Source: Acidobacteriota bacterium (lineage in GTDB: Bacteria; Acidobacteriota; Vicinamibacteria; Vicinamibacterales; CAVVIG01). From it: a DNA stretch of 64,000 bases. Shown piece by piece: positions 1-64,000 of this stretch; within the stretch, counting starts at the first letter, position 1, and every line of letters starts with the position of its first letter. The DNA lies in contig QHWJ01000232.1 in assembly GCA_003222535.1 (NCBI GenBank), forward strand, positions 1 to 64,000, written 5' to 3'. Under the pieces are notes generated by a model, which had not been told where the DNA came from, made no database searches, and was given only the letters and a program-made list of their open reading frames with translations. A program made the position numbers and the translations under genes.

Positions 1-1012
1 TGTAGTCGAAGTTGTTGCCGAGCCCGTAGTTGAACCCGCCCGACACGTCGGATGCGACCTGGTTTTCCTTGATCAGCGACTGATAGAGCTTCGCGCTCTC
101 GTCGCTCACGAGGAGCGGGTCGAGCAGCGACAGCGCGAAAAAGTCCTTCGTCATCCGATCCGGCAGGTGATAGCCGAACGCGAGGGCGGGCGTCCGCGCG
201 AGCTTGTCGCTCTCGCTGAACGTCTTTTCCGCCGTCTGCGCCGGCTCCCTGATGTCGGGGCGCGGCGGCAGCGCCCGCTGCGGAATGGCGCCGAAATGCT
301 TCTCGGCCAGCTTCATCACTTCGTCCGGCGTCGTGTCGCCGGAAACGACCAGCGCGGCGTTGTTCGGTGTGTAGTACGTATCGAAGAACGTCTTCACGTC
401 GTCCAGGTTCGCCGCCTGGAGGTCCGAGAGATCGCCGTAGAAGTTGTGCGCGTTGTACCAGTTCGTGTTCGCCTTCTGCGGCAGCCCGAGCCACTCGAAG
501 GCGGCGTACGGCTGGTTCAGCACGTTGACGCGGACCTCCTCGCTGACCACGTCCTGCTGATTCTTGAGGGTCTCGGGGGTGATTTTCAGCGATCTCATGC
601 GGTCGGCCTCGAGCCACATCGCGAGCTCGAGGGCGTTTGATGGCATCACCTCGAAGTAGTTCGTGTGGTCGAACCGCGTCGATCCGTTCAGCGTCCCGCC
701 GTTCTCGTTGACGATGCGGACGTGCTCGAACTTGCCGACGTGCTCGGACCCTTGAAACATCATGTGCTCGAACAGGTGCGCGAAGCCGGTCCGGTTCCGC
801 GGCTCGATGCGGAATCCGATCCGGTACATCACCTCGACCACGACGACCGGCGCCGCGTGGTTCTCGCTGATGACGACGCGCAGTCCGTTGGGCAGCTTCT
901 TGTAGACGACCGGAACCGAGAAGGCCCCGGCCGATGTGTTTTGAGTGGCGGACGCGGACGGCGCCGTCGCGGCGGCGCCGGCCAGGCACACAGCGAGAAT
1001 GAACGTTCGCAT
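1..1012 (-). CDS. M16 family zinc peptidase (3' part outside window)
   Basis: Reverse strand reads MRTFILAVCLAGAAA...LPNGLRVVISENH...TGFAHLFEHMMFQGSEHV; HxxEH motif and signal peptide; runs off the window edge. Confidence 0.9.
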   Translation of the reverse strand, partial: MRTFILAVCLAGAAATAPSASATQNTSAGAFSVPVVYKKLPNGLRVVISENHAAPVVVVEVMYRIGFRIEPRNRTGFAHLFEHMMFQGSEHVGKFEHVRIVNENGGTLNGSTRFDHTNYFEVMPSNALELAMWLEADRMRSLKITPETLKNQQDVVSEEVRVNVLNQPYAAFEWLGLPQKANTNWYNAHNFYGDLSDLQAANLDDVKTFFDTYYTPNNAALVVSGDTTPDEVMKLAEKHFGAIPQRALPPRPDIREPAQTAEKTFSESDKLARTPALAFGYHLPDRMTKDFFALSLLDPLLVSDESAKLYQSLIKENQVASDVSGGFNYGLGNNFDY

Positions 1013-1082
1013 AAGGCGTGACTCTACCATACGGGTTTCAGACGGCTGGAAGGATCGGACGGTTCCTCGCGAGCCCAGGGAA

Positions 1083-1110
1083 ATTGCGGATTGCGGATTG
1101 CGGATTGCGG
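1083..1110. repeat. Heptanucleotide tandem repeat (ATTGCGG)x4
   Basis: attgcggattgcggattgcggattgcgg read directly. Confidence 0.9.
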
Positions 1111-1176
1111 AAACGCACAGTGTGCGTTCCCGCATGAGCAGTCCGTGGTGCCAGCCCATCGTTGCGCAACGGGCTG

Positions 1177-2241
1177 TCAACCTGCGTAAGGTCGTATGGC
1201 GCGCCCGACGAAGGCGCTCATCAGGCGGCGGCGCAGCTCGTTGGCGATCTTGCCCTGGTTGAGCGGATGCGTCTTGAAATTCAACCGGATGGTGGCGGCG
1301 CCGTCGGCGAGCGATACGATGCCGACGATCTCGAGCGGCGCCTGGACGAGCGCGCCCAACACCGGATCGTGCTCCATCGCCGCGCCGACTTCCCGCATCG
1401 TGCCCATCACGCGATCGATGTTCTCGCTGTACGCGATCCGCACGTCGACGACGGCGTACGCGAACTGCTTGCTGAGATTGGCGAGCGCCGTAATCGTGCC
1501 GTTGGGAAAGACCTGGACGGCGCCCTCGCCGTCGCGCAGGACGATCGTCCGCAGGTTGATCTGTTCCACGGTGCCGGCGACGCCGTTGATGCGCGCCGCG
1601 TCTCCAATCCGCACCTGATCTTCGAGGATGAGAAAGAATCCCGAGATGACGTCGCGGACGAGATTCTGCGCGCCGAAGCCGATCGCGAGCCCCGCGATGC
1701 CGGCGCCGGTCATGATCGGCACGATGTCGATCGTCAGCTCGCGCAGCAGCATCAGGATCGCGACGAACATGACCGAGACGGTGACCACGCTGGAGAGAAT
1801 GCCGCCCAGCGTCGCCGCGCGCCGCTGCCATTCCAGATCGGCCGGAGCGTGACGCCGCGCCAGCTTGAACCGCAGATGTTCGATCGCCAGGTTCGCCGCG
1901 CGCACGACGATGAACGCACCGGCCGCGATGATGACGAGGTTGACGCCGTGCGTCAGGAACCAGCGCACCAGCAGCCGCGGATCCCATTGCGGCTCGCTGA
2001 CGCCGAACCGATTCAGGGCCAGTGACAGGACGGCCAGCGCCGCCACCCCGTACGCCAGGAGCGTCAGCGCGCGAGTGAGCTGCCGCGCACGCGCCTGCAC
2101 CGCCGCGCGATTCTCGGCGCCGACGATGTCGAGCGCCTCGAGCGTACGCCGGACGAGGGCATGCGCCACTCCCACGACGACCGCCGCGACGAGGAAGGCG
2201 AGCAGGACGGCGCCGATGGTGGCAAAGCGGATGGACGGCAT
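1177..2241 (-). CDS. MscS family mechanosensitive ion channel
   Basis: Multi-TM N-terminus followed by GAGIAGLAIGFGAQNLVRDVISGFFLILEDQVRIGD, typical MscS pore/beta domain. Confidence 0.9.
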   Translation of the reverse strand: MPSIRFATIGAVLLAFLVAAVVVGVAHALVRRTLEALDIVGAENRAAVQARARQLTRALTLLAYGVAALAVLSLALNRFGVSEPQWDPRLLVRWFLTHGVNLVIIAAGAFIVVRAANLAIEHLRFKLARRHAPADLEWQRRAATLGGILSSVVTVSVMFVAILMLLRELTIDIVPIMTGAGIAGLAIGFGAQNLVRDVISGFFLILEDQVRIGDAARINGVAGTVEQINLRTIVLRDGEGAVQVFPNGTITALANLSKQFAYAVVDVRIAYSENIDRVMGTMREVGAAMEHDPVLGALVQAPLEIVGIVSLADGAATIRLNFKTHPLNQGKIANELRRRLMSAFVGRAIRPYAG

Positions 2242-2277
2242 CCGAAGCTATCTCAGAAACCTCATGTCGACGCGGCA

Positions 2278-2405
2278 TCCCTGGTCCTTGGTTCCTGGTG
2301 CTCGGTCCGTCCCTGGTCCATGGTGGGATCCCGGTCCGTAGTCCCTGGGACGGACGAAGGACTTTGGACGGACCAGGGACGAAGCACAGAGAACCAGGGA
2401 CGCTG
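2278..2405. repeat. Degenerate CCGTCCCTGGTCC-family repeat with both orientations (hairpin-like)
   Basis: ggtccttggttcctggtgctcggtccgtccctggtcc...ggacggaccagggacg; related to the 18-bp array at 10.2 kb. Confidence 0.75.
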
Positions 2406-2408
2406 GAA

Positions 2409-3824
2409 TCACAGGCGTTGAATCTTGAGGTAGTTCGCGTCGAGGCGGGTCAGGTCGGCGCTGATGTTCACCAGCACGACCACGGCCCCGGCCCCGACGA
2501 GACCGCGCGCGACGAGCTGCTGCCCGACGATCATGCCGGCGGCATCGAGGTTCTCGCCGATGTCCGTGGCCAGCGGGACGACCCCCCAGTAGATGGCGAG
2601 GCGCCGCGCGGTGTCGTCGCGATCGGTGGCCGCGATGATCGGCGCGCGCGGCCGGAGGGCCGACAACCGCCTGGCGGTGCCGCCGCCGCGCGTGACCGCG
2701 ACGATCGCCTGCGCATCGCCGCGGTTGGCAAGCGTCACTGCCGCCTCGCAGACCGCCTGCGCATGATCCTGGTGAAGGGCGTCGCTCGACCGGCGCGTCA
2801 CGTCATCGGAGGGACTGGCCTCGGCGTCCCGGATGATGGCGTCGAGCGTGTGCACGGCCCGCGCGGCGTGAGCGCCGACGGCCGTTTCGCCCGCCAGCAT
2901 GATCGCGTCGACGCCGTCCTCCACCGCATTGGCGGCGTCGTTCACTTCGGCGCGCGTCGGACGCGCCTCGCTGGTCATCGATTCGAGCACCTGCGTGGCG
3001 ACGATGACGGGAATCCCCCGCCGGCGCGCCGCGCGCGTGATGTCCTTCTGCGCGCGGGGCACGCGCTCGAGCGGCATCTCGAGCCCGAGGTCGCCGCGCG
3101 CGACCATCACCGCGTCGCTCGCCGCCAGAATCTCGTCGAGGTGCTCGAGCGCCTGCGGCCGCTCCAGCTTCGCCACGAGGAGGGCGTTCGAACCGTGCGC
3201 GTCCGCCATCAGTTGGCGCGCTTGCCCGAGATCGGCTGCGCTCTGCACGAAGCTCAGCCCAATCATGTCGACGCCGAGCGAAAGACCGAACTGGAGGTCC
3301 TCGATGTCCTTCGAGGTAATCGCCGAACCCGGCAGCGCCACGCCGGGTGCATTGATCCCTTTGTGCTCGCCGATCTCGCCTCCTTCGACGACCGTCGTCT
3401 GAATCTCGGTGCCGTCGCTGGCGTCGACGCGCAGCTCGATGATGCCGTCGGCGAGCAGGAGGCGATCGCCGGGACGCGCGTTCTGGGCCAGCCCGGCGAA
3501 CGTAGTCGACAGCCGTCCGGACCCACCGACGAAATCACCCGTGGCGATCCGCAGGGTATCGCCGGGGTCGACGTGCAGCGCGCGGCCGTCTTTCAGCACG
3601 CCCGTGCGGATCTTCGGCCCGCCGAGGTCCTGCAGGATCGCCACCGTGCGGCGTGCCCGTTCGCCCGCCGCGCGGACGCGCGCGAAGGTCGCGCCGTGCG
3701 ACTCGTGCGTCCCGTGTGAAAAATTGAGCCGGAAGATGTCGGTCCCCGCCGCAATCAACGCGTCGAGCATCGCGTCGGAATCACACGCGGGGCCGACGGT
3801 GGCGATGATCTTGGTGTGGCGCAT
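2409..3824 (-). CDS. pyk: Pyruvate kinase
   Basis: MRHTKIIATVGPACDSDAMLDALIAAGTDIFRLNFSHGTHESH; MVARGDLGLEMPLERVPRAQKDI; start chosen at MRHTKI. Confidence 0.95.
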   Translation of the reverse strand: MRHTKIIATVGPACDSDAMLDALIAAGTDIFRLNFSHGTHESHGATFARVRAAGERARRTVAILQDLGGPKIRTGVLKDGRALHVDPGDTLRIATGDFVGGSGRLSTTFAGLAQNARPGDRLLLADGIIELRVDASDGTEIQTTVVEGGEIGEHKGINAPGVALPGSAITSKDIEDLQFGLSLGVDMIGLSFVQSAADLGQARQLMADAHGSNALLVAKLERPQALEHLDEILAASDAVMVARGDLGLEMPLERVPRAQKDITRAARRRGIPVIVATQVLESMTSEARPTRAEVNDAANAVEDGVDAIMLAGETAVGAHAARAVHTLDAIIRDAEASPSDDVTRRSSDALHQDHAQAVCEAAVTLANRGDAQAIVAVTRGGGTARRLSALRPRAPIIAATDRDDTARRLAIYWGVVPLATDIGENLDAAGMIVGQQLVARGLVGAGAVVVLVNISADLTRLDANYLKIQRL

Positions 3825-3836
3825 AGAATACCGATT

Positions 3837-4490
3837 ATGGGCCAGATTGTGCCCGACGCCATCGAGCACTATCTTGCGGATCTCAACCGTTTCGGCGATG
3901 CGGTCCTCGACGACATCGCGCGCGGGAACGACGCGCGCGGTCTGCCGCTCGTCGATGCGGAGGTCGGCGCGCTTCTGCGCGTGATGGCGACTGCGGTCGG
4001 CGCGTCACGCATCCTGGAAATCGGCACGGCGATCGGCTATTCCGGCATCTGGCTGGCCGGCGCGCTGCCACCGGGCGGCAGGCTGCTCACGATGGAGATG
4101 AGCGAGGAGCGCGCGCGGGAAGCGCGCGAGAATTTCGCGCGTGCCGGCGTCTCCGAGCGCGTGAGCGTCATTGTCGGCGACGCGCGGCTGAAAATCGCGA
4201 AGGTGTCCGGCCCGTTCGATCTCATTTTTCAGGACGGCGACAAGAAGCTCTACGAGCCGCTCCTCGATCGGCTGGTCGCGCTGCTCCGCCCCGGTGGACT
4301 GCTGATCACCGACAACGTGCTCTGGGACGGCGAGGTGGTGCCGGGATTCGCGTCCGCGTCCCGCCACGATGCGGCGGACACGCGCGCGATTGCCGAATAC
4401 AACGAGCGGGTCGCGTCGCATCCGGAGCTCGTCACGACGATCGTCCCGCTGCGCGACGGCGTGTCGATTTCGGTGAAACGGTCCGGCTGA
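3837..4490 (+). CDS. Class I SAM-dependent O-methyltransferase (catechol OMT-like)
   Basis: ILEIGTAIGYSGIWLAGALPPGGRLLTMEMSEERAREARENF; IFQDGDKKLYEPLLDRLVALLRPGGLLITDNVLWDG. Confidence 0.9.
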   Translation: MGQIVPDAIEHYLADLNRFGDAVLDDIARGNDARGLPLVDAEVGALLRVMATAVGASRILEIGTAIGYSGIWLAGALPPGGRLLTMEMSEERAREARENFARAGVSERVSVIVGDARLKIAKVSGPFDLIFQDGDKKLYEPLLDRLVALLRPGGLLITDNVLWDGEVVPGFASASRHDAADTRAIAEYNERVASHPELVTTIVPLRDGVSISVKRSG

Positions 4491-4498
4491 AGCCGGAC
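4481..4498 (+). repeat. VRLKPD-type palindrome, copy 1
   Basis: GTCCGGCTGAAGCCGGAC, 8-bp arms; contains the stop codon of the preceding methyltransferase. Confidence 0.85.
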
Positions 4499-4569
4499 AC
4501 TACCGAAGCGGGCCGCGCGGCAGTTCCTCACAAGAGATCGGGAGACTCCTGTGAAACGAAATCCTCCTG

Positions 4570-4664
4570 AGGCACCGCTAAAGCGGTGCCCTACTTTTAG
4601 GTGCCCTATTTTGGCGGTACGTAGACACTTCGACGGTACGTAGGGCGCCGCTTTAGCGGTGCCG
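4570..4664. repeat. Two palindromic GGCACCGCTAAAGCGGTGCC-type elements
   Basis: ggcaccgctaaagcggtgccctac and gtagggcgccgctttagcggtgcc. Confidence 0.75.
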
Positions 4665-4673
4665 GGAGAAACC

Positions 4674-4817
4674 ATGACCATCGAATCCTGGCTGCAGGCC
4701 GCCATCGCCGACGCCGAGCGGCGCGGGCTGCCAGACCTGAAACCCGTACTCGAAACGCTCGCGCGCGCGACGACGGCCTTGCGCGCGGCCGATTTCAGCG
4801 ATCACGCGGACAAATGA
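4674..4817 (+). CDS. 47-aa small protein coupled to amidase (possible AtzG/GatC-like subunit)
   Basis: MTIESWLQAAIADAERRGLPDLKPVLETLARATTALRAADFSDHADK; stop overlaps amidase start (ATGA). Confidence 0.6.
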   Translation: MTIESWLQAAIADAERRGLPDLKPVLETLARATTALRAADFSDHADK

Positions 4818-6154
4818 TGACCATCGAGGAATTCGGGCGCCGGCTTCGGGCCCGTGAGATCACCGCGGCGCAGGTCACGGACCAGTGTCTGCGGCGGATC
4901 GAGACCGACAACCCGCGCCTGAATGCCTTCATTCTCGTGATGGCGGATGAAGCGCGGCGCCAGGCGCTCGCCTCCGATCAGGCGCTCGCCGCGGGACGCG
5001 ATCGCGGACCGTTGCACGGCGTGCCGATCTCGATCAAGGACCTGCTGGATATGCGGGGGCTCCCGACGACCGCGGCGTCGCGCGTTCGCGACGGGCACCG
5101 GGCGAATCGTGACGCGACGGCGATCACGCATCTGCGTCAGGCCGGTGCGGTGTTCATCGGAAAAACGAACCTCCACGAGTTCGCGTTCGGCACGACGAGC
5201 GAGGATTCGGCGTTCGGTCCCGCGCGGAACCCGCACGACACCGCCCGATCGCCCGGCGGCTCGAGCGGCGGATCCGCCGCCAGCGTCGCAGCCGGGATGG
5301 CGCTTGCAAGCATCGGCACCGATACAGGCGGATCGATCCGCATTCCCGCAGCCGCGTGCGGCACCGTCGGCCTCAAGCCTTCCTTCGGCGAGGTGTCGAT
5401 TGACGGCGTCGTGCCGCTGTCGCGCACGCTCGATCACGTCGGCCCGCTGACTCAAACCGTGTCGGACGCCTGCCTCGTGTATCACGCCCTTCTTGGCGAC
5501 GAGCGCGTCACGCCTCCGGCGCCAATGCCCCTCCACGGCCTGCGGCTCGCCGTCCCACGCCGGTATTTCTGCGACCTGCTGGAAGACGAGGTGCGGGCGC
5601 GGTTCGAAAGCGCGCTCGATCGCCTGCGCGCGGGCGGCGCCCACTTCGACGACATCGAAATCCATCATGCGGCGGACATCGCGCCGGTGTACCTGCACAT
5701 CGTCCTCGGCGACGCCGCCGCTTATCACGCGACAGCACTCGAGACGATGCCGGAGCGGTACACGCCGCCGGTTCGTCTGCGTCTGGAAATGGGCCGGTAC
5801 ATCCTCGCCGAGGATTACGTGCGGGCGCTCAAGGGGCGCGAGCTCTTGAAGCGCGAGGTCGATGCCGCGCTGGCGCAGCACGACGCGCTCGTGCTGCCGA
5901 CGCTCCCGATTTCGGCGCCGCCGCTCGGCGCCAACTCGGTGGAAGTCGGCGCGACGACTGAGCCGGTCAGAAACCTGATGCTTCGGCTCACGCAGCTCTT
6001 CAACGTCACGGGCCATCCGGCGATCTCAATACCGTCTGGCCGCACGTCCGCTGGAATGCCGTGCGCGGTCCAGCTCGTCGGCTGCCGGATGCAGACCGAC
6101 GCCCTGCTGAGGGTCGCCCTCACCTGCGAACCACATGTGTCATCTGAAGTCTGA
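4814..6154 (+). CDS. Amidase signature family enzyme (GatA/AtzE-like)
   Basis: SPGGSSGGSAASVAAGMALASIGTDTGGSIRIPAAACGTVGLKPSFG: Ser-cisSer-Lys amidase signature. Confidence 0.93.
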   Translation: MMTIEEFGRRLRAREITAAQVTDQCLRRIETDNPRLNAFILVMADEARRQALASDQALAAGRDRGPLHGVPISIKDLLDMRGLPTTAASRVRDGHRANRDATAITHLRQAGAVFIGKTNLHEFAFGTTSEDSAFGPARNPHDTARSPGGSSGGSAASVAAGMALASIGTDTGGSIRIPAAACGTVGLKPSFGEVSIDGVVPLSRTLDHVGPLTQTVSDACLVYHALLGDERVTPPAPMPLHGLRLAVPRRYFCDLLEDEVRARFESALDRLRAGGAHFDDIEIHHAADIAPVYLHIVLGDAAAYHATALETMPERYTPPVRLRLEMGRYILAEDYVRALKGRELLKREVDAALAQHDALVLPTLPISAPPLGANSVEVGATTEPVRNLMLRLTQLFNVTGHPAISIPSGRTSAGMPCAVQLVGCRMQTDALLRVALTCEPHVSSEV

Positions 6155-6180
6155 AGTCTGAAGTCTGAAGTCTAAAGTCT
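6143..6180. repeat. Heptanucleotide tandem repeat (TCTGAAG)n
   Basis: tctgaagtctgaagtctgaagtctgaagtctaaag. Confidence 0.85.
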
Positions 6181-6205
6181 TCGCAACTCGCTTCGCACCT
6201 CACGC

Positions 6206-7987
6206 CTACACATCCAGGCCAATCGCGCGCATCAGCGCCAGGGCGTTGCTGTGTTCGACCACGCCGGGCCGCATCCGGTAGTCGAACACCATCCGGCCGT
6301 TCTCCAGCCGATCCTCGAAGTGCATGTTGACCGCGGCGGCGCCGAGCCTCGACGGCAGCTCGGTCAGCGCCAGGTCGTGCGTGGTGACCAGACCGATCGC
6401 GTCAAGCTTGACCAGCGCGCGCACGACGCCTTCCGCGCCGATCCGGCGATCGTGCGAGTTCGTGCCGTGAAGGATTTCGTCGAGCAGAAACAGCAGCGGC
6501 ACCGGACCACGCGCCGTCTCCACAATCGTCCGGATGCGAAGGATCTCCGCGAAGAAGCGGGAGTGGCCTGCCTGCAGCGAGTCCTCGATGTGAAGCGTGG
6601 CGCCGAGGACGAGCGCCGACAGGCGCAGCCGCCCCGCCGTGACGGGCGCGCCCGCCAGCGCCAGCACGACGTTCACCCCCACCGATCGCAGCAGGGTGCT
6701 CTTCCCCGACATGTTCGACCCGCTGACGATGACCACGCGAGATCCGGCACCGCCGAGCCGGACATCGTTCCTGACCGCCGACGCCGGCGCGATCAGCGGA
6801 TGGCCCAGCGCATCCGCTTCGAACACCGCGCCATCCTCGGCAAACTCGGGAAACGGATCAGCGGGGCGTTCGTATGCCAACGTGGCGAGCGCGGCGAGAG
6901 CTTCGAGCTCGCCCACAGCCCGCAGCCATTCGGCGACCGCCGGACCGTACGCGGCGTGCCAGCGATCGATCGCCATCGCGAGCTGCGGCCGCAGAAGGAG
7001 CGCGTAGGCAATCGCAGCGAACATCAGGTTGTGCGTCGAATCGAGCCACGACACGAGTGATCGGAGCCGTGCGATCCGTTTGGACGGCGCCACGCCGTCG
7101 GTCAGGAGCGCCCGTTGAAGCGTGGTCAAGCGCGGCGAGAGGAAGCGCTGCGACTCGACGCGCGCCAGAAGACCGGCCAGCAGGGCAAGATCGCGCTCAG
7201 GCGTGTCGATGGCGTGCAGGGCCTGATGAAAGGACCGCCGCCAGATCGCCGCGAACCCGGCTTCGACGATCACCCACTCGATCAGCCACTCCGATCCGAA
7301 CGCCCCGTAAAAGACGGCCGACGCGAGTCCGACGGTGATCAGCGCGAACGCAGCCAGAGCCACACGGAGCGCCGGGCGGAAATTCACCGCTGGCGATGCG
7401 GCCCATGCCGCCAGAAGGCCCGTGCGTCCCACCGGCGACTCGGACGCCAGGACGGCGACGTCCTCGCGGAAATCGAGCATCGGCCGCAGCTCGCCGATCG
7501 CCGCCTGCCTGGCACGCGCTTCCGTCAGCGTGGCGGGCGCGCGGAGCCAGTCCGCGAGCGTCGCTTCGCCGATCTCGGTACGGGTTGTGTTGAGCAGCTC
7601 GAAGAGCGACGCGGGCCCGAACAGATCGAGATCGCGGGCGTACGGATGGCCATCGAGGAACGGCCCGCCGTCCCGGCCGGTCCCGGCCCAGCGGCCACCC
7701 AGCCGATCGAGGCCGCGCAGGTACACCCGCTCGGCGCTGCGCGCCCGTTCGTACACCTGGAGGTGCCGGGCGTGCACAACCGCGAGCACGCCGAACGCCA
7801 CCCATGCGATTGCCGGCCACGCGGGAGAAATCGACACGCGCGCGAACGCCATCCAGAGCAGGACCGCGCCCGCGATCGCGAGGAACAGCCGTCCGTTCGA
7901 GATGTGCAGGTTGACCCGATCGTGGCGGGCGATCCGCTCGCGCCACCCGGTCAGCCGGCGATCGTATTCCGCACGGGGATCGGTCAC
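6206..7987 (-). CDS. MutS-family ATPase with N-terminal transmembrane segments
   Basis: VVIVSGSNMSGKSTLLRSVGVNVVLALAGAPVTAGRLRLS...LFLLDEILHGTNSHDR; hydrophobic FLAIAGAVLLWMAF...IAWVAFGVLAVVHA near N-terminus. Confidence 0.88.
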   Translation of the reverse strand: MTDPRAEYDRRLTGWRERIARHDRVNLHISNGRLFLAIAGAVLLWMAFARVSISPAWPAIAWVAFGVLAVVHARHLQVYERARSAERVYLRGLDRLGGRWAGTGRDGGPFLDGHPYARDLDLFGPASLFELLNTTRTEIGEATLADWLRAPATLTEARARQAAIGELRPMLDFREDVAVLASESPVGRTGLLAAWAASPAVNFRPALRVALAAFALITVGLASAVFYGAFGSEWLIEWVIVEAGFAAIWRRSFHQALHAIDTPERDLALLAGLLARVESQRFLSPRLTTLQRALLTDGVAPSKRIARLRSLVSWLDSTHNLMFAAIAYALLLRPQLAMAIDRWHAAYGPAVAEWLRAVGELEALAALATLAYERPADPFPEFAEDGAVFEADALGHPLIAPASAVRNDVRLGGAGSRVVIVSGSNMSGKSTLLRSVGVNVVLALAGAPVTAGRLRLSALVLGATLHIEDSLQAGHSRFFAEILRIRTIVETARGPVPLLFLLDEILHGTNSHDRRIGAEGVVRALVKLDAIGLVTTHDLALTELPSRLGAAAVNMHFEDRLENGRMVFDYRMRPGVVEHSNALALMRAIGLDV

Positions 7988-7994
7988 ATCGGGC

Positions 7995-8096
7995 TTTTGT
8001 GTAGGGCCAGCCTTTCAGGCTCGCCGATGAGGCGACCCTGTAGGGCGAGCCTTTCAGGCTCGTCATCGCGAGTCCAAAGGGGTCGCCCTCTACGCT
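7995..8096. repeat. Two GTAGGGC(G)AGCCTTTCAGGCTCG palindromic elements
   Basis: tgtagggccagcctttcaggctcgcc and tgtagggcgagcctttcaggctcgtc. Confidence 0.75.
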
Positions 8097-9123
8097 ATGA
8101 CGATAGCAGCGCGCGAGCCAGGGTCACGTAATGGCCGGCCGCCGCTGTCAGCTCGGCGATCGACACGAACTCGTCGGCCGTATGCGCCACGTGAATCGAG
8201 CCGGGACCGAACAGCAGCGGCTCGCCCCACCGGGGCAGAAACGGGATGTCGGTCGTGTACGGAAACACGGCCGCATCGAAACCCGGCACCGTTCTCAGGC
8301 GGACGGGCGGCACGTCGAGCACGTGCTCGATCGCGACGCGCCGCTCGAGCGGCGCGACCGCGCGCCGGACCTCCGCCGCGTCGCTGACGGTGCGGAACAT
8401 GATCTCCGCCTCGGCCGACGGCGAGACCACGTTCGGCGCCACGCCGCCGGCGATCAGGCCGACGGTGTAATGGGTCCGGCCGAGCACCGGGTCGCGGGGG
8501 AGGGCAATCGACCGCAGCTCGACGAGCGTGTCGATCAGCTTGTCGATCGCCGACTCGCCGAGCTCCGGAAACGACGAGTGCGCGGCCCGCCCTCCGGCGC
8601 GGAGCTTGAGTCGCAGAATCCCGCGTGTCGCCACGCCGAGACGATTGTCGGTCGGTTCGCCGTCGATCAGAAAGCGGCTACCGCCGCCGTGGGCCGCTTC
8701 GTTCGCTGCGCGCGCGCCGTCGCTGCCGCGCTCCTCGCCGACCACGAATACGAGGCCAACGCGCGAGTCACCGTCCGACCGGAGCCGATCGGCCGACGCG
8801 ACCTGCGCCGCCAGGATGCCTTTCGCATCGCACGCGCCGCGTCCGTAAATGCGGTCGCCCTCGATCCGGCTTGGAAAAAATGGCGGGACACAGTCGAAGT
8901 GGGTCGAGAAGACGATCTCCGGGCTCGAGCCCGGCGCCGGATCGCCCGAAGTCGCAATCACATTGAAGCGCGCGTCGTCCACGCGCTGTTCGACGACAGA
9001 CCAGCCGCGGCCGCGCAGGTAATCGGCCAGCCATCGTCCCGCCGCGCGCTCGCAGCCCGTCGTGGAGTCGATGTCCACCAGGGCGCGCGTGAGCGCGACC
9101 ACATCGACTGGATCCGCCGTCAC
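8095..9123 (-). CDS. M20 family metallopeptidase (ArgE/DapE/CPG2-like)
   Basis: EIVFSTHFDCVPPFF...IYGRGACDAKGILAAQV...VFVVGEERGSDGARAAN; likely GTG start. Confidence 0.88.
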   Translation of the reverse strand: MTADPVDVVALTRALVDIDSTTGCERAAGRWLADYLRGRGWSVVEQRVDDARFNVIATSGDPAPGSSPEIVFSTHFDCVPPFFPSRIEGDRIYGRGACDAKGILAAQVASADRLRSDGDSRVGLVFVVGEERGSDGARAANEAAHGGGSRFLIDGEPTDNRLGVATRGILRLKLRAGGRAAHSSFPELGESAIDKLIDTLVELRSIALPRDPVLGRTHYTVGLIAGGVAPNVVSPSAEAEIMFRTVSDAAEVRRAVAPLERRVAIEHVLDVPPVRLRTVPGFDAAVFPYTTDIPFLPRWGEPLLFGPGSIHVAHTADEFVSIAELTAAAGHYVTLARALLSS

Positions 9124-9167
9124 GCGGCCACCTGGCCCACGACAGTAAAGGCAGAGACCGCGGAGCA

Positions 9168-9292
9168 CGCATGGTTCGACAAGCTCACCATGGGCGCTCG
9201 TCGTGAACCTGTCGAAGGATGAGCGTCAATGGCCGTGAGACACAAGCTCACCATGAGCGATCGTCCTGAGCCTGTTGAAGGATGAGCATCAA
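9168..9292. repeat. Paired TTCGACAAGCTCACCATG / CCTGTCGAAGGATGAGC dispersed-type repeat, two copies
   Basis: ggttcgacaagctcaccatgggcgctcgtcgtgaacctgtcgaaggatgagcgtcaatgg... repeated as cacaagctcaccatgagcgatcgtcctgagcctgttgaaggatgagcatcaatgg. Confidence 0.8.
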
Positions 9293-9306
9293 TGGTCGTG
9301 ACACGG

Positions 9307-10146
9307 CTAACGGATCCACGCTTCCAGCTCTGTGCGCGTGTCGGTGCGCGAGTCGCGGTATTTGACGATCACGGGCGTCCCCAGCGAGAGCCCCCACTCG
9401 ACGCCTTTGCCGGAGGTGACCGCCCGCGCGCCGGGCACGACGACAGCGCCTTCCGGGATGACGAGCGGACGGTCTCCCGCCGGCTTGATGATCTCGCCGT
9501 GGACGAGGTCGTACACCGGCGTGGATCCGGTCAACACGGTGCCGGCGGCGACAACGGCGCGCGCCTTGACGATCGCGCCTTCGTAGATTCCCGTGTTCCC
9601 GCCGATGAGCACGTCGTCTTCGATGATGACGGGCAGGGCGCCGACCGGCTCGATGACGCCGCCGATCTGCGCGGCGGCGCTGACGTGCACGCGTCGGCCG
9701 ACCTGGGCGCAGGATCCCACGAGCGCGTGCGAGTCGATCATCGATCCTTCCTCGACCCGCGCGCCGATGTTCACATACATCGGCGGCATGCAGATGACGC
9801 CCGGCGCGAGGTACGCGCCGTCGCGAATCGCGGATCCGCCGGGCACGATGCGCAGGCCGGCGGCGAGCCCGGGCTTCTTCAACGGCAGCGTGTCTTTGTC
9901 GTAGAACGGCAGGCGGCCGTGATCCATCGAGGCGTCGACGATGTCGCCGAACTTGAACCCGAGCAGGATGCCCTGCTTCACCCATGTGTTCACGCGCCAG
10001 CCAACCGGGCTCGAGGCGTCGGGCTCCGCGGCGCGCACCTCGCCGGAGGACAGCGCCTCGCGCAGACGAGCGAATGCCGCGCGCGCCGAGTCGCGATCGG
10101 CCGACGCGCCGGCCGAAACCAGCTCTTTGATGTCGGATTCGAGCAT
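9307..10146 (-). CDS. dapD: 2,3,4,5-tetrahydropyridine-2,6-dicarboxylate N-succinyltransferase
   Basis: WRVNTWVKQGILLGFKFGDIVDASMDHGRLPFYDKD...GAYLAPGVICMPPMYVNIGARVEEGSMIDSHALVGSCAQVG; start at MLESDIKELVS. Confidence 0.93.
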   Translation of the reverse strand: MLESDIKELVSAGASADRDSARAAFARLREALSSGEVRAAEPDASSPVGWRVNTWVKQGILLGFKFGDIVDASMDHGRLPFYDKDTLPLKKPGLAAGLRIVPGGSAIRDGAYLAPGVICMPPMYVNIGARVEEGSMIDSHALVGSCAQVGRRVHVSAAAQIGGVIEPVGALPVIIEDDVLIGGNTGIYEGAIVKARAVVAAGTVLTGSTPVYDLVHGEIIKPAGDRPLVIPEGAVVVPGARAVTSGKGVEWGLSLGTPVIVKYRDSRTDTRTELEAWIR

Positions 10147-10155
10147 TTGGGTCCT

Positions 10156-10340
10156 TGGTTCTTGGTACCTGGTGCTTGGTCCGTCCCTGGTCCTTGGTCC
10201 GTCCCTGGTCCTTGGTCCGTCCCTGGTCCTTGGTCCGTCCCTGGTCCTTGGTCCGTCCCTGGTCCTTGGTCCGTCCCTGGTCCTTGGTCCGTCCCTGGTC
10301 CTTGGTCCGTCCCTGGTCCTTGGTCCGTCCCTGGTCCTAA
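10156..10340. repeat. 18-bp tandem repeat (CCGTCCCTGGTCCTTGGT)x9
   Basis: About nine near-perfect 18-bp units; translates as (VRPWSL)9 on + and (GPRTRD)n on -. Confidence 0.95.
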
Positions 10341-10450
10341 GCACACTGGACCGAAGACGGACCAGGAACCAAAGGACCAAGATCGAACAGCCCGTGGTGA
10401 AAGTCTGGCTGCATTCGACCGGTGCGCCGCCAGACGTTCACCACGGACGG

Positions 10451-11350
10451 CTAGACGAACGCCGCTTTGAGCAGGCCGAGCTCTTTCAGCACGTGCAGGA
10501 TCTTGTCCTTCGACTCGGCCTTCGGCGACACCATCGGCAGCCTGAACACCTCGTCGATGAGCCCCATGGCCGCCATCGCGGCCTTGACCGGACCCGGATT
10601 CGATTCGATGAAGTTCGCCGCCATCAGCGGCAGAATCCGCGAGTGGACGGCGCGCGCGGCGGCGAAGTCGTTGCGCTCAGCGATCTCCACCATCTGCACC
10701 ATCTCCGCCGGGATTTCGTTCGATGCCACCGAGACGATGCCCCGCCCGCCCACCGCCATCAGCGGCAGCGTCAGCGCATCGTCCCCCGACAGCACGATGA
10801 AGTCCGCGGGGGACGCGCGGCAGATGTCGCACATCTGCGACACGTTGCCGGACGCTTCCTTCACGCCGACGATGTTCGGGACCTGCGCAAGCCGCATGAG
10901 CGTGACAACCTCGACGTTCACGCCCGTCCGGCCCGGGACGTTGTAGACGACGATCGGCAGCGGCGTGCTCTGTGCAAACGCCCGGTAATGCTGATAGATA
11001 CCTTCCTGCGTGGGCTTGTTGTAGTACGGCGTCACGGAGAGAAAGCCCGAGGCCCCGCGTCGCGCCATCTCGCGAGCGATGTGAATCACGTCCCGGGTGT
11101 CGTATCCGCCAGCTCCCGCGAGCACCGGCGTCTTCCCATTGGCTTCATCGACAACGATCTCGACGACGCGAAGCCGCTCGGCGTCGGTGAGCGTGGGGTT
11201 TTCACCGGTTGTTCCGCAGGGGCAGAGAAAGTGAATGCCCGCGTCGATCTGCCGGCGGGCAAGCCTTCGCACCGCCGTTTCGTCGAGCTCGCCGCTCTTC
11301 GTGAACGGCGTCACCAATGCGGTCCCGACTCCCGTAAATGGCGTTCTCAT
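10451..11350 (-). CDS. dapA: 4-hydroxy-tetrahydrodipicolinate synthase
   Basis: MRTPFTGVGTALVTPFTKSGELDE; FLCPCGTTGENPTLTDAE; VVYNVPGRTGVNVE; VGVKEASGN. Confidence 0.95.
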   Translation of the reverse strand: MRTPFTGVGTALVTPFTKSGELDETAVRRLARRQIDAGIHFLCPCGTTGENPTLTDAERLRVVEIVVDEANGKTPVLAGAGGYDTRDVIHIAREMARRGASGFLSVTPYYNKPTQEGIYQHYRAFAQSTPLPIVVYNVPGRTGVNVEVVTLMRLAQVPNIVGVKEASGNVSQMCDICRASPADFIVLSGDDALTLPLMAVGGRGIVSVASNEIPAEMVQMVEIAERNDFAAARAVHSRILPLMAANFIESNPGPVKAAMAAMGLIDEVFRLPMVSPKAESKDKILHVLKELGLLKAAFV

Positions 11351-11365
11351 GCGTGCTCTCCGGCA

Positions 11366-11430
11366 GGCCTGACCAGCCTCCGCCACGGCTTCGGCGGTCC
11401 GCCGTAGCTTTCAGCGAAGGCGGAAAGCCT
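11366..11430. repeat. Dispersed element CCTGACCAGCCTCCGCCAMGGCTTCGGCGGTCCGCCGTAGCTT, copy 1
   Basis: Near-identical blocks at 18.96 and 31.14 kb. Confidence 0.85.
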
Positions 11431-11502
11431 GCACTCCAACGACCAACGCCAACGCTCGGCTGAAGCCTTGGCGCTCCAACCTACCCGAACTCCGCCCTGC
11501 CT

Positions 11503-11661
11503 GACCTACCCGACCTATCCGACCTACCCGACCTACCCGACCCGCGCGACCTACCCGACCCACGCGACCTACCTGACCCACGCGACCTACCCGACCCACG
11601 CGACCTACCTGACCTACCCGACCCACCCGACCTATCCGACCTATCCGACCTATCCGACCCC
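11503..11661. repeat. 9-bp tandem array (GACCTACCC)n with variants
   Basis: gacctacccgacctatccgacctacccgacctacccgacccgcgcgacctacccgacccacg... Confidence 0.92.
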
Positions 11662-12342
11662 GAGCACATCGTGCATTGTGTACCAACCCTGTTTGCCCTG
11701 AATCCATCGGGCGGCGGCGAGCGCGCCACGGGCGAAGGCGGTGCGGTCGCGGGCAGCGTGCGTCAGCGTAATCGTTTCCGCCGGGCCGTCGAAGCCGACT
11801 GTATGTGTGCCGGGAATGAAACCGGCGCGGGCCGACGAGACGTCGATCGGCCGCGAAAACCCCGCGTGCTCCATCGCGTGCTTCAGGAGCAGCGCTGTGC
11901 CCGAGGGCGCGTCTTTCTTCGCGGCGTGATGCGCTTCATGCAGAAACGCGCCGAAGTCCGCCTGCGGGGCGAACAGCTTCGCGGCCTGCGCGACGATAGC
12001 CTCGAAGAGCACGACGCCGGTGGAAAAATTCGGCGCGACCACAATCCCGACGCCGGCGTCCGCGATCACCTGCCTGAGCGCGACCTCGTGGGGGGACCAT
12101 CCGGTCGTGCCGACGACCAGGCAAATGCCACGTCGCGCGAGCACCGCCGCATTGGTGGGCACGGAGGCCGCGGTGGAAAAGTCGATCGCGACCTCGACCC
12201 CCGTCCAGCGATCGGCGTCCGGCCCGCCGCCGTGGAGCGGAGAGACCGGGTCGATCACGCCAGCGACTTCGCAGTCGTACTGGCCCGCCAGCTCCCCGAC
12301 GAGCTGCCCCATCTTGCCGTGGCCGACCAGCAGAATCCGCAT
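11650..12342 (-). CDS. dapB: 4-hydroxy-tetrahydrodipicolinate reductase
   Basis: MRILLVGHGKMGQLVGELA...VAIDFSTAASVPTNAA...LVVGTTGW...VVAPNFSTGVVLF...EAHHAAKKDAPSGTALLL. Confidence 0.93.
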   Translation of the reverse strand: MRILLVGHGKMGQLVGELAGQYDCEVAGVIDPVSPLHGGGPDADRWTGVEVAIDFSTAASVPTNAAVLARRGICLVVGTTGWSPHEVALRQVIADAGVGIVVAPNFSTGVVLFEAIVAQAAKLFAPQADFGAFLHEAHHAAKKDAPSGTALLLKHAMEHAGFSRPIDVSSARAGFIPGTHTVGFDGPAETITLTHAARDRTAFARGALAAARWIQGKQGWYTMHDVLGVG

Positions 12343-12464
12343 CTGGCCTCTCTGATCTTCGCGCGCCCTCGTATGCTTCCGCGCAGTTTCAAAACCGTAG
12401 GGCGAGCTTCGCCAAGCGGCCACCCTGAAGGGTCGCCCTATCGTTTTGGACCGGTTCTCGCGGC

Positions 12465-13832
12465 TCATTGTCGTCCAAAAAACTGCTCGTGCAACCTCGT
12501 CATCGCCTGCGGGACGTCCGCGTCACGCAGCACGAACGTCACATTGCGCCGCGAGGCCGCCTGCGAGACGAGGCGCAGGGGAATGCGGTCGAGCGACGTC
12601 ACTGCCCGGCCGAACACGGTCGGATCCGCCCTCAGATTCTCGCCGACGGCGCAGATAATCGCCATCTCAGGCTCGCAGCTCGCCTCGGCGAAATTGCGGA
12701 GGTTGTCGAGAATCGCCTCGAGCCGGCGGGTGTCGTCGATGGTGACCGACACGCTCACTTCGGATGTCGTCACCACGTCGACCGCCGTCTTGAACCGCTC
12801 GAAGACCTCGAAGAGCCGGCGCAGGAACCCGTGCGCCATCAGCATGCGCGTGGACGTGATGTCGATGACCGTCACGTCGCGCTTGCAGGCGATGGCGGTC
12901 AACTGCCCCTGCTCGGGACGGCCGTCCGCGGTGATGCGCGTGCCCGGGTTCTCGGGCCGGCGTGAATTGAGGATCCGGACGGGGATGTTCTTTCCGACCG
13001 CCGGCAGAATCGTGCTGGGATGCAGCACCTTCGCGCCGAAGTACGCCAGCTCTGACGCTTCCGCGAAGGAGATCCGCGGCACGACACGCGGCTGCGGCAC
13101 GATGCGCGGATCGGCGGTCAGCAGACCGTCGACGTCGGTCCAGATCTGGATCTCGGCGGCGTCCAGGCACGCACCGAAGATGGCGGCGGAGTAATCCGAG
13201 CCGCCGCGTCCCAGCGTCGATGTGATCCCGCTGGCCGTGGCGCCAATGAAGCCGCCGAGCACGGCGACCTTGCCCGCGGCGAGCACGGGCGCCACACGCC
13301 CGCGCGCCCTTTCACAGGTTTCGATCATGTCAGGTGCGGCGATGGTGTGCTCCGCGTCGGTGACGAGCACGGTGCGCGCGTCGATCCAGTCGCTCGGAAT
13401 CCCGCGATCGGCGATCGCGGCCGCCACGATGCGGCTGCTTGCCAGCTCGCCGACCGCCAGGACGGCGTCGCGTGAGCGCGGCGACACTTCGCGAAGCACC
13501 GCGAGCGCATGGATCAGGCCGCTCAACTCCTCGAGCTCCCGCCGCAGGTCGGCGAGCAGCCGCGTGCGACTCTCGCTCGTGACAGCCGTGGCAACCGCGA
13601 CGTGCCGCTCCACGAGCGCCCGCAACTCCGACGCGGCGCGCTCTGCCGCGCCGTCTTCAGCGAGCTGCGCCGTCGCGACGAGCGTGTCGGTGACGCCGGC
13701 CAGCGCCGATACGACGACGACGGGAGGTGCGGATGGCGTCGCGCGGAGCTGATGACCGACGATGCCGACCAGGCGGATGATGGCGTCGGGATCCGCCACG
13801 GACGTCCCGCCGAACTTCATGACGACGCTCAC
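12465..13832 (-). CDS. lysC: Aspartate kinase
   Basis: MSVVMKFGGTSVADPDAI; GGFIGATASGITSTLGRGGSDYSAAIFGACLDAAEIQIWTDVDGLLTADPR. Confidence 0.95.
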   Translation of the reverse strand: MSVVMKFGGTSVADPDAIIRLVGIVGHQLRATPSAPPVVVVSALAGVTDTLVATAQLAEDGAAERAASELRALVERHVAVATAVTSESRTRLLADLRRELEELSGLIHALAVLREVSPRSRDAVLAVGELASSRIVAAAIADRGIPSDWIDARTVLVTDAEHTIAAPDMIETCERARGRVAPVLAAGKVAVLGGFIGATASGITSTLGRGGSDYSAAIFGACLDAAEIQIWTDVDGLLTADPRIVPQPRVVPRISFAEASELAYFGAKVLHPSTILPAVGKNIPVRILNSRRPENPGTRITADGRPEQGQLTAIACKRDVTVIDITSTRMLMAHGFLRRLFEVFERFKTAVDVVTTSEVSVSVTIDDTRRLEAILDNLRNFAEASCEPEMAIICAVGENLRADPTVFGRAVTSLDRIPLRLVSQAASRRNVTFVLRDADVPQAMTRLHEQFFGRQ

Positions 13833-13854
13833 GACTGCATCCCCAGGTCGCGTG

Positions 13855-13932
13855 GGTCACGTGGGTCGGGTGGGTCACGGTAACCCACCAGACCTACTCG
13901 ACCTACTTGACCTACCCGGCCTACCTGACCTC
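13855..13932. repeat. GGGTCACGTGGGTCGGGTGG / GACCTACTCGACC 9-mer-like repeats
   Basis: Same motif family as 11.5 and 46.4 kb arrays, both orientations. Confidence 0.8.
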
Positions 13933-14976
13933 TCATAGCAGCCCCTGCCGATGCATCAGCTCGGCGTTCAGGATGGCTGCCCCTGCGGCGCCGCGAATGG
14001 TGTTGTGCCCGAGCGCGACGAACTTGTAGTCGAGGACCGGGCAGCGCCGGAGCCGGCCGACCGTCACCGTCATGCCGCCGTCCCGATTCGCGTCGAGCGC
14101 CGGCTGCGGACGATTGGCTTCCGTCAGGTACACGATTGGCTGCGGCGGCGCGGATGGCAGGCCGAGCTCCTGCGGCTTGCCGCGGAACGAGTTCCAGGCG
14201 GCGACGATCGCGTCGGCGTCCGGCTGCTCGTCGAGCGCCACCGAAATCGACGCGGTGTGCCCGTTGTGCACCGGCACACGGTTGACCGCCGCGCTCACCG
14301 TCACCGGATGGTTCCGGATCGCCCCGTTCTTCAGCGCGCCGAGGATCTTGTTGGTCTCGGTCTCGATTTTCTCTTCCTCGCCGCCCCCGATGAACGGGAT
14401 GACGTTGCCGAGGATGTCCCACGATGCCACGCCGGGATACCCGGCGCCGGAGATGGCCTGCAGTGTCGTGATGATCGACGTCTTCAGGCCGAACTGCCGC
14501 AGCGGCGCCAGCGCCATCGCGTAGACGATCACGGAGCAGTTCGGGTTCGTCACGATGCGTCCATTCCAGCCACGGGCGGACGCCTGGGTCCTGAGCAGGT
14601 CGAGATGGTCGGCGTTGACTTCGGGAATCAGCAGCGGGACGTCGGCCTCCATCCGGTAGTTGCGCGAATTGGTCACGACGATGTGACCGGCGTGCGCGAA
14701 TGCGCCCTCGATCTCGCCGGCGACCGACGAGTCGAGACCGGAGAACACCAGCGCCGGCGCGCGCCCTGGCGTGGCGGCGTCGACGCTCATCCGCGCGATG
14801 TCCTCCGGGAGCGGATTCGGCAGACGCCACGCCGCTGCGGCGCGGTAAGCCTTCCCCGCGGATCGTTCGCTGGCTCCGAGCCAGGTGACGCGGAACCACG
14901 GATGATCCGCGAGCAGCGCGATGAACTGCTGGCCGACCATGCCGGTCGCGCCGAGAATGCCTACGTCGATCGTCAT
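13933..14976 (-). CDS. asd: Aspartate-semialdehyde dehydrogenase
   Basis: MTIDVGILGATGMVGQQFIALLADHPWFRVTWLGASERSAGK; VTNPNCSVIVYAMALAPLRQFG. Confidence 0.94.
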   Translation of the reverse strand: MTIDVGILGATGMVGQQFIALLADHPWFRVTWLGASERSAGKAYRAAAAWRLPNPLPEDIARMSVDAATPGRAPALVFSGLDSSVAGEIEGAFAHAGHIVVTNSRNYRMEADVPLLIPEVNADHLDLLRTQASARGWNGRIVTNPNCSVIVYAMALAPLRQFGLKTSIITTLQAISGAGYPGVASWDILGNVIPFIGGGEEEKIETETNKILGALKNGAIRNHPVTVSAAVNRVPVHNGHTASISVALDEQPDADAIVAAWNSFRGKPQELGLPSAPPQPIVYLTEANRPQPALDANRDGGMTVTVGRLRRCPVLDYKFVALGHNTIRGAAGAAILNAELMHRQGLL

Positions 14977-15034
14977 TGTCGTGTCCTTCATGGTCTTCGT
15001 GTTCGTCGTTCCGTCTTCGTGTGCGTCGTGAGTC

Positions 15035-15070
15035 AAAAAAAAAGCCGACGCGGCGTTTAGCCGGTCGGCT
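15035..15070 (-). terminator. Intrinsic terminator in the upstream region of asd (candidate attenuator)
   Basis: Minus strand AGCCGACCGGCTAAACGCCGCGTCGGCTTTTTTTTT: GC-rich stem followed by nine T. Confidence 0.85.
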
Positions 15071-15096
15071 GTGGAAGGCTCGGTTGTAACTGCTGA

Positions 15097-15177
15097 TCAG
15101 CGCTCGAGCACACACACACCGGCACGGCCGGCCCGCGTTCGGCCGAGCCGCTTTCGAATGTCGGAGGTGAAGCACAT
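15097..15177 (-). CDS. Candidate 26-aa leader peptide upstream of asd
   Basis: MCFTSDIRKRLGRTRAGRAGVCVLER between TGTTATACT and the terminator. Confidence 0.45.
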   Translation of the reverse strand: MCFTSDIRKRLGRTRAGRAGVCVLER

Positions 15178-15183
15178 GAGAAG

Positions 15184-15194
15184 GGCAGTATAAC
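15184..15194 (-). promoter_or_regulatory. Extended -10 like element TGTTATACT upstream of leader ORF
   Basis: Reverse strand GTGTTATACTGCCCTTCTCATG. Confidence 0.5.
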
Positions 15195-15304
15195 ACGGCG
15201 GCCATCTCGCGTCCGAGGATCGTGGCCACGACCGTCTCGGAGCGCCGGATAGGATCGGACCGGATATTGGTTGGATTCTGACGAGATTCCGGAAGAGGGC
15301 TCTG

Positions 15305-15508
15305 TTAAAGGTACTTGAGAAGCCCGCCGAGAGCGGCGAAGAGCACCTGGGCGAGGTTGCGGACGAGCGGCGAAATGTCGCCCTCGTTGACGGCGTTCGC
15401 AACCGTCACGGGATTGGTGACGAAGAGCCAGATGGTCGCCGCCGCCAGCACGATGCTGACGAGAGCGATCAGGGTGAAGAGGCTCACGCCGACGCGTTGC
15501 AGGATCAT
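15305..15508 (-). CDS. Small membrane protein (67 aa)
   Basis: MILQRVGVSLFTLIALVSIVLAAATIWLFVTNPVTVANAV...; start overlaps upstream stop (ATGA). Confidence 0.6.
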   Translation of the reverse strand: MILQRVGVSLFTLIALVSIVLAAATIWLFVTNPVTVANAVNEGDISPLVRNLAQVLFAALGGLLKYL

Positions 15509-15699
15509 GGCACTTCGAGCACCATCGTTCGGAACTGTCCGGATTCGTCCTGGCGCCGGTGCGCCCTGGCTGCGTCCGCCGGCGGAAACGCGCAATCGAT
15601 TGCCGGCTCGAGCCGGCCGGCGGAGAAGAAGCGGACAGGTTCTATTACGACATCGACACTCCTGCGGTTCGTCATCCGCTTGATTTCCCCGGCCTTCAT
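15505..15699 (-). CDS. Small hypothetical protein (64 aa), translationally coupled
   Basis: MKAGEIKRMTNRRSVDVVIEPVRFFSAGRLEPAIDCAFPPADAARAHRRQDESGQFRTMVLEVP; ATGA overlap with next ORF. Confidence 0.5.
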   Translation of the reverse strand: MKAGEIKRMTNRRSVDVVIEPVRFFSAGRLEPAIDCAFPPADAARAHRRQDESGQFRTMVLEVP

Positions 15700-15709
15700 A
15701 AAGATTGGC

Positions 15710-15760
15710 GAGTTGGTGAGTTGGTGAGTTGGTGAGTTGGAGAATTCAAGTCGCCAAGTC
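15710..15760. repeat. 8-bp tandem repeat (GAGTTGGT)n
   Basis: gagttggtgagttggtgagttggtgagttgg. Confidence 0.85.
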
Positions 15761-15772
15761 GCCAAAATGCTA

Positions 15773-17152
15773 TCAGAAGGCGTCCGGCGACAGGACGACC
15801 GGCTCGCCGAGGCCGAGGCGGCCGAGCTCCTCGCGGACCACATCGAAGTCGCCGACGACGAGCGTGGTGAGGCGCGCCGGATCGAGATGACATTGCATGA
15901 CCCGTGAGACGTCGTCGCTCGTGACGCGCTCGATCCTCGGCACGAACTGCTCGTAGTAATCGTCCGGCAGGTCGTAGAGGGCGAGCTGCATGGCGGCGCG
16001 CCCGATCTGTTCGCCGGTCTCGAAGCTGCGTGCGTAGCCGCGCGTGAGGGCCGCGATCCCGAGCTCGAGCTCCTCCGCGGTGACGGGATGAGGTCCGCGG
16101 ATGCCCGCGATCTCGCCAATCGACTCCTCGATCGCCCGCGCCGTCCCCGTTGTCTGGACGCTCGCCTGCAGGATGAAGGGCCCCGACAACCGTCGGAAGT
16201 CGAAGGCCGAGCGCGCGCCGTAGGTGAGCCCCTTGTCTTCGCGAAGGTTCAGGTTGATGCGGCTGACGAACTGGCCGCCGAGAATCGTGTTCGCCACGAC
16301 GAGCGCATGGTAGTCGGGCGAGTCGCGCCCGACGGCGACCTGGCCGATGCGCAGCTCCGACTGCGGCGCGTGCGGGCGCGGCACCACGTTGAGCCGCGCG
16401 GCGTGCGGCAGCGATCCCCCGGCTGTCACTTCCGCATCGCCCGGCCCGGTCCAGTCAGCGAACGTCTCGGCCGCCAGGCGCGCGATCCCCGCGTGGTCGC
16501 AGTCGCCGACCGCAATCAGCGTGGCCGCCGACGGCCGGATCGCTCGCACATGGAACGCGCGCACATCGTCGACGTGCATGGCCGCCAGCGACGTCTCGCT
16601 GCCGATCGGCGAGTGCCCGTACGGATGCGCCCCGTACAACAATTGCAGAAACGCGCGGTCGGCGACGGCGCCCGGCATGTCGCGCAACTGGGTCAGACGG
16701 TGGAGCCGCAACTGCCGCACGCGGGCGAAATCGCTTTCCCTGATCGCCGGACGCGCGACGATGTCCGAGAGCAGCGCGAGGGCGCGCTCGGCGAAGCGGC
16801 TGAGGACGCTCACGCTGGCCACCGTCGCATCCGATCCGATGTCGGTGTCGAACTGCGCGCCGAGCCTCGCCAGCGCCTCGTGCATCTCGATGGCGGACCG
16901 CTCGCCGCTCCCCTCGTCGAGCATGTCGGCGGTGACGGCGGCCAGTCCGTCCATGCCGACCGGATCGGACGAGGCGCCGCGGCGGAGAAGCAGCGTGAAC
17001 GCCACCAGCGGCACCTGCGTGTGCGTCACCGTCCAGATGCGCAGCCCGTTGGGCAGCGTCGATTTCTCGATGGAGGGGAATGGAAAGGGTCGCGTCGGCC
17101 CCGGCTCGGGGAGCCGCGTCCTGTCGATCTTCACCGTCCGGATTGCGCTCAC
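15773..17152 (-). CDS. M16 family peptidase-like protein, non-catalytic subunit
   Basis: LPNGLRIWTVTHTQVPLVAFTLLLRRGASSDPVGMDGLAAVTADMLDEGSG; M16 fold but no HxxEH. Confidence 0.87.
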   Translation of the reverse strand: MSAIRTVKIDRTRLPEPGPTRPFPFPSIEKSTLPNGLRIWTVTHTQVPLVAFTLLLRRGASSDPVGMDGLAAVTADMLDEGSGERSAIEMHEALARLGAQFDTDIGSDATVASVSVLSRFAERALALLSDIVARPAIRESDFARVRQLRLHRLTQLRDMPGAVADRAFLQLLYGAHPYGHSPIGSETSLAAMHVDDVRAFHVRAIRPSAATLIAVGDCDHAGIARLAAETFADWTGPGDAEVTAGGSLPHAARLNVVPRPHAPQSELRIGQVAVGRDSPDYHALVVANTILGGQFVSRINLNLREDKGLTYGARSAFDFRRLSGPFILQASVQTTGTARAIEESIGEIAGIRGPHPVTAEELELGIAALTRGYARSFETGEQIGRAAMQLALYDLPDDYYEQFVPRIERVTSDDVSRVMQCHLDPARLTTLVVGDFDVVREELGRLGLGEPVVLSPDAF

Positions 17153-18453
17153 GAGACGACCGCCGGATCGGAATCCGGAGCAGCGAGCGCCGTCCGGTCG
17201 TGCGGCACGATGCTCAACGTGACACGCCGGGCGGGATCGAGATAGCGGCCGGCGACTTCCTGCAAGGACGATTTCGTGACGACCTGGTAACGGGCGAGAT
17301 CCCGCCCGAAGTACGCCGGGTCCTTCAGGAAGACGTTGTAGGCGTTCAGCTGGTCGGACTTGCCGCCGAAGCCGCCGACCGTCTGCAGCCGGAACATGAA
17401 CTGCGTCTCGGTCTGGATGCGGCCGCGATCAATCTCTTCGTCGGTGGGGCCGTCGGCGGTGAGCCGCGCGATCTCCTCGAAGATCGCCCGCTCGAGCTCG
17501 GCGAGCGCGTGCCCGGGCGCGGCGGTCGCCGTGATCTGCACATACCCGGTGATCTCGCGCGAGTTCTGCGACGCGGAGACGTCGGTCGCCAGCCGCTCGT
17601 CGAACACGAGCCGCCTGTACAGCCGCGACGTCTTGCCGTTGGCCAGCAGATCGGTGGCGAGATCGAGCTCGGCGTCGCCCTCGGCGAACATCGCCGGCGA
17701 GAGCCACGCGAGATAGAGCCGCGGCAGCTCGACGCGATCCTCGAACCGGAGCCGCACGTCGTGGGTCAGCGAGGCCGACGCGCCGACCGGCTCGACGCGG
17801 TCGCCTGCGTCGATCTCGCCGAAGTACCGCTCGACGAGCGCGAGCGCCTGCTCGCGGTCGATGTCGCCGGCGAGGGCGATCGAGGCGTTGGCCGGGTGAT
17901 AGTAGCGGCGGAAGAACGCGTGCACCTCATCGAGCTGCACCGCTTTCAAGTCCGCGATCTCGCCGATCGTCGTCCAGTGGTAGGGATGATCGGGCGGAAA
18001 GAGCGCCGCGAGCAGCGCCATCGGCGCGAGGCCGTACGGCCGGTTCTCGTAGTTCTGCCTCCGCTCGTTCATCACCACGTCGCGCTGGTTGGCGAACTTC
18101 GCTTCGGTGACGGCCGGCAGCAGGTAGCCCATGCGATCGGATTCCATCCAGAGCGCCAGATCGAGCGCGCCGGAGGGGACCACCTCCCAGTAGTTGGTGC
18201 GATCGGCGTTCGTCGACCCGTTGAGCGTGGCGCCCGCGCCCTGCAGCGGCTGAAAATAGCCGCGATCGTGGTGCTGCGATCCCTCGAACATCAGATGCTC
18301 GAAGAGATGCGCGAAGCCGGTATGGCCAGGCCGCTCGTTCTTCGACCCGACGTGATACCAGAGGTTCACGGCGACAATCGGGCATGCGTGGTCTTCGTGG
18401 ACGAGGACGTCGAGTCCGTTGGCCAGCGTGTGCTTGGTGAAGGAAATATTCAC
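17149..18453 (-). CDS. M16 family zinc peptidase, catalytic subunit
   Basis: VNISFTKHTLANGLDVLVHEDHACPIVAVNLWYHVGSKNERPGHTGFAHLFEHLMFEGS; HxxEH; GTG start overlaps upstream stop. Confidence 0.9.
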   Translation of the reverse strand: MNISFTKHTLANGLDVLVHEDHACPIVAVNLWYHVGSKNERPGHTGFAHLFEHLMFEGSQHHDRGYFQPLQGAGATLNGSTNADRTNYWEVVPSGALDLALWMESDRMGYLLPAVTEAKFANQRDVVMNERRQNYENRPYGLAPMALLAALFPPDHPYHWTTIGEIADLKAVQLDEVHAFFRRYYHPANASIALAGDIDREQALALVERYFGEIDAGDRVEPVGASASLTHDVRLRFEDRVELPRLYLAWLSPAMFAEGDAELDLATDLLANGKTSRLYRRLVFDERLATDVSASQNSREITGYVQITATAAPGHALAELERAIFEEIARLTADGPTDEEIDRGRIQTETQFMFRLQTVGGFGGKSDQLNAYNVFLKDPAYFGRDLARYQVVTKSSLQEVAGRYLDPARRVTLSIVPHDRTALAAPDSDPAVVS

Positions 18454-18920
18454 CGGAAGCTGCCGCAGGTCGGCATCCCCTTGCCGTAGTACGGATTGGC
18501 GAGCATCGACCCTTCCTGAAGCCAGGGCTTGTTGACCATCGGGCAGATCGCCACCCGGACGCCTTCGGGCGGCGCGAGGTGAAGGCCGGTCATGTACGCG
18601 TCGATGGCTTCGCTGAGCGCGCCGAACTTGTCGCGCACGTCCTTGATGTCGGGCGGCGCCGCTTCGGCGGCGGCAGCGAGCTGCAACGCGGCCGTGTCGA
18701 TCTTCATCGCCGGCGCGCCCAGAGCGGTCGCCGCCGTCACGAGGTGGCCGGCCTCCGCCCGGATCCCGTCCACCTTGTCGTCGGCCAGCGCCGACTGAAT
18801 CTTCAGGTACGGATCGATGACGGCGTGGCTCATCGCGCTGCCGGAGGCCGGCGTCTTGCCCGTTTGCGGGGCGGGCGCGCACGCGCTCGCCGACGCCACC
18901 GCCCACGCGATCACATGCAT
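18450..18920 (-). CDS. DUF3347-like lipoprotein
   Basis: MHVIAWAVASASACAPAPQTG (lipobox-like) ... VAICPMVNKPWLQEGSMLANPYYGKGMPTCGSFR. Confidence 0.7.
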   Translation of the reverse strand: MHVIAWAVASASACAPAPQTGKTPASGSAMSHAVIDPYLKIQSALADDKVDGIRAEAGHLVTAATALGAPAMKIDTAALQLAAAAEAAPPDIKDVRDKFGALSEAIDAYMTGLHLAPPEGVRVAICPMVNKPWLQEGSMLANPYYGKGMPTCGSFR

Positions 18921-18960
18921 CCAGGCGCGCGAGCCTTTCAGGCGAGCGATCGCCGGCACG

Positions 18961-19036
18961 CCCGCCTGACCAGCCTCCGCCAAGGCTTCGACGGTCCGCC
19001 GTAGCTTCAGCGACGGCGGAGAGCCTCGCGCTCCAG
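18961..19036. repeat. Dispersed element CCTGACCAGCCTCCGCCAAGGCTTCG..., copy 2
   Basis: cctgaccagcctccgccaaggcttcgacggtccgccgtagcttcagcgacggcgga. Confidence 0.85.
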
Positions 19037-19069
19037 AGGGAGCGAAGAGGCAGCCACGAAGTGTTGTGT

Positions 19070-20149
19070 TCATTTCATCACCGTCAGCTGAATTGTCGGC
19101 CGGTTGTAGCTGGCAATCGATACCTGCGCGGCCGTCCGCTCGGCGGCGGCCATGAGGGCGCGGCCGGCCGGCGACTCCGGTTCGCTGATCATCAACGGAA
19201 CGCCGCTGTCGCTGCCTTCGCGAATCGGCTGATAGATCGGGATCCGCCCGACGAACGGCGCGCCGAGTTCAGCCGCCAACCGCTCGCCGCCGCCGTGCCC
19301 GAAGATGTCGGCCTCGTGGCCGCACGACGGGCAGGCAAAGTAGCTCATGTTCTCGATGATGCCGAGCGTGGGAATGTTCAGCTTCTTGTACATCGCGATG
19401 GCGCGCCGGCTGTCGGCCAGCGAGACCTGCTGCGGTGTCGTCACGACGATCGCGCCCGCGACCGGCACCGTCTGGCTGAGGCTCAGCGCCACGTCGCCCG
19501 TGCCCGGCGGCAGATCGACAACGAGATAGTCGAGATTCGACCACGCCACTTCGCGGAAGAACTGCTGCAGCGCGCCGTGCAGCATGGGACCGCGCCAGAT
19601 GATCGGCGCGTCGTCCCCGGTCAGGAACCCCATCGAGATGACCTGCAGCCCGTACTTCTCGGCGGGCACGATCTTCTTGCCGTCGGTCGTCAGCTGCGCC
19701 TTCATGGCGAGCATGATCGGCACGTTCGGTCCATAGATGTCGGCGTCGATGATACCGACCTTGCCGCCGCACTTCGCGAGGGCTATGGCGAGGTTCACCG
19801 CGACGGTCGTTTTGCCGACGCCGCCCTTGCCGGCCCCGACGGCAATGACGTTCTTCACGCCCGGCACCGACTGCCGTGTGCCGTCGGAGCCGACGGCTTC
19901 ACGCACGCGCGCGCTCAACCCCACGTCGACCGCGCTGACACCCGGCACCTGCATGACCGCGGCGCGCGCCTGATCGCGCATCTGATCCTTGACGGGACAC
20001 GCCGGCGTCGTCAGCTCGATTGTGAAGGCGACCCGGCCCCCATCGATCTTGAGCTCCTTGATGAACCCGAGGCTGACGATGTCGCGGTGAAGATCGGGAT
20101 CTTTGACGACCTTCAACGCCTCCAGAACCGAGGTCTGCTCGACTTGCAT
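19070..20149 (-). CDS. Mrp/NBP35 family Fe-S carrier ATPase
   Basis: VIAVGAGKGGVGKTTVAVNLAIALAKCGGKVGIIDADIYGPNVPIML; IIENMSYFACPSCGHEADIFGHGGGERLA. Confidence 0.93.
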   Translation of the reverse strand: MQVEQTSVLEALKVVKDPDLHRDIVSLGFIKELKIDGGRVAFTIELTTPACPVKDQMRDQARAAVMQVPGVSAVDVGLSARVREAVGSDGTRQSVPGVKNVIAVGAGKGGVGKTTVAVNLAIALAKCGGKVGIIDADIYGPNVPIMLAMKAQLTTDGKKIVPAEKYGLQVISMGFLTGDDAPIIWRGPMLHGALQQFFREVAWSNLDYLVVDLPPGTGDVALSLSQTVPVAGAIVVTTPQQVSLADSRRAIAMYKKLNIPTLGIIENMSYFACPSCGHEADIFGHGGGERLAAELGAPFVGRIPIYQPIREGSDSGVPLMISEPESPAGRALMAAAERTAAQVSIASYNRPTIQLTVMK

Positions 20150-20180
20150 ATCCTCAAGAATATCGTACACTCGCCCGCAC

Positions 20181-20528
20181 ATGGCGGACGTCGAGCCCTC
20201 CTCGAATCGCGGCGTCATGATCGTGCTGGCCTACCTCTGGCCGCTCGCGCTGGTGCCGTTGCTCATGGAAAAGCACGATGCGGAAGTGCAGTGGCACGCC
20301 AAGCACGGCATCGTGCTGATGATCGCGGAGCTGATCCTGCTCTTCGGTTACATCATGCTGACGAGCATCGTCAGCCTGGCGACCCTTGGGCTGGGGTGCG
20401 TGCTCAGCGTTTTCCTCGTGTTCGGGTGGGTCGGCATCCTGGCGCTGCACGTCGTCGCCATCGTGAAAGGCATCAACGGCGGACGCCTGATCATCCCGGG
20501 GCTCAGCGATTACCCCAATCGTCTCTAG
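20181..20528 (+). CDS. Small integral membrane protein (DUF4870-like)
   Basis: MADVEPSSNRGVMIVLAYLWPLALVPLLMEKHDAEVQWHAKHGIVLMIAELILLFGYIML; four predicted TM. Confidence 0.7.
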   Translation: MADVEPSSNRGVMIVLAYLWPLALVPLLMEKHDAEVQWHAKHGIVLMIAELILLFGYIMLTSIVSLATLGLGCVLSVFLVFGWVGILALHVVAIVKGINGGRLIIPGLSDYPNRL

Positions 20529-20571
20529 ATCGCTCGCGCTCCTGCTGGCGTGGCTGCTCACGAGCCTGCTC

Positions 20572-20799
20572 GTGATGAACGCGCGGCCACTCGCCCTCCG
20601 CTCCATTCACGTGTATCAGCGGGCGCTCGCGCCCGCCGCGGCGCGCATCGGGCTGCGCTGCCGCTTCACGCCGACGTGCAGCCGGTACGCCGAAGTCGTG
20701 ATCGCGCGCGACGGGATCGTCAGGGGAGGCGCGAAAGCCCTGCGCCGGATCGTGCGATGCGGACCGTGGACCGCGCAGGGAACTCGCGACGATCCCTGA
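20572..20799 (+). CDS. yidD: Membrane protein insertion efficiency factor YidD
   Basis: HVYQRALAPAAARIGLRCRFTPTCSRYAEVVIARDGIVRGGAKALRRIVRCGPW. Confidence 0.85.
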   Translation: MMNARPLALRSIHVYQRALAPAAARIGLRCRFTPTCSRYAEVVIARDGIVRGGAKALRRIVRCGPWTAQGTRDDP

Positions 20800-20874
20800 C
20801 GCGTGTCATGGCTAATGGCTGATGGCTATGGAAGATGGACCGTCCATCAGCCGTAAGCCATCAGCCATGAGCCA

Positions 20875-21258
20875 TCAGCCATTTTCAGCGAATAGCTTCT
20901 TGCCTTCTTCGTTCAGCAACACCCACAGCGCGTAGATCCCGAGCGCTGTGCCGTACGGCAGCAGCAGGAGATCGACCGACCCGAGCATCAGCGCCATGAG
21001 CCGGGACCACGACCTGTGCCGCCGAAGCGGCACGCCGACGACAACATGCGCCGTGCCCCAGAGGATGGCGATGATCGCCAGCGTGGTAAACGCCGCCGCC
21101 GTGAGTCCCGCGGCGAACTCACCGCCGCCGCCGCGGCTCGCCGACCTGATCAGCGCGACGGCGCCGACGCCAAGCGCCAGCGTCGAGACGCCGACCAGCG
21201 TGGTCAACAGACCCCAGACAATGAAGAGGACGCCCACAAAATCGACGTGTGACGCCAA
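20875..21258 (-). CDS. Small multi-TM membrane protein
   Basis: 127 aa, four hydrophobic segments. Confidence 0.65.
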   Translation of the reverse strand: MASHVDFVGVLFIVWGLLTTLVGVSTLALGVGAVALIRSASRGGGGEFAAGLTAAAFTTLAIIAILWGTAHVVVGVPLRRHRSWSRLMALMLGSVDLLLLPYGTALGIYALWVLLNEEGKKLFAENG

Positions 21259-21273
21259 GGCGATGGCTGATGG

Positions 21274-21675
21274 CTACGCGGCCGACGATCGAATCGCGAC
21301 GCGTACCTCGACGCGCACAGACGACGCGTCGGGCGATGTGACGCGGAATCGGAATCGCGCCCCGTCGGCGACACCCGGCGGCACGGACACGCGCACCGGA
21401 TGCTGCAACAGCGACTCGCCCGTGCCTCGGCAGAGGTGGCACCACTCCGTCCACGTTTCCCCGCGCCCGCCGCAATGCGGACACGTGACGCGAATGGGAA
21501 CGCCGAGCGAGACGACGAGGCCGTCGAACGCCTCACGCTGCGAGAGCGACACCTCGGCGCGCAGGACGTCGGCGTCCACACGATCCCCCAGAAAGGCGTC
21601 ACGCATACGTTCGACGACGCGTCCCACCGAAGGAAAGTCGATTGCGATCTCGTCTGCAAAACACTCGTGCGCCAT
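21274..21675 (-). CDS. DnaJ zinc-finger/C-terminal-domain-like protein without J domain
   Basis: VTCPHCGGRGETWTEWCHLCRGTGESLLQHPVRVSVPPGVADGARFRF. Confidence 0.7.
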   Translation of the reverse strand: MAHECFADEIAIDFPSVGRVVERMRDAFLGDRVDADVLRAEVSLSQREAFDGLVVSLGVPIRVTCPHCGGRGETWTEWCHLCRGTGESLLQHPVRVSVPPGVADGARFRFRVTSPDASSVRVEVRVAIRSSAA

Positions 21676-21771
21676 CAGAGTCCCGCTAACGATAGGAGCC
21701 GATCCCAGGCTTGTCAAGGCGACTTCCCGGTGCTAGGTTCACTCCTGTCCCTTTTGGGGAGAACAAGAATC

Positions 21772-21942
21772 ATGCCTGCAAGCATGGAGTGCCCGCTCTG
21801 CGGCGGTTCGATGAAGCGCCGCGAGACGAAAAACGTCACCCGCGTGCCGGGCAATCCGAGTGCCACCACGCGCATCACGTGGGAGTGGGTTTGCCCTGAC
21901 TGCGACTACTTTGAAGAAGCCGAAGAGGAAAGCAGCAGATGA
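21772..21942 (+). CDS. Small zinc-ribbon protein
   Basis: MPASMECPLCGGSMKRRETKNVTRVPGNPSATTRITWEWVCPDCDYFEEAEEESSR; two CxxC pairs, RBS-like gggagaa upstream. Confidence 0.65.
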   Translation: MPASMECPLCGGSMKRRETKNVTRVPGNPSATTRITWEWVCPDCDYFEEAEEESSR

Positions 21943-21973
21943 AAGACCGGACGCCGGGCGGCTCGCGCGCGGT

Positions 21974-22195
21974 TCAGCGCGCGCCGATGGTCAGCAGGAC
22001 TTCCTTGCGGAGCGTGTCCTCGAATTCCTCGAAGTTCAGCGCGGATTCGCACTCGTCACACAACACTTCGAGCACCGCGGGCCGGCTTTCTTCCGACACC
22101 TCCACGCGGCCGCCTTCAACATTCACGACGTGCATCTGCAGCGTCTTGACCAGAAAGTTCCGGTCGTTGCCACAATTCGGACATGTCAACGTCAC
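21974..22195 (-). CDS. Small zinc-ribbon protein (73 aa)
   Basis: LTCPNCGNDRNFLVKTLQ...VLCDECESALNFEEFEDTLRKEVLLTIGAR; AAGGAG upstream. Confidence 0.65.
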   Translation of the reverse strand: MTLTCPNCGNDRNFLVKTLQMHVVNVEGGRVEVSEESRPAVLEVLCDECESALNFEEFEDTLRKEVLLTIGAR

Positions 22196-22313
22196 TTATG
22201 ACTCCTTAGCGATTCTCGATTCTATGAAATGGTCGCGGCCGACGCAATGTAAATCGGCCTGAAAACGTCGAGTCGTCGCGAATTCCGCCGAAAGTGGTAG
22301 ATTCTGCTCCGAG

Positions 22314-22490
22314 ATGTCGATGCCCCCTGGCTCCTATCAGATCCACAGTGAACCGCGCGGTCCCCACTGGATTGCCTGGGTCAGCCGCGACGGCAGCGGG
22401 AAGCCCGACCGTTCGGTGATTCTGATCGCCGAAACGCGTGAGAAAGCCGAAGAGCGCGCCCGGCGATGGGCGGATCAGTCCTCATATTAG
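22314..22490 (+). CDS. Hypothetical protein (58 aa)
   Basis: MSMPPGSYQIHSEPRGPHWIAWVSRDGSGKPDRSVILIAETREKAEERARRWADQSSY. Confidence 0.55.
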   Translation: MSMPPGSYQIHSEPRGPHWIAWVSRDGSGKPDRSVILIAETREKAEERARRWADQSSY

Positions 22491-23000
22491 ACCGGGATAG
22501 GTCACGCGGTCTGCATTTACCCGCGCAAATGCAGTGAGCGTGTGCCCGGCGCACTCGCGCGCCGACATGATGTGGCGGACCTCCAGTCCGCGAGCGACGA
22601 GCGCGTCGGCGATGAGCTGTCGATGACAGCGCCACCATAGCGCCTCCGCGCACATCACGGTCGTCCGCGCCTCGCGCGACCAGTCGACGAGCGCATCGAG
22701 CGCGCCTTCGAACGCCGCCGTCTCCATGTAGTCCGCGTACCCGCGAAATCCTTCGTGCCGCCAGGCCATGTTGCGAGACTTGACCGCCGGCTTCCGCAAA
22801 CCTCCCAATTCTCCGGCGTGGCGATACACGATTCCCGCGCTGTCCAGCGACTGCGACAGCGCGTCCGCCGCAAAATGCGGATGGCGCCGCGACTTCGGAA
22901 CCGTTCGGACGTCGGCCAGCTGCGCGACGCCGTGGGACCGCAGCAATTCGATGAATTCGTCCAGCGGGCGAGTCGAATGGCCGATGGTATAAACAGTCAC
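22482..23000 (-). CDS. DUF488 family protein
   Basis: VTVYTIGHSTRPLDEFIELLRSHGVAQLADVRTVPKSRRHPHF...GLRKP...ARTTVMCAEALWWRCHRQLIADALVARG. Confidence 0.88.
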   Translation of the reverse strand: MTVYTIGHSTRPLDEFIELLRSHGVAQLADVRTVPKSRRHPHFAADALSQSLDSAGIVYRHAGELGGLRKPAVKSRNMAWRHEGFRGYADYMETAAFEGALDALVDWSREARTTVMCAEALWWRCHRQLIADALVARGLEVRHIMSARECAGHTLTAFARVNADRVTYPGLI

Positions 23001-23086
23001 GGTAACGAAACCTCGCCTGGAATGAAACCTTACGCCGCGACCTCGTCTGTTTCGTTCGCACGGGGTCAGCTCCGCTGGTGGAGGCC

Positions 23087-26000
23087 TCAAACCGCCGAGT
23101 CGGGACGAGCAGTCGGTACGCGAACCCTGGTTACCAATGCTCCGAAGTCGTCGATCGGCGCGTCGGCGCTCGAGTGTCGTTCCAGCCGCTGCTCGGGCCG
23201 ATCCAGACGACTGGCGGCGGCGGCGACGAACATCGCTTTCACAGACGCCGGCAGCACCTCGCCAAGGCTGCCGCGCCCCGTCCGGCAGACGCCGTCTTTC
23301 ACGGTGGCCGACAGATACAACCGGTCGCGGGCGCGCGTCAGCGCGACGTACAGGAGCCGCCTGGTCTCCTCGCGATCGCGGGCCTGTGCGTCTTCGTCGG
23401 CTTCCGACTGATAGTCTGCAATCGCGACCGATGCCTCTCCCGCCACATCGTCGGTGACGCGAATCGGTGCGCGCGGGCCGCCCGTGCCGCGGCCCATGTT
23501 GACGACAAAGACAATCGGGAATTCGAGGCCTTTGGCCGCATGGACCGTCATGAGACTGACCGCATCGATCGCGTCGATGGCGGCGTTCGATTCGTCGCCG
23601 ACGGCAAGCCGCTCCAGATGATCGGCGATGCGGGCAAGCGTCGCGTATCCCCGGTTCTGCGCGCGGCGGATCATGCCTCGCAGCTTCTTCAGGTTCTCGC
23701 GCGCCTGGCGGCGGCGGGAGCCGCGCAGCTCGAACGCGTACGCCGTTTCGTGGAGCACGGTGTCGAAGAGCTCCGAGGGCGCCAGGTGATCCACCCACGA
23801 GAGCCAGCGAGGCACCCCGCGTCGCAGCAAAGCGAGGACGCGGCGGTCTTCGTCACCGAGTGCCGCCAGCGCGGGCAGCGGATCGACGCTGAGGATTGCC
23901 GCGGCGGACTCAGGTCCGAGCCGCGCCACGGCAGTATCCGACAGACGCACGATGCGCGACCGCAGCAGCGTCGCCGCGCGCAGATCCGACAGCGGATCGG
24001 CAAGGTACCGCAGCAGCGCGACCGCGTCCTGAATCTCATCGGCGTCGAAGAAGCCGAGTCCCTTGTAGACGTAGGTCGGAACCCCCCGGCGGTCGAGCGC
24101 GGCTTCGAAATCCCTGTGGCTGTCGCGCGAGCGGAACAGGATCGCGATGTCAGCGGCGCGAGCCTGGCGCCGCACGCCGGTTGTGCGGTCCCCAACGGTG
24201 GCGCCGGAGAGGAGCTGCACGATCTCGCCGGCGACCGAATCGGCGGCCGCCTGCACGGTGTCGCCGACGATGAACCGGACGGGGTTCTCGTCACGGTCCG
24301 GCTGAAGCCGGACACGACCGGAATGTCCTGCCGCATCGGTTTCGTCCGTCGGGTTCGGCTTTATCCGGACCGTCGTAGGGGCACCGATCGGAAACCGATC
24401 GTGACAACCGTAGCGGAAGGCATCCTTTCGCGGGGTCGCGGTGGGTGCATCGCTCCCGACGATCGCCTCGAAAACACCGTTCACGAAAGCCAGGATCTCC
24501 GGCGCGGATCGAAAACTGACGGTGATCGCCTGCCTCGGCAGACCGTCGGGCCGCAGCGCCTCGATGAACGCCGCCGCTTCGTCAACCAACGCGACGTCGG
24601 CGTCGCGAAACCCGTAGATGGACTGCTTCCGGTCGCCGACAAGGAAGATCGACGGCGGGATGGCATCGTGGGCGGCGCCGACTCCTTCACCCCAGCTCTT
24701 CACGAGCTGCCGCACGAGCTCCCACTGCGCGCGGCTGGTGTCCTGAAATTCATCGACGAGCACGTGACGATGGCGCGCTTCGAGGCGCAGGCGGCTCTCC
24801 GCGAACTCGTCCATGTCTCTCAACAGCTTGACCGCGCGCTCGAGGACGCCCGAGAAGTCGAGAAGCGCGTGCGCCTCCAGCGTGTGCTGATACTGCCGCA
24901 TCGCCACGGCGAAGATGCGCCATACGCCGCGGGACATCACGGCGTTGAGATCGCGCCGGAACGCGCGGATGGCCTCCGCCACCGCCGGCGCAATCTGGGA
25001 CGCCGCGGCCCGGTGCCGCTTCCACGCATCCGCGCAATCGCAGTCGGCGGCGGTGAAACGTGTGCCGGCGAATTTCTCGGTCCGCGGCTTGCCGTCCTGG
25101 GTCAGGAAGTACGCGCGCAGGCGGTCGACGAGCGCGCGGAACGCGGCTTGAGCTTCGCGCGACGACATTCCGGATTGCGGATGGCGGATTGCGGATTCGA
25201 TCGCGGATTCGGGGATTGCGGATTCCGAACTCAAGCGCCGCACGTCGTCCGCGAGCATCGCGAACTGCGGGTGGCGCACCGGGCCGTCGCCCAGGAACGC
25301 TTCGACGCCGTCGCGCACGCCGGCGAAGACATCGCGCAGCCGGGCCGCGGCGCGGGCGCAGGCCGTTGCCGCGGTCAAATCGCGCGGCCCCTTCTGGAGG
25401 AAGCGGCGCAGCGCATGCGGCGCCACCAGCCGCCGATCCAGCAGCGTCGCAACGCCGCCGCGCAGACGCCGCTCGCCGAGCTGCGCGAACACCAGCGCGA
25501 CATCGTCATCGTCGCGGGCGATGCCGCGGCAGATGCGAAGGGCTTGATCGAGCGACTCTCCGATCAGGCGAGGGACCTCGGTGTTGTCCGCGAGGTCGAA
25601 TCCGGGATCGACGTCGGCCTCGAGTGGAAACTCGCGCAGCAGAGACAGACAGAACGCGTCGATGGTCGAGACCGCGATGTCGCCGAGCCGCTCCCGGACG
25701 TCGCGCCAGCGCGCCGCGTCGAGCTCGGACAGGCGGCTCGCCTCCTTCAGCCGTTCGATGACGCGCAGCCGCATCTCGGCAGCCGCTTTGCGGGTAAACG
25801 TGATCGCGAGGATGTGATCCGGCTCGACGCCGGCGCGCAGCAGGTTGACATAGCGTTCGACCAGCACCTGTGTCTTGCCGGTGCCGGCCGACGCCTCGAG
25901 GACGATGTTCTTCGAAGGATCGACAGCGTAGCGCCGCGCGGTGGCGTCCGGAAGGTCCGGCTGAAGCCGGACGCCACGAAGATTGTCGTCGTGGTCCGGC

Positions 26001-26137
26001 TTGAGCCGGACACCACAAAGATCGCCGTCACCGTCCCGCTCGAGACGCGGACCGTTGTCGCGATCCACCACTTGCGTGGGGTCCGGCTTCAGCCGGACCG
26101 GTTCCTCATCGTCGAACGGCAGCATCGGCTCACACAT
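23087..26137 (-). CDS. AddA/UvrD-family helicase without evident C-terminal nuclease domain
   Basis: IVLEASAGTGKTQVLVERYVNLLRAGVEPDHILAITFTRKAAAEM; RHVLVDEFQDTSRAQWELV; VGDRKQSIYGFRDAD; MTVHAAKGLEFPIVFVVNMGRG. Confidence 0.9.
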   Translation of the reverse strand: MCEPMLPFDDEEPVRLKPDPTQVVDRDNGPRLERDGDGDLCGVRLKPDHDDNLRGVRLQPDLPDATARRYAVDPSKNIVLEASAGTGKTQVLVERYVNLLRAGVEPDHILAITFTRKAAAEMRLRVIERLKEASRLSELDAARWRDVRERLGDIAVSTIDAFCLSLLREFPLEADVDPGFDLADNTEVPRLIGESLDQALRICRGIARDDDDVALVFAQLGERRLRGGVATLLDRRLVAPHALRRFLQKGPRDLTAATACARAAARLRDVFAGVRDGVEAFLGDGPVRHPQFAMLADDVRRLSSESAIPESAIESAIRHPQSGMSSREAQAAFRALVDRLRAYFLTQDGKPRTEKFAGTRFTAADCDCADAWKRHRAAASQIAPAVAEAIRAFRRDLNAVMSRGVWRIFAVAMRQYQHTLEAHALLDFSGVLERAVKLLRDMDEFAESRLRLEARHRHVLVDEFQDTSRAQWELVRQLVKSWGEGVGAAHDAIPPSIFLVGDRKQSIYGFRDADVALVDEAAAFIEALRPDGLPRQAITVSFRSAPEILAFVNGVFEAIVGSDAPTATPRKDAFRYGCHDRFPIGAPTTVRIKPNPTDETDAAGHSGRVRLQPDRDENPVRFIVGDTVQAAADSVAGEIVQLLSGATVGDRTTGVRRQARAADIAILFRSRDSHRDFEAALDRRGVPTYVYKGLGFFDADEIQDAVALLRYLADPLSDLRAATLLRSRIVRLSDTAVARLGPESAAAILSVDPLPALAALGDEDRRVLALLRRGVPRWLSWVDHLAPSELFDTVLHETAYAFELRGSRRRQARENLKKLRGMIRRAQNRGYATLARIADHLERLAVGDESNAAIDAIDAVSLMTVHAAKGLEFPIVFVVNMGRGTGGPRAPIRVTDDVAGEASVAIADYQSEADEDAQARDREETRRLLYVALTRARDRLYLSATVKDGVCRTGRGSLGEVLPASVKAMFVAAAASRLDRPEQRLERHSSADAPIDDFGALVTRVRVPTARPDSAV
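24296..24370 (-). repeat. Two in-frame VRLKPD-type palindromes inside addA-like gene
   Basis: 24296-24313 GTCCGGCTGAAGCCGGAC (VRLQPD) and 24353-24370 gttcggctttatccggac (VRIKPN). Confidence 0.85.
25168..25232 (-). repeat. GGATTGCGGATT-type repeat inside addA-like gene
   Basis: ccggattgcggatggcggattgcggattcgatcgcggattcggggattgcggattcc, encoding ESAIPESAIESAIRHPQSG; same family as 1083-1110. Confidence 0.75.
25954..26098 (-). repeat. Three in-frame VRL[K/Q]PD palindromes at N-terminus of addA-like gene
   Basis: GTCCGGCTGAAGCCGGAC 25954-25971; GTCCGGCTTGAGCCGGAC 25993-26010; GTCCGGCTTCAGCCGGAC 26081-26098. Confidence 0.92.
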
Positions 26138-29054
26138 CACCGACGTAATCCTTTCGGCAGACCGATGCAAAGCTGCAGCTCTCGCAACGATACACGTCGT
26201 CCGGCATCGGCGGGAACTCGCCACGCGCGATGGCGTCGACCGTGTCGGCGAGCCGCTGCTGAGCGTCGGCCAGCACTTTCACGCGATCGGCCGCCGACGA
26301 GAAGAGCGGGACCACGCGCCGCGGTCCTTTGAAGGCGAGGAACACGGCTTCACCAAGCGTCCAGGTTCGCCCCCTGTGCCCGGCGAGCCGCTGCTCGGCG
26401 CACAGGCTGTAGATCGGAAGCTGCAGCGCCCTGCCGCGTTTCGGCGGCCACCCGAGCTTGTAGTCGATCAGGCGGAATGATCCATCCTCGAGAAGATCGA
26501 GGCGGTCCGCCTTGCCGCGGAGGGCGATGGCGCGCGGCCCATCGGCCGTGGCGATCGAGAGCTCCCCGTCCAGCCGCCGCTCGAGCAGACGCTCGACGAC
26601 GGCGATGGGACGTTCGGCTTCCATGCGAAGGACCGCTTCTCCAAGCCCCGCGGCGGCTGGCGATCCGAGCAGTCGCGTCCGCTCCAGCCCCGCTTCGGCG
26701 GCCGGCAGGCGCTCGAGCGCGCCATCGACGACGGCGGTGAACATGTCGCGCGCGTCATCGAGATTCTCCGGCGTGATGGCCCGGTGCCCGGCGTCCTGCC
26801 ACGCCGCGAAGAACGTCTGGAACACGTCGTGCACGAACTGCCCCTGACGCCGCGGATCCATCACCTCCTCGTCCTCGGGCTCTTCCTCGATCTTCAGCAC
26901 GTGCTGCGCGAAGAACTTGAACGGGCAGTCGAGATACGTCTCGATCGCGCTGACCGACCAGGCGCGCGCCGGCACGTCGCGCGCGGTGCCGTGATAGTCC
27001 GGACCGTCCGCCGGCGACCGGCCCGTTCGCAGCTCGGCCCAGACGCGCGCTTCTCCCTCGAACGGATCGAGCGCGATCGGCTCCAGTGCCAGCGCTTCGT
27101 CGGCGAAGATGCGGGCATTGTCGAACGGCGTTCCCGCGACGGTCGACAACCGCGCCCGCGGAATCTCGTCGAGCTGCATCGACCGCGACACGAGCGCGTC
27201 CTCGTCCAGCGTGAACGTCGACACGATCGTCCGGCGCGACGCGCACGTCAGCAGGTCGAGAAAGCGCGCGTCGTCCGCCGCACGCCGATCCTTCTCCGAC
27301 GGCCATCCCAGCGACGCGAGGAGCGACGGCGGATAGAAGATGTTCCGCCGCGGCCGCTCCGGCCAATCCGGCTCGATGACGCCGACAATCGCCACGTCGT
27401 CGAAATCTCCGTAGCGCACGGCCCGGTCGTCGAGCAGAAACAGACCCGCGCCGGCCGATTGCTGGACGAAGGTCTGCTCGCCGATCCACCGTCGCACGGC
27501 GATCCCCACGTCGTCCACGGTCCAGGGCGGATCGTCGTGCGCCGCGTGAACGGCGGTGAGCGCGCTCAGCATGTCGACCACCGCCGCCCGCGCGCGTCGC
27601 TCGCGAGAAGCGTATGGGTCGTCATCGGCGATGGGACGCGAATGCGCCGACCAGAACGCCAGCAGCCGCGCGATCTGCGTCGACGCGGGGAGGGACGTGG
27701 CCAGCGGCGCGAGCTCGCGCGCCGCGGCAAGTGCCGCGTGCAGCGCCGGGAACGAAGCCGCTGAATGCCATTCCGTTGCCAGCGCTTCCAGCCGATCGAG
27801 GTCGCCGAGGTACCGCGCCTGGCTCAACGCGCGGTCGAGCGCGCTGACCGACTCACGCGTGACATCCGCGTCGCCGTCACCGAACGTGAAATGCGGCGAT
27901 CGCAGCAGGGCGACCAGCGTGCCGCGCGAAAAATCCGCCGCGACCGTCTCCAGCACGAGGTCGATGGCGGCCGCCGTCGGCTCGGCGGCGAGCGGCAGCG
28001 CGTCGGATGACTGATACGGGATGCCCGCCGCGCGGAAAACCTCCGCGGCGAGATACAGGTAAGGGAGCGGACGCTTGAACACGACCGCCGTGCGAGCCAG
28101 CGGCACCGCGTCACCGGTCCGCTTGTCGGCTTTCAAGCGGCGCGCAATCGCGACGAGCTCCTCTTCTCGATCGCGCAGCGTCCACCACGGCTCGTCGGTG
28201 GACGCGTCCGGCGGCGTGATCAGGGCCGGCCCGAAAGCCTGCACGACACCTGGTGATGAAACCTCTTCGAGTCCCGGCCACCAGGTGTGCAGCCGTTCGT
28301 GAAAGCCGGACGCGAGAACCCGCTCGGTCGACACGATGTCGAGCGCCTCGAGTCCGGGAATCCGCGTCAGAAGATCGAAGTCGGCGGCGTACAGACCGTC
28401 TGCATCCGCGATCCAGTCAGCGACGGTGACAATGACGTGGCGGATCGGATCGGCAGATGGCTCGGCCATGAGCCGTTCACGGAGCGTGTGCTCGTCGCAT
28501 GCGCCCGAATCGCGCACCCGACGCTCGTACTCGCGAAACGCCCCGGCCAGAAACCGCGTCTGCTTCCGCAAGCGCTCGGCGGCCCGATCGGCGTCGTCCA
28601 GGCCGAGCGCCTCGTCGATCAGCTCCTCGAACCGCTTCACCTGCTGCGATTGGCGGCGCAGATGATCGTAGAAGCGGAGCATCTCGGCGATCAGGCCGGG
28701 CCGGAGCTGAAATGACAGCTCGCCTCCGGCGGCGGCCGCGGCGCGTGCGGCGCCCTGAGTGATGACATCGCGTTCCAATGCGCTGAGCCGGCGCGGCGGA
28801 TTTGTCAGTCGATCGTGCAGCCGGTCGTACAGTTCATCACGAGTGACGATGTCGGGTCCGTCGAGCGCGCGTTGCAACTGACGCGCGGCTCCGCGCGTCG
28901 GGACCACGACCAGGACGGGTTCAGGGTTCAGGGTTCCGGGTTCCGGGCTCAGAGCTCCAGGTTCAGGGGTCAGCGTGACGAGATTTACGATGACGTGTCG
29001 GAAGGCGTGCAGTCCGGGGACGCGGATGAGCTGCGTGCGGCGAGGCGTGATCAC
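26130..29054 (-). CDS. AddB-like PD-(D/E)XK nuclease with Fe-S cysteines
   Basis: SAIETYLDCPFKFFAQHVLKI...FRLIDYKLGWPPKRGRALQLPIYSLCAEQ...VYRCESCSFASVCRKD. Confidence 0.88.
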   Translation of the reverse strand: MITPRRTQLIRVPGLHAFRHVIVNLVTLTPEPGALSPEPGTLNPEPVLVVVPTRGAARQLQRALDGPDIVTRDELYDRLHDRLTNPPRRLSALERDVITQGAARAAAAAGGELSFQLRPGLIAEMLRFYDHLRRQSQQVKRFEELIDEALGLDDADRAAERLRKQTRFLAGAFREYERRVRDSGACDEHTLRERLMAEPSADPIRHVIVTVADWIADADGLYAADFDLLTRIPGLEALDIVSTERVLASGFHERLHTWWPGLEEVSSPGVVQAFGPALITPPDASTDEPWWTLRDREEELVAIARRLKADKRTGDAVPLARTAVVFKRPLPYLYLAAEVFRAAGIPYQSSDALPLAAEPTAAAIDLVLETVAADFSRGTLVALLRSPHFTFGDGDADVTRESVSALDRALSQARYLGDLDRLEALATEWHSAASFPALHAALAAARELAPLATSLPASTQIARLLAFWSAHSRPIADDDPYASRERRARAAVVDMLSALTAVHAAHDDPPWTVDDVGIAVRRWIGEQTFVQQSAGAGLFLLDDRAVRYGDFDDVAIVGVIEPDWPERPRRNIFYPPSLLASLGWPSEKDRRAADDARFLDLLTCASRRTIVSTFTLDEDALVSRSMQLDEIPRARLSTVAGTPFDNARIFADEALALEPIALDPFEGEARVWAELRTGRSPADGPDYHGTARDVPARAWSVSAIETYLDCPFKFFAQHVLKIEEEPEDEEVMDPRRQGQFVHDVFQTFFAAWQDAGHRAITPENLDDARDMFTAVVDGALERLPAAEAGLERTRLLGSPAAAGLGEAVLRMEAERPIAVVERLLERRLDGELSIATADGPRAIALRGKADRLDLLEDGSFRLIDYKLGWPPKRGRALQLPIYSLCAEQRLAGHRGRTWTLGEAVFLAFKGPRRVVPLFSSAADRVKVLADAQQRLADTVDAIARGEFPPMPDDVYRCESCSFASVCRKDYVGDV
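28918..28976 (-). repeat. GGTTCAGGGTTCCGGG tandem-like repeat inside addB-like gene
   Basis: ggttcagggttcagggttccgggttccgggctcagagctccaggttcaggggtcag; encodes LTPEPGALSPEPGTLNPEPV. Confidence 0.8.
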
Positions 29055-30442
29055 CTGAGTTGAGGCAGACGCAGCAGCGTTTGAATGTCGGTGCGCGCCT
29101 GGGCGCCCAGCATCAGCGCGCCCGCGGCCGCAGACGAAGCGTCCCAGGCGCGCGCCATGTCGCCAGCGAGCGCCGCCTCACGGCGGATCTCGGCGGCGTT
29201 GCCCGCGAGCTGCGCTGCGCTGATGAGCAATGCGTGCGCTGCCGCGAGCTCGTCGGGCGGCGCGATCGCCGACGCCAGTGTCAGGATCGCCGACACGTTG
29301 AGCTGAATGGCGGCCAGCGCCGCCGGGGGCGACCCGGAAAGCGCCTTGATGTTCTCGAGCGACGGCTTCAAGAGCGCGAAGAGATCGATCGGCTTGCGGA
29401 TCGCCTCGCGGTAGCGGCCCAGCACCGGTGCCCGCAACGCCCACCGATCGCGTGCCAGCCGAAGCTGCCGCGCCGCGTCGAGCTTGGCTTCAACTGCGGT
29501 CACCAGCGCCTTGACAGCGTCCGCCCGCTGCGCGCCGAGGGCGGCGTCGCGCTGTGGAATCTCGCGCAGCAAGCGCTCGAGGCCGCGGACGTCCGCCAGC
29601 CGGGCCCGACGGTTCGCCAACGTCATGGTCCGCGCCGTCAGCGACTGATACGTCCGGTCGATACGAAGCTCAGCCAGAACCGCCGCCAGCGTCTCCTCGC
29701 GCGTGCTCTCCGCCCAGTCGGCGGGCAGCGCGTCAATCTCGCTATCGATGGTCGCGACGGCCGTCGCCAGAAGCGAGGTGCGCTCGGACGCGCTGTCCAC
29801 GGCCCGCGCCGCGGCGAGCACCTGCTCAATCGCCTGCACCGGCGTGGGCGGGGGCAACAGCGGCTCCACGATGGTGGGGGGATCGGCAAAGGCCGAGAGG
29901 GTCAGGTCGAACCGGCCCGGGCTCCTCGCGGCGCGCAGATCGGCAATCGCTTCATCGAGCAGCGACAACATCTGCCGAACCTCGGCCTGCCGGTAATTGA
30001 AATGATTCTGGGGCCAGTCGGCGAGCGTCTTCCGCGCACGCTCGACAAGCGCCAGCCGCTCGGCGGCGTCGGTCGTGTGCCCGACGGCGTTCAACGTCAG
30101 CGCCACATCGTTCGACAGCGCCGCGTAATCGTTCTCGGCCTGCGTCTCGACGTAATGGGTGGTGCGGGCGGTCGCGGCGTAGCGGTTCGTCCGGTCCCAG
30201 TCAACGCGCGCGGCCGGCAGATTCACCAGTTGCAGCGGCGGATTCGGTATGGCCGCGGTCGGCATCGAGAAGATGATGCGATCGCCGACACGCGCGGGCT
30301 CGCCATAGCTTACAAGCGACGTGCCGTCCGTCAAAAAGACGCGCAGCAGCGTCGCGTCGTCGTTGGCGGCGGCTGCCGCGGAGCGGACCGGAACGACAAG
30401 AGCCGCCGAAAGGACTGCGGCCGCCATCGCGCGGCTGTGCAT
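29051..30442 (-). CDS. Secreted hypothetical protein, co-oriented and overlapping with AddB-like gene
   Basis: MHSRAMAAAVLSAALVVPVRSAAAAANDDATLLRVFLTDGTSLVSYGEPARVGDRIIFSMPT; signal peptide, alpha-rich; 4-nt overlap with next gene. Confidence 0.75.
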   Translation of the reverse strand: MHSRAMAAAVLSAALVVPVRSAAAAANDDATLLRVFLTDGTSLVSYGEPARVGDRIIFSMPTAAIPNPPLQLVNLPAARVDWDRTNRYAATARTTHYVETQAENDYAALSNDVALTLNAVGHTTDAAERLALVERARKTLADWPQNHFNYRQAEVRQMLSLLDEAIADLRAARSPGRFDLTLSAFADPPTIVEPLLPPPTPVQAIEQVLAAARAVDSASERTSLLATAVATIDSEIDALPADWAESTREETLAAVLAELRIDRTYQSLTARTMTLANRRARLADVRGLERLLREIPQRDAALGAQRADAVKALVTAVEAKLDAARQLRLARDRWALRAPVLGRYREAIRKPIDLFALLKPSLENIKALSGSPPAALAAIQLNVSAILTLASAIAPPDELAAAHALLISAAQLAGNAAEIRREAALAGDMARAWDASSAAAGALMLGAQARTDIQTLLRLPQLR

Positions 30443-30670
30443 GAAGTTTCAAGCGTAGTGTGCACTTCGAATCAGGTCAAGCTGTGGAAAACCTGTTGAT
30501 GACTGGTGCATTTCCTGTGCACGAGCGGCCGCGCGAATTTTTTTTCAGGGCCCCTGCGCTCGGAAAAACGGAGATGGGTACAGCGTGTGGGCGCTTTCGT
30601 CGCTCGCTTCGCTTGATCCGCGCCGGCCGTTGCGTACAATTCGCTCCGCTCGACAATCGCATCGCACACC

Positions 30671-30910
30671 GTGACCGCCGACGTTCATCGCTTCGAAGAA
30701 TCCATCGCCGGACGCCCGTATCTCATCGAGGTCGCCCCTGTCTCGAAGGATCGGTGGCGAGCCCACATCGTCAGAATCCCTGGTGTGCCGACGGCGCTGA
30801 TGCCCTTCTACGGTCCGACGCCGATCGAAGCCGCGCGACAGCTCTGCGACTGGCTGACGCGAGCGCACGCGCGCGCGTCGACCCCCACGGGCCAGGCCGG
30901 GTCGGTGTAG
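30671..30910 (+). CDS. Small conserved-looking hypothetical protein (79 aa)
   Basis: FEESIAGRPYLIEVAPVSKDRWRAHIVRIPGVPTALMPFYGPTPIEAARQLCDWLTRAH. Confidence 0.55.
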   Translation: MTADVHRFEESIAGRPYLIEVAPVSKDRWRAHIVRIPGVPTALMPFYGPTPIEAARQLCDWLTRAHARASTPTGQAGSV

Positions 30911-31031
30911 GATCCGGGGCATGAGAGCCCCCGCCGCTGCCCTCATTCCTGCGCTCGCGCCGTCGTCGATGCCGCTCGGCGGCCAGGCCGGAAAACCGCG
31001 GGGTCCAGGGCAGCGTCAGGGGTAGGGACGA

Positions 31032-32294
31032 ATGCGGCCGCATCGTGCCGGTTTCGTGCTCGTCACCGTTCTCGCTGTGTGCGCCCCGCGTCCGGCTCAG
31101 CCAATGGAGGGCGGGCCTTTCCGGCGAGCCGGTCGCCCGGCTGACCAGCCTCCGCCAAGGCTTCGGCGGTCCGCCGTAGCTTTAGCGAAGGCGGAACGCG
31201 TCGCGCTCCACGCAGTCCCCGGAGGGCGAGAAGACAGGCAGGCGCAAGCGGCTTCCTCGGCAGAGGGTCAGCAGCCGTCACAGGCGGCAGCCGCTCGCGT
31301 CCGACTCGTCGCCACGGGCGGCACGATCTCCAACCGCACCGGCGGCCGTCTCACGGCCGAAGAGCTGGTGCAATCGATGCCGGGCCTCGAGCGTTACGTC
31401 CGGCCCGAGTTCGAACAGTTCTCCAATGTGGCCAGCAGCGAGCTGACGCTCGATCAGTGGCTCGCGCTTGCCAGGCGGTTGAACGAGATCTTCGCGACCG
31501 ACGCGGGCATCAGCGGCCTGGTCGTCACGAGCGGCACCGACACGCTGGAAGAGCTCGCCTATTTCCTCAACCTCACCGTGCGCAGCGAGAAGCCGGTCGT
31601 CGTGGTGGGGTCCATGCGCAATCCCAGCGCGCTCGGCTACGAAGGCGCGGCCAACCTGCTCGAAGGCTTCCGCGTGGCCGCCTCGGAAGACGCGCGGGGC
31701 AAGGGCGTTCTGGTCGTGCTCAACGACGAGATCAACGCGGCGCGCGAGGTGACCAAGACCGACGCGCTGCGGCTGGGCACGTTCCAGACGCGCGGTTATG
31801 GCGTGCTCGGCGTGATCGATGCGGATCGCGCCGTCTTCTATCGCAACGTGGTCAAACGCCACACCGCGAAGAGCGAGTTCGACGTGAGGTCGGTGACGAG
31901 GCTGCCCCGTGTCGACGTGCTCATGGTGTATCAGGGAGCCGACGGCGATCTGATCAAGGCGGCCGCGGACGCGGGCGCCCGCGGCATCGTCATGGCCGCG
32001 GCGGGCGCTGGAGCGACGAGCGGGACGCAGCAGGCCGGCATCACGTACGCTCTCAAGAAAGGCGTCCTCGTCGTGACGACGACGAGAGCGGGCAGCGGAC
32101 GAATTGCGCCGCGGCGCGGACCCGACGCGGCGCAGCCCGCGCGGAGCGTCACCGATCCGCTGACGGCGTTCGAACGGGCCCGTCGAATCGCCGGCGAGGA
32201 TCTGTCGCCCGTCAAGGCGCGAGTTCTCCTGATGCTGGCGCTGACACGCACCACCGATCCCGCCGAGATACAGCGGATGTTTCTCGAGTACTGA
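31032..32294 (+). CDS. Type II L-asparaginase family protein with repeat-derived N-terminal insert
   Basis: VRLVATGGTISNRTGG...GLVVTSGTDTLEELAYFLNLTV...VLVVLNDEINAAREVTKTDALRLGTF. Confidence 0.9.
   Translation: MRPHRAGFVLVTVLAVCAPRPAQPMEGGPFRRAGRPADQPPPRLRRSAVALAKAERVALHAVPGGREDRQAQAASSAEGQQPSQAAAARVRLVATGGTISNRTGGRLTAEELVQSMPGLERYVRPEFEQFSNVASSELTLDQWLALARRLNEIFATDAGISGLVVTSGTDTLEELAYFLNLTVRSEKPVVVVGSMRNPSALGYEGAANLLEGFRVAASEDARGKGVLVVLNDEINAAREVTKTDALRLGTFQTRGYGVLGVIDADRAVFYRNVVKRHTAKSEFDVRSVTRLPRVDVLMVYQGADGDLIKAAADAGARGIVMAAAGAGATSGTQQAGITYALKKGVLVVTTTRAGSGRIAPRRGPDAAQPARSVTDPLTAFERARRIAGEDLSPVKARVLLMLALTRTTDPAEIQRMFLEY
31140..31210. repeat. Dispersed element CTGACCAGCCTCCGCCAAGGCTTCGG..., copy 3 (inside asparaginase ORF)
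   Basis: ctgaccagcctccgccaaggcttcggcggtccgccgtagctttagcgaaggcggaacg. Confidence 0.88.
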
Positions 32295-32423
32295 CGTTCG
32301 GCGCGCAGCCGGGGCACACTTGAGACTCGTGGACCAGACCGGGCGAGTTGGAACCGCGTCGTGCTGTGGTTGCGGCACCTCGGAGAACTCGAGGCGCGCG
32401 TGGGGTGAGCTCCAGTTTTTCGC

Positions 32424-32738
32424 TCATGGGTTGACGCGCGTGAGCCAGTACAGCGGCCGACGTTTGGCGTGGGCGACAGCCAGGATGAGCAGGTGCTGCT
32501 CGTGCTGTTCGAACGCGATCAGGTGGGGAAATCGTTGGATGGCCGCCTTGCGGATCAGCCGGCCTGCTGCCCGCGTGCCCGGCCATGCCGGGTAGGATTC
32601 TGGGGCGGCGCCAATTCGATCGAACGTAGCCGAAACCTCGGCGATGAACTCGCCACCCAATCCTGACCGTCGCTCGTCGTACCAAAGCGCAGCGCTGCGA
32701 AGCTCGGCACGCGCTTCACGATGAAGTTCGAGGCGCAC
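32424..32738 (-). CDS. RelE/ParE family toxin
   Basis: LELHREARAELRSAALWYDERRSGLGGEFIAEVSATFDRIGAAPESYPAW...RRFPHLIAFEQ-type ParE profile (RFPHLIAFEQHEQHLLILAVAHAKRRPLYW). Confidence 0.88.
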   Translation of the reverse strand: MRLELHREARAELRSAALWYDERRSGLGGEFIAEVSATFDRIGAAPESYPAWPGTRAAGRLIRKAAIQRFPHLIAFEQHEQHLLILAVAHAKRRPLYWLTRVNP

Positions 32739-32967
32739 GCCGCTGCTCGAGTTCCTTCAGGATCTCGGTTCGCGCGGTCTCCCAGCTGATCGTCTGAACC
32801 CGACCTTCAGCGACCTCTTGTGAACGCCGTTCCAGCTCAGTCGCCCATGCAATGGCGACTTCATCGTCCGACTCCTCCAGGCTTGAAAGCAGTTCCTCTG
32901 CAACACGAGCGCGGTCAGCGCGAGTAAGGCGCAGGGCCTCGGCCAGCAGCTCGTCCGTCGACATCAC
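32716..32967 (-). CDS. Addiction module antitoxin component (TIGR02574-like)
   Basis: STDELLAEALRLTRADRARVAEELLSSLEESDDEVAIAWATELERRSQEVAEGRVQTISWE; overlaps toxin gene. Confidence 0.85.
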   Translation of the reverse strand: MMSTDELLAEALRLTRADRARVAEELLSSLEESDDEVAIAWATELERRSQEVAEGRVQTISWETARTEILKELEQRRAPRTSS

Positions 32968-33110
32968 GTCAGTGTAGCATCGGTCCCGAAGTGTGCTCCG
33001 ATCGATCTTTCGGGGCTTGCGAGTTTGCTCTGTTCGTCAAGCTGGTTGGAACCGGCACAACGCGGCCGGTTTTCGACTACTTACGTCCAGTTTCGGAGGG
33101 CAAAAAGATT

Positions 33111-33186
33111 TGGTGGACCAGACCGGGATCGAACCGGTGACCTCATGAATGCCATTCATGCGCGCTCCCAACTGCGCTACTGGCCC
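33111..33186 (-). tRNA. tRNA-Ala (anticodon GGC)
   Basis: Reverse strand GGGCCAGTAGCGCAGTTGGGAGCGCGCATGAATGGCATTCATGAGGTCACCGGTTCGATCCCGGTCTGGTCCACCA folds as cloverleaf; loop ATGGCAT. Confidence 0.93.
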
Positions 33187-33290
33187 ACGCGGATGAAGTC
33201 TTGACAGTCACCTCCATCGTAACCCCCCGAAGGGGCAGGATCAAACAACTGTTTTTGGGCAACAAATCGTCGAACCCACTCGATCCAGCG

Positions 33291-33911
33291 CTACCGACGG
33301 CCTCCGCCGCCGCTCGAGCGATCGGCAATCCTCTTCAAATAGTCCCCTTCTGTATCTATGTCGGTAAACGCCCCCTCGTCGGCGACCTCGAGGTCCCCGG
33401 CCGGCGACGCGTGCGCGCGCACAAGCGGCTTGGCGCCAGCGGATGGATCGGCCGCGCGCAGCGCGTCGAACAACGATCGATCGATGAGCAGCGGGTGGCC
33501 ATGGCGCGTGCCGGACGTTGGACGCACGACCGGCGCGCGCGTGCGCCGGTAACGTTCGAGGACGGCGCGAACCGTCGAGGCCGACACGAGCGGCACGTCC
33601 ACGAGCGTCACAAGCACGGCCGCAACCCCCGGCCGATCGACGACGCCGAGGCCCGCGACGAGCGACGAGAGCTGCCCGCGGTCGTACTCGCGATTCGCCA
33701 CGAAACGGGCCGGCAGGCCGCTCTCTGCAAAATGGCTGACGATCGCGTCCGCGTCATGCCCCACCACGATGATCACATCGTCCACTCCGGCCTCGAGAAG
33801 CGTCCGCACGATGCGCGTCAGGAACGAGTCACCGCCGTCGAGCGGCAGCATCGCCTTGGCGCGCCCCATCCGCGACGATCGGCCGGCCGCCAGCACAATC
33901 GCGGGAATCAC
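33291..33911 (-). CDS. MobA-like nucleotidyltransferase
   Basis: VIPAIVLAAGRSSRMGRAKAMLPLDGGDSFLTRIVRTLLEAGVDDVIIVVGHDAD; GTRHGHPLLIDRSLFDAL. Confidence 0.88.
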   Translation of the reverse strand: MIPAIVLAAGRSSRMGRAKAMLPLDGGDSFLTRIVRTLLEAGVDDVIIVVGHDADAIVSHFAESGLPARFVANREYDRGQLSSLVAGLGVVDRPGVAAVLVTLVDVPLVSASTVRAVLERYRRTRAPVVRPTSGTRHGHPLLIDRSLFDALRAADPSAGAKPLVRAHASPAGDLEVADEGAFTDIDTEGDYLKRIADRSSGGGGRR

Positions 33912-33940
33912 CCGGCCAATGTTATAGAATCGCCGGGTAT

Positions 33941-34132
33941 ATGGGCGACGCCGATCTCCACATCCGCTGTCAGCGCTGCGGCGCGGAAATGGAGATGCGC
34001 GACCCGGGCCCCGGGATGCCCTGGACACCTGATCAGTTCTGGGTCTGCAATCGATGCGGACGTCACTTCTGGACCACGTACCCGCCACCCAACCGCGAGA
34101 AGGCAAAGCCCGCCACCGAGCCGGTCTCGTGA
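33941..34132 (+). CDS. Small zinc-ribbon protein (63 aa)
   Basis: MGDADLHIRCQRCGAEMEMRDPGPGMPWTPDQFWVCNRCGRHFWTTYPPP. Confidence 0.65.
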   Translation: MGDADLHIRCQRCGAEMEMRDPGPGMPWTPDQFWVCNRCGRHFWTTYPPPNREKAKPATEPVS

Positions 34133-34143
34133 TAACCAGCTCC

Positions 34144-34311
34144 ATGGGTCACCCACCGATGCTTCGATATCATCTTGATGAGGATCTCGACGAGGATCCG
34201 GATGATGATGATGAAGACGACGAGGACGACGAAGACGATTTGGATGACGAAGACGACGAGGACGAAGACACCGAAACGTGGCAGGTATCGGTTGGACTGC
34301 CGTTCCCCTAA
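34144..34311 (+). CDS. Highly acidic small protein (55 aa)
   Basis: MGHPPMLRYHLDEDLDEDPDDDDEDDEDDEDDLDDEDDEDEDTETWQVSVGLPFP. Confidence 0.6.
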   Translation: MGHPPMLRYHLDEDLDEDPDDDDEDDEDDEDDLDDEDDEDEDTETWQVSVGLPFP

Positions 34312-34496
34312 AGGTCAGAGAGTGCTTGACTTCGGGTGCTGAACTGCCTAGACTGACCCCGGTTTACCAGCTCAGCTTACGCTGGACTCTCTCGGCCGGC
34401 CGCGCGTCCGACGGTTTGTGACCCTTCGCAGCCGCCCGCAACCGGCTGAGATCCCTTGGGATATCCCCGGGGGTTCGGAACGGAGGGCTTGGGGTT

Positions 34497-34703
34497 ATGC
34501 CAACCGGGACAATTGCACGGCTCCTGATCGACAAGGGCTTCGGCTTCATCCGCGACGAAAGCGGAATCGAACACTTCTTCCACCGCAGCTCCGTGCGTAA
34601 CGCCGTGTTCGAGCTGCTGCGAGAAGGCCAGCGTGTCGAGTTCACCCCGGAAGACTCGCAAAAAGGACCACGCGCCGGCGACGTCCGTCTGATCGAAGGC
34701 TGA
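34497..34703 (+). CDS. Cold-shock domain protein
   Basis: MPTGTIARLLIDKGFGFIRDESGIEHFFHRSSVRNAVFELLREGQRVEFTPEDSQKGPRAGDVRLIEG. Confidence 0.88.
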   Translation: MPTGTIARLLIDKGFGFIRDESGIEHFFHRSSVRNAVFELLREGQRVEFTPEDSQKGPRAGDVRLIEG

Positions 34704-34796
34704 TCTCACCTGCGTCTGCGGGTTGCGGATTGGAGATTCAGACGAGTCTGCAATCGCGCGCAATCCGCATTCCTCAATCCGCAATACAATCTTTTC

Positions 34797-34893
34797 GGAA
34801 GTGAACGGGGCCCGGTGGCCCTCCCGGTCTTCAAAATCGGTCGCTCCCCGCTCACGCGGGGGGGCTGGGTTCGACTCCCAGGCGCTTCCGCCA
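34797..34893 (+). tRNA. selC: tRNA-Sec (selenocysteine, anticodon TCA)
   Basis: GGAAGTGAACGGGGCCCGGTGGCCCTCCCGGTCTTCAAAATCGGTCGCTCCCCGCTCACGCGGGGGGGCTGGGTTCGACTCCCAGGCGCTTCCGCCA; long variable arm, CTTCAAAA anticodon loop, extended acceptor stem. Confidence 0.92.
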
Positions 34894-35031
34894 GCCTTCG
34901 CTCGATGCCTCAACAGAGCGAGCTTCGGCTGGCAAGCCACGCGAAGTGCCTCAACACAGGCGAGCTTCGGCTGGCAAGCCACGCGAAGGGTGTCCGCCGA
35001 AGCGCGACGCGCGAAGGCGGACCTCACGTTC
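34893..35031. repeat. Tandem 29-bp GCGAGCTTCGGCTGGCAAGCCACGCGAAG x2 plus GTCCGCCGAAGC...GCGAAGGCGGAC palindrome
   Basis: Read directly downstream of tRNA-Sec. Confidence 0.85.
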
Positions 35032-35713
35032 GGAGAATCGCCGCGAGCACGTTGGCGGTACAGGCCAAATCCTCGAACACCGCGTCTGCTCCCGCGGCTC
35101 GTAGCTCTTCGACGCTGTGGCTTCCTGTTGCCACCGCGATTGATCGCGCCCCGGAGAAGGCCGCGCACGCGACATCCAGCGGCGTATCGCCGACGACGAC
35201 GGCGTCCGCCGCGGAGAACGACGGCCCGCCGCACGCGGCGATCCGCGCCACGGCTTTCGGCAGCAGACCGTTCCGGTCCGGCGCATCGTCGCCGAACGCC
35301 CCGCACGGGAAGTACCGCCACAAGTCGAAGTATTCCAGCTTGATCCGCGCCGCCGCCTCGTAGTTGCCGGTCAACAGCGCGAGGTACACGTCGTCGCGAT
35401 CCGCGAGAACATCGAGGAGCTCGCGAACACCGGGCATCACGCCTTTGCGCGCGCCAGGCTTTTCCAGCTCCATGACGAGGTGGTGAAGATAGGCGTCGCG
35501 GAACCGGCCGAGCGCGGGCGAATCGGGAGGAATGCCGTGGGCGGCGGCCGCGTCGGTCAGAATCCAGGCATCCGTGCGCCCGGCCATGTGAACGTCGCGG
35601 AACGCGTCGGGCACTCCACACACGGACTCGAACGCGAGGGCCATCGCGCGGGCGCCGGCGCCGCCGGTGAGCACAAGCGTACCGTCGATGTCGAAAAGAA
35701 GGAGCGAGATCAC
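35024..35713 (-). CDS. HAD-superfamily hydrolase (phosphoglycolate phosphatase-like)
   Basis: MISLLLFDIDGTLVLTGGAGARAM...LALLTGNYEAAARIKLEYFDLWRYF...VVVGDTPLDVACAAFSGARSIAVATG. Confidence 0.92.
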   Translation of the reverse strand: MISLLLFDIDGTLVLTGGAGARAMALAFESVCGVPDAFRDVHMAGRTDAWILTDAAAAHGIPPDSPALGRFRDAYLHHLVMELEKPGARKGVMPGVRELLDVLADRDDVYLALLTGNYEAAARIKLEYFDLWRYFPCGAFGDDAPDRNGLLPKAVARIAACGGPSFSAADAVVVGDTPLDVACAAFSGARSIAVATGSHSVEELRAAGADAVFEDLACTANVLAAILRT

Positions 35714-35773
35714 AGCCGGAAGCCGATTCTCGCTCGAGACCGCCTCCGGCGTCGCGCGGCGAAGTCGATCGGG

Positions 35774-35992
35774 CTAGTCGGCGGTGCGAACGTTGCCGGC
35801 GCGTGGCCCCTTGGCCGACGGCTCTTCATCGAACGTGACGCGCTGGCCTTCATTCAGCTGGTCGAAGCTCCCCTGGACGGAGCTGCGATGAAAGAACCAC
35901 TCCTGCCCGGCGTCGTCGCGAATGAACCCGAATCCTCTGTCGCGAACGAGCCGCTTGATACTACCACTCGGCATCCGGGTCTCCTTGGGCAC
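35774..35992 (-). CDS. Cold-shock domain protein
   Basis: MPSGSIKRLVRDRGFGFIRDDAGQEWFFHRSSVQGSFDQLNEGQRVTFDEEPSAKGPRAGNVR. Confidence 0.88.
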   Translation of the reverse strand: MPKETRMPSGSIKRLVRDRGFGFIRDDAGQEWFFHRSSVQGSFDQLNEGQRVTFDEEPSAKGPRAGNVRTAD

Positions 35993-36171
35993 GTGCGGGT
36001 GCCCGGAAGCGCACGAATATCAAGTTTCGTTCCACTGCTTCACAGGTTGAATCACGCGGATTTACGGTCGAGCCATGAAGCTCACCCACGTCGAGAGCCA
36101 CAAACGAATACAGGGGTGTACAAAAGCGGGGCAGAGGCCGGGGCTGGAGCCCGGCCTCTCGCTGCGGCGCG

Positions 36172-36636
36172 CTATTTCACGTTCACCGTGATCACCGAGC
36201 ACGCGCCTGGCATTGTATCGTGCAGGTCGTCGCCGAGCTGAAGGGCGAGCTTGTGCTTGCCGGGGGTCAGCTGGGAGTCGAACACGTCTTTGCCGTCGCC
36301 GAAGTGCACCCACGACGGTGTGCCTTTGACGATGGTCTTCCCGGGCGGCAGGCAGACCTGATCGATCCCGACGTGATAGTGCGCCTTGCCTGGGCGCACT
36401 TGCGCCTTCGTGAGGTCGCCCGGCGGCACGGGCGAGATCTCGATCCCCTGCGAGCCGAACTTCATATGCACCGGGCTCGTCACCGTCGCCCCGTTCTTCG
36501 GCTCAACAAAGAACACGCGGACCCTTGTCGCGGCCGCCTTTTTCGCGGCCGGCTTCTTCGTCTGCGCGCTCGCGAACGCCCCGAACCCGGCGACCATCAC
36601 GAGGGCCGGCAGCACCAGCTGCCTCCTGATTCTCAT
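36172..36636 (-). CDS. Secreted DUF4399 domain protein
   Basis: MRIRRQLVLPALVMVAGFGAFASAQTKK...VFFVEPKNGATVTSPVHMKFGSQGIEISP...HYHVGIDQ...GKHKLALQLGDDLH. Confidence 0.82.
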   Translation of the reverse strand: MRIRRQLVLPALVMVAGFGAFASAQTKKPAAKKAAATRVRVFFVEPKNGATVTSPVHMKFGSQGIEISPVPPGDLTKAQVRPGKAHYHVGIDQVCLPPGKTIVKGTPSWVHFGDGKDVFDSQLTPGKHKLALQLGDDLHDTMPGACSVITVNVK

Positions 36637-36662
36637 AAGTGATCTCCTTTCGGCCACACATT

Positions 36663-37379
36663 CTAGCCGAGACCGCCCCCAAACCACCGACGACGGGGCC
36701 CTTCCTTCAAGCGGCCGGTGGCCGGTTCGAGCGTCAGGACCCGGGCGGCCACTGCGTGGGCAAAGGCCTCGTCCGTCGTCGCCGCCACGAGTGCCGCTCC
36801 GCGGCGGGCGGCCACGGCGCGCATCTCAGCGCCGAGCCCCGCAACCTCGTCCCGTCCCACCACCCCGCTGACGTGCTCGAGCAGCAAGACGGCGGGATCC
36901 AGGGCGATCGCGCGACCGAAGCGGACGCGAAGCGCCGCAGTCGCCTCGAGCGCCGCGACGGGCCTGGTCCACGAGCTCTCCGGCAGGCACACCTCGCGCG
37001 CCAGCGTCTCCGCGCGCGCACGCACGTCGTCTGGCGGCGGCTCGATGTCGAGCGTGAACGGCATCGCCAGATTCTGGATGACCGTGAGCCGATCGAGCAG
37101 CACGGCGCGCGAGCTGACGATGCCGAAGCGATCGACGGTCGCCAGCCAGTCCGCGCCGTCGGTGATCGCGGACGTCGGGCGCCCGAGCACGCGAACCTGG
37201 CCGGCGTCGGGCAGCGTGGCTCCCGTCGCGAGGTTGACGAACACTTCGGCGGCCGCTCGATCGAGGCCAAGGATCGCGACGTGTTCGCCGGCAGCGACCC
37301 GCAGCTCCGCGATCCGGAGCGGCCGCAGCCCGCGATAGTCCTTCGAGATGCCGTTGAGCTCGAGAACCGCAGGCGTCAC
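36663..37379 (-). CDS. ABC-transporter ATPase homologue with degenerate Walker A
   Basis: VLELNGISKDYRGLRPLRIAELRVAAGEHVAILGLDRAAAEVFVNLATGATLPDAGQVRVLGRPTSAI...ALDPAVLLLEHVSG. Confidence 0.75.
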   Translation of the reverse strand: MTPAVLELNGISKDYRGLRPLRIAELRVAAGEHVAILGLDRAAAEVFVNLATGATLPDAGQVRVLGRPTSAITDGADWLATVDRFGIVSSRAVLLDRLTVIQNLAMPFTLDIEPPPDDVRARAETLAREVCLPESSWTRPVAALEATAALRVRFGRAIALDPAVLLLEHVSGVVGRDEVAGLGAEMRAVAARRGAALVAATTDEAFAHAVAARVLTLEPATGRLKEGPRRRWFGGGLG

Positions 37380-37430
37380 GACAAGCAGTCCGTGGTGCAA
37401 GTCCGTCGTCGCACCGAGAGCGGCGATGCG

Positions 37431-37572
37431 CCCGGCTGGGGCCCCCAGCGTGGCTGCCCGGCTGGGGCCCCCTGGCAAGGCCCGACAACCGAGCATATCG
37501 GGAATATGTGAGGGCGGGGCAACGAAGCCAGAGCCGGGGTCCCCAACGCGGCAGCCGCGTTGGGGTGGAGAA
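37431..37572. repeat. Palindromic GGCTGGGGCCCCCAGCG / CCCCAACGCGGCAGCCGCGTTGGGG elements
   Basis: gcccggctggggcccccagcgtggctgcccggctggggccccctggcaagg and gtccccaacgcggcagccgcgttggggtgg. Confidence 0.75.
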
Positions 37573-37618
37573 GGGATGCAGCGCCGCTCGAATGCAGATG
37601 GAGTTGCACCACGGGCTG

Positions 37619-38077
37619 CTAAAGCTGTCGATTGACCTCGTCGACGATGCGGCTCGATTCCATGAGGGCGGTGATTTCGATCTTCGCCGCCGCGAGATTA
37701 CACGCGATCGCGCCGTACGCGATCATCGCGTGGACCATGGGCGGCAGGACGCCGGTGTCGACGCTCGCGCCCAGGATCGCGGCCGTCATCGTCACGGCCA
37801 TGGCGAGCGTGCCGATGGAGAACACCGGTTTTCGCGCCACGGCGATGCGGCGGTGGTAATCACCCGCGACGGCGTGCTCCTTCATCGCGTCCTTGACGGC
37901 CTTTCCCTTGCCGATGAGATAGAACATCATCATCGAGTGCGCGAGCAGCGTGACCATCGTCGAGAAGATGCCGAACGAGATGTGGCGTGAGATGTCCGCA
38001 CCGCGCAGACCAAACACGGTGGTTGTGACGAGACCGAGCAGGCCGATGACGACTGCGGTGAGGAGCGCCTGAGCCAC
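37619..38077 (-). CDS. Conserved membrane protein (152 aa)
   Basis: MAQALLTAVVIGLLGLVTTTVFGLRGADISRHISFGIFSTMVTLLAHSMMMFYLIGKGKAVKDA. Confidence 0.7.
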   Translation of the reverse strand: MAQALLTAVVIGLLGLVTTTVFGLRGADISRHISFGIFSTMVTLLAHSMMMFYLIGKGKAVKDAMKEHAVAGDYHRRIAVARKPVFSIGTLAMAVTMTAAILGASVDTGVLPPMVHAMIAYGAIACNLAAAKIEITALMESSRIVDEVNRQL

Positions 38078-38094
38078 GAGGAAGTGGTCGAATT

Positions 38095-38616
38095 ATGTCA
38101 TCTTCGCCGTTCATCGTCGAATGGATCGACCGGGTTGCGCGCGGTGGAAGCGGCGAGAGGCGCGCGCTGGACGTCGCGATGGGCCGCGGCAGGTATGCCG
38201 TGATGCTGGCTCGCTCGGGATTCCGGACCTTCGGCGTCGACATCACGGCCGATGCGGTACACGACGCGATGGTGACGGCCGCGGCGGCCGGGGTGCGCGT
38301 GAACGGCTGGTGCGCCGATCTCACCCGCCATCCATTGCCCAACGCGCGATTCGACCTCGTCCTGGTCAGCCGGTATCTGCAGCGCGATTTGTTTCCCGCG
38401 CTGCGCGAGGCGGTGGCGCGAGGCGGCGTCGTGTTGTACGAAACCTTCACGACGGCCCAATGCGCGAAGGGCACTGGTCCCCGTTCGCCCGATCACCTGC
38501 TCGAACCGGGGGAACTGCTCCGGCGCTTCGACGGGTTCGACGTGCTGTTCTACGACGAGGTGACGGCGCCGGAGGCAGTCGCCCGGATCGCGGCAAGAAG
38601 CCGCACGCTCGGCTGA
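38095..38616 (+). CDS. Class I SAM-dependent methyltransferase (TehB-like)
   Basis: RALDVAMGRGRYAVMLARSGFRTFGVDITADAVHDAM...RFDLVLVSRYLQRDLFPALREAVARGGVVLYETF. Confidence 0.88.
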   Translation: MSSSPFIVEWIDRVARGGSGERRALDVAMGRGRYAVMLARSGFRTFGVDITADAVHDAMVTAAAAGVRVNGWCADLTRHPLPNARFDLVLVSRYLQRDLFPALREAVARGGVVLYETFTTAQCAKGTGPRSPDHLLEPGELLRRFDGFDVLFYDEVTAPEAVARIAARSRTLG

Positions 38617-38673
38617 AGCCTTCGCGCTACGCAATCAGACCTTCGCGCCACGCGATCAGATCCGACTGCCTCT

Positions 38674-39507
38674 CTACGTTGTCGGATTCCGCTTCAGCCG
38701 GACCAACCGCTCGAAGTCGTCGCGTGGCAAGGAGACGTTGCCGGGATGGGCCGCGCCGTGCGACTCGTCCCCATGGTAGTCCGAGCCGCCGGACACGGCG
38801 AGGGTCAGCCGTTGAGCCATGGCGCGATAGCGGGCGATTGCATCGGCGTCGTGATCGGTGTGAAACGCCTCGATCGCGTCGAGACCGGACGCCGCAAGCC
38901 CCGGGATCCAGTTGTCGCGTCCGATCAGCCCCGGGTGCGCCATCGACGCGAGGCCGCCGGCGTCGTGGATCCGCGCGATGACGTTGTCCGGCGCGGCGCC
39001 TTCCCGCGGCACGAATCCCGGCCGGCCGCGCGACAACCAGGAGGTGAACGCCTCGTTCGTCGTCTGGACGTAGCCGGCTGCGACGAGCGCGCGCGCGATC
39101 CACGGACGGCCGACGGCCCTGGTCGGATCGTCGACAGCCGGGCGCAGGATGGCGTCCGCGTCGAGACGCAGCCCGAGCCTGGCCAGGCGGGCGATCATCC
39201 GGCCGACGCGGTCGAACCGCCGCTGCCGCTGCTCGGTCAAGAACACGCGGAGGGCGGAGGACCGTGGATCGATGAAATAGCCGAGGACATGAACGTCGGC
39301 TTCATCGCGGACGGCGGTGATCTCGATGCCCGGGACGAATTCGATGTCCGCCGCTTCGCACGCCCCGGCGGCCGCCTCGCAGCCGGCCACCGTATCGTGA
39401 TCCGTGACGCTCAACACCGTGACGCCCGCCGCGGCCGCGCGCGCGACGAGCTCGGCCGGAGCGCAGCGGCCGTCCGACGCCGTGGTGTGCGTATGAAGAT
39501 CGATCAA
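38674..39507 (-). CDS. PHP domain phosphoesterase
   Basis: MIDLHTHTTASDGRCAPAELVARAAAAGVTVLSVTDHDTVAGCEAA; SGGSDYHGDESHG. Confidence 0.93.
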   Translation of the reverse strand: MIDLHTHTTASDGRCAPAELVARAAAAGVTVLSVTDHDTVAGCEAAAGACEAADIEFVPGIEITAVRDEADVHVLGYFIDPRSSALRVFLTEQRQRRFDRVGRMIARLARLGLRLDADAILRPAVDDPTRAVGRPWIARALVAAGYVQTTNEAFTSWLSRGRPGFVPREGAAPDNVIARIHDAGGLASMAHPGLIGRDNWIPGLAASGLDAIEAFHTDHDADAIARYRAMAQRLTLAVSGGSDYHGDESHGAAHPGNVSLPRDDFERLVRLKRNPTT

Positions 39508-40487
39508 CGCCGTCGCTGCCGGCGGGCCGCGACGGCGGGCCGTGCTGGAGTGCTTTGACCCTGGCGCGCGCGCAACGCGCGATACTCACGAATCAACAGC
39601 TCCAGATGCACGCGCTCCTCGTCCGCGAACTCGAGGAAGATCTGCTTGCCCTCCGAGTCTTCGAAGCGCTCGCCGTACCGCTTGAAGAATTCATGCGAGC
39701 CCCGCTCGCATCGGATGCCGATGAGCAGCGCCTGCAGGTCGTCCCCGCCCTTGATGAGCTCCTTGGCGCCTTCTGCGAAGAGACCACTGGCCGCCCCCTT
39801 GAAGAACAGGAACGTCGGCCGCGACTCGAGCTGGGGATCGCCGGCCACGAGTTGCCGGTACCGCTTCTCCAGCGTGCCGAGATGCTCGCCCTCTTCGGCG
39901 GCGAGCTTCTGAAACACGGTCCGGCCGCGCGGATCCTTGGCCTGACCGGCCGCGCGCGCGTAGAACTCCAGGCCGCTGCGCTCGGTCGCGATCGCCATAC
40001 GGAGCGCGTCGCGCGCAAACACCAGCTCCGTCGTGGGGCCGTCTATCGGCGCCGGTTTTCTGCCGGTGCGGCACTCCCCGCAGGTGCCGTGAATCTGGAC
40101 GACGGACTGCGTCGCCGCGAAATTGCGCGCGGCGGCGATCTCTTCCATCAGCGCCTCGACGTCGGTGCTCAGGAACTCCGAGGACGAGTGGCAGCGCGTG
40201 CAGATGAGATGAAAATGCCGCGGGTGACGGTAAGCCGGCTCGAAGCGGAATCGTCCCTCGCCGAAGTCGACCTTCCGGGCGATGCCGGCGCCGACCATCC
40301 ACTGCAGAGTGCGATATACCGTGGCACGGGCGATACCCGCCGCCTCGCGGCGGACGCGCTCGAAGAGATCGTCCGCGCTGACGTGTCCCTCCTGGCGGAG
40401 AAACACATTCAGGACGCGATCGCGTTTGCTGGAGCGCTTACCGCCCGCGGGGCGGAGGCTGGAGAGATCCGGAAGCTGGCGATCCAT
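39504..40487 (-). CDS. Fur-family regulator fused to rubrerythrin-like ferritin domain
   Basis: N-term FERVRREAAGIARATVYRTLQWMVGAGIARKVDFGEGRFRFE...HPRHFHLICTRCHSSSEF; C-term ATERSGLEFYARAAGQAKDPRGRTVFQKLAAEEGEHLGTLEKRY...FADEERVHLELL. Confidence 0.9.
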   Translation of the reverse strand: MDRQLPDLSSLRPAGGKRSSKRDRVLNVFLRQEGHVSADDLFERVRREAAGIARATVYRTLQWMVGAGIARKVDFGEGRFRFEPAYRHPRHFHLICTRCHSSSEFLSTDVEALMEEIAAARNFAATQSVVQIHGTCGECRTGRKPAPIDGPTTELVFARDALRMAIATERSGLEFYARAAGQAKDPRGRTVFQKLAAEEGEHLGTLEKRYRQLVAGDPQLESRPTFLFFKGAASGLFAEGAKELIKGGDDLQALLIGIRCERGSHEFFKRYGERFEDSEGKQIFLEFADEERVHLELLIREYRALRARQGQSTPARPAVAARRQRRR

Positions 40488-40491
40488 GTGG

Positions 40492-40562
40492 CGGACTGGT
40501 GGGTTGGTGAGCTGGCGACTGAATTCACCAATTCACCACGTCACCAGCCCGCCAAGTTCACA
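40492..40562. repeat. Inverted TTGGTGAGCTGG / CACCAATTCACC repeat
   Basis: gactggtgggttggtgagctggcgactgaattcaccaattcaccacgtcaccagcccgcc. Confidence 0.7.
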
Positions 40563-40566
40563 TGCG

Positions 40567-40896
40567 TTAGTCGACCGAGAAGGACTGTCCGCAGCCGCAA
40601 GTCGACGTCGCCTGCGGGTTCTTGATCGTGAACCCGCCGCCGGTGATCGTGTCGACGAAGTCGACCTCGGCGCCGCTCAGGTACCGGATGCTGATCGGGT
40701 CGATGAACAGCTTCACGCCGTGCGATTCGAACACCTGGTCGCCCGACCCCTGGCCGTTCTCTTCGATCATGAGGCCGTATTGAAAGCCCGAGCAGCCGCC
40801 GCCTTGGACGAACACACGCAGGCCGCTCCCCGCCTTGTTCTCCTCGGTCAGCAGCTCGTTGATCTTCGCCGCCGCTGTTTCTGACACATTAATCAT
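40567..40896 (-). CDS. A-type iron-sulfur carrier (IscA/ErpA-like)
   Basis: MINVSETAAAKINELLTEENKAGSGLRVFVQGGGCSGFQYGLMIEE...GGGFTIKNPQATSTCGCGQSFSVD. Confidence 0.95.
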   Translation of the reverse strand: MINVSETAAAKINELLTEENKAGSGLRVFVQGGGCSGFQYGLMIEENGQGSGDQVFESHGVKLFIDPISIRYLSGAEVDFVDTITGGGFTIKNPQATSTCGCGQSFSVD

Positions 40897-40908
40897 GTGA
40901 GCAGTATA
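40897..40908 (-). promoter_or_regulatory. -10 like TATACT six nt upstream of IscA start
   Basis: Reverse strand TTGGTATACT-GCTCAC-ATG. Confidence 0.5.
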
Positions 40909-40953
40909 CCAAGAAATACCAGGAAACCGGTTGATATACTGCACAACCACCCT

Positions 40954-41883
40954 ATGCCTTTCGTCACGGTTGCGGCCGTTTCGCGCGGCAACCTGGTCGA
41001 TTCGGCCGATCGGCGGTGGCGCGCCATCGGTGAGGCCCGCCCGGATCTCGAGCCGGCGCTGGCGCTGCAGCGGCAATTGCTCACGCTGGTCATCGACCTG
41101 GCCGGCACGCTCGCTCGCGGCCCGCTGCCAAAGCTGTCCCTGCCGCCCAGATATCTCGCCGCGAAGCTGACGCGCGGCGTGCCGGTCCTGGCCGGTGAGC
41201 CGATCCCGGTGCCCGTGCCGATTCTCGCCCCGGCGCTCCTGCGGTTGTGCGAGGCCCTGGCGAACGGAGGCGCGGGCGCCGCCGCCACGCACATCCGGCA
41301 GGCGATCGAAAGCGGAAGCATCGAACCCGGGTCGCTCCTGATCGCATCGCTCGGCCGCGACCAGGCAGCGATGCGCACCGGGGCGGTGCATCGCGGGCTG
41401 GCACCTGATCTCGTCTGGCTCGTCGCCGAGCTGGCGGTCAGCCCGTTCGTGCATGCGCTGCAGCACATGGTGTTCGCGCATCGCGGCCCCGGAGAGCTGC
41501 AGTCGGCGCTCGAGGCGTGGAATCGCGGTTACTGTCCGGCGTGCGGATCCTGGCCGGCGGTCGCCGAAGCCGTCAGCGGTCACCGGACGCTGCGCTGCTC
41601 GTTCTGCTCGAGCGCCTGGGAGCCGACGACCTACGCATGCATCTACTGCGAGGAGCGCGGCGAGGCGTTCGTCACCGCCGCCCCCAACGAGGAGCGCAAG
41701 GACCGCCGCGTCGAAGTCTGTTCGAGCTGCAATGGGTACCTCAAGACCGTGGACGTCCCCGAGCTGTCGCCGTTTCCGCTGTTGTCGATCTCGGACATCG
41801 AGTCCACCGACCTTGATGTCGCCGCGATGGAACACGGTTACGCGCGACCCGCCCTGAAGGACTTCGGGGCTCGCAAGGGCTGA
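40954..41883 (+). CDS. fdhE: Formate dehydrogenase accessory protein FdhE-like
   Basis: GYCPACGSWPAVAEAVSGHRTLRCSFCSSAWEPTTYACIYCEERGE...RVEVCSSCNGYLKTVDV: multiple CxxC with FdhE layout. Confidence 0.88.
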   Translation: MPFVTVAAVSRGNLVDSADRRWRAIGEARPDLEPALALQRQLLTLVIDLAGTLARGPLPKLSLPPRYLAAKLTRGVPVLAGEPIPVPVPILAPALLRLCEALANGGAGAAATHIRQAIESGSIEPGSLLIASLGRDQAAMRTGAVHRGLAPDLVWLVAELAVSPFVHALQHMVFAHRGPGELQSALEAWNRGYCPACGSWPAVAEAVSGHRTLRCSFCSSAWEPTTYACIYCEERGEAFVTAAPNEERKDRRVEVCSSCNGYLKTVDVPELSPFPLLSISDIESTDLDVAAMEHGYARPALKDFGARKG

Positions 41884-41988
41884 GGGTCAAGGGCAGAGGG
41901 CATCCGATCACGACGCTTTAACGCAGAGCCCGCAAGCGCGCAGAGGGCAGGCTTCAAACTGGAGCGCGAGGCTTTCAGCCGAGCGATC

Positions 41989-42596
41989 ATGCTGACCGAA
42001 GCGGATACCTGCCGGAAGTTCGTCGTCCCGATGCTGCAGGCTGCCGGATGGGACAGCGATCCGCATTCCATCGCGGAGCAGCGGACGATCACACTTCAGG
42101 GCGACGATCGACTGCTGTTGACGGTGGCGACCGGAACAGGCAAGACGGCCGCAGCCTTCCAGATTTGCTGGAAGCTCTGGAACGCGCGATGGAACCGCAC
42201 CGGCGACTACCGACGGCCGCGCATTCTCTATCTGGCGGATCGAAACATTCTCGTCGACCAGCCGAAGGACGGAATCTTCGCGCCGTTCGGCGACGCACGG
42301 TACAAGATTGAATCCGGTGAAGTGGTGAAGAGTCGCGAGATGTACTTCGCAATCTATCAGGCCCTCGCCGAGGACGAGCGGCGCGCCGGCCTCTTCAACG
42401 CGTTCCCCCAGGACTTCTGCATCCAAGCGCGTTTCTCGACTATCGAATGCCAGTTCCATGTCGGCAAACTCAAGAGACGTTTCGACGTGTTCGATACTCG
42501 ATCGACGAGATGGGAGTCCTCCAGAACAAGAGCACTGCCGAACTCGATGCGCTTTTGCCCGCCATCCTCGACCGCGCGTTTCGCGGCGAGCTGTAA
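41989..42596 (+). pseudogene. Remnant of type I restriction system: HsdR fragments then HsdS C-terminal fragment
   Basis: LTEADTCRKFVVPMLQAAGWDSDPHSIAEQRTIT joined to LLLTVATGTGKTAAAFQICWKLWNARWNRTGDYRRPRILYLADRNILVDQ...; different frame ends VLQNKSTAELDALLPAILDRAFRGEL*. Confidence 0.85.
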
Positions 42597-42619
42597 CGAA
42601 CACGGCGCTCAAGCCTCCA

Positions 42620-42802
42620 CTACGGCAGCTTCGCGAACTCCTCGCGGATCGTCGGCAGCACAGAGTCCGTCGGGAATCTGTCGGTCACGAGCCACTGCAG
42701 CCAATCGTCCACACGGTCGCGCCAGTCATCTTCCTGGGCTGCCCTCACAAGGGTGTACTGCAAGAGCAGGTCGACCCGGCGCTGATCGAGGCGACTCATC
42801 AT
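42620..42802 (-). CDS. Short, probably truncated protein in restriction-locus remnant
   Basis: MMSRLDQRRVDLLLQYTLVRAAQEDDWRDRVDDWLQWLVTDRFPTDSVLPTIREEFAKLP. Confidence 0.45.
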   Translation of the reverse strand: MMSRLDQRRVDLLLQYTLVRAAQEDDWRDRVDDWLQWLVTDRFPTDSVLPTIREEFAKLP

Positions 42803-43065
42803 CGCTCAACCGCATGAATGAGCCTGGCACTGCCCGCCGCCAGCTCGACAAAATGGACGTGATCCTTTTCGCCGAGGAGCGTGGCGAGCTGGGCCATGTA
42901 CTCGGCGAGGCGACTCATGGGAAGAGTCTCGGGCGAATACGCGTCGATGACAAACTCGAGCAACTCGCGCCCGGTCGGCATGAGCATCACCTTTCGCGGG
43001 CATGGTCGAACCGCGCCGTCGGACTCACTGTACCAGTCACAAATATCAGCCCGGAAAGACAACAC
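42799..43065 (-). CDS. Small hypothetical protein overlapping the preceding ORF
   Basis: MLMPTGRELLEFVIDAYSPETLPMSRLAEYMAQLATLLGEKDHVHFVELAAGSARLIHAVER; 4-nt overlap. Confidence 0.55.
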   Translation of the reverse strand: MLSFRADICDWYSESDGAVRPCPRKVMLMPTGRELLEFVIDAYSPETLPMSRLAEYMAQLATLLGEKDHVHFVELAAGSARLIHAVER

Positions 43066-43403
43066 CTTGAGCCCATGCCGGCAGTGCTCCCTCGGCCAAC
43101 CCAGGCGACGGCTCGGCTCAACGGTCTTTCTCGAGCGCCGTGATACGCGTGTCGTGCTTCGTCAGCAACGTCTCCACCCGGTGTAAACGCCGATCGACGC
43201 CGTTGAAACGATGGTCGACGCCATCGAACCGTTCATCCATGCGGTTTTCGAGGCGGTCTATCCGCTCGTTCGTCGCGTATGCCGTCAGGAATTTCGAATG
43301 TTCTGTGCAGCCGGGCAGCAGAACGTGGCAGAAACGGCCACGCTCGTATCCCAGGAGATCGAACTCTCTGCCTGCTCCGCGATCTCTGCGGTTAAACGTC
43401 TTC

Positions 43404-44921
43404 TTAAACGCCGATCGCTTCCAGATGCTCGCCGGACGTCTTCTCGATATCTTTGTGCAGGCTGTTCCCGTGCGCGTCCATCGTGACGATCGCGGGAAAA
43501 TCTTCCACGGCGAGATGCCACATCGCTTCGGGTGTGCCGAAGTCCAGCAACGAGACGCCATCCACGCGCTTGATCGAGCGCGCGTAGAACTGCGCCGCGC
43601 CGCCGACGGCGTTCAGATACACGGCACCGTGCTCCTTCAGCGCGTCCAGCGTCTTCGCGCCCATGCCACCTTTGCCGATGACGACGCGCACGCCGTAGCG
43701 CCTGATGATCTCGCCCTGATACGGCTCCTCGCGGATGCTCGTTGTCGGTCCGGCGGCGGTCACGCGCCAGCCCCCGCCGTCCTTCACCACGACCGGTCCG
43801 CAGTGATACAGGACCGACCCGCGCAGATCGACGGGCGGCTCGTGCTTCATCAGATAGGAATGGACCGCGTCGCGGCCCGTGAACATCCGCCCCGACACGA
43901 AGACGAGGTCGCCGACCTTCAGCGATCGCACGGTGTCCTCGGACAGCGGCGTCCGCAGCGTGACCTCGCGACCGGTGCGCGTGAAACCCGCCTGATCGAG
44001 CATCGGGATAATCGGATGCGACGGATCGCGATAGAGCCAGTGGTCGATGGCGCCGGTCGACGCGTTCAGCTCCACGCCCAGGCGCCGGAACGCCCAGCAG
44101 TCGTATGCGACGGAAACGAAGAAGCTGGCCGGCAGACGATTGAGCGCGCCGATCTTGCAGCCGATCAGCGTGACCTTTCCGCCAAAGCCCATCGTGCCGA
44201 TGTCCAGATCGTTGACGGTCGACATGATCGAGGCTTCGACCTCGGCCAGCCGCGGATCCTCGTTGACGTCGTCCAGCGTCCTGAACAACTGCTCCTTGGC
44301 GTGGGTGTAACCCGACGTCCGATCGCCGCCGACGCATACGCCGACGGCGCCGGGAGCGCAGCCTTTGCCCTGCGCGTTCCACACCGCGTGGAGGATGCAC
44401 TTCCGCACGCCGTCGAGCGTGCGGTCCGCCCGTCCGAGATGCGGCAGCTCGACCGGCAGCGCGTACTGCGCGTTCGTGTTCTCGCAGCCGCCGCCTTTCA
44501 GAATCAGCTTGATCTCGATCGCGTCGCGCTCCCACTGATCGAAATGGATGATCGGCGTGCCCGGTCCGAGGTTGTCGCCCGAGTTCACGCCGGTGATCGA
44601 ATCGACCGAATTCGGGCGCAGCTTGCCGCGTCGCGTCGCCTCGGCCACCGCGTCCCGAATCTGCCGCCGCATCCAGAGCTGGTTGGCGCCAACCGGTGTC
44701 TTCACCTCGAAGGTCGGCATGCCGGTGTCCTGGCAGATCGCCCCTTCGGTATCGACGGCGAGATCGATGTTCTGCGCGATGATCGTCAGCGCCTGCGACG
44801 AGCGCGTGCCGTCCGGCTCGGCGTCGCGCGCGGTCTTCATCGCCGCGCGCACGTCGGGCGGCAAATCGGTCGAGGTTCTGACGACGAGTTGGAGGACGCT
44901 CTCGAAGAAGGAGGGCAGCAT
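43404..44921 (-). CDS. Class I (Fe-S) fumarate hydratase
   Basis: ICQDTGMPTFEVKTPVGANQLWMRRQIRDAVAEATRRGKLRPNSVDSITGVNSGDNLGPGTPIIHFDQW; GGGCENTNAQYALPV; GKGGMGAKTLDALKEHGAVYLNAVGGAAQFYAR. Confidence 0.94.
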   Translation of the reverse strand: MLPSFFESVLQLVVRTSTDLPPDVRAAMKTARDAEPDGTRSSQALTIIAQNIDLAVDTEGAICQDTGMPTFEVKTPVGANQLWMRRQIRDAVAEATRRGKLRPNSVDSITGVNSGDNLGPGTPIIHFDQWERDAIEIKLILKGGGCENTNAQYALPVELPHLGRADRTLDGVRKCILHAVWNAQGKGCAPGAVGVCVGGDRTSGYTHAKEQLFRTLDDVNEDPRLAEVEASIMSTVNDLDIGTMGFGGKVTLIGCKIGALNRLPASFFVSVAYDCWAFRRLGVELNASTGAIDHWLYRDPSHPIIPMLDQAGFTRTGREVTLRTPLSEDTVRSLKVGDLVFVSGRMFTGRDAVHSYLMKHEPPVDLRGSVLYHCGPVVVKDGGGWRVTAAGPTTSIREEPYQGEIIRRYGVRVVIGKGGMGAKTLDALKEHGAVYLNAVGGAAQFYARSIKRVDGVSLLDFGTPEAMWHLAVEDFPAIVTMDAHGNSLHKDIEKTSGEHLEAIGV

Positions 44922-44933
44922 ACTGGAAGTATA
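44922..44933 (-). promoter_or_regulatory. -10 like TATACT six nt upstream of fumarase start
   Basis: Reverse strand GATTATACT-TCCAGT-ATG. Confidence 0.5.
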
Positions 44934-44983
44934 ATCACAAGTCTGAAGTCGGAAGTCGGTCAGACTTCAGACCTCAGACCTTC

Positions 44984-46396
44984 ATGTCCTTCCGCACTGA
45001 ACGCGACCCGCTTGGTGAGCTCCCGGTTCCCGCCGACGCGTACTACGGGGTGCAGACCCAGCGCGCCATCGAGAACTTCCCCATCAGCGGCCTGAGGGCG
45101 CCCGCGGATCTCGTGGTCGCGACCATCCTCGTGAAGAAGGCCGCGGCCGAAGCCAATGCCGCGCTGGGGCGGCTGGACCGGGACATCGCTGCCGCCATCC
45201 TCGACGCCGCCGATGAAATCCTGAGCGGCCGACTCCGCGATCAGTTCGTCGTCGACGTATACCAGGCGGGCGCCGGCACGTCGCACAACATGAACGCGAA
45301 CGAGGTGCTGGCGAATCGCGCCGGCGAGATCCTCGGCGAGCCGAGAGGCACGTACAGACGCGTGCATCCGAACGACCACGTGAACATGGGCCAGTCGACG
45401 AACGACGTGTTTCCGACGGCGACGCGCCTGGCGCTGCTGCTCGGCGCCGTGCTGCTCGGCGCGAACGCCCACGTCCTCGCCGAAAGCCTGGCGCACAAAG
45501 CGGACGAGTTCGCGGACGTCCTGAAGACGGGCCGGACGCATCTGCAGGATGCCGTGCCGATCACCCTCGGGCAGGAGTTCAGCGGATACGCCGACTGCGT
45601 GCGCCGCGGAGCCGAGGACGTCCGACACGCATCGGAACAGCTGGAGGAGCTGAACATCGGGGCGACGGCGGTCGGCACGAGCTTGAACGCGGGCGACGAA
45701 TACCGGCGGCTCGTGGTGCGGAACCTCGCGCGATACACGAACCTTCCCCTCAAGCCGGCGTCGAATCTGTTTCGCGTGACACAGAGCATGGGCGACGTGC
45801 TCGCCTATTCGAGCGCGATGCGGCGGCTTGCCGTCGAAGTCGGCAAGATCGCGAGCGACCTGCGGTTGCTGAGCATGGGGCCGCGAGCGGGGATATCCGA
45901 GATCTCGCTGCCCGCAGTGCAGCCGGGATCGTCGATCATGCCTGGCAAGGTGAATCCGTCGGTTCCGGAGATGGTCAACCAGGTGTGCTTCCAGGTGGTG
46001 GGCTGCGACACGACCGTCGCGATCGCCTGTGAGGCCGGCCAGCTCGAGCTCAACGTGATGATGCCGGTCATCGCATGGAACGCCCTTCACGCCTCGACGA
46101 TTCTGCGCGAATCGATGAAAGTGTTCCGCCACCGCTGCGTCGACGGCATCGCCGCGGACCGGACGCGCGCCCGCGATCTGCTCGAGCGGAGCACAGCAAG
46201 CGCCACCGCGCTCAGTCCGTACATCGGCTACGCCGCCACGGCGGACATCGCGAAGGAGTCGGTGAAGACCGGCAGGTCGATCCGCGAGCTCGTCCTCGAG
46301 CGCGGCCTCGTCGACGCCACGCGACTCGACGACATCCTCTCGCTGAATTCGATGACGCGGGGCGGAATCGTGGGAGACGATAGGAAGGACGTGTAG
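44984..46396 (+). CDS. aspA: Aspartate ammonia-lyase
   Basis: ERDPLGELPVPADAYYGVQTQRAIENFPISG; HPNDHVNMGQSTNDVFPTA; EISLPAVQPGSSIMPGKVNPSVPEMVNQVCFQVVG. Confidence 0.93.
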   Translation: MSFRTERDPLGELPVPADAYYGVQTQRAIENFPISGLRAPADLVVATILVKKAAAEANAALGRLDRDIAAAILDAADEILSGRLRDQFVVDVYQAGAGTSHNMNANEVLANRAGEILGEPRGTYRRVHPNDHVNMGQSTNDVFPTATRLALLLGAVLLGANAHVLAESLAHKADEFADVLKTGRTHLQDAVPITLGQEFSGYADCVRRGAEDVRHASEQLEELNIGATAVGTSLNAGDEYRRLVVRNLARYTNLPLKPASNLFRVTQSMGDVLAYSSAMRRLAVEVGKIASDLRLLSMGPRAGISEISLPAVQPGSSIMPGKVNPSVPEMVNQVCFQVVGCDTTVAIACEAGQLELNVMMPVIAWNALHASTILRESMKVFRHRCVDGIAADRTRARDLLERSTASATALSPYIGYAATADIAKESVKTGRSIRELVLERGLVDATRLDDILSLNSMTRGGIVGDDRKDV

Positions 46397-46401
46397 GGCG
46401 G

Positions 46402-46545
46402 ATGGGTCAAGTAGGTCAAGTAGGTCAGGTAGGTCAAGTAGGTCAAGTAGGTCAGGTAGGTCAGGTAGGTCAGGTAGGTCAGGTAGGTCAGGCAGGTCAG
46501 GCAGGTCAGGTAGGTCAGGTGGGTCAGGTGGGGCTGGCAGGTCGG
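46402..46545. repeat. 9-bp tandem array (GTCAGGTAG / GTCAAGTAG)n
   Basis: gggtcaagtaggtcaagtaggtcaggtaggtcaagtag... about 15 units; in frame with following CDS as (GQV)n. Confidence 0.95.
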
Positions 46546-47289
46546 GTGCGGCAGGTTGGGAAAACACTTGTCACGCTGCTCGTGTGCTTTTTCGCGTTCG
46601 CTTCGTCCCTCCCTGCCCTTCCTGCCTTCCAGGCTCCGCGTCCCGCCACTCCAGCCCGTCCTGTCCAGGCAGCGAAGCCGAAAGGCCGTCTCTTCCGATC
46701 GCAGGATCTGGGACTGCTCGAAGCGCCGGATCGCGAAGAATGGCAGCAGCCGGATCAGATTCTGGACGCGCTGGGCGTCGCGGAAGGCGCCGTGGTCGCG
46801 GAGCTCGGGGCGGCCGGCGGCTGGTTCACGCTGCGTCTCGCGACGCGAGTCGGTCCGAACGGGCTCGTCTACGCCGAGGACATTCAGCCGGAGATGATCG
46901 AAGCGATCGGCCGGCGCATGCAGAGCGAGAACCTGGCGAATGTGAAGCCCGTGCTCGGTACGCCAAGCAACCCGCGGCTGCCGTCGGGCCTGGACGCGGC
47001 ACTCATCTCCGACGCGTTTCACGAGATGGACGTTCCGGAGGACCCCACGCTTGTCGTCACGCTGTTGAAGAACATCGGGCGCTCGCTCAAACCACAGGGC
47101 CGGCTCGGCATCGTCGACTGGACGCCGGGCGCGGGCGGCCCGGGACCGCCCGCGGATCAGCGCGTGAATCCCGCGGCGGTGATCAGGGCGGCGAGTGCCG
47201 CAGGGCTGCAGTTGATCTTGCGCGAGGATTTTCCGCCGTTCGTGTTTCTGCTGGTGTTCGGACGGGCTAACGCGCGTTCGTCCCCCTGA
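46546..47289 (+). CDS. Secreted class I SAM methyltransferase-like protein
   Basis: VRQVGKTLVTLLVCFFAFASSLPALPAFQ (signal) ... VVAELGAAGGWFTLRLATRVGPNGLVYAEDIQPEMIEAIGRRM; GTG start assumed, ATG at 46402 possible. Confidence 0.8.
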   Translation: MRQVGKTLVTLLVCFFAFASSLPALPAFQAPRPATPARPVQAAKPKGRLFRSQDLGLLEAPDREEWQQPDQILDALGVAEGAVVAELGAAGGWFTLRLATRVGPNGLVYAEDIQPEMIEAIGRRMQSENLANVKPVLGTPSNPRLPSGLDAALISDAFHEMDVPEDPTLVVTLLKNIGRSLKPQGRLGIVDWTPGAGGPGPPADQRVNPAAVIRAASAAGLQLILREDFPPFVFLLVFGRANARSSP

Positions 47290-47869
47290 TCCTCCAGAGA
47301 CCGGGCATGACGCTGGCCGCAACGAGGAGCTTCAACAGGTCCGGGATGATAAACGGGAAAAACCCGGCTGCGAGCGCCCTCGAGAGACCGTACGATGGCT
47401 GGCCGGCGATCGTCAGCCAGAGGATGCCGCCCGCGAAGACGACTGCGAGGCCGCACACCATGGCCAGAACGGCCGTGAGGTATCGCCGATCGAATCCGCG
47501 TTCGGCGAGAGCACCGGCGACGAACGCCGCCAATGGATAGCTCATCAGGTAGCCTCCGGTCGGGCCGAGCAACCGAGCCGCGCCCTGCGGGAGCACGGGC
47601 GACGCCGCGAACCAGGGCAAGCCGGCGATGCCGAGCGCCAGATACAGAATCTGGCTGAACATGCCGAGCCGCGACCCGAGTGCCGCGGCACCGACGAGCA
47701 CCACCATCGGCTGAAACGTGAACGGCACCGGCGTGAACGGCAGCGGCACGCTGATCTGCGCTGCCATGGCCGTGAGGACCGTCACGAAGAGGACGGCGCC
47801 GGCCTGTTCGGCTGACCGAAAGCGGGAATCGGACCGGGTCGTCACGGCGTCGAGCAGTGTGGGATACAT
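47267..47869 (-). CDS. bioY: Biotin transporter BioY
   Basis: AMAAQISVPLPFTPVPFTFQPMVVLVGAAALGSRLGMFSQILYLALGIAGLPWFA...LLGPTGGYLMSYPLAAFVAG. Confidence 0.94.
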   Translation of the reverse strand: MYPTLLDAVTTRSDSRFRSAEQAGAVLFVTVLTAMAAQISVPLPFTPVPFTFQPMVVLVGAAALGSRLGMFSQILYLALGIAGLPWFAASPVLPQGAARLLGPTGGYLMSYPLAAFVAGALAERGFDRRYLTAVLAMVCGLAVVFAGGILWLTIAGQPSYGLSRALAAGFFPFIIPDLLKLLVAASVMPGLWRIRGTNAR

Positions 47870-47887
47870 GAGCGCGGATCTTAACGT

Positions 47888-48715
47888 ATGCGTACAGCGC
47901 TGACAATTGCAGGCAGCGACTCCAGCGGCGGCGCCGGCATTCAAGCCGACCTCAAGACGTTCGCGGCGTTTGGTCTGTACGGCGCGAGCGCGATCACGGC
48001 CATCACGGTCCAGAGCACGAAAGGCGTCGAGGCCGTGGCACCGCTCGCGGCCGACCTCGTGACGGCCCAAATCGAAGCGGTCGCCGGCGATCTCGCCCTC
48101 CATGCGACGAAGATCGGCATGCTCGCCACAGCGGCGATCGTCGAAGCCGTGGCGGCCGCCATCGAGGAGCTGGAGCTGCCGCTGGTCGTGCTGGATCCGG
48201 TGCTCGTCTCGACGAGCGGGGACCGGCTGCTGGACCCCGACGGCGTGCAAACGCTGTGCATGGAGTTGATGCCGCTCGCGCGTGTGGTCACGCCGAACAT
48301 CCCCGAAGCCGAAGCGCTGAGCGGCCGGACCATTGGATCGGCCCAGCAGGCGCGCGAGGCCGCGAGACGGATTCACGACATGGGCGCGGCGTCCGTGATC
48401 GTCACCGGCGGGCACGCCGTGTGGGACGGCGACACAGGGCCGAGGGCTGAGGGCGCGGGGCCGCAGATCATCGATCTGCTCTTTGATGGTCATGTGTTCC
48501 ACGAATTCCGCACGGCTCGGATCGATACACGGCCCACGCACGGGACCGGGTGCACGTTTGCGTCCGCCGTGGCCGCCGGTCTGGCGCTCGGTCGTGAGCT
48601 GCCTGATGCCGTCGCCCGCGCCCAGCAGTACGTCGCCGGCGCCGTCGCGCATGCTCTCGGGATCGGCCACGGCTGCGGACCGATCGATCACTTCTGGGAG
48701 CACCGGTCCGGCTAA
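47888..48715 (+). CDS. thiD: Hydroxymethylpyrimidine/phosphomethylpyrimidine kinase
   Basis: MRTALTIAGSDSSGGAGIQADLKTFAAFGLYGASAITAITVQST...THGTGCTFASAVAAGLALG. Confidence 0.95.
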   Translation: MRTALTIAGSDSSGGAGIQADLKTFAAFGLYGASAITAITVQSTKGVEAVAPLAADLVTAQIEAVAGDLALHATKIGMLATAAIVEAVAAAIEELELPLVVLDPVLVSTSGDRLLDPDGVQTLCMELMPLARVVTPNIPEAEALSGRTIGSAQQAREAARRIHDMGAASVIVTGGHAVWDGDTGPRAEGAGPQIIDLLFDGHVFHEFRTARIDTRPTHGTGCTFASAVAAGLALGRELPDAVARAQQYVAGAVAHALGIGHGCGPIDHFWEHRSG

Positions 48716-48737
48716 AGAGGGTGTGAAGGACCCTACA

Positions 48738-48815
48738 GTAACCGCCGAGACCGCGGAGACCGCAGAGAAAAATCTTAGTATTCTCGGCGATCTCTGCGTG
48801 CTCTGCGGTTAAGCG
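48738..48815. repeat. GCGGAGACCGCAGAG / CTCTGCGTGCTCTGCGGTTAA inverted dispersed-type repeat
   Basis: aaccgccgagaccgcggagaccgcagagaaaaatcttagtattctcggcgatctctgcgtgctctgcggttaagc. Confidence 0.85.
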
Positions 48816-48886
48816 TGGCATTTCTTCACAGGCTCCAAAACCGGACACTGCTGGAACGGTGAAAGCCAGCAACCGCCCTCGGTAGT

Positions 48887-48904
48887 GTCCTGCTTCAGCC
48901 GGAC
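48887..48904. repeat. VRLKPD-type palindrome (one mismatch) upstream of moaE
   Basis: gtcctgcttcagccggac, preceded by gtagt as mirror of copy 1 flank (cactac). Confidence 0.8.
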
Positions 48905-48908
48905 CTCG

Positions 48909-48920
48909 TATACTGAACCG
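48909..48920 (+). promoter_or_regulatory. -10 like TATACT six nt upstream of moaE GTG
   Basis: TATACT-GAACCG-GTG. Confidence 0.5.
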
Positions 48921-49412
48921 GTGCCCTCGCTCCTCGCCATCACGTCCGAGCCGCTCGATCTGGAGCGGATCGCCGCGGTGCTTGCGGCGAGTGTCGGCGC
49001 GGACGCTGGCGCCGACGGGGCGGTCGTGACGTTTCTCGGCCTCGTGCGCAACCACAATCAGGCGCGGAGCGTCCGATACCTGGAGTACGAAGCGTACGAA
49101 CCGCTCGCGCTGAAGACGTTCGAACGAATCGCGACCGAGATTCGCGAGCGGTGGCCGAGCGCCCGGCTGGCGCTGCATCACCGCGTCGGCCGGCTGGAGA
49201 TCGGCGAGGCGAGCGTGGCCATTGCCGCGCGCTCGCCGCATCGGGCCGACGCGTACGTCACGTGCCGGTACGCGATCGAACGGGTGAAACAAATCGCGCC
49301 GATCTGGAAACGCGAGTTTTTCGACGGTGGCGACGTCTGGATCGAAGGCGCGACTGCCGATCCCGACGACGAGCGCGCCCGGGCGGAAGCCGAGCGGGCC
49401 GCATGCGCGTAA
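48921..49412 (+). CDS. moaE: Molybdopterin synthase catalytic subunit
   Basis: GADGAVVTFLGLVRNHNQARSVRYLEYEAYEPLALKTFERIA...LHHRVGRLEIGEASVAIAARSPHRADAYVTCRYAIERVKQIAPIWKREFF. Confidence 0.94.
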   Translation: MPSLLAITSEPLDLERIAAVLAASVGADAGADGAVVTFLGLVRNHNQARSVRYLEYEAYEPLALKTFERIATEIRERWPSARLALHHRVGRLEIGEASVAIAARSPHRADAYVTCRYAIERVKQIAPIWKREFFDGGDVWIEGATADPDDERARAEAERAACA

Positions 49413-49564
49413 CCGTGCGGCTCTTCGCGCGGCTCGAATTTCCCGAGCTCGCCCGGTACGAGCGGTCGATCTCGAGCGCCCTCAACGCGGACTACGCACG
49501 GATGGATCAGCGCGTCTCGGACGGCGACGAGATCGCATTTTTGCCGCCGGTATCAGGAGGATGA
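49403..49564 (+). CDS. moaD: MoaD/ThiS-family protein with shortened N-terminal half
   Basis: MRVTVRLFARLEFPELARYERSISSALNADYARMDQRVSDGDEIAFLPPVSGG; C-terminal GG; only 53 aa. Confidence 0.75.
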   Translation: MRVTVRLFARLEFPELARYERSISSALNADYARMDQRVSDGDEIAFLPPVSGG

Positions 49565-49569
49565 CGACG

Positions 49570-49632
49570 ATCAACGCAGAGACCGCTGAATACGCAGAAA
49601 GATCTCTTGCTCTGCGGGTTCCGCGAGTTCCG
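49570..49632. repeat. CGCAGAGACCGCTGAATACGCAGAAAGATCTCTTGCTCTGCGGGTT inverted dispersed-type repeat
   Basis: Same family as 48738-48815. Confidence 0.8.
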
Positions 49633-49654
49633 TCGATCGTCGTGACGTGACGTT

Positions 49655-50728
49655 ATGTTCGATAAGCTCGCCACGGAAGAACAGCGGTACGAAGAGCTGA
49701 TGCGGCTGCTCGGCACGACCGAGGTGCAGAGCGATCCGTCCGAATACCGGAAGCACGCCAAATCGCTCTCGGACGTCGAGCCGCTCATCGAACGGTTCCG
49801 CGAGTACAAGACCGTCGTCGGTGATATCGCGCAGACCGAGGGGCTGGCGGCCACGGGCGACGCCGACATGCGCGAGCTCGCCAGGGCGGAGCTGAAGTCG
49901 CTGGCCGCGCGGCGCGACGCCCTCATCGCCGAGATGAAGCTTCTGCTCATCCCCAAGGATCCCAACGACGAAAAGAACGTCATGCTCGAAATCCGCGCCG
50001 GCACGGGCGGCGACGAGGCGGCGTTGTTCGCCGGCGAGCTGTTCCGCATGTACAGCAAGTTCGCGGAGCGGAACGGGTGGCGCGTCGAGCTGATGTCGAG
50101 CCACGACACCGGCGTCGGCGGGCTGAAGGAAGCCATCGCGATGATTGAAGGCCGCGGCGTCTACAGCAAGCTGAAGTACGAGAGCGGGGTGCATCGTGTG
50201 CAGCGTGTCCCCTCCACCGAAGCCAGCGGCCGCATTCACACCTCGACGGTGACCGTCGCCGTGCTGCCGGAAGCCGAGGAAGTCGACGTGCAGGTCGACC
50301 CCAGGGATCTGCGCATCGACACGTTCTGCTCGAGCGGGCCGGGCGGGCAGAGCGTCAACACGACGTACTCCGCGGTCCGCATCACACACATCCCGACCGG
50401 CGTCGTCGTCTCGCAGCAGGATGAAAAGTCGCAGGTCAAGAACCGCGCGAAGGCGATGAAGGTCCTGCGCTCCCGACTCTACGAGATGGAGCTGCGGAAG
50501 CAGCAGGAAGCGATCGCCAAGGATCGCCGCACTCAGGTCGGCACCGGTGAGCGATCCGAAAAGATTCGCACGTACAACTTCAAGGACAACCGCATCACCG
50601 ATCACCGGGTGAATTTCACGACCCATCGCCTGGTCGAGGTGCTCAACGGCGACCTCTCCGAGCTCCTCGACAACGTGATCACGCATTACCAGTCCGAAAA
50701 ACTCAAGGACGCGACGGCCGTCTCGTGA
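49655..50728 (+). CDS. prfA: Peptide chain release factor 1
   Basis: [76 protein letters not shown]. Confidence 0.96.
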
Positions 50729-51579
50729 CCATTCACGCGCAGGTCGCCCACGCCCGCCAGCGGCTGCGCGACGCAGGCATTTCCCATATCGAGTCCGACC
50801 TCGATGCGCGGCTCCTGGCCCAGCACGTGCTCGGCTGGACGCCCGAGCGCTTTTTCACCGACGGCCACACGCCCGAGCCCGACGGGTTCCACCCGAGCTA
50901 TGACATCCTCGTCGCGCGCCGGGCCACCCGCGAGCCGCTCGCCTACATCGTCGGCTCCCGCCAGTTCTGGGGATTGGAGTTCGAGGTCACTCCGGCCGTG
51001 CTCATCCCCCGTCCTTCGACCGAGCTGATCGTCGAAGCGATTCGGGACCTGTTTCCGGATCGATCCGCGCCGCTCACCGTCGCCGACATCTGCACCGGCT
51101 GCGGCTGCGTGGCAGTCGCGATCGCGCACGACCGTCCGGCGGCGACCGTCATGGCGACCGATATTTCACGTGAGGCGCTCGAGGTCGCGCGCCGCAACGC
51201 GGCGCGACACGGCGTCAGCGGCCGCGTGACGCTCAGGCACGGCGATCTCCTCGACGGCATCGACCGGCAGCTCGACGCGATTGTCGCGAACCCGCCGTAC
51301 GTGGTCGATTGCGCACGGCCGGCGCTCCAGCCCGAAGTGCGCGATCACGAGCCGGCCGTCGCGCTGTTTGGCGGCGCGGACGGCCTCGATCTGCTCACGC
51401 GGTTGATCAGGGAAGCGCCGAGCCGCCTCCGTCCCGGCGGCCACCTCGTGTTCGAGTTCGGCCTCGGCCAGGACCTCGAAATCGAGCGACTGCTGGAAGG
51501 CGCGCCCGAGCTGACCACGCTTGGCGTGCGCCGCGATCTGCAGGGCATCGCCCGCACGGCCATATCGCAGCGAAAGTAG
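50725..51579 (+). CDS. prmC: Release factor glutamine methyltransferase
   Basis: [26 protein letters not shown]...[15 protein letters not shown]...[10 protein letters not shown]; overlaps prfA stop. Confidence 0.94.
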
Positions 51580-51590
51580 ACGCATCCACC

Positions 51591-51953
51591 ATGGCAGCGA
51601 GAGTGGACATGCCAGACTGTCTCTTCTGCAAGATCATCAAACGGGAGATTCCGGCGTCCGTCGTCTACGAAGACGACCGCCTGCTCGCCTTCAACGACAT
51701 CAATCCGCAGGCATCAACGCACGTGCTCGTCGTGCCGAAGCGCCATATCGCGTCGCTCAACGAACTGTCGGCGGACGATGATCAGATCGTCGGTGAAGTC
51801 GTCCGGCGGGCCGCCGCCATCGCGAAGGACCGCGGGATTTCCGCCGGCGGTTTCCGGACCGTGTTCAACACGAACCGCGACGCCGGCCAGACCGTCTTCC
51901 ATATCCACCTGCACCTCATCGGCGGCCGCAGCCTGAGCTGGCCGCCGGGATAG
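51591..51953 (+). CDS. HIT family (histidine triad) protein
   Basis: DCLFCKIIKREIPASVVYEDDRLLAFNDINPQASTHVLVVPKRHIASL...GQTVFHIHLHLIGGRSLSWPPG. Confidence 0.95.
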   Translation: MAARVDMPDCLFCKIIKREIPASVVYEDDRLLAFNDINPQASTHVLVVPKRHIASLNELSADDDQIVGEVVRRAAAIAKDRGISAGGFRTVFNTNRDAGQTVFHIHLHLIGGRSLSWPPG

Positions 51954-51965
51954 CAAACGACGTAT

Positions 51966-52200
51966 TGATTTGGACAAGCCACGGAGACACTGAGACACAG
52001 AGGCGCTCGACGCGGGCGGCCCGCACGGCGGGCCGAGCCGTGAGGCGCGCAAACCGCAAACGAACGACCGAGCCACGGTCCAGTGGTCGTTCGTTTGCCG
52101 TTTGCACGCCTCGCCCGCCGCTCTAGGCGGCGCCGCGTCGAGCGCGCTACCTGCAGCGTGTTCTTCTCTGTGTCTTTGTGTTCTCTGTGGCCAAATATGT
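51966..52200. repeat. GCCACGGAGACACTGAGACACAGAGG ... CTCTGTGTCTTTGTGTTCTCTGTGGC inverted dispersed-type repeat pair
   Basis: Complementary arms flank a further inverted gcaaacgaacgaccg / cggtc...cgttcgtttgc pair. Confidence 0.82.
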
Positions 52201-52257
52201 CGTCGTATTTCCAGGCGAAGCTTCGTTACTAACCGTCGGCAGAACCGGCCGTCCAAC

Positions 52258-52400
52258 GCTCAGGGCGCAGGGCGCAGGGCGCAGGGCGCAGGGCGCAGGG
52301 CGCAGGGCGCAGGGCGCAGGGCGCAGGGCGCAGGGCGCAGGGCGCAGGGTTCAAGGCTCAAGGCTCAGGGCGCAGGGTTCAAGGCTCAAGGCTCAATCTG
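52258..52400. repeat. Heptanucleotide tandem repeat (GGGCGCA)n then GGTTCAAGGCTCAAGGCTC
   Basis: cagggcgcagggcgcagggcgc... about 12 units. Confidence 0.95.
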
Positions 52401-52433
52401 AGCATTGCATTCTGAATTCCGCGATTTCACCAC

Positions 52434-54872
52434 GTGACTCTCGGGAGCAGCGAAGTGTATCTGGATCAGTGGTGGGGCGATCTGCGATTCGCATGGAAAA
52501 ACGCGGCGCGGCGCCCTGGCTTCACGCTGCTCGTCGCCGCGACGTTGGCGCTCGGGCTCGGCGTCAACAGCGCGGTGTTCGCGCTCGTCGACGCCGTGCT
52601 GCTCCGCCCCCTGCCGTACCGTGATCCGTCCACGCTCGTATACGTGTGGCAGACGTTGCCGCGGATGCACGTCTTCGAGCTCGAGGCCACGCCGTTCGAC
52701 TACGGCGCGTGGCGCTCGCTCCGGAGCGTGTCCGAGATCGGGATGGTGCAGTACGGCTCGTTCACCCTCACCGGTGGCGATGACAACCCCGAACGGGTCG
52801 GGGGATCGCGCGTGACGGCATCGCTCATGCCGATGCTCGGCATCGCGCCGAGCATCGGCCGCGCATTCACGGCATTGGAAGATTCCGACGCCGCGCCCGC
52901 GGTCACCATCATCAGCGAAGGTCTCTGGCGGCGGCGCTACGGCGCGGACCCGGCGATCGTCGGCCGTCTGATCCAGGTGGACGGAATGCCGAGGACCGTT
53001 GTCGGCGTGATGCCGCGCGGCGCGTTGCTTCCCGGATCGTCATCGGGAGACGACCAGCTGTGGCTGCCAATGCGCATGAGCCCGTCCGAGCGTGTCAACG
53101 AGATCAGCCACAGCTACACGATCTTCGGCCGTCTCGCCGATGGCGCGACGCTCCCGCAGGCGTCCGCCGAAGTCGATGCAGTCGCCGCCCGAATGGAGGC
53201 GGAACACTCCACCCATCACGGCCTCGGGGCCCGGCTGGTTCCCGTCGCCGAGCGAACCGCTCGCGCCATCCGCCCGGCACTGGTCGTCGCCGCGTCGAGC
53301 GTCGCGCTCCTGCTCGTGGTCGCCACGGCGAACGCCTCGACGCTGCTCGTCGCGCGTGCATCGAGCCGGCGTCACGAGCTCGCGGTGCGCGCAGCGCTCG
53401 GCGCGACGCGGGCGCGCTTGCTGTCGCTCTCGATGGCCGAATCCCTCGTGTTCGCGTGCGTCGGCGGTCTGACCGGCCTCGTGCTCGGACACTGGGCGTT
53501 GCGCGGCTTGATTCCGTTGTTCGCCGAATCGCTGCCGCCGTCGCTCTCGATCGACGTCGGCGGCCGGGCGGCGCTGTTCACGGCCGGCCTCACGGCGGTG
53601 ATCGCCGTCATCTTCGGCGTCATCGCGGCGCATCGACCGGGCGACCGCCTCGCCGGGTCGCTCGGCTCCGCCACGCGATCGATCACTGCCTCCGGAGGAA
53701 GCCGCAGCGCGCTCGTGGTCGCACAGATCGCCCTCGCAGTCGTCCTGCTCTCGGCCGCGGGGCTGATGCTGAACAGCGTGGCCAGACTGTCGCGGGTGAA
53801 GCCGGGGTTCGATCCGGATCACGTGCTCACGTTCAGGGTCGCGCTCACGGGATCCCGCTATGCAGCCAGGCCGGCGCGCGCTCGATTCGTCTCGGATCTT
53901 CTCGAGCGGCTGACGGCCACGGCGGGCGTTCGTGCCGAGGGGCTCACGTCGCTGGTCCCGTTCGGCGGAATGCGCGGAGCGAACACGGTCGAGATCGAGG
54001 GACGTACGCCCATGCCAGGCGAGCCGCCACTCATCATCGACCAGCGGCACGTGTCGCCCGGCTACTTCCAGACGATGAGGATTCCGCTCGTGAGCGGACG
54101 GGCGCTGACGGCGGCCGACGACGATCGCGCGGAGCGTGTCACCGTGATCAACCGTACGATGGCACGGCGGTGCTTCCCGAACACGGATCCAGTCAATCGG
54201 CGCGTCCGGACATCAGCCGGCTTCGACTCCGGCATCTGGTTCCGGATCGTCGGTGTCGTTGACGACGTGCGCCACATCTCGTTGAGCCGCGACGCGGTGC
54301 CCGAGATGTATCACCCCATCGCGCAGACGGCGGTGCCGATGTTCGCGGTCGTGGTGAGGACCGCAGGAGAGCCCGCGGCCATGACTCCGGCGGTTCGGGC
54401 CGCCGTCCAGGCGGTGGACGCAAACCTTCCCATCTACGACGTCCGCACGATGGACGACCGCATCGCCTCCTCGTTCGCACAGACGCGCGCGACGATGCTC
54501 CTGCTGATGGTCACCGCGGCTCTGGCGGCTGCGCTCGCCGGCGTCGCCATCTACAGCGCGATTTGGTATTCGGTCGTCCAGCGGACGCCCGAGATTGGCA
54601 TCCGCATGGCGCTGGGCGCGTCGCGGGGATCCGTGTTCCGTCGCGTGGTCGCGGGCGCTGTCGTCCTGGCCGCGGTCGGGGCAACGCTGGGAGCCGTGAC
54701 GTCGATCGCGGCTGGATCGCTGGTGCGGGATCTGCTGTTCGACACCCGCACCACGGATCCGTTCACCCACGCCGCGGTCATCAGCGGCGTGATCGCGCTG
54801 GCGATTGCCGCGAGCATCGCGCCCGCTCTGCGGGCCATGCGCGTGGATCCGATGATCGCGCTCAGGAATTAG
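52434..54872 (+). CDS. ADOP/MacB-like ABC transporter permease (FtsX domains)
   Basis: WWGDLRFAWKNAARRPGFTLLVAATLALGLGVNSAVFALVDAVLLRPLPYRDPSTLVYVW; two FtsX-type membrane domains. Confidence 0.93.
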   Translation: MTLGSSEVYLDQWWGDLRFAWKNAARRPGFTLLVAATLALGLGVNSAVFALVDAVLLRPLPYRDPSTLVYVWQTLPRMHVFELEATPFDYGAWRSLRSVSEIGMVQYGSFTLTGGDDNPERVGGSRVTASLMPMLGIAPSIGRAFTALEDSDAAPAVTIISEGLWRRRYGADPAIVGRLIQVDGMPRTVVGVMPRGALLPGSSSGDDQLWLPMRMSPSERVNEISHSYTIFGRLADGATLPQASAEVDAVAARMEAEHSTHHGLGARLVPVAERTARAIRPALVVAASSVALLLVVATANASTLLVARASSRRHELAVRAALGATRARLLSLSMAESLVFACVGGLTGLVLGHWALRGLIPLFAESLPPSLSIDVGGRAALFTAGLTAVIAVIFGVIAAHRPGDRLAGSLGSATRSITASGGSRSALVVAQIALAVVLLSAAGLMLNSVARLSRVKPGFDPDHVLTFRVALTGSRYAARPARARFVSDLLERLTATAGVRAEGLTSLVPFGGMRGANTVEIEGRTPMPGEPPLIIDQRHVSPGYFQTMRIPLVSGRALTAADDDRAERVTVINRTMARRCFPNTDPVNRRVRTSAGFDSGIWFRIVGVVDDVRHISLSRDAVPEMYHPIAQTAVPMFAVVVRTAGEPAAMTPAVRAAVQAVDANLPIYDVRTMDDRIASSFAQTRATMLLLMVTAALAAALAGVAIYSAIWYSVVQRTPEIGIRMALGASRGSVFRRVVAGAVVLAAVGATLGAVTSIAAGSLVRDLLFDTRTTDPFTHAAVISGVIALAIAASIAPALRAMRVDPMIALRN

Positions 54873-54975
54873 GAATTAAGAATTAGGAATTTGGAATTCG
54901 CTCACAGAGCCCTCGACTGCGGGTGCGCATTCCAAATTCCAAATTCCAAATTCCAAATTCTTAATTCCTAATGGC
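54869..54975. repeat. Inverted heptanucleotide arrays (GGAATTA)n / (ATTCCAA)n
   Basis: aggaattaggaattaagaattaggaatttggaattcg...gcattccaaattccaaattccaaattccaaattcttaattcctaat. Confidence 0.9.
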
Positions 54976-55795
54976 GTGTGAGCAGGTACGTCCCTCTGCG
55001 CCCCGGGCGGTCCAGCAGGAAATCGACTGCCCGGTATCCCCGATCGAAGTACGTCGTGAAAATGGCGCGCGTGCAGATCCGCCAGGCGAGCGCGCGATCC
55101 GGCGCGCGCGCCAGCATCTCCGTGAATCCCATCGGGATGTCGACGGCCAGCCGCCGGGCATCGAGAGACAGATCGACATCGACGGACTCGAGCCAGTCGC
55201 CTGCCGCGGCGACGCTGTTGACGTGCCGCGCGTCGGCCAACTCAACCGTCCCGAACGTGAGCGGACCGGCCGGCGCGAGGCGGCGCTCGACGTGCGGCTT
55301 GCGGATCCACCACTCGGCCACGAAACGATCCGTCGGATTACCTTTGTGCAGCGGGCTCGTCGACTCACCGTAGACGTTCTCTTCGTACTCCCCCACGACG
55401 ACGCCCAGCTTCGCGAAGTTGAGATGCGCGTTCATCGCCTGCATCGGGTCGTACGTCCACTCAATCAGATCGAGACCCATCGCCAGCGTCCGCTCGCGTT
55501 GCCGGCGCTTCAACTCGTACCCCACGCCGGCGCTTCGAAACGCGTCGACGACCCCGAGCATGTGCGACCACTGAGTCGGCTTCCCCTGCTTGATGCCCGG
55601 CAGCGAATAGACGAATCCAACCAGGCGATCGTCGGTGAAGGCGCCGATGAGAATCCCGCCGCGCTTCACCGTGACCGCAAGAATCGGCACCGGCACGACC
55701 TCATCGTACCCGGGTCCCCAGATCGCGCGCTCGAGATCGACGACCGCGGCGTACTCCTCGAGCGTGGTGAGATCGCGGTAGGTGACGGAATGCAT
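54968..55795 (-). CDS. GNAT-fold N-acetyltransferase-like protein
   Basis: GGILIGAFTDDRLVGFVYSLPGIKQGKPTQWSHMLGVVDAFRSAGVGYELKRRQRERTLAMGLDLIEWTYDPMQAMNAHLNFAKLGVVV. Confidence 0.85.
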   Translation of the reverse strand: MHSVTYRDLTTLEEYAAVVDLERAIWGPGYDEVVPVPILAVTVKRGGILIGAFTDDRLVGFVYSLPGIKQGKPTQWSHMLGVVDAFRSAGVGYELKRRQRERTLAMGLDLIEWTYDPMQAMNAHLNFAKLGVVVGEYEENVYGESTSPLHKGNPTDRFVAEWWIRKPHVERRLAPAGPLTFGTVELADARHVNSVAAAGDWLESVDVDLSLDARRLAVDIPMGFTEMLARAPDRALAWRICTRAIFTTYFDRGYRAVDFLLDRPGRRGTYLLTRH

Positions 55796-55796
55796 C

Positions 55797-55912
55797 TGGT
55801 AATTGGGTAATCTGGTAATCTGGTAATCGGGTAATTGAATTGCTCAATTGCACAATCGATTGTTCAATTGGCCAATCCAATTACCAGATTACCCGATTAC
55901 CAGATTCCTCAA
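55797..55912. repeat. Long inverted repeat with 8-bp tandem (CTGGTAAT)n arms
   Basis: tggtaattgggtaatctggtaatctggtaatcgggtaattgaattgctcaattgc...ccaattaccagattacccgattaccagatt. Confidence 0.9.
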
Positions 55913-55913
55913 T

Positions 55914-57239
55914 TCACACGTCTGCGTAGGGCCCCGCGATGACGATCGCCGCGCGATCGGGATCCAGCGCGCGCCGAGCTGCCGCGTTGACGTCGTCGAG
56001 TGTGACCGCGCCAAGCAGGTCCGGCAACCGCGCGTCGTAATCGAGGCCGAGGCCAAAGAATTCTTCGGTCTGCAGGAAGCTCGCGATCGCGGCGTTGGTC
56101 TCGAGCGCGCGCGGGATCGAGCCGATGAGGTAACGCCGGGACTCGTCGAGCTCCTTTTCGCTCAGGCCATCGCGCACGAGCCGCGCGACCTCTTCGTCGA
56201 TCGACGCGACGGCGCGGTCGACGTTCAAGGGGCTCACGCCCGCGCGAACGAGCAATGGCCCTTCGGCGACGTTCGCGTCGAGCGAGCTGGAGACGTAGTA
56301 CGCCATTCCCTGCCGCTCCCGGATGCTGTCCCCGAGCCGCCCGCCGATGGCGTACTGGCCCAACGCGACGTTCATCAGCCAGCAGGCGTAGTAGGCGGAG
56401 TCGCGGCGGGTGATGGTCGTGAAGCCATACGCGATGTCCGCCTGCGCCTTGTTCATCATCGGGATGACGACCCGCCGGCGGGCGGTCGCGGGCCGCACCG
56501 GCGGCAACGCGATCGACGAGGGCGCCGGTTTGCGCCAGCCCCCGAACACGCGGGCGGCGACCTCCTTGACGCGGGCGGGCTCGGCGTCGCCGACGACAAC
56601 CGCTGTCAGTCCGGTTGGCGCGAAACGGTCGGCGTGAAGCCGCAGCAGCTGTTCGCGCGTCAGGCTCTCGACGATCTCGATCGACCCCTTCGTCCGCCGG
56701 CCGTACGGATGCCCGTCCGGGTACAGCAGCGCCATCAGGGTCTCCGTCGCGCGGACGGCGGGGTTGTCCTCGTCCTGCCGGATCGCCGTGATCACTTCGC
56801 CCTTGCGCGTTGCGATCTCCCGCTCGGGCAGCGACGGCGACATGAGCATTTCCCCGAGCAGCGCGAGCACCGCCTCGAAGTCGTCGGCGAGACACGTGCA
56901 GACGAGAGAGAGCAGGTGGCGGGTGACGGTGATCGTCAGCGTGATGCCGCGGCTGTCGAGCTCGTCCGCGATGTCGGCCGCCGAACGCGTGGCGGTTCCC
57001 CGATCGATGACGCGCGAGAGCAGCCACGTGATGCCGGGCAGGCCCGGTGGATCGGCGATGGATCCGGCCCGCATCGCCAGATTGATCGCGACCGCCGGCG
57101 TTGTGCGTGTCGGCTTGGCGAGAACAACCACGCCGGTCTCGAGAACTGTGCGCGCGGGATCCAGGCCGCTGCGCGCGGGAGAAGTCTGAAGGACAAAGTC
57201 TGAAGGCTGGGCTCCTGGCGGCACGTCGGCTCCTCTCAC
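55914..57239 (-). CDS. M16 peptidase-like protein, non-catalytic subunit
   Basis: VVLAKPTRTTPAVAINLAMRAGSIADPPGLPGITWLLSRVIDRGT; no HxxEH; true start uncertain. Confidence 0.85.
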   Translation of the reverse strand: MRGADVPPGAQPSDFVLQTSPARSGLDPARTVLETGVVVLAKPTRTTPAVAINLAMRAGSIADPPGLPGITWLLSRVIDRGTATRSAADIADELDSRGITLTITVTRHLLSLVCTCLADDFEAVLALLGEMLMSPSLPEREIATRKGEVITAIRQDEDNPAVRATETLMALLYPDGHPYGRRTKGSIEIVESLTREQLLRLHADRFAPTGLTAVVVGDAEPARVKEVAARVFGGWRKPAPSSIALPPVRPATARRRVVIPMMNKAQADIAYGFTTITRRDSAYYACWLMNVALGQYAIGGRLGDSIRERQGMAYYVSSSLDANVAEGPLLVRAGVSPLNVDRAVASIDEEVARLVRDGLSEKELDESRRYLIGSIPRALETNAAIASFLQTEEFFGLGLDYDARLPDLLGAVTLDDVNAAARRALDPDRAAIVIAGPYADV

Positions 57240-57275
57240 TTCAGACTTCAGACTTCAGACTTCAGACTTCGACTT
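57183..57275. repeat. Heptanucleotide (CTTCAGA)n repeats, both orientations
   Basis: gaagtctgaaggacaaagtctgaagg...cacttcagacttcagacttcagacttcagacttcgac, overlapping C-terminal codons of the upstream M16 gene (KSKSEV). Confidence 0.85.
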
Positions 57276-58592
57276 TCCGCTGCCGACAGGCAGCGGCTGG
57301 AACCAGCCGATCGTGCGGCTGGAAGGCCGGAGCGCTGCGCGTGCGGCGGCGGCAACCTCGTCCAGCGTGACCTCCGCGATGCGCGCCGGAGCCGTCGTGA
57401 AGACCTCGACGCTGGCGATCGTCTCGAAGTACCCCAGCTGATGGGCGATGTTGGTGACGCTGTCGCTGTCGAAGACCAGTCGCGCGCGCAACTGTGCTTT
57501 GGCTCTCGTGAGCTCGGCCCCGGTGATGCCGTCGCGGCGCACGCGGTCGAGCTCTTCGAGGAGGACGGATTCCGCGGAGTCGAGGGGCGTGCCGTTGGTC
57601 GCGGTCACCGAGATGGTGTACAGGAACGGCTGCTCGGTGGGCATCAGCGAGCCGGCTACCGCCGAAGCCAGACCGCGCTCGACCAGCGCGCGATAGAGGC
57701 GGGCGCTCCGCTGCGGCGGCGGGACGCGGAAGCTGGACCAGAGGTTCAGCCCTTTCGCCCCGGTCAGCACGGCGTCGAGGATCAGCAGCGGAAAGAAGTG
57801 CGCGTCGGTCGCTGCCGGCGCGTGATACCCGACTCTCAGGTATGCGACCGCGCCTTCCTTCCGGATCGTCAGCCGCCGCTCCCCGATCTGATCGGGTTCG
57901 ACGGTGCGAAGCCGCGACACCTCCGTTCCCGCCTGAATACCGCCGAAATGATGCTCGATGCGGCCGAGCGCTTCGCTCGTGTCGACGTCGCCGACGATCA
58001 CCAGCGTCGCGTTGTTCGGCACGTAGAACCGCCGGTAGTAGCCATACAGGTCATCGCGCGTCATGGTCTGCAGATCCGGCAGCCAGCCAATCGTCGGATG
58101 ACGGTATGGGTGCGCCTTGAATGCGGTCGCCGTCAGCTCCTGATCGAGCAGCTGATCCGGGTCGTTCTCGCCTCCCTGCAGCTCCGAGATGATGACGTGG
58201 CGCTCCGACTCGCAGTCGTCCGGGTGATAGAGGCAGCTCGCCATGCGCTCGGACTCGATGAAGAGCATGCGATCGAGCGCGTCGCGCGTCGCGGTTTCGA
58301 GATATGTCGTCTGGTCGATCCACGTGTAGCCGTTCCACGCCCCGCCGAACTGCTCGATGATGCCCTTCACCTGGTCGCGCGGGATGTTCGCGGTGCCCTT
58401 GAAGTTCATGTGCTCGCACCAGTGCGACACGCCGGTCAGCCCCGGTCGCTCGTCCTTGGATCCGACCTTGTACCAGCACCAGACCGACGCGAGCGGCGCG
58501 GTGCGTTCCTCCTGGATCAGGACCTTCAAGCCGTTATCGAGCGTCAGAGCGCGCGGTGCCGCGTTCGGCCGAGCTTCCGCGGGAGTGGCCAT
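57255..58592 (-). CDS. M16 family zinc peptidase, catalytic subunit
   Basis: LDNGLKVLIQEERTAPLASVWCWYKVGSKDERPGLTGVSHWCEHMNFKGT; HxxEH. Confidence 0.92.
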   Translation of the reverse strand: MATPAEARPNAAPRALTLDNGLKVLIQEERTAPLASVWCWYKVGSKDERPGLTGVSHWCEHMNFKGTANIPRDQVKGIIEQFGGAWNGYTWIDQTTYLETATRDALDRMLFIESERMASCLYHPDDCESERHVIISELQGGENDPDQLLDQELTATAFKAHPYRHPTIGWLPDLQTMTRDDLYGYYRRFYVPNNATLVIVGDVDTSEALGRIEHHFGGIQAGTEVSRLRTVEPDQIGERRLTIRKEGAVAYLRVGYHAPAATDAHFFPLLILDAVLTGAKGLNLWSSFRVPPPQRSARLYRALVERGLASAVAGSLMPTEQPFLYTISVTATNGTPLDSAESVLLEELDRVRRDGITGAELTRAKAQLRARLVFDSDSVTNIAHQLGYFETIASVEVFTTAPARIAEVTLDEVAAAARAALRPSSRTIGWFQPLPVGSGKSKSEV

Positions 58593-58604
58593 CCATTCAT
58601 TATA
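58593..58604 (-). promoter_or_regulatory. Perfect TATAAT six nt upstream of M16 start
   Basis: Reverse strand TTTTATAAT-GAATGG-ATG. Confidence 0.55.
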
Positions 58605-58620
58605 AAATCGTTGGATACCC

Positions 58621-61554
58621 ATGCCTGAGTGGAAAGACACCGTCAACCTGCCGCGCACCGACTTCCCGATGAAGGCGAGCCTGCCCACGAGCGAGCCCGA
58701 GACGCTCGCCCGCTGGGCGGCGATGGACCTGTACGGCAGAATTCGCGCGCGCCGGAAGGGCGCGCCGAAGTTCGTGCTGCACGACGGCCCGCCGTACGCG
58801 AACGGCAACATCCACATGGGCACGGCGCTCAACAAGATCCTGAAGGAGCTCGTCGTCAAATCGCGGTCGATGGCCGGCTTCGACGCGCCCTACGTCGTCG
58901 GATACGACTGCCACGGGCTGCCGATCGAGCTGCTGGTCGATCGCGAGCTCGGCCCGAGGAAGCGCGAGATGTCGGTGGCCGACTTCTGCCGCGCGTGCCG
59001 CGAGTACGCCAATCGGTACATCGGCGCGATGACCGAGCAGTTTCAGCGCCTCGGCATCCTCGGCACCTGGGACGCGCCGTATCTGACGATGAACTTCAAG
59101 TATCAGGCCGCGATCGCGCGCGCGTTCGGCCGGTTCGTCGCGCAGGGGCTCGTCTACAAGGGCAAGAAACCGGTGCACTGGTGCATTCACTGCCGCACCG
59201 CGCTCGCCGAGGCCGAGGTCGAGTACAAGGACCACACGTCACCGTCGATCTACGTCGAGTTCGCCCTCGCTGAAGACGGCCGGGCCGAGCTCGCGCGCCG
59301 CGTGCCGGCATTGGCCGGACGCGACGTCTCCGTGCTGATCTGGACGACGACGCCCTGGACGATTCCGTCGAATCTGGCGATCGCCTTCCATCCGGAGGTC
59401 GATTACGCGGCGTACGGCGTGGACGGCCGCGCCGTCATCGTCGCCGAAGCGCTGGCGTCGAGGGTCGGTGCGACCGTCGGGAAAACGTTCGGCCCGCCGC
59501 TCGCGCGGATGAAAGGCGCGGAGCTCGAGCACGTCCGCTTTCAGCATCCGTTGTACGCGCGCGCATCGGTCGGCGTCCTCGGCGACTACGTGACCCTCGA
59601 AGCAGGCACGGGCGCGGTGCACACGGCTCCCGGGCACGGCGCCGACGATTTCAGTACCGGGATGAAGTACGGGCTGGAGATCTACGCGCCCATCGGGCCG
59701 GCTGGCCATTTCCTCGACACCGTGGCACTGTTTGGCGGCCAGCGCGTGTTCGACGCCAACCCGAACGTGGAGGCGGCGCTCAAGGAGCGCGGCCGGCTGT
59801 GGCACCGTGAGTCGTTCACGCACCAGTATCCGCACTGCTGGCGCTGCCACAACCCGGTCATCTTCCTCGCGACGTCGCAGTGGTTCATCGCGCTCGATCG
59901 GGTCCCGCTGAAGGGCGACGAGGTCCGGCTGAAGCCGGACAGTGCCGAAACACGTGCGGACGGCGGCTCCCGTAGCGTCGGGCCTCAGCCTGACCGTGAC
60001 GCCGATGGCCGGCCCGCTCAAGGCAAAACGCTCCGCGAAGCGGCGCTCGATGCAATCGACAACCAGGTCAGGTGGATTCCCTCATGGGGCCACGACCGCA
60101 TGTACAACATGGTAGCGAACCGGCCGGACTGGTGCATCTCGCGCCAGCGTTCGTGGGGTGTGCCGATCCCGGCCGTCGATTGCACGAAATGCGGCGAGGC
60201 GATCACGACGCCGGCGCTCGTCGAGAAGGCCGCGGGCGTCTTCGACACCTACGGCGCCGATGCCTGGTACGAGCGGCCGACCGAGGAATTCATCCCGGAG
60301 GGTTTGACGTGCCCGTCCTGCAGCGGCACGAGCTTCGAGCGCGAGATGAACATCCTCGACGTCTGGTTCGATTCCGGATCGAGCCACGAGGCCGTGCTCT
60401 CGGTCCGTCCCGACCTGACGTGGCCGGCCGACATCTATCTCGAAGGCAGCGATCAGCACCGCGGCTGGTTCCAGAGCTCGCTGCTCGTCGGCCTCGGCAC
60501 GCGCGGCCGGCCACCTTTTCGCCAGGTTGTGACGAATGGGTTCCTGATCGATGTCGACGGGAACAAAATGTCGAAGTCCGTCGGCAACACGATTCTGCCG
60601 CAGGACGTGATCAACGAGAGCGGCGCGGACATCATCCGCCTGTGGGTCGCAATGAGCGAGTACCAGGAGGAAATCCGCGTGGGCAAGGAGATCCTCGCCC
60701 GCGTCGCCGAGGCGTACCGCAAGCTGCGCAACACGCTGCGGTATCTGCTCGGGAACCTCTACGACTTCGACCCGGCGGCCGACGCCGTGGCGCACGGGAA
60801 GCTGGAAGAGGTCGACCGGTACATCCTCGCGCGGTACGGCGACGTGGCGCGGCGCATTCTCGTCGCCTACGAGGAATACGACTACGGCACGATTTCCCAG
60901 GCGCTCAATCAGTTCGCCACGGTGGATCTGAGCGCGTTCTACAACGATATCTCGAAGGATCGCTTGTATACCTTCGCGGCGCGGTCCCCCGCGCGGCGAT
61001 CGGCGCAGACGGCGATGTATCTGATGGCGGACGGGTTGACCCGCCTCATGGCGCCGATTCTGTCGTTCACGGCCGACGAGCTGTGGCGGCGTCTTCCGGG
61101 GGCGCGTGAGGAATCGGTGCACATGGCCGTTTTCCCGGCCGTGGCCGCGCTACAGCTGTTCACAGACCCCGAGCTGGTCGCCCGGTGGAACACGCTGGTC
61201 GCTCTCCGAGAGCATGTGCTCGCCGAAATCGAGCCGATGCGCAAGAACAAGCAGATTGGCAGCTCGCTGCAGGCGAAGGTGGTGCTGTCCGCCGCATCAT
61301 CCGAACTCGCATTGCTGGAACGGTACGCGCGGCAGCTGCCGATGCTCTTCATCGTCTCCGAGGTGGAACTTCGTCCGGCGCCAGGTGACGTCGGCGCGCA
61401 TGGCGAGGATCGACCGCGAGTGACCATCGAGCGCGCGACCGGCGTCAAGTGCGAGCGCTGCTGGCGGTACGTACCGGCGGTCTCGACCGATCCGGCATCG
61501 GCCGGCTTGTGCGAGCGGTGCCAGGACGCCCTGGCGGAGCCGGTGCATGGATGA
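58621..61554 (+). CDS. ileS: Isoleucyl-tRNA synthetase with repeat-derived insertion
   Basis: HDGPPYANGNIHMGTALNKILKELVVKS; RPDWCISRQRSWGVPIPAVDC; DVDGNKMSKSVGN; C-term zinc CERCWRYV...CERCQ. Confidence 0.96.
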   Translation: MPEWKDTVNLPRTDFPMKASLPTSEPETLARWAAMDLYGRIRARRKGAPKFVLHDGPPYANGNIHMGTALNKILKELVVKSRSMAGFDAPYVVGYDCHGLPIELLVDRELGPRKREMSVADFCRACREYANRYIGAMTEQFQRLGILGTWDAPYLTMNFKYQAAIARAFGRFVAQGLVYKGKKPVHWCIHCRTALAEAEVEYKDHTSPSIYVEFALAEDGRAELARRVPALAGRDVSVLIWTTTPWTIPSNLAIAFHPEVDYAAYGVDGRAVIVAEALASRVGATVGKTFGPPLARMKGAELEHVRFQHPLYARASVGVLGDYVTLEAGTGAVHTAPGHGADDFSTGMKYGLEIYAPIGPAGHFLDTVALFGGQRVFDANPNVEAALKERGRLWHRESFTHQYPHCWRCHNPVIFLATSQWFIALDRVPLKGDEVRLKPDSAETRADGGSRSVGPQPDRDADGRPAQGKTLREAALDAIDNQVRWIPSWGHDRMYNMVANRPDWCISRQRSWGVPIPAVDCTKCGEAITTPALVEKAAGVFDTYGADAWYERPTEEFIPEGLTCPSCSGTSFEREMNILDVWFDSGSSHEAVLSVRPDLTWPADIYLEGSDQHRGWFQSSLLVGLGTRGRPPFRQVVTNGFLIDVDGNKMSKSVGNTILPQDVINESGADIIRLWVAMSEYQEEIRVGKEILARVAEAYRKLRNTLRYLLGNLYDFDPAADAVAHGKLEEVDRYILARYGDVARRILVAYEEYDYGTISQALNQFATVDLSAFYNDISKDRLYTFAARSPARRSAQTAMYLMADGLTRLMAPILSFTADELWRRLPGAREESVHMAVFPAVAALQLFTDPELVARWNTLVALREHVLAEIEPMRKNKQIGSSLQAKVVLSAASSELALLERYARQLPMLFIVSEVELRPAPGDVGAHGEDRPRVTIERATGVKCERCWRYVPAVSTDPASAGLCERCQDALAEPVHG
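59923..59994 (+). repeat. Two VRLKPD-family palindromes in frame inside ileS
   Basis: 59923-59940 GTCCGGCTGAAGCCGGAC (VRLKPD); 59977-59994 gtcgggcctcagcctgac (VGPQPD, diverged). Confidence 0.88.
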
Positions 61555-62092
61555 CACGCTCGAAGAGGTCGTCCATGCAGCCACACATCAGGGGGGTGGC
61601 AGACCGCCGCGTCGCCTCGAGGTCTGGCTTCCGATTCTCATCGTCGTGATCGATCAGGCGACCAAGGCGATGGTACGGGCCATGGTGCCCGTGCATGACA
61701 GCGTGACGGTCATCCCGGGCTTCGTGGATTTCACGCACGTGTTGAACAGCGGCGCGGCATTCGGCATTCTCAACGGCACGGAGTTTCCGTTCAAGACGGT
61801 GCTCATTGCCGTCATCGCCACGGCGGCGCTCGTCGGCGTCGGGATGTACGCGGCGAATCTCGCGCACCATCAGCTGATTGCGCGGGTCGGCCTCGCGCTC
61901 ATCATCGGCGGCGCGGCCGGCAACCTCATCGACCGCGTCGTCGCCGGCTCGGTGGTCGATTTCGTGGACGTCTACTGGCGCAGCTACCATTTCTGGGCGT
62001 TCAACGTCGCCGACTCCGCGATCTCGGTCGGGGTCACCATCATGATTCTCGACATGCTCGGTGCGGGGGCGCATGTATCCAAGACTGTTTGA
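61547..62092 (+). CDS. lspA: Lipoprotein signal peptidase II
   Basis: IVVIDQATKAMVRAMVPVHDSVTVIPGFVDFTHVLNSGAAFGIL...IIGGAAGNLIDRVVAGSVVDFVDVYW...FWAFNVADSAISVG. Confidence 0.95.
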   Translation: MDDTLEEVVHAATHQGGGRPPRRLEVWLPILIVVIDQATKAMVRAMVPVHDSVTVIPGFVDFTHVLNSGAAFGILNGTEFPFKTVLIAVIATAALVGVGMYAANLAHHQLIARVGLALIIGGAAGNLIDRVVAGSVVDFVDVYWRSYHFWAFNVADSAISVGVTIMILDMLGAGAHVSKTV

Positions 62093-62873
62093 GCTCGGAC
62101 CCATCACGGTCTACACCTACGGCGTGCTGCTCGCCGCCGCGTATCTGCTCGGCCTGAAGCTCGCCATGGCGCGGGCGAAGGCGCGCGGCCTCGATGCCAA
62201 CAGGGTGCTCGATCTCGGCATCTACATCATCATCAGCGCCCTCATCGGGGCGAAACTGCTGCTGCTCGTCACCGATTTCCGTGCGTTCACCGCCGACCCG
62301 CGCGAGCTGCTCACGCTCGCCCGCTCCGGCGGCGTCTTCTACGGCGGCCTCATTCTCGCGGTCATCGTCGCGCTCGTCTACATCAGTCGCGTCGGTCTGC
62401 CGCTGTGGACCACGTGCGATGTGTTTGCGCCGGGCATCGCGCTCGGCCACGTCGTCGGCCGGTTCGGCTGTCTGTTTGCGGGCTGCTGTTACGGGAAGCC
62501 GACGACGCTGCCGTGGGGGATCACGTTCACCGACACGTTCGCCGCCACGAACGTCGGCACGCCGCTGGGCGTGCCGCTGCACCCGACTCAGCTCTACGAG
62601 GCGGGCGCCGAGCTGCTGATCCTGGGGGCACTCCTGCTGACCGAGCGCAAGGGGCGGGCGTTCGCCGGCCGGACATTCTGGCTCTACATGCTGCTCTATG
62701 CCGTCTCGCGCTTCATCATCGAGTTTTTTCGCGGGGACGAGCGCGGCACGGTCGGCATGTTCTCCACCTCGCAATTCATTTCGATCGTCCTCGCGCCGCT
62801 GGCGATCGTCATGCTCGTGTATCTCTCGCGGGCGGTCGCGCCGGATCCGAAACGGGCACGCAAAGCCGCGTAG
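62073..62873 (+). CDS. lgt: Prolipoprotein diacylglyceryl transferase
   Basis: MYPRLFELGPITVYTYGVLLAAAYLLG...SGGVFYGGLI...ALGHVVGRFGCLFAGCCYGKPT...PLHPTQLYEA...RFIIEFFRGDERG. Confidence 0.95.
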   Translation: MYPRLFELGPITVYTYGVLLAAAYLLGLKLAMARAKARGLDANRVLDLGIYIIISALIGAKLLLLVTDFRAFTADPRELLTLARSGGVFYGGLILAVIVALVYISRVGLPLWTTCDVFAPGIALGHVVGRFGCLFAGCCYGKPTTLPWGITFTDTFAATNVGTPLGVPLHPTQLYEAGAELLILGALLLTERKGRAFAGRTFWLYMLLYAVSRFIIEFFRGDERGTVGMFSTSQFISIVLAPLAIVMLVYLSRAVAPDPKRARKAA

Positions 62874-62880
62874 GAGGGCC

Positions 62881-63858
62881 GTGGCCTCCACCACTCTCAC
62901 CATCACCGTCCCCGACGACAGCGAAGGCGTCCGCCTCGATCGATTTCTCGTCTCGGTCCTGCCGGATCAATCGCGTTCGCAGATCCAGCGGCTCATCAAC
63001 GAGGGCCAGGTTCGCGTCGCGGGCCGCGAGGCCAAATCGAATCAGCCGGTGAAAACCGGTCAGGACATCACCGTCGACGTCGTCGCGCCCGTCGATCCGG
63101 TGCCCCGGCCCGAGCCGCTGCCGCTGCCGATTCTGTATCAGGACCACGACGTCATCGTGGTGGACAAGCCGGCGGGCATGGTCGTTCATCCCGCGGCGGG
63201 ACATGCGAGCGGCACGCTGGTAAACGCGTTGCTCCACCACGTGGACGATCTCAGCGGCATCGGCGGTGAAAAACGGCCCGGCATCGTGCACCGGCTCGAT
63301 CGCGGGACGTCGGGGGTGATGGTGGTCGCGAAACACGACGCGGCCCACGAAGAGCTCTCCCGCCAGTTTGCCGGGCGCGAGGTCGAGAAGGAATACATCG
63401 CGCTGGTCTGGGGCGAAGTGATGGCCGGACGCCGCATCGACGCCCCCATCGGCCGCGATCCGTCGAACAGAAAGAAGATGTCGTCGGCCCCGGCGCGAGT
63501 GCGGCGAAGCCGCGAGGCCGTCACGCGAATCGTGCGCGCGGAGCATTTCGGCCGGATGCTGACGCTCGCACAGGTGGCGATTCACACGGGTCGAACGCAC
63601 CAGATCCGCGTGCACGTGAGCGCCATCGGCCATCCGATCGTCGGCGACGCGCTCTACGGCGGCGTCCATCGGCGGGTACCGGGTGATCTGAGGGCGGTCA
63701 CCCATCTCGAGCGCCCGTTCCTCCACGCCGCGCGGCTGGCCTTCACGCATCCGAACGACGAACGGCGGATGGAGTTCACGAGCGCGCTGCCCGACGATCT
63801 GCGGCGGGTGCTGAACGAGCTGCGAGAACGGTTCGATCCGGCACTGCACGAACCGTGA
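62881..63858 (+). CDS. RluA/RluD family pseudouridine synthase
   Basis: RLDRFLVSVLPDQSRSQIQRLINEGQVRV; VVDKPAGMVVHPAAGH; GIVHRLDRGTSGVMVVAK; GRTHQIRVHVSAIGHPIVGDALYGG. Confidence 0.95.
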   Translation: MASTTLTITVPDDSEGVRLDRFLVSVLPDQSRSQIQRLINEGQVRVAGREAKSNQPVKTGQDITVDVVAPVDPVPRPEPLPLPILYQDHDVIVVDKPAGMVVHPAAGHASGTLVNALLHHVDDLSGIGGEKRPGIVHRLDRGTSGVMVVAKHDAAHEELSRQFAGREVEKEYIALVWGEVMAGRRIDAPIGRDPSNRKKMSSAPARVRRSREAVTRIVRAEHFGRMLTLAQVAIHTGRTHQIRVHVSAIGHPIVGDALYGGVHRRVPGDLRAVTHLERPFLHAARLAFTHPNDERRMEFTSALPDDLRRVLNELRERFDPALHEP

Positions 63859-63866
63859 GATTCCAG

Positions 63867-64000
63867 ATGCCCATCATCTACCAGGGCCGTGTGTTTTCCG
63901 TCGAGGTCGACACACGGCGGTTTCCCGACGGCCGCAATCACGAGGTGGCCGTCGTCCGCCATCCGCCGTCGGTCGTGCTGATCCCGATCGAGCACGACGG
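63867..64000 (+). CDS. NUDIX hydrolase, N-terminal part (continues beyond window)
   Basis: MPIIYQGRVFSVEVDTRRFPDGRNHEVAVVRHPPSVVLIPIEHDG. Confidence 0.75.
   Translation, partial: MPIIYQGRVFSVEVDTRRFPDGRNHEVAVVRHPPSVVLIPIEHD

Follow-up and report, generated by a model that had tools for sequence, protein, structure and literature searches.

A short palindrome that recurs in and around an AddA-like helicase gene of a Vicinamibacterales-type acidobacterium (genome G000) is the core of a GTRG-tagged REP. We consider it very probable that the copies form one REP family, spread by a REP-associated tyrosine (HuH/Y1) transposase (RAYT) and tolerated mostly between genes, that the copies found inside genes are survivors that kept the frame open in a permissive segment, and that the peptides they encode are by-products of linker lengthening. 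In the mechanism that we propose, the sole RAYT of the genome, its own gene bracketed by the same REP, would disperse the elements, most likely as single-strand hairpins; insertion would mostly be tolerated between genes, and copies within genes would persist only where the reading frame is open and the segment is a disordered linker or a domain boundary. The permissive segments of AddA would be the N-terminal leader preceding xARxxAVDP and the internal loop following DRFP, each invaded repeatedly, and the encoded peptides (VRLxPD..., VVSGFSRT) would add length to linkers without constituting a conserved motif.

Anatomy and copies of the element

The starting point was a stretch of DNA of 64,000 nucleotides (the window), in which palindromes with up to 2 mismatches occur 7 times against 0.03 expected from dinucleotide shuffles. 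Three 18-bp palindromes lie near the N-terminus of the AddA-like helicase, at 25955-25972, 25994-26011 and 26081-26098; the first-pass annotation had placed the last of these exactly and the other two one base too early (25954 and 25993), and it had correctly described all three as sharing the helicase frame, the minus-strand AddA open reading frame translating each as VRL[K/Q]PD. The same gene holds two further in-frame copies, one at 24296 that reads VRLQPD and a degenerate one at 24353 that reads VRIKPN, and the copies previously noted at 4481 and 48887 as lying between genes are intergenic in our gene model (Table 1).

Table 1. REP copies in the window and the operon that hosts five of them
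Feature	Position	Strand	Remarks
REP copy, intergenic	4481..4503	-	GTAGT foot
AddA-like UvrD-family helicase, host gene	23087..26140	-	start GTG 26140 or ATG 26137, overlapping AddB stop
REP copy, fourth in frame, internal AddA loop, DRFP/VRFIVGDT interval	24296..24318	-	foot GTCGT; VRLQPD
REP copy, fifth, internal AddA loop shared with the 24296 copy	24348..24371	+	degenerate (GTCGGGTTCGGCTTTATCCGGACC); gene strand encodes VRIKPNP
REP copy, AddA N-terminal linker	25955..25977	-	GTGGC foot + GTCCGGCTTCAGCCGGAC; encodes (G)VRLQPD
REP copy, AddA N-terminal linker	25994..26016	-	GTGGT foot + GTCCGGCTCAAGCCGGAC; encodes (G)VRLKPD
REP copy, AddA N-terminal linker, opposite orientation	26076..26098	+	GTGGG foot + GTCCGGCTTCAGCCGGAC; gene strand encodes VRLKPDPT
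AddB-like PD-(D/E)XK nuclease, same operon, upstream of AddA	26130..29054	-	
REP copy, intergenic	48882..48904	+	GTAGTGTCCTGCTTCAGCCGGAC, one stem mismatch
REP copy with decayed foot (GCACT)	59923..59945	-	within + strand ORF 58621-61554, codon 435, VRLKPD frame (from ORF-coordinate arithmetic; absent from the census calls)

The complete element is asymmetric and reads 5'-GTRG-N-GTCCGGCTTCAGCCGGAC. Of 367 copies, the great majority have a GTAG or GTGG foot that is separated from the stem by 1 nt; the stem has 8 bp with a 2-nt loop or, as folded, 7 bp with a 4-nt loop (z=-4.6 for folding of the single-stranded DNA hairpin). Pair 6 of the stem is G-C in 261 of the 367 copies, C-G in 97 and A-T in 2, and so varies in a compensatory manner, while the other pairs are nearly invariant. 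Copies with unlike stems also form head-to-head pairs at a fixed start-to-start distance of 31 bp on six contigs (C25, C39, C48, C258, C268, C417), and tandem copies are spaced 33-49 bp apart. Searched with GTRGBGTCCGSCTTHAGSCGGAC, the 8.06 Mb of G000 (450 contigs) gave 108 matches and the reversed control none; the genome-wide count that had been proposed earlier likewise found the exact 18-mer 100 times and its reversed control 0 times. Because it has a GTRG foot, forms a hairpin with compensatory stem changes, is dispersed in about 100 copies and occurs in BIME-like pairs, we identify the palindrome as a REP, and the foot, the GC-rich compensated stem, the dispersed high copy number and the inverted pairs (BIME/REPIN) are those of the GTAG type. 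An RPE-like CGTC element was rejected, the foot being GTRG. The remark that this motif is different therefore stands in relation to the Rickettsia palindromic elements (RPEs) and falls in relation to the standard GTAG-REP, to which the element conforms. In a 297-genome sample of the phylum, the exact GTAGT form had 0 matches outside the order (about 265 sampled genomes); judged by sequence, the REP family is new and belongs to an acidobacterial lineage, its type of element being already known.

Other repeats occur in the same window. At 8004-8064 lies a second REP-like family (GTAGGGCGACCCTTTCAGGGTCGCC / GGGCGAGCCTTTCAGGCTCGCC) with at least 106 matches in G000 (up to 2 mismatches; control 0), present though G000 shows only one Y1 gene. 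A dispersed repeat of 77 nt with internal inverted repeats (TCCGCCAAGGCTTCGGCGG...CCGTAGCTTTAGCGAAGGCGGA) is found at 11362-11438, 18959-19035 and 31134-31210 and is possibly another REP/BIME-like family. Tandem arrays stand at or near gene boundaries at 10129-10356 (18-base unit), 11476-11678 (9), 46355-46570 (9) and 52230-52423 (7).

Genomic setting and host genes

The setting of the copies was surveyed in a subset taken from regions of G000 (145 copies) and of the relative G013 (222 copies), with genes called by a home-made 3-periodic Markov model on fragmented MAG contigs after masking of the REPs. Between 77 and 85% of the sampled copies were called outside genes, mainly between unidirectional or convergent genes. 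In a stricter census, which excludes copies whose in-frame stop ends a gene, 33/145 copies in G000 and 33/222 in G013 lie in frame within genes, that is 15-23%, against a coding fraction of 86-89% of the DNA. The hosts belong to ordinary Pfam families, including a protein kinase, a CDC48-type ATPase, an S9 peptidase, a second UvrD/PD-(D/E)XK protein, an alanyl-tRNA synthetase-like protein, an Lhr helicase, a xanthine dehydrogenase, sulfatases and penicillin amidases, among others. Within 26 of these proteins, 11 of 39 REPs fall inside Pfam domains where domain coverage predicts 20 (P=0.001), a test that is approximate because the domain limits were set by hand from the best stretches. The in-gene REPs sit mostly in inter-domain linkers.

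Reading frame and the encoded peptides

Of the six combinations of orientation and frame, four are free of stops in a GTAG copy and five in a GTGG copy, and VRLxPD accounts for two of the stop-free frames, the core being an 18-bp palindrome; it was rightly seen at the outset that VRLxPD is read in this frame from either strand. The in-gene copies are distributed as 40 VRLxPD, 18 SGxSR and 8 PAxAG, where 28.9, 16.8 and 20.3 were expected. Tested copy by copy, the deficit of PAxAG (P=0.0005) and the excess of VRLxPD (P=0.004) are both significant; with one copy per gene the former is weak (mean P 0.012) and the latter non-significant (mean P 0.057), and in G013 alone neither reaches significance. 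These statistics indicate that the bias in peptides is mostly a matter of geometry and of the removal of stop codons, to which unsuitable codons or peptides add a modest contribution at most: GC3 is 1.0 in the VRLKPD and SGFSRT frames, 0.4 in the depleted PAxAG frames and 0.82 in the AddA gene.

These figures bear on the idea, raised in the first-pass annotation, that the palindrome is adapted to be harmless when translated. In its strongest form, the palindrome would have been selected for an innocuous or useful VRLxPD peptide, which would make it either a mobile element adapted to proteins or a linker motif with a function. The five in-frame VRLxPD-type peptides of a single AddA gene, the share of VRLxPD (40/66 in-gene copies), the paucity of PAxAG and the contrast in GC3 all speak for it, but we judge it unlikely. 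The double representation of VRLxPD follows from the palindromic core, the excess and the deficit fade as described once each gene is counted once or G013 is taken alone, the copies are mostly intergenic, and most AddA orthologues in the order lack the motif, the AddA linker elsewhere holding other REP families or simple repeats (see below). Chance and the removal of stop codons explain most of the pattern, with PAxAG alone modestly depleted, so that the comparison of frames with expectation does not bear out the adaptation. VRLKPDTT, VRLKADTT, VVSGFSRT and VRLKPD were also looked up as peptides in the literature, with no result. The REP-coded peptides are presumably neutral.

A probable cognate transposase and copy number in relatives

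A single Y1_Tnp gene was detected in G000 (the L016 open reading frame). Its product carries HVHL and YIVANP motifs, scores 101.2 bits against NF047646 REP_Tyr_transpos (cut-off 80) and is homologous to TnpAREP (4er8), and GTGG REPs of the palindrome's own family bracket the gene in opposite orientations. The REP-associated (TnpA-REP/Y1) transposase that had been suggested as something to look for is thus present and surrounded by the same family; together with the GTRG foot and the roughly 100 copies, its flanks agree with the earlier description of a mobile or amplified palindrome. From these flanks and the copy-number correlation described next, we infer that this RAYT transposes the REPs.

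Copy numbers were compared across 40 genomes, the relatives being mostly Acidobacteria/Vicinamibacterales MAGs, whose fragmentation makes the counts lower bounds. A RAYT flanked by the G000-family REP was found in six of them, with 69 (G000), 7 (G012), 240 (G013), 79 (G021), 96 (G023) and 38 (G036) strict copies, and the other 34, in which this arrangement was not detected, reach a maximum of 33; the six have far more REP copies (P=5e-5, Mann-Whitney, 40 genomes). RAYT-type genes in the relatives are commonly flanked by GTRG hairpins with differing stem sequences, such hairpins being about 7 times denser in RAYT-type loci than in control loci. Related genera provide a set of RAYTs with differing GTRG-REP flanks that could be used to study RAYT/REP co-evolution (L089 in G034, L084 in G005, L095 in G007, L097 in G016, L098 in G027), their stems including GCAAGGCTTTAGCCTTGC and GCGCACGACTTCAGTCGTGCG.

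It seems improbable that the REPs spread independently of the RAYT, whether another transposase moved them or existing hairpins served for recombination or template switching. Some genomes with 10-33 copies (G010, G016, G017, G022 and G024) show no RAYT flanked by the G000-family REP, the 33-49 bp spacing of tandem copies suggests local duplication, and the second REP-like family of G000 (at least 106 matches) exists there without a second Y1 gene; against these observations, the five REP-richest of the 40 genomes all carry a RAYT flanked by exactly the G000-family REP.

Two hypervariable linkers of AddA

The host protein has UvrD_N and UvrD_C domains and adjoins a PD-(D/E)XK AddB-like gene; its best NCBIfam match is addA_alphas, at 329 bits, below the cut-off of 861. 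The start codon (GTG 26140 or ATG 26137) follows AAAGGA and lies upstream of all three N-terminal copies. Since this start overlaps the AddB stop, as the corresponding starts do to a comparable extent in several relatives, the three copies are most likely translated, and since the in-frame starts further downstream that come ahead of the second copy are limited to 26125, 26071 and 26068, the translated gene includes no fewer than two of the copies and most likely the remaining one as well. A start that went unrecognised might in principle lie downstream of the N-terminal copies; a spurious extension of the open reading frame was rejected in view of the AddB overlap and the upstream AAAGGA. Translation of the REP-encoded AddA peptides is on these grounds probable.

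Aligned with its orthologues, AddA shows a hypervariable leader from the start to the conserved xARxxAVDP and a hypervariable loop following DRFP. REPs of the G000 family occupy two leaders, those of G000 and G017, and four internal loops, those of G000, G013, G006 and G023, and the internal loop of G010 has a shorter insert that is likely a REP remnant. In the leader of G024 stand four copies of another REP, GGCGGGTCCTTTCGGACCCGCC and variants, which also flanks the RAYT of G024 itself, and the leader of G013 holds two hairpins of this G024-type REP; the leader insert is absent from G016, the congener of G024, and AddA REPs are absent from other orthologues. On the AddA tree, REP presence requires four changes at each of the two sites, several forks being unresolved and three of the five internal-loop carriers falling within an unresolved polytomy, and some of the changes could be losses after a shared ancestral insertion. 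Both linkers appear from these alignments to have been invaded repeatedly in different genera, by two REP families. The AddA of the window also contains a simple repeat (ATTGCGGATTGCGGATT, 25174-25231) translated as ESAIPESAIESAIRHPQSG, and the relatives L048, L057 and L060 have other translated simple repeats in the leader.

The location of three copies directly after the overlap of AddB stop and AddA start, the strength of the hairpin (z=-4.6) and the REPs described elsewhere as acting on mRNA (PMC3733652, PMC12306157) could suggest that the copies are transcribed RNA hairpins kept for regulation, through attenuation, mRNA stability or translational coupling of AddB and AddA. This is quite improbable, for many orthologous operons lack copies, the copies occur in both orientations, their number varies among genomes, and they are found in internal loops and unrelated genes as well. 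The triplication in the N-terminal region of G000 AddA might imply that VRLxPD is conserved as a motif of AddA and that the palindrome is incidental; this can be discounted almost entirely and was rejected, as the orthologue alignment proposed in the first-pass annotation shows motif and insert in some members of the order and their absence from most, and identical DNA is dispersed between genes across the genome.

A second gene repeats the pattern of a variable linker filled by REPs. A GidA/TrmFO-type gene (L112:3-1247; L305-L320) has, by tblastn, a hypervariable linker flanked by two near-invariant blocks; in G000 and G017 this linker is REP-coded, and G002 and G010 have a short version of it.

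Significance and comparison with known systems

The AddA orthologues offer a natural series in which the same linkers contain from zero to four REPs of different families, so that the origin of a linker from a mobile palindrome can be traced. More generally, REPs might constitute a recurring, RAYT-fed source of new linker sequence; if the linkers of housekeeping proteins are repeatedly colonised by whichever REP family the RAYT of the genome itself spreads, REP turnover would in consequence drive the evolution of hypervariable linkers, a proposal for and against which we see the case as evenly balanced. In a phylum that has received little study, the work connects in-frame insertions in proteins with a REP family and the cognate transposase of that family. 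Annotators of this lineage also gain an explanation for the fragments of VRLxPD and SGFSRT peptide seen in predicted proteins, together with a caution against taking them for functional motifs.

The hairpin, foot and pairing features that define GTAG-REPs and BIMEs have been published (PMC3733652, PMC6006769). Like the known GTAG-REP/RAYT systems (Di Nocera et al., 2013, PMC3733652; Nunvar et al., 2010, PMC2817692; Quentin et al., 2018, PMC6006769), the present one has GTAG or GTGG 0-2 nt from a GC-rich hairpin with a loop of 2-5 nt, a high copy number, head-to-head pairs, an HuH/Y1 gene flanked by the same repeats and a mostly intergenic distribution between unidirectional or convergent genes; unlike them, it is an acidobacterial family of new sequence. 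Di Nocera et al. (2013, PMC3733652) reported in-frame GTAG REPs within genes of several species. Many of these intragenic REPs, singly or in groups, lie in genes for DNA repair, UvrD/Rep helicase and recBCD among them, and the recB genes of two Xanthomonas species carry REPs at roughly matching positions. The in-frame REPs of our helicase gene resemble these intragenic GTAG/CGTC REPs of repair genes; they differ in that the same two AddA linkers appear to have received REPs of two families in several genera, and in that the hypervariable-linker context is resolved here, for the GidA/TrmFO-type gene likewise. What is added to the 2013 work is a clearer recurrent use of the same linkers and the link to a cognate RAYT.

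Two other kinds of palindromic DNA in coding sequence invite comparison. Rickettsia palindromic elements are also short palindromes tolerated in frame within open reading frames; R. conorii RPE sequences have a CGTC tag at their end, with longer insertions including RPE-1 (PMC3733652), whereas the element described here has a GTRG tag and a RAYT flanked by the element. PARCELs (PMC2996958) share with it a repeated peptide encoded by palindromic DNA, but a PARCEL is a 25-residue tandem protein repeat, whereas the peptides here, of 6-8 residues, would be by-products of an element of intergenic type.
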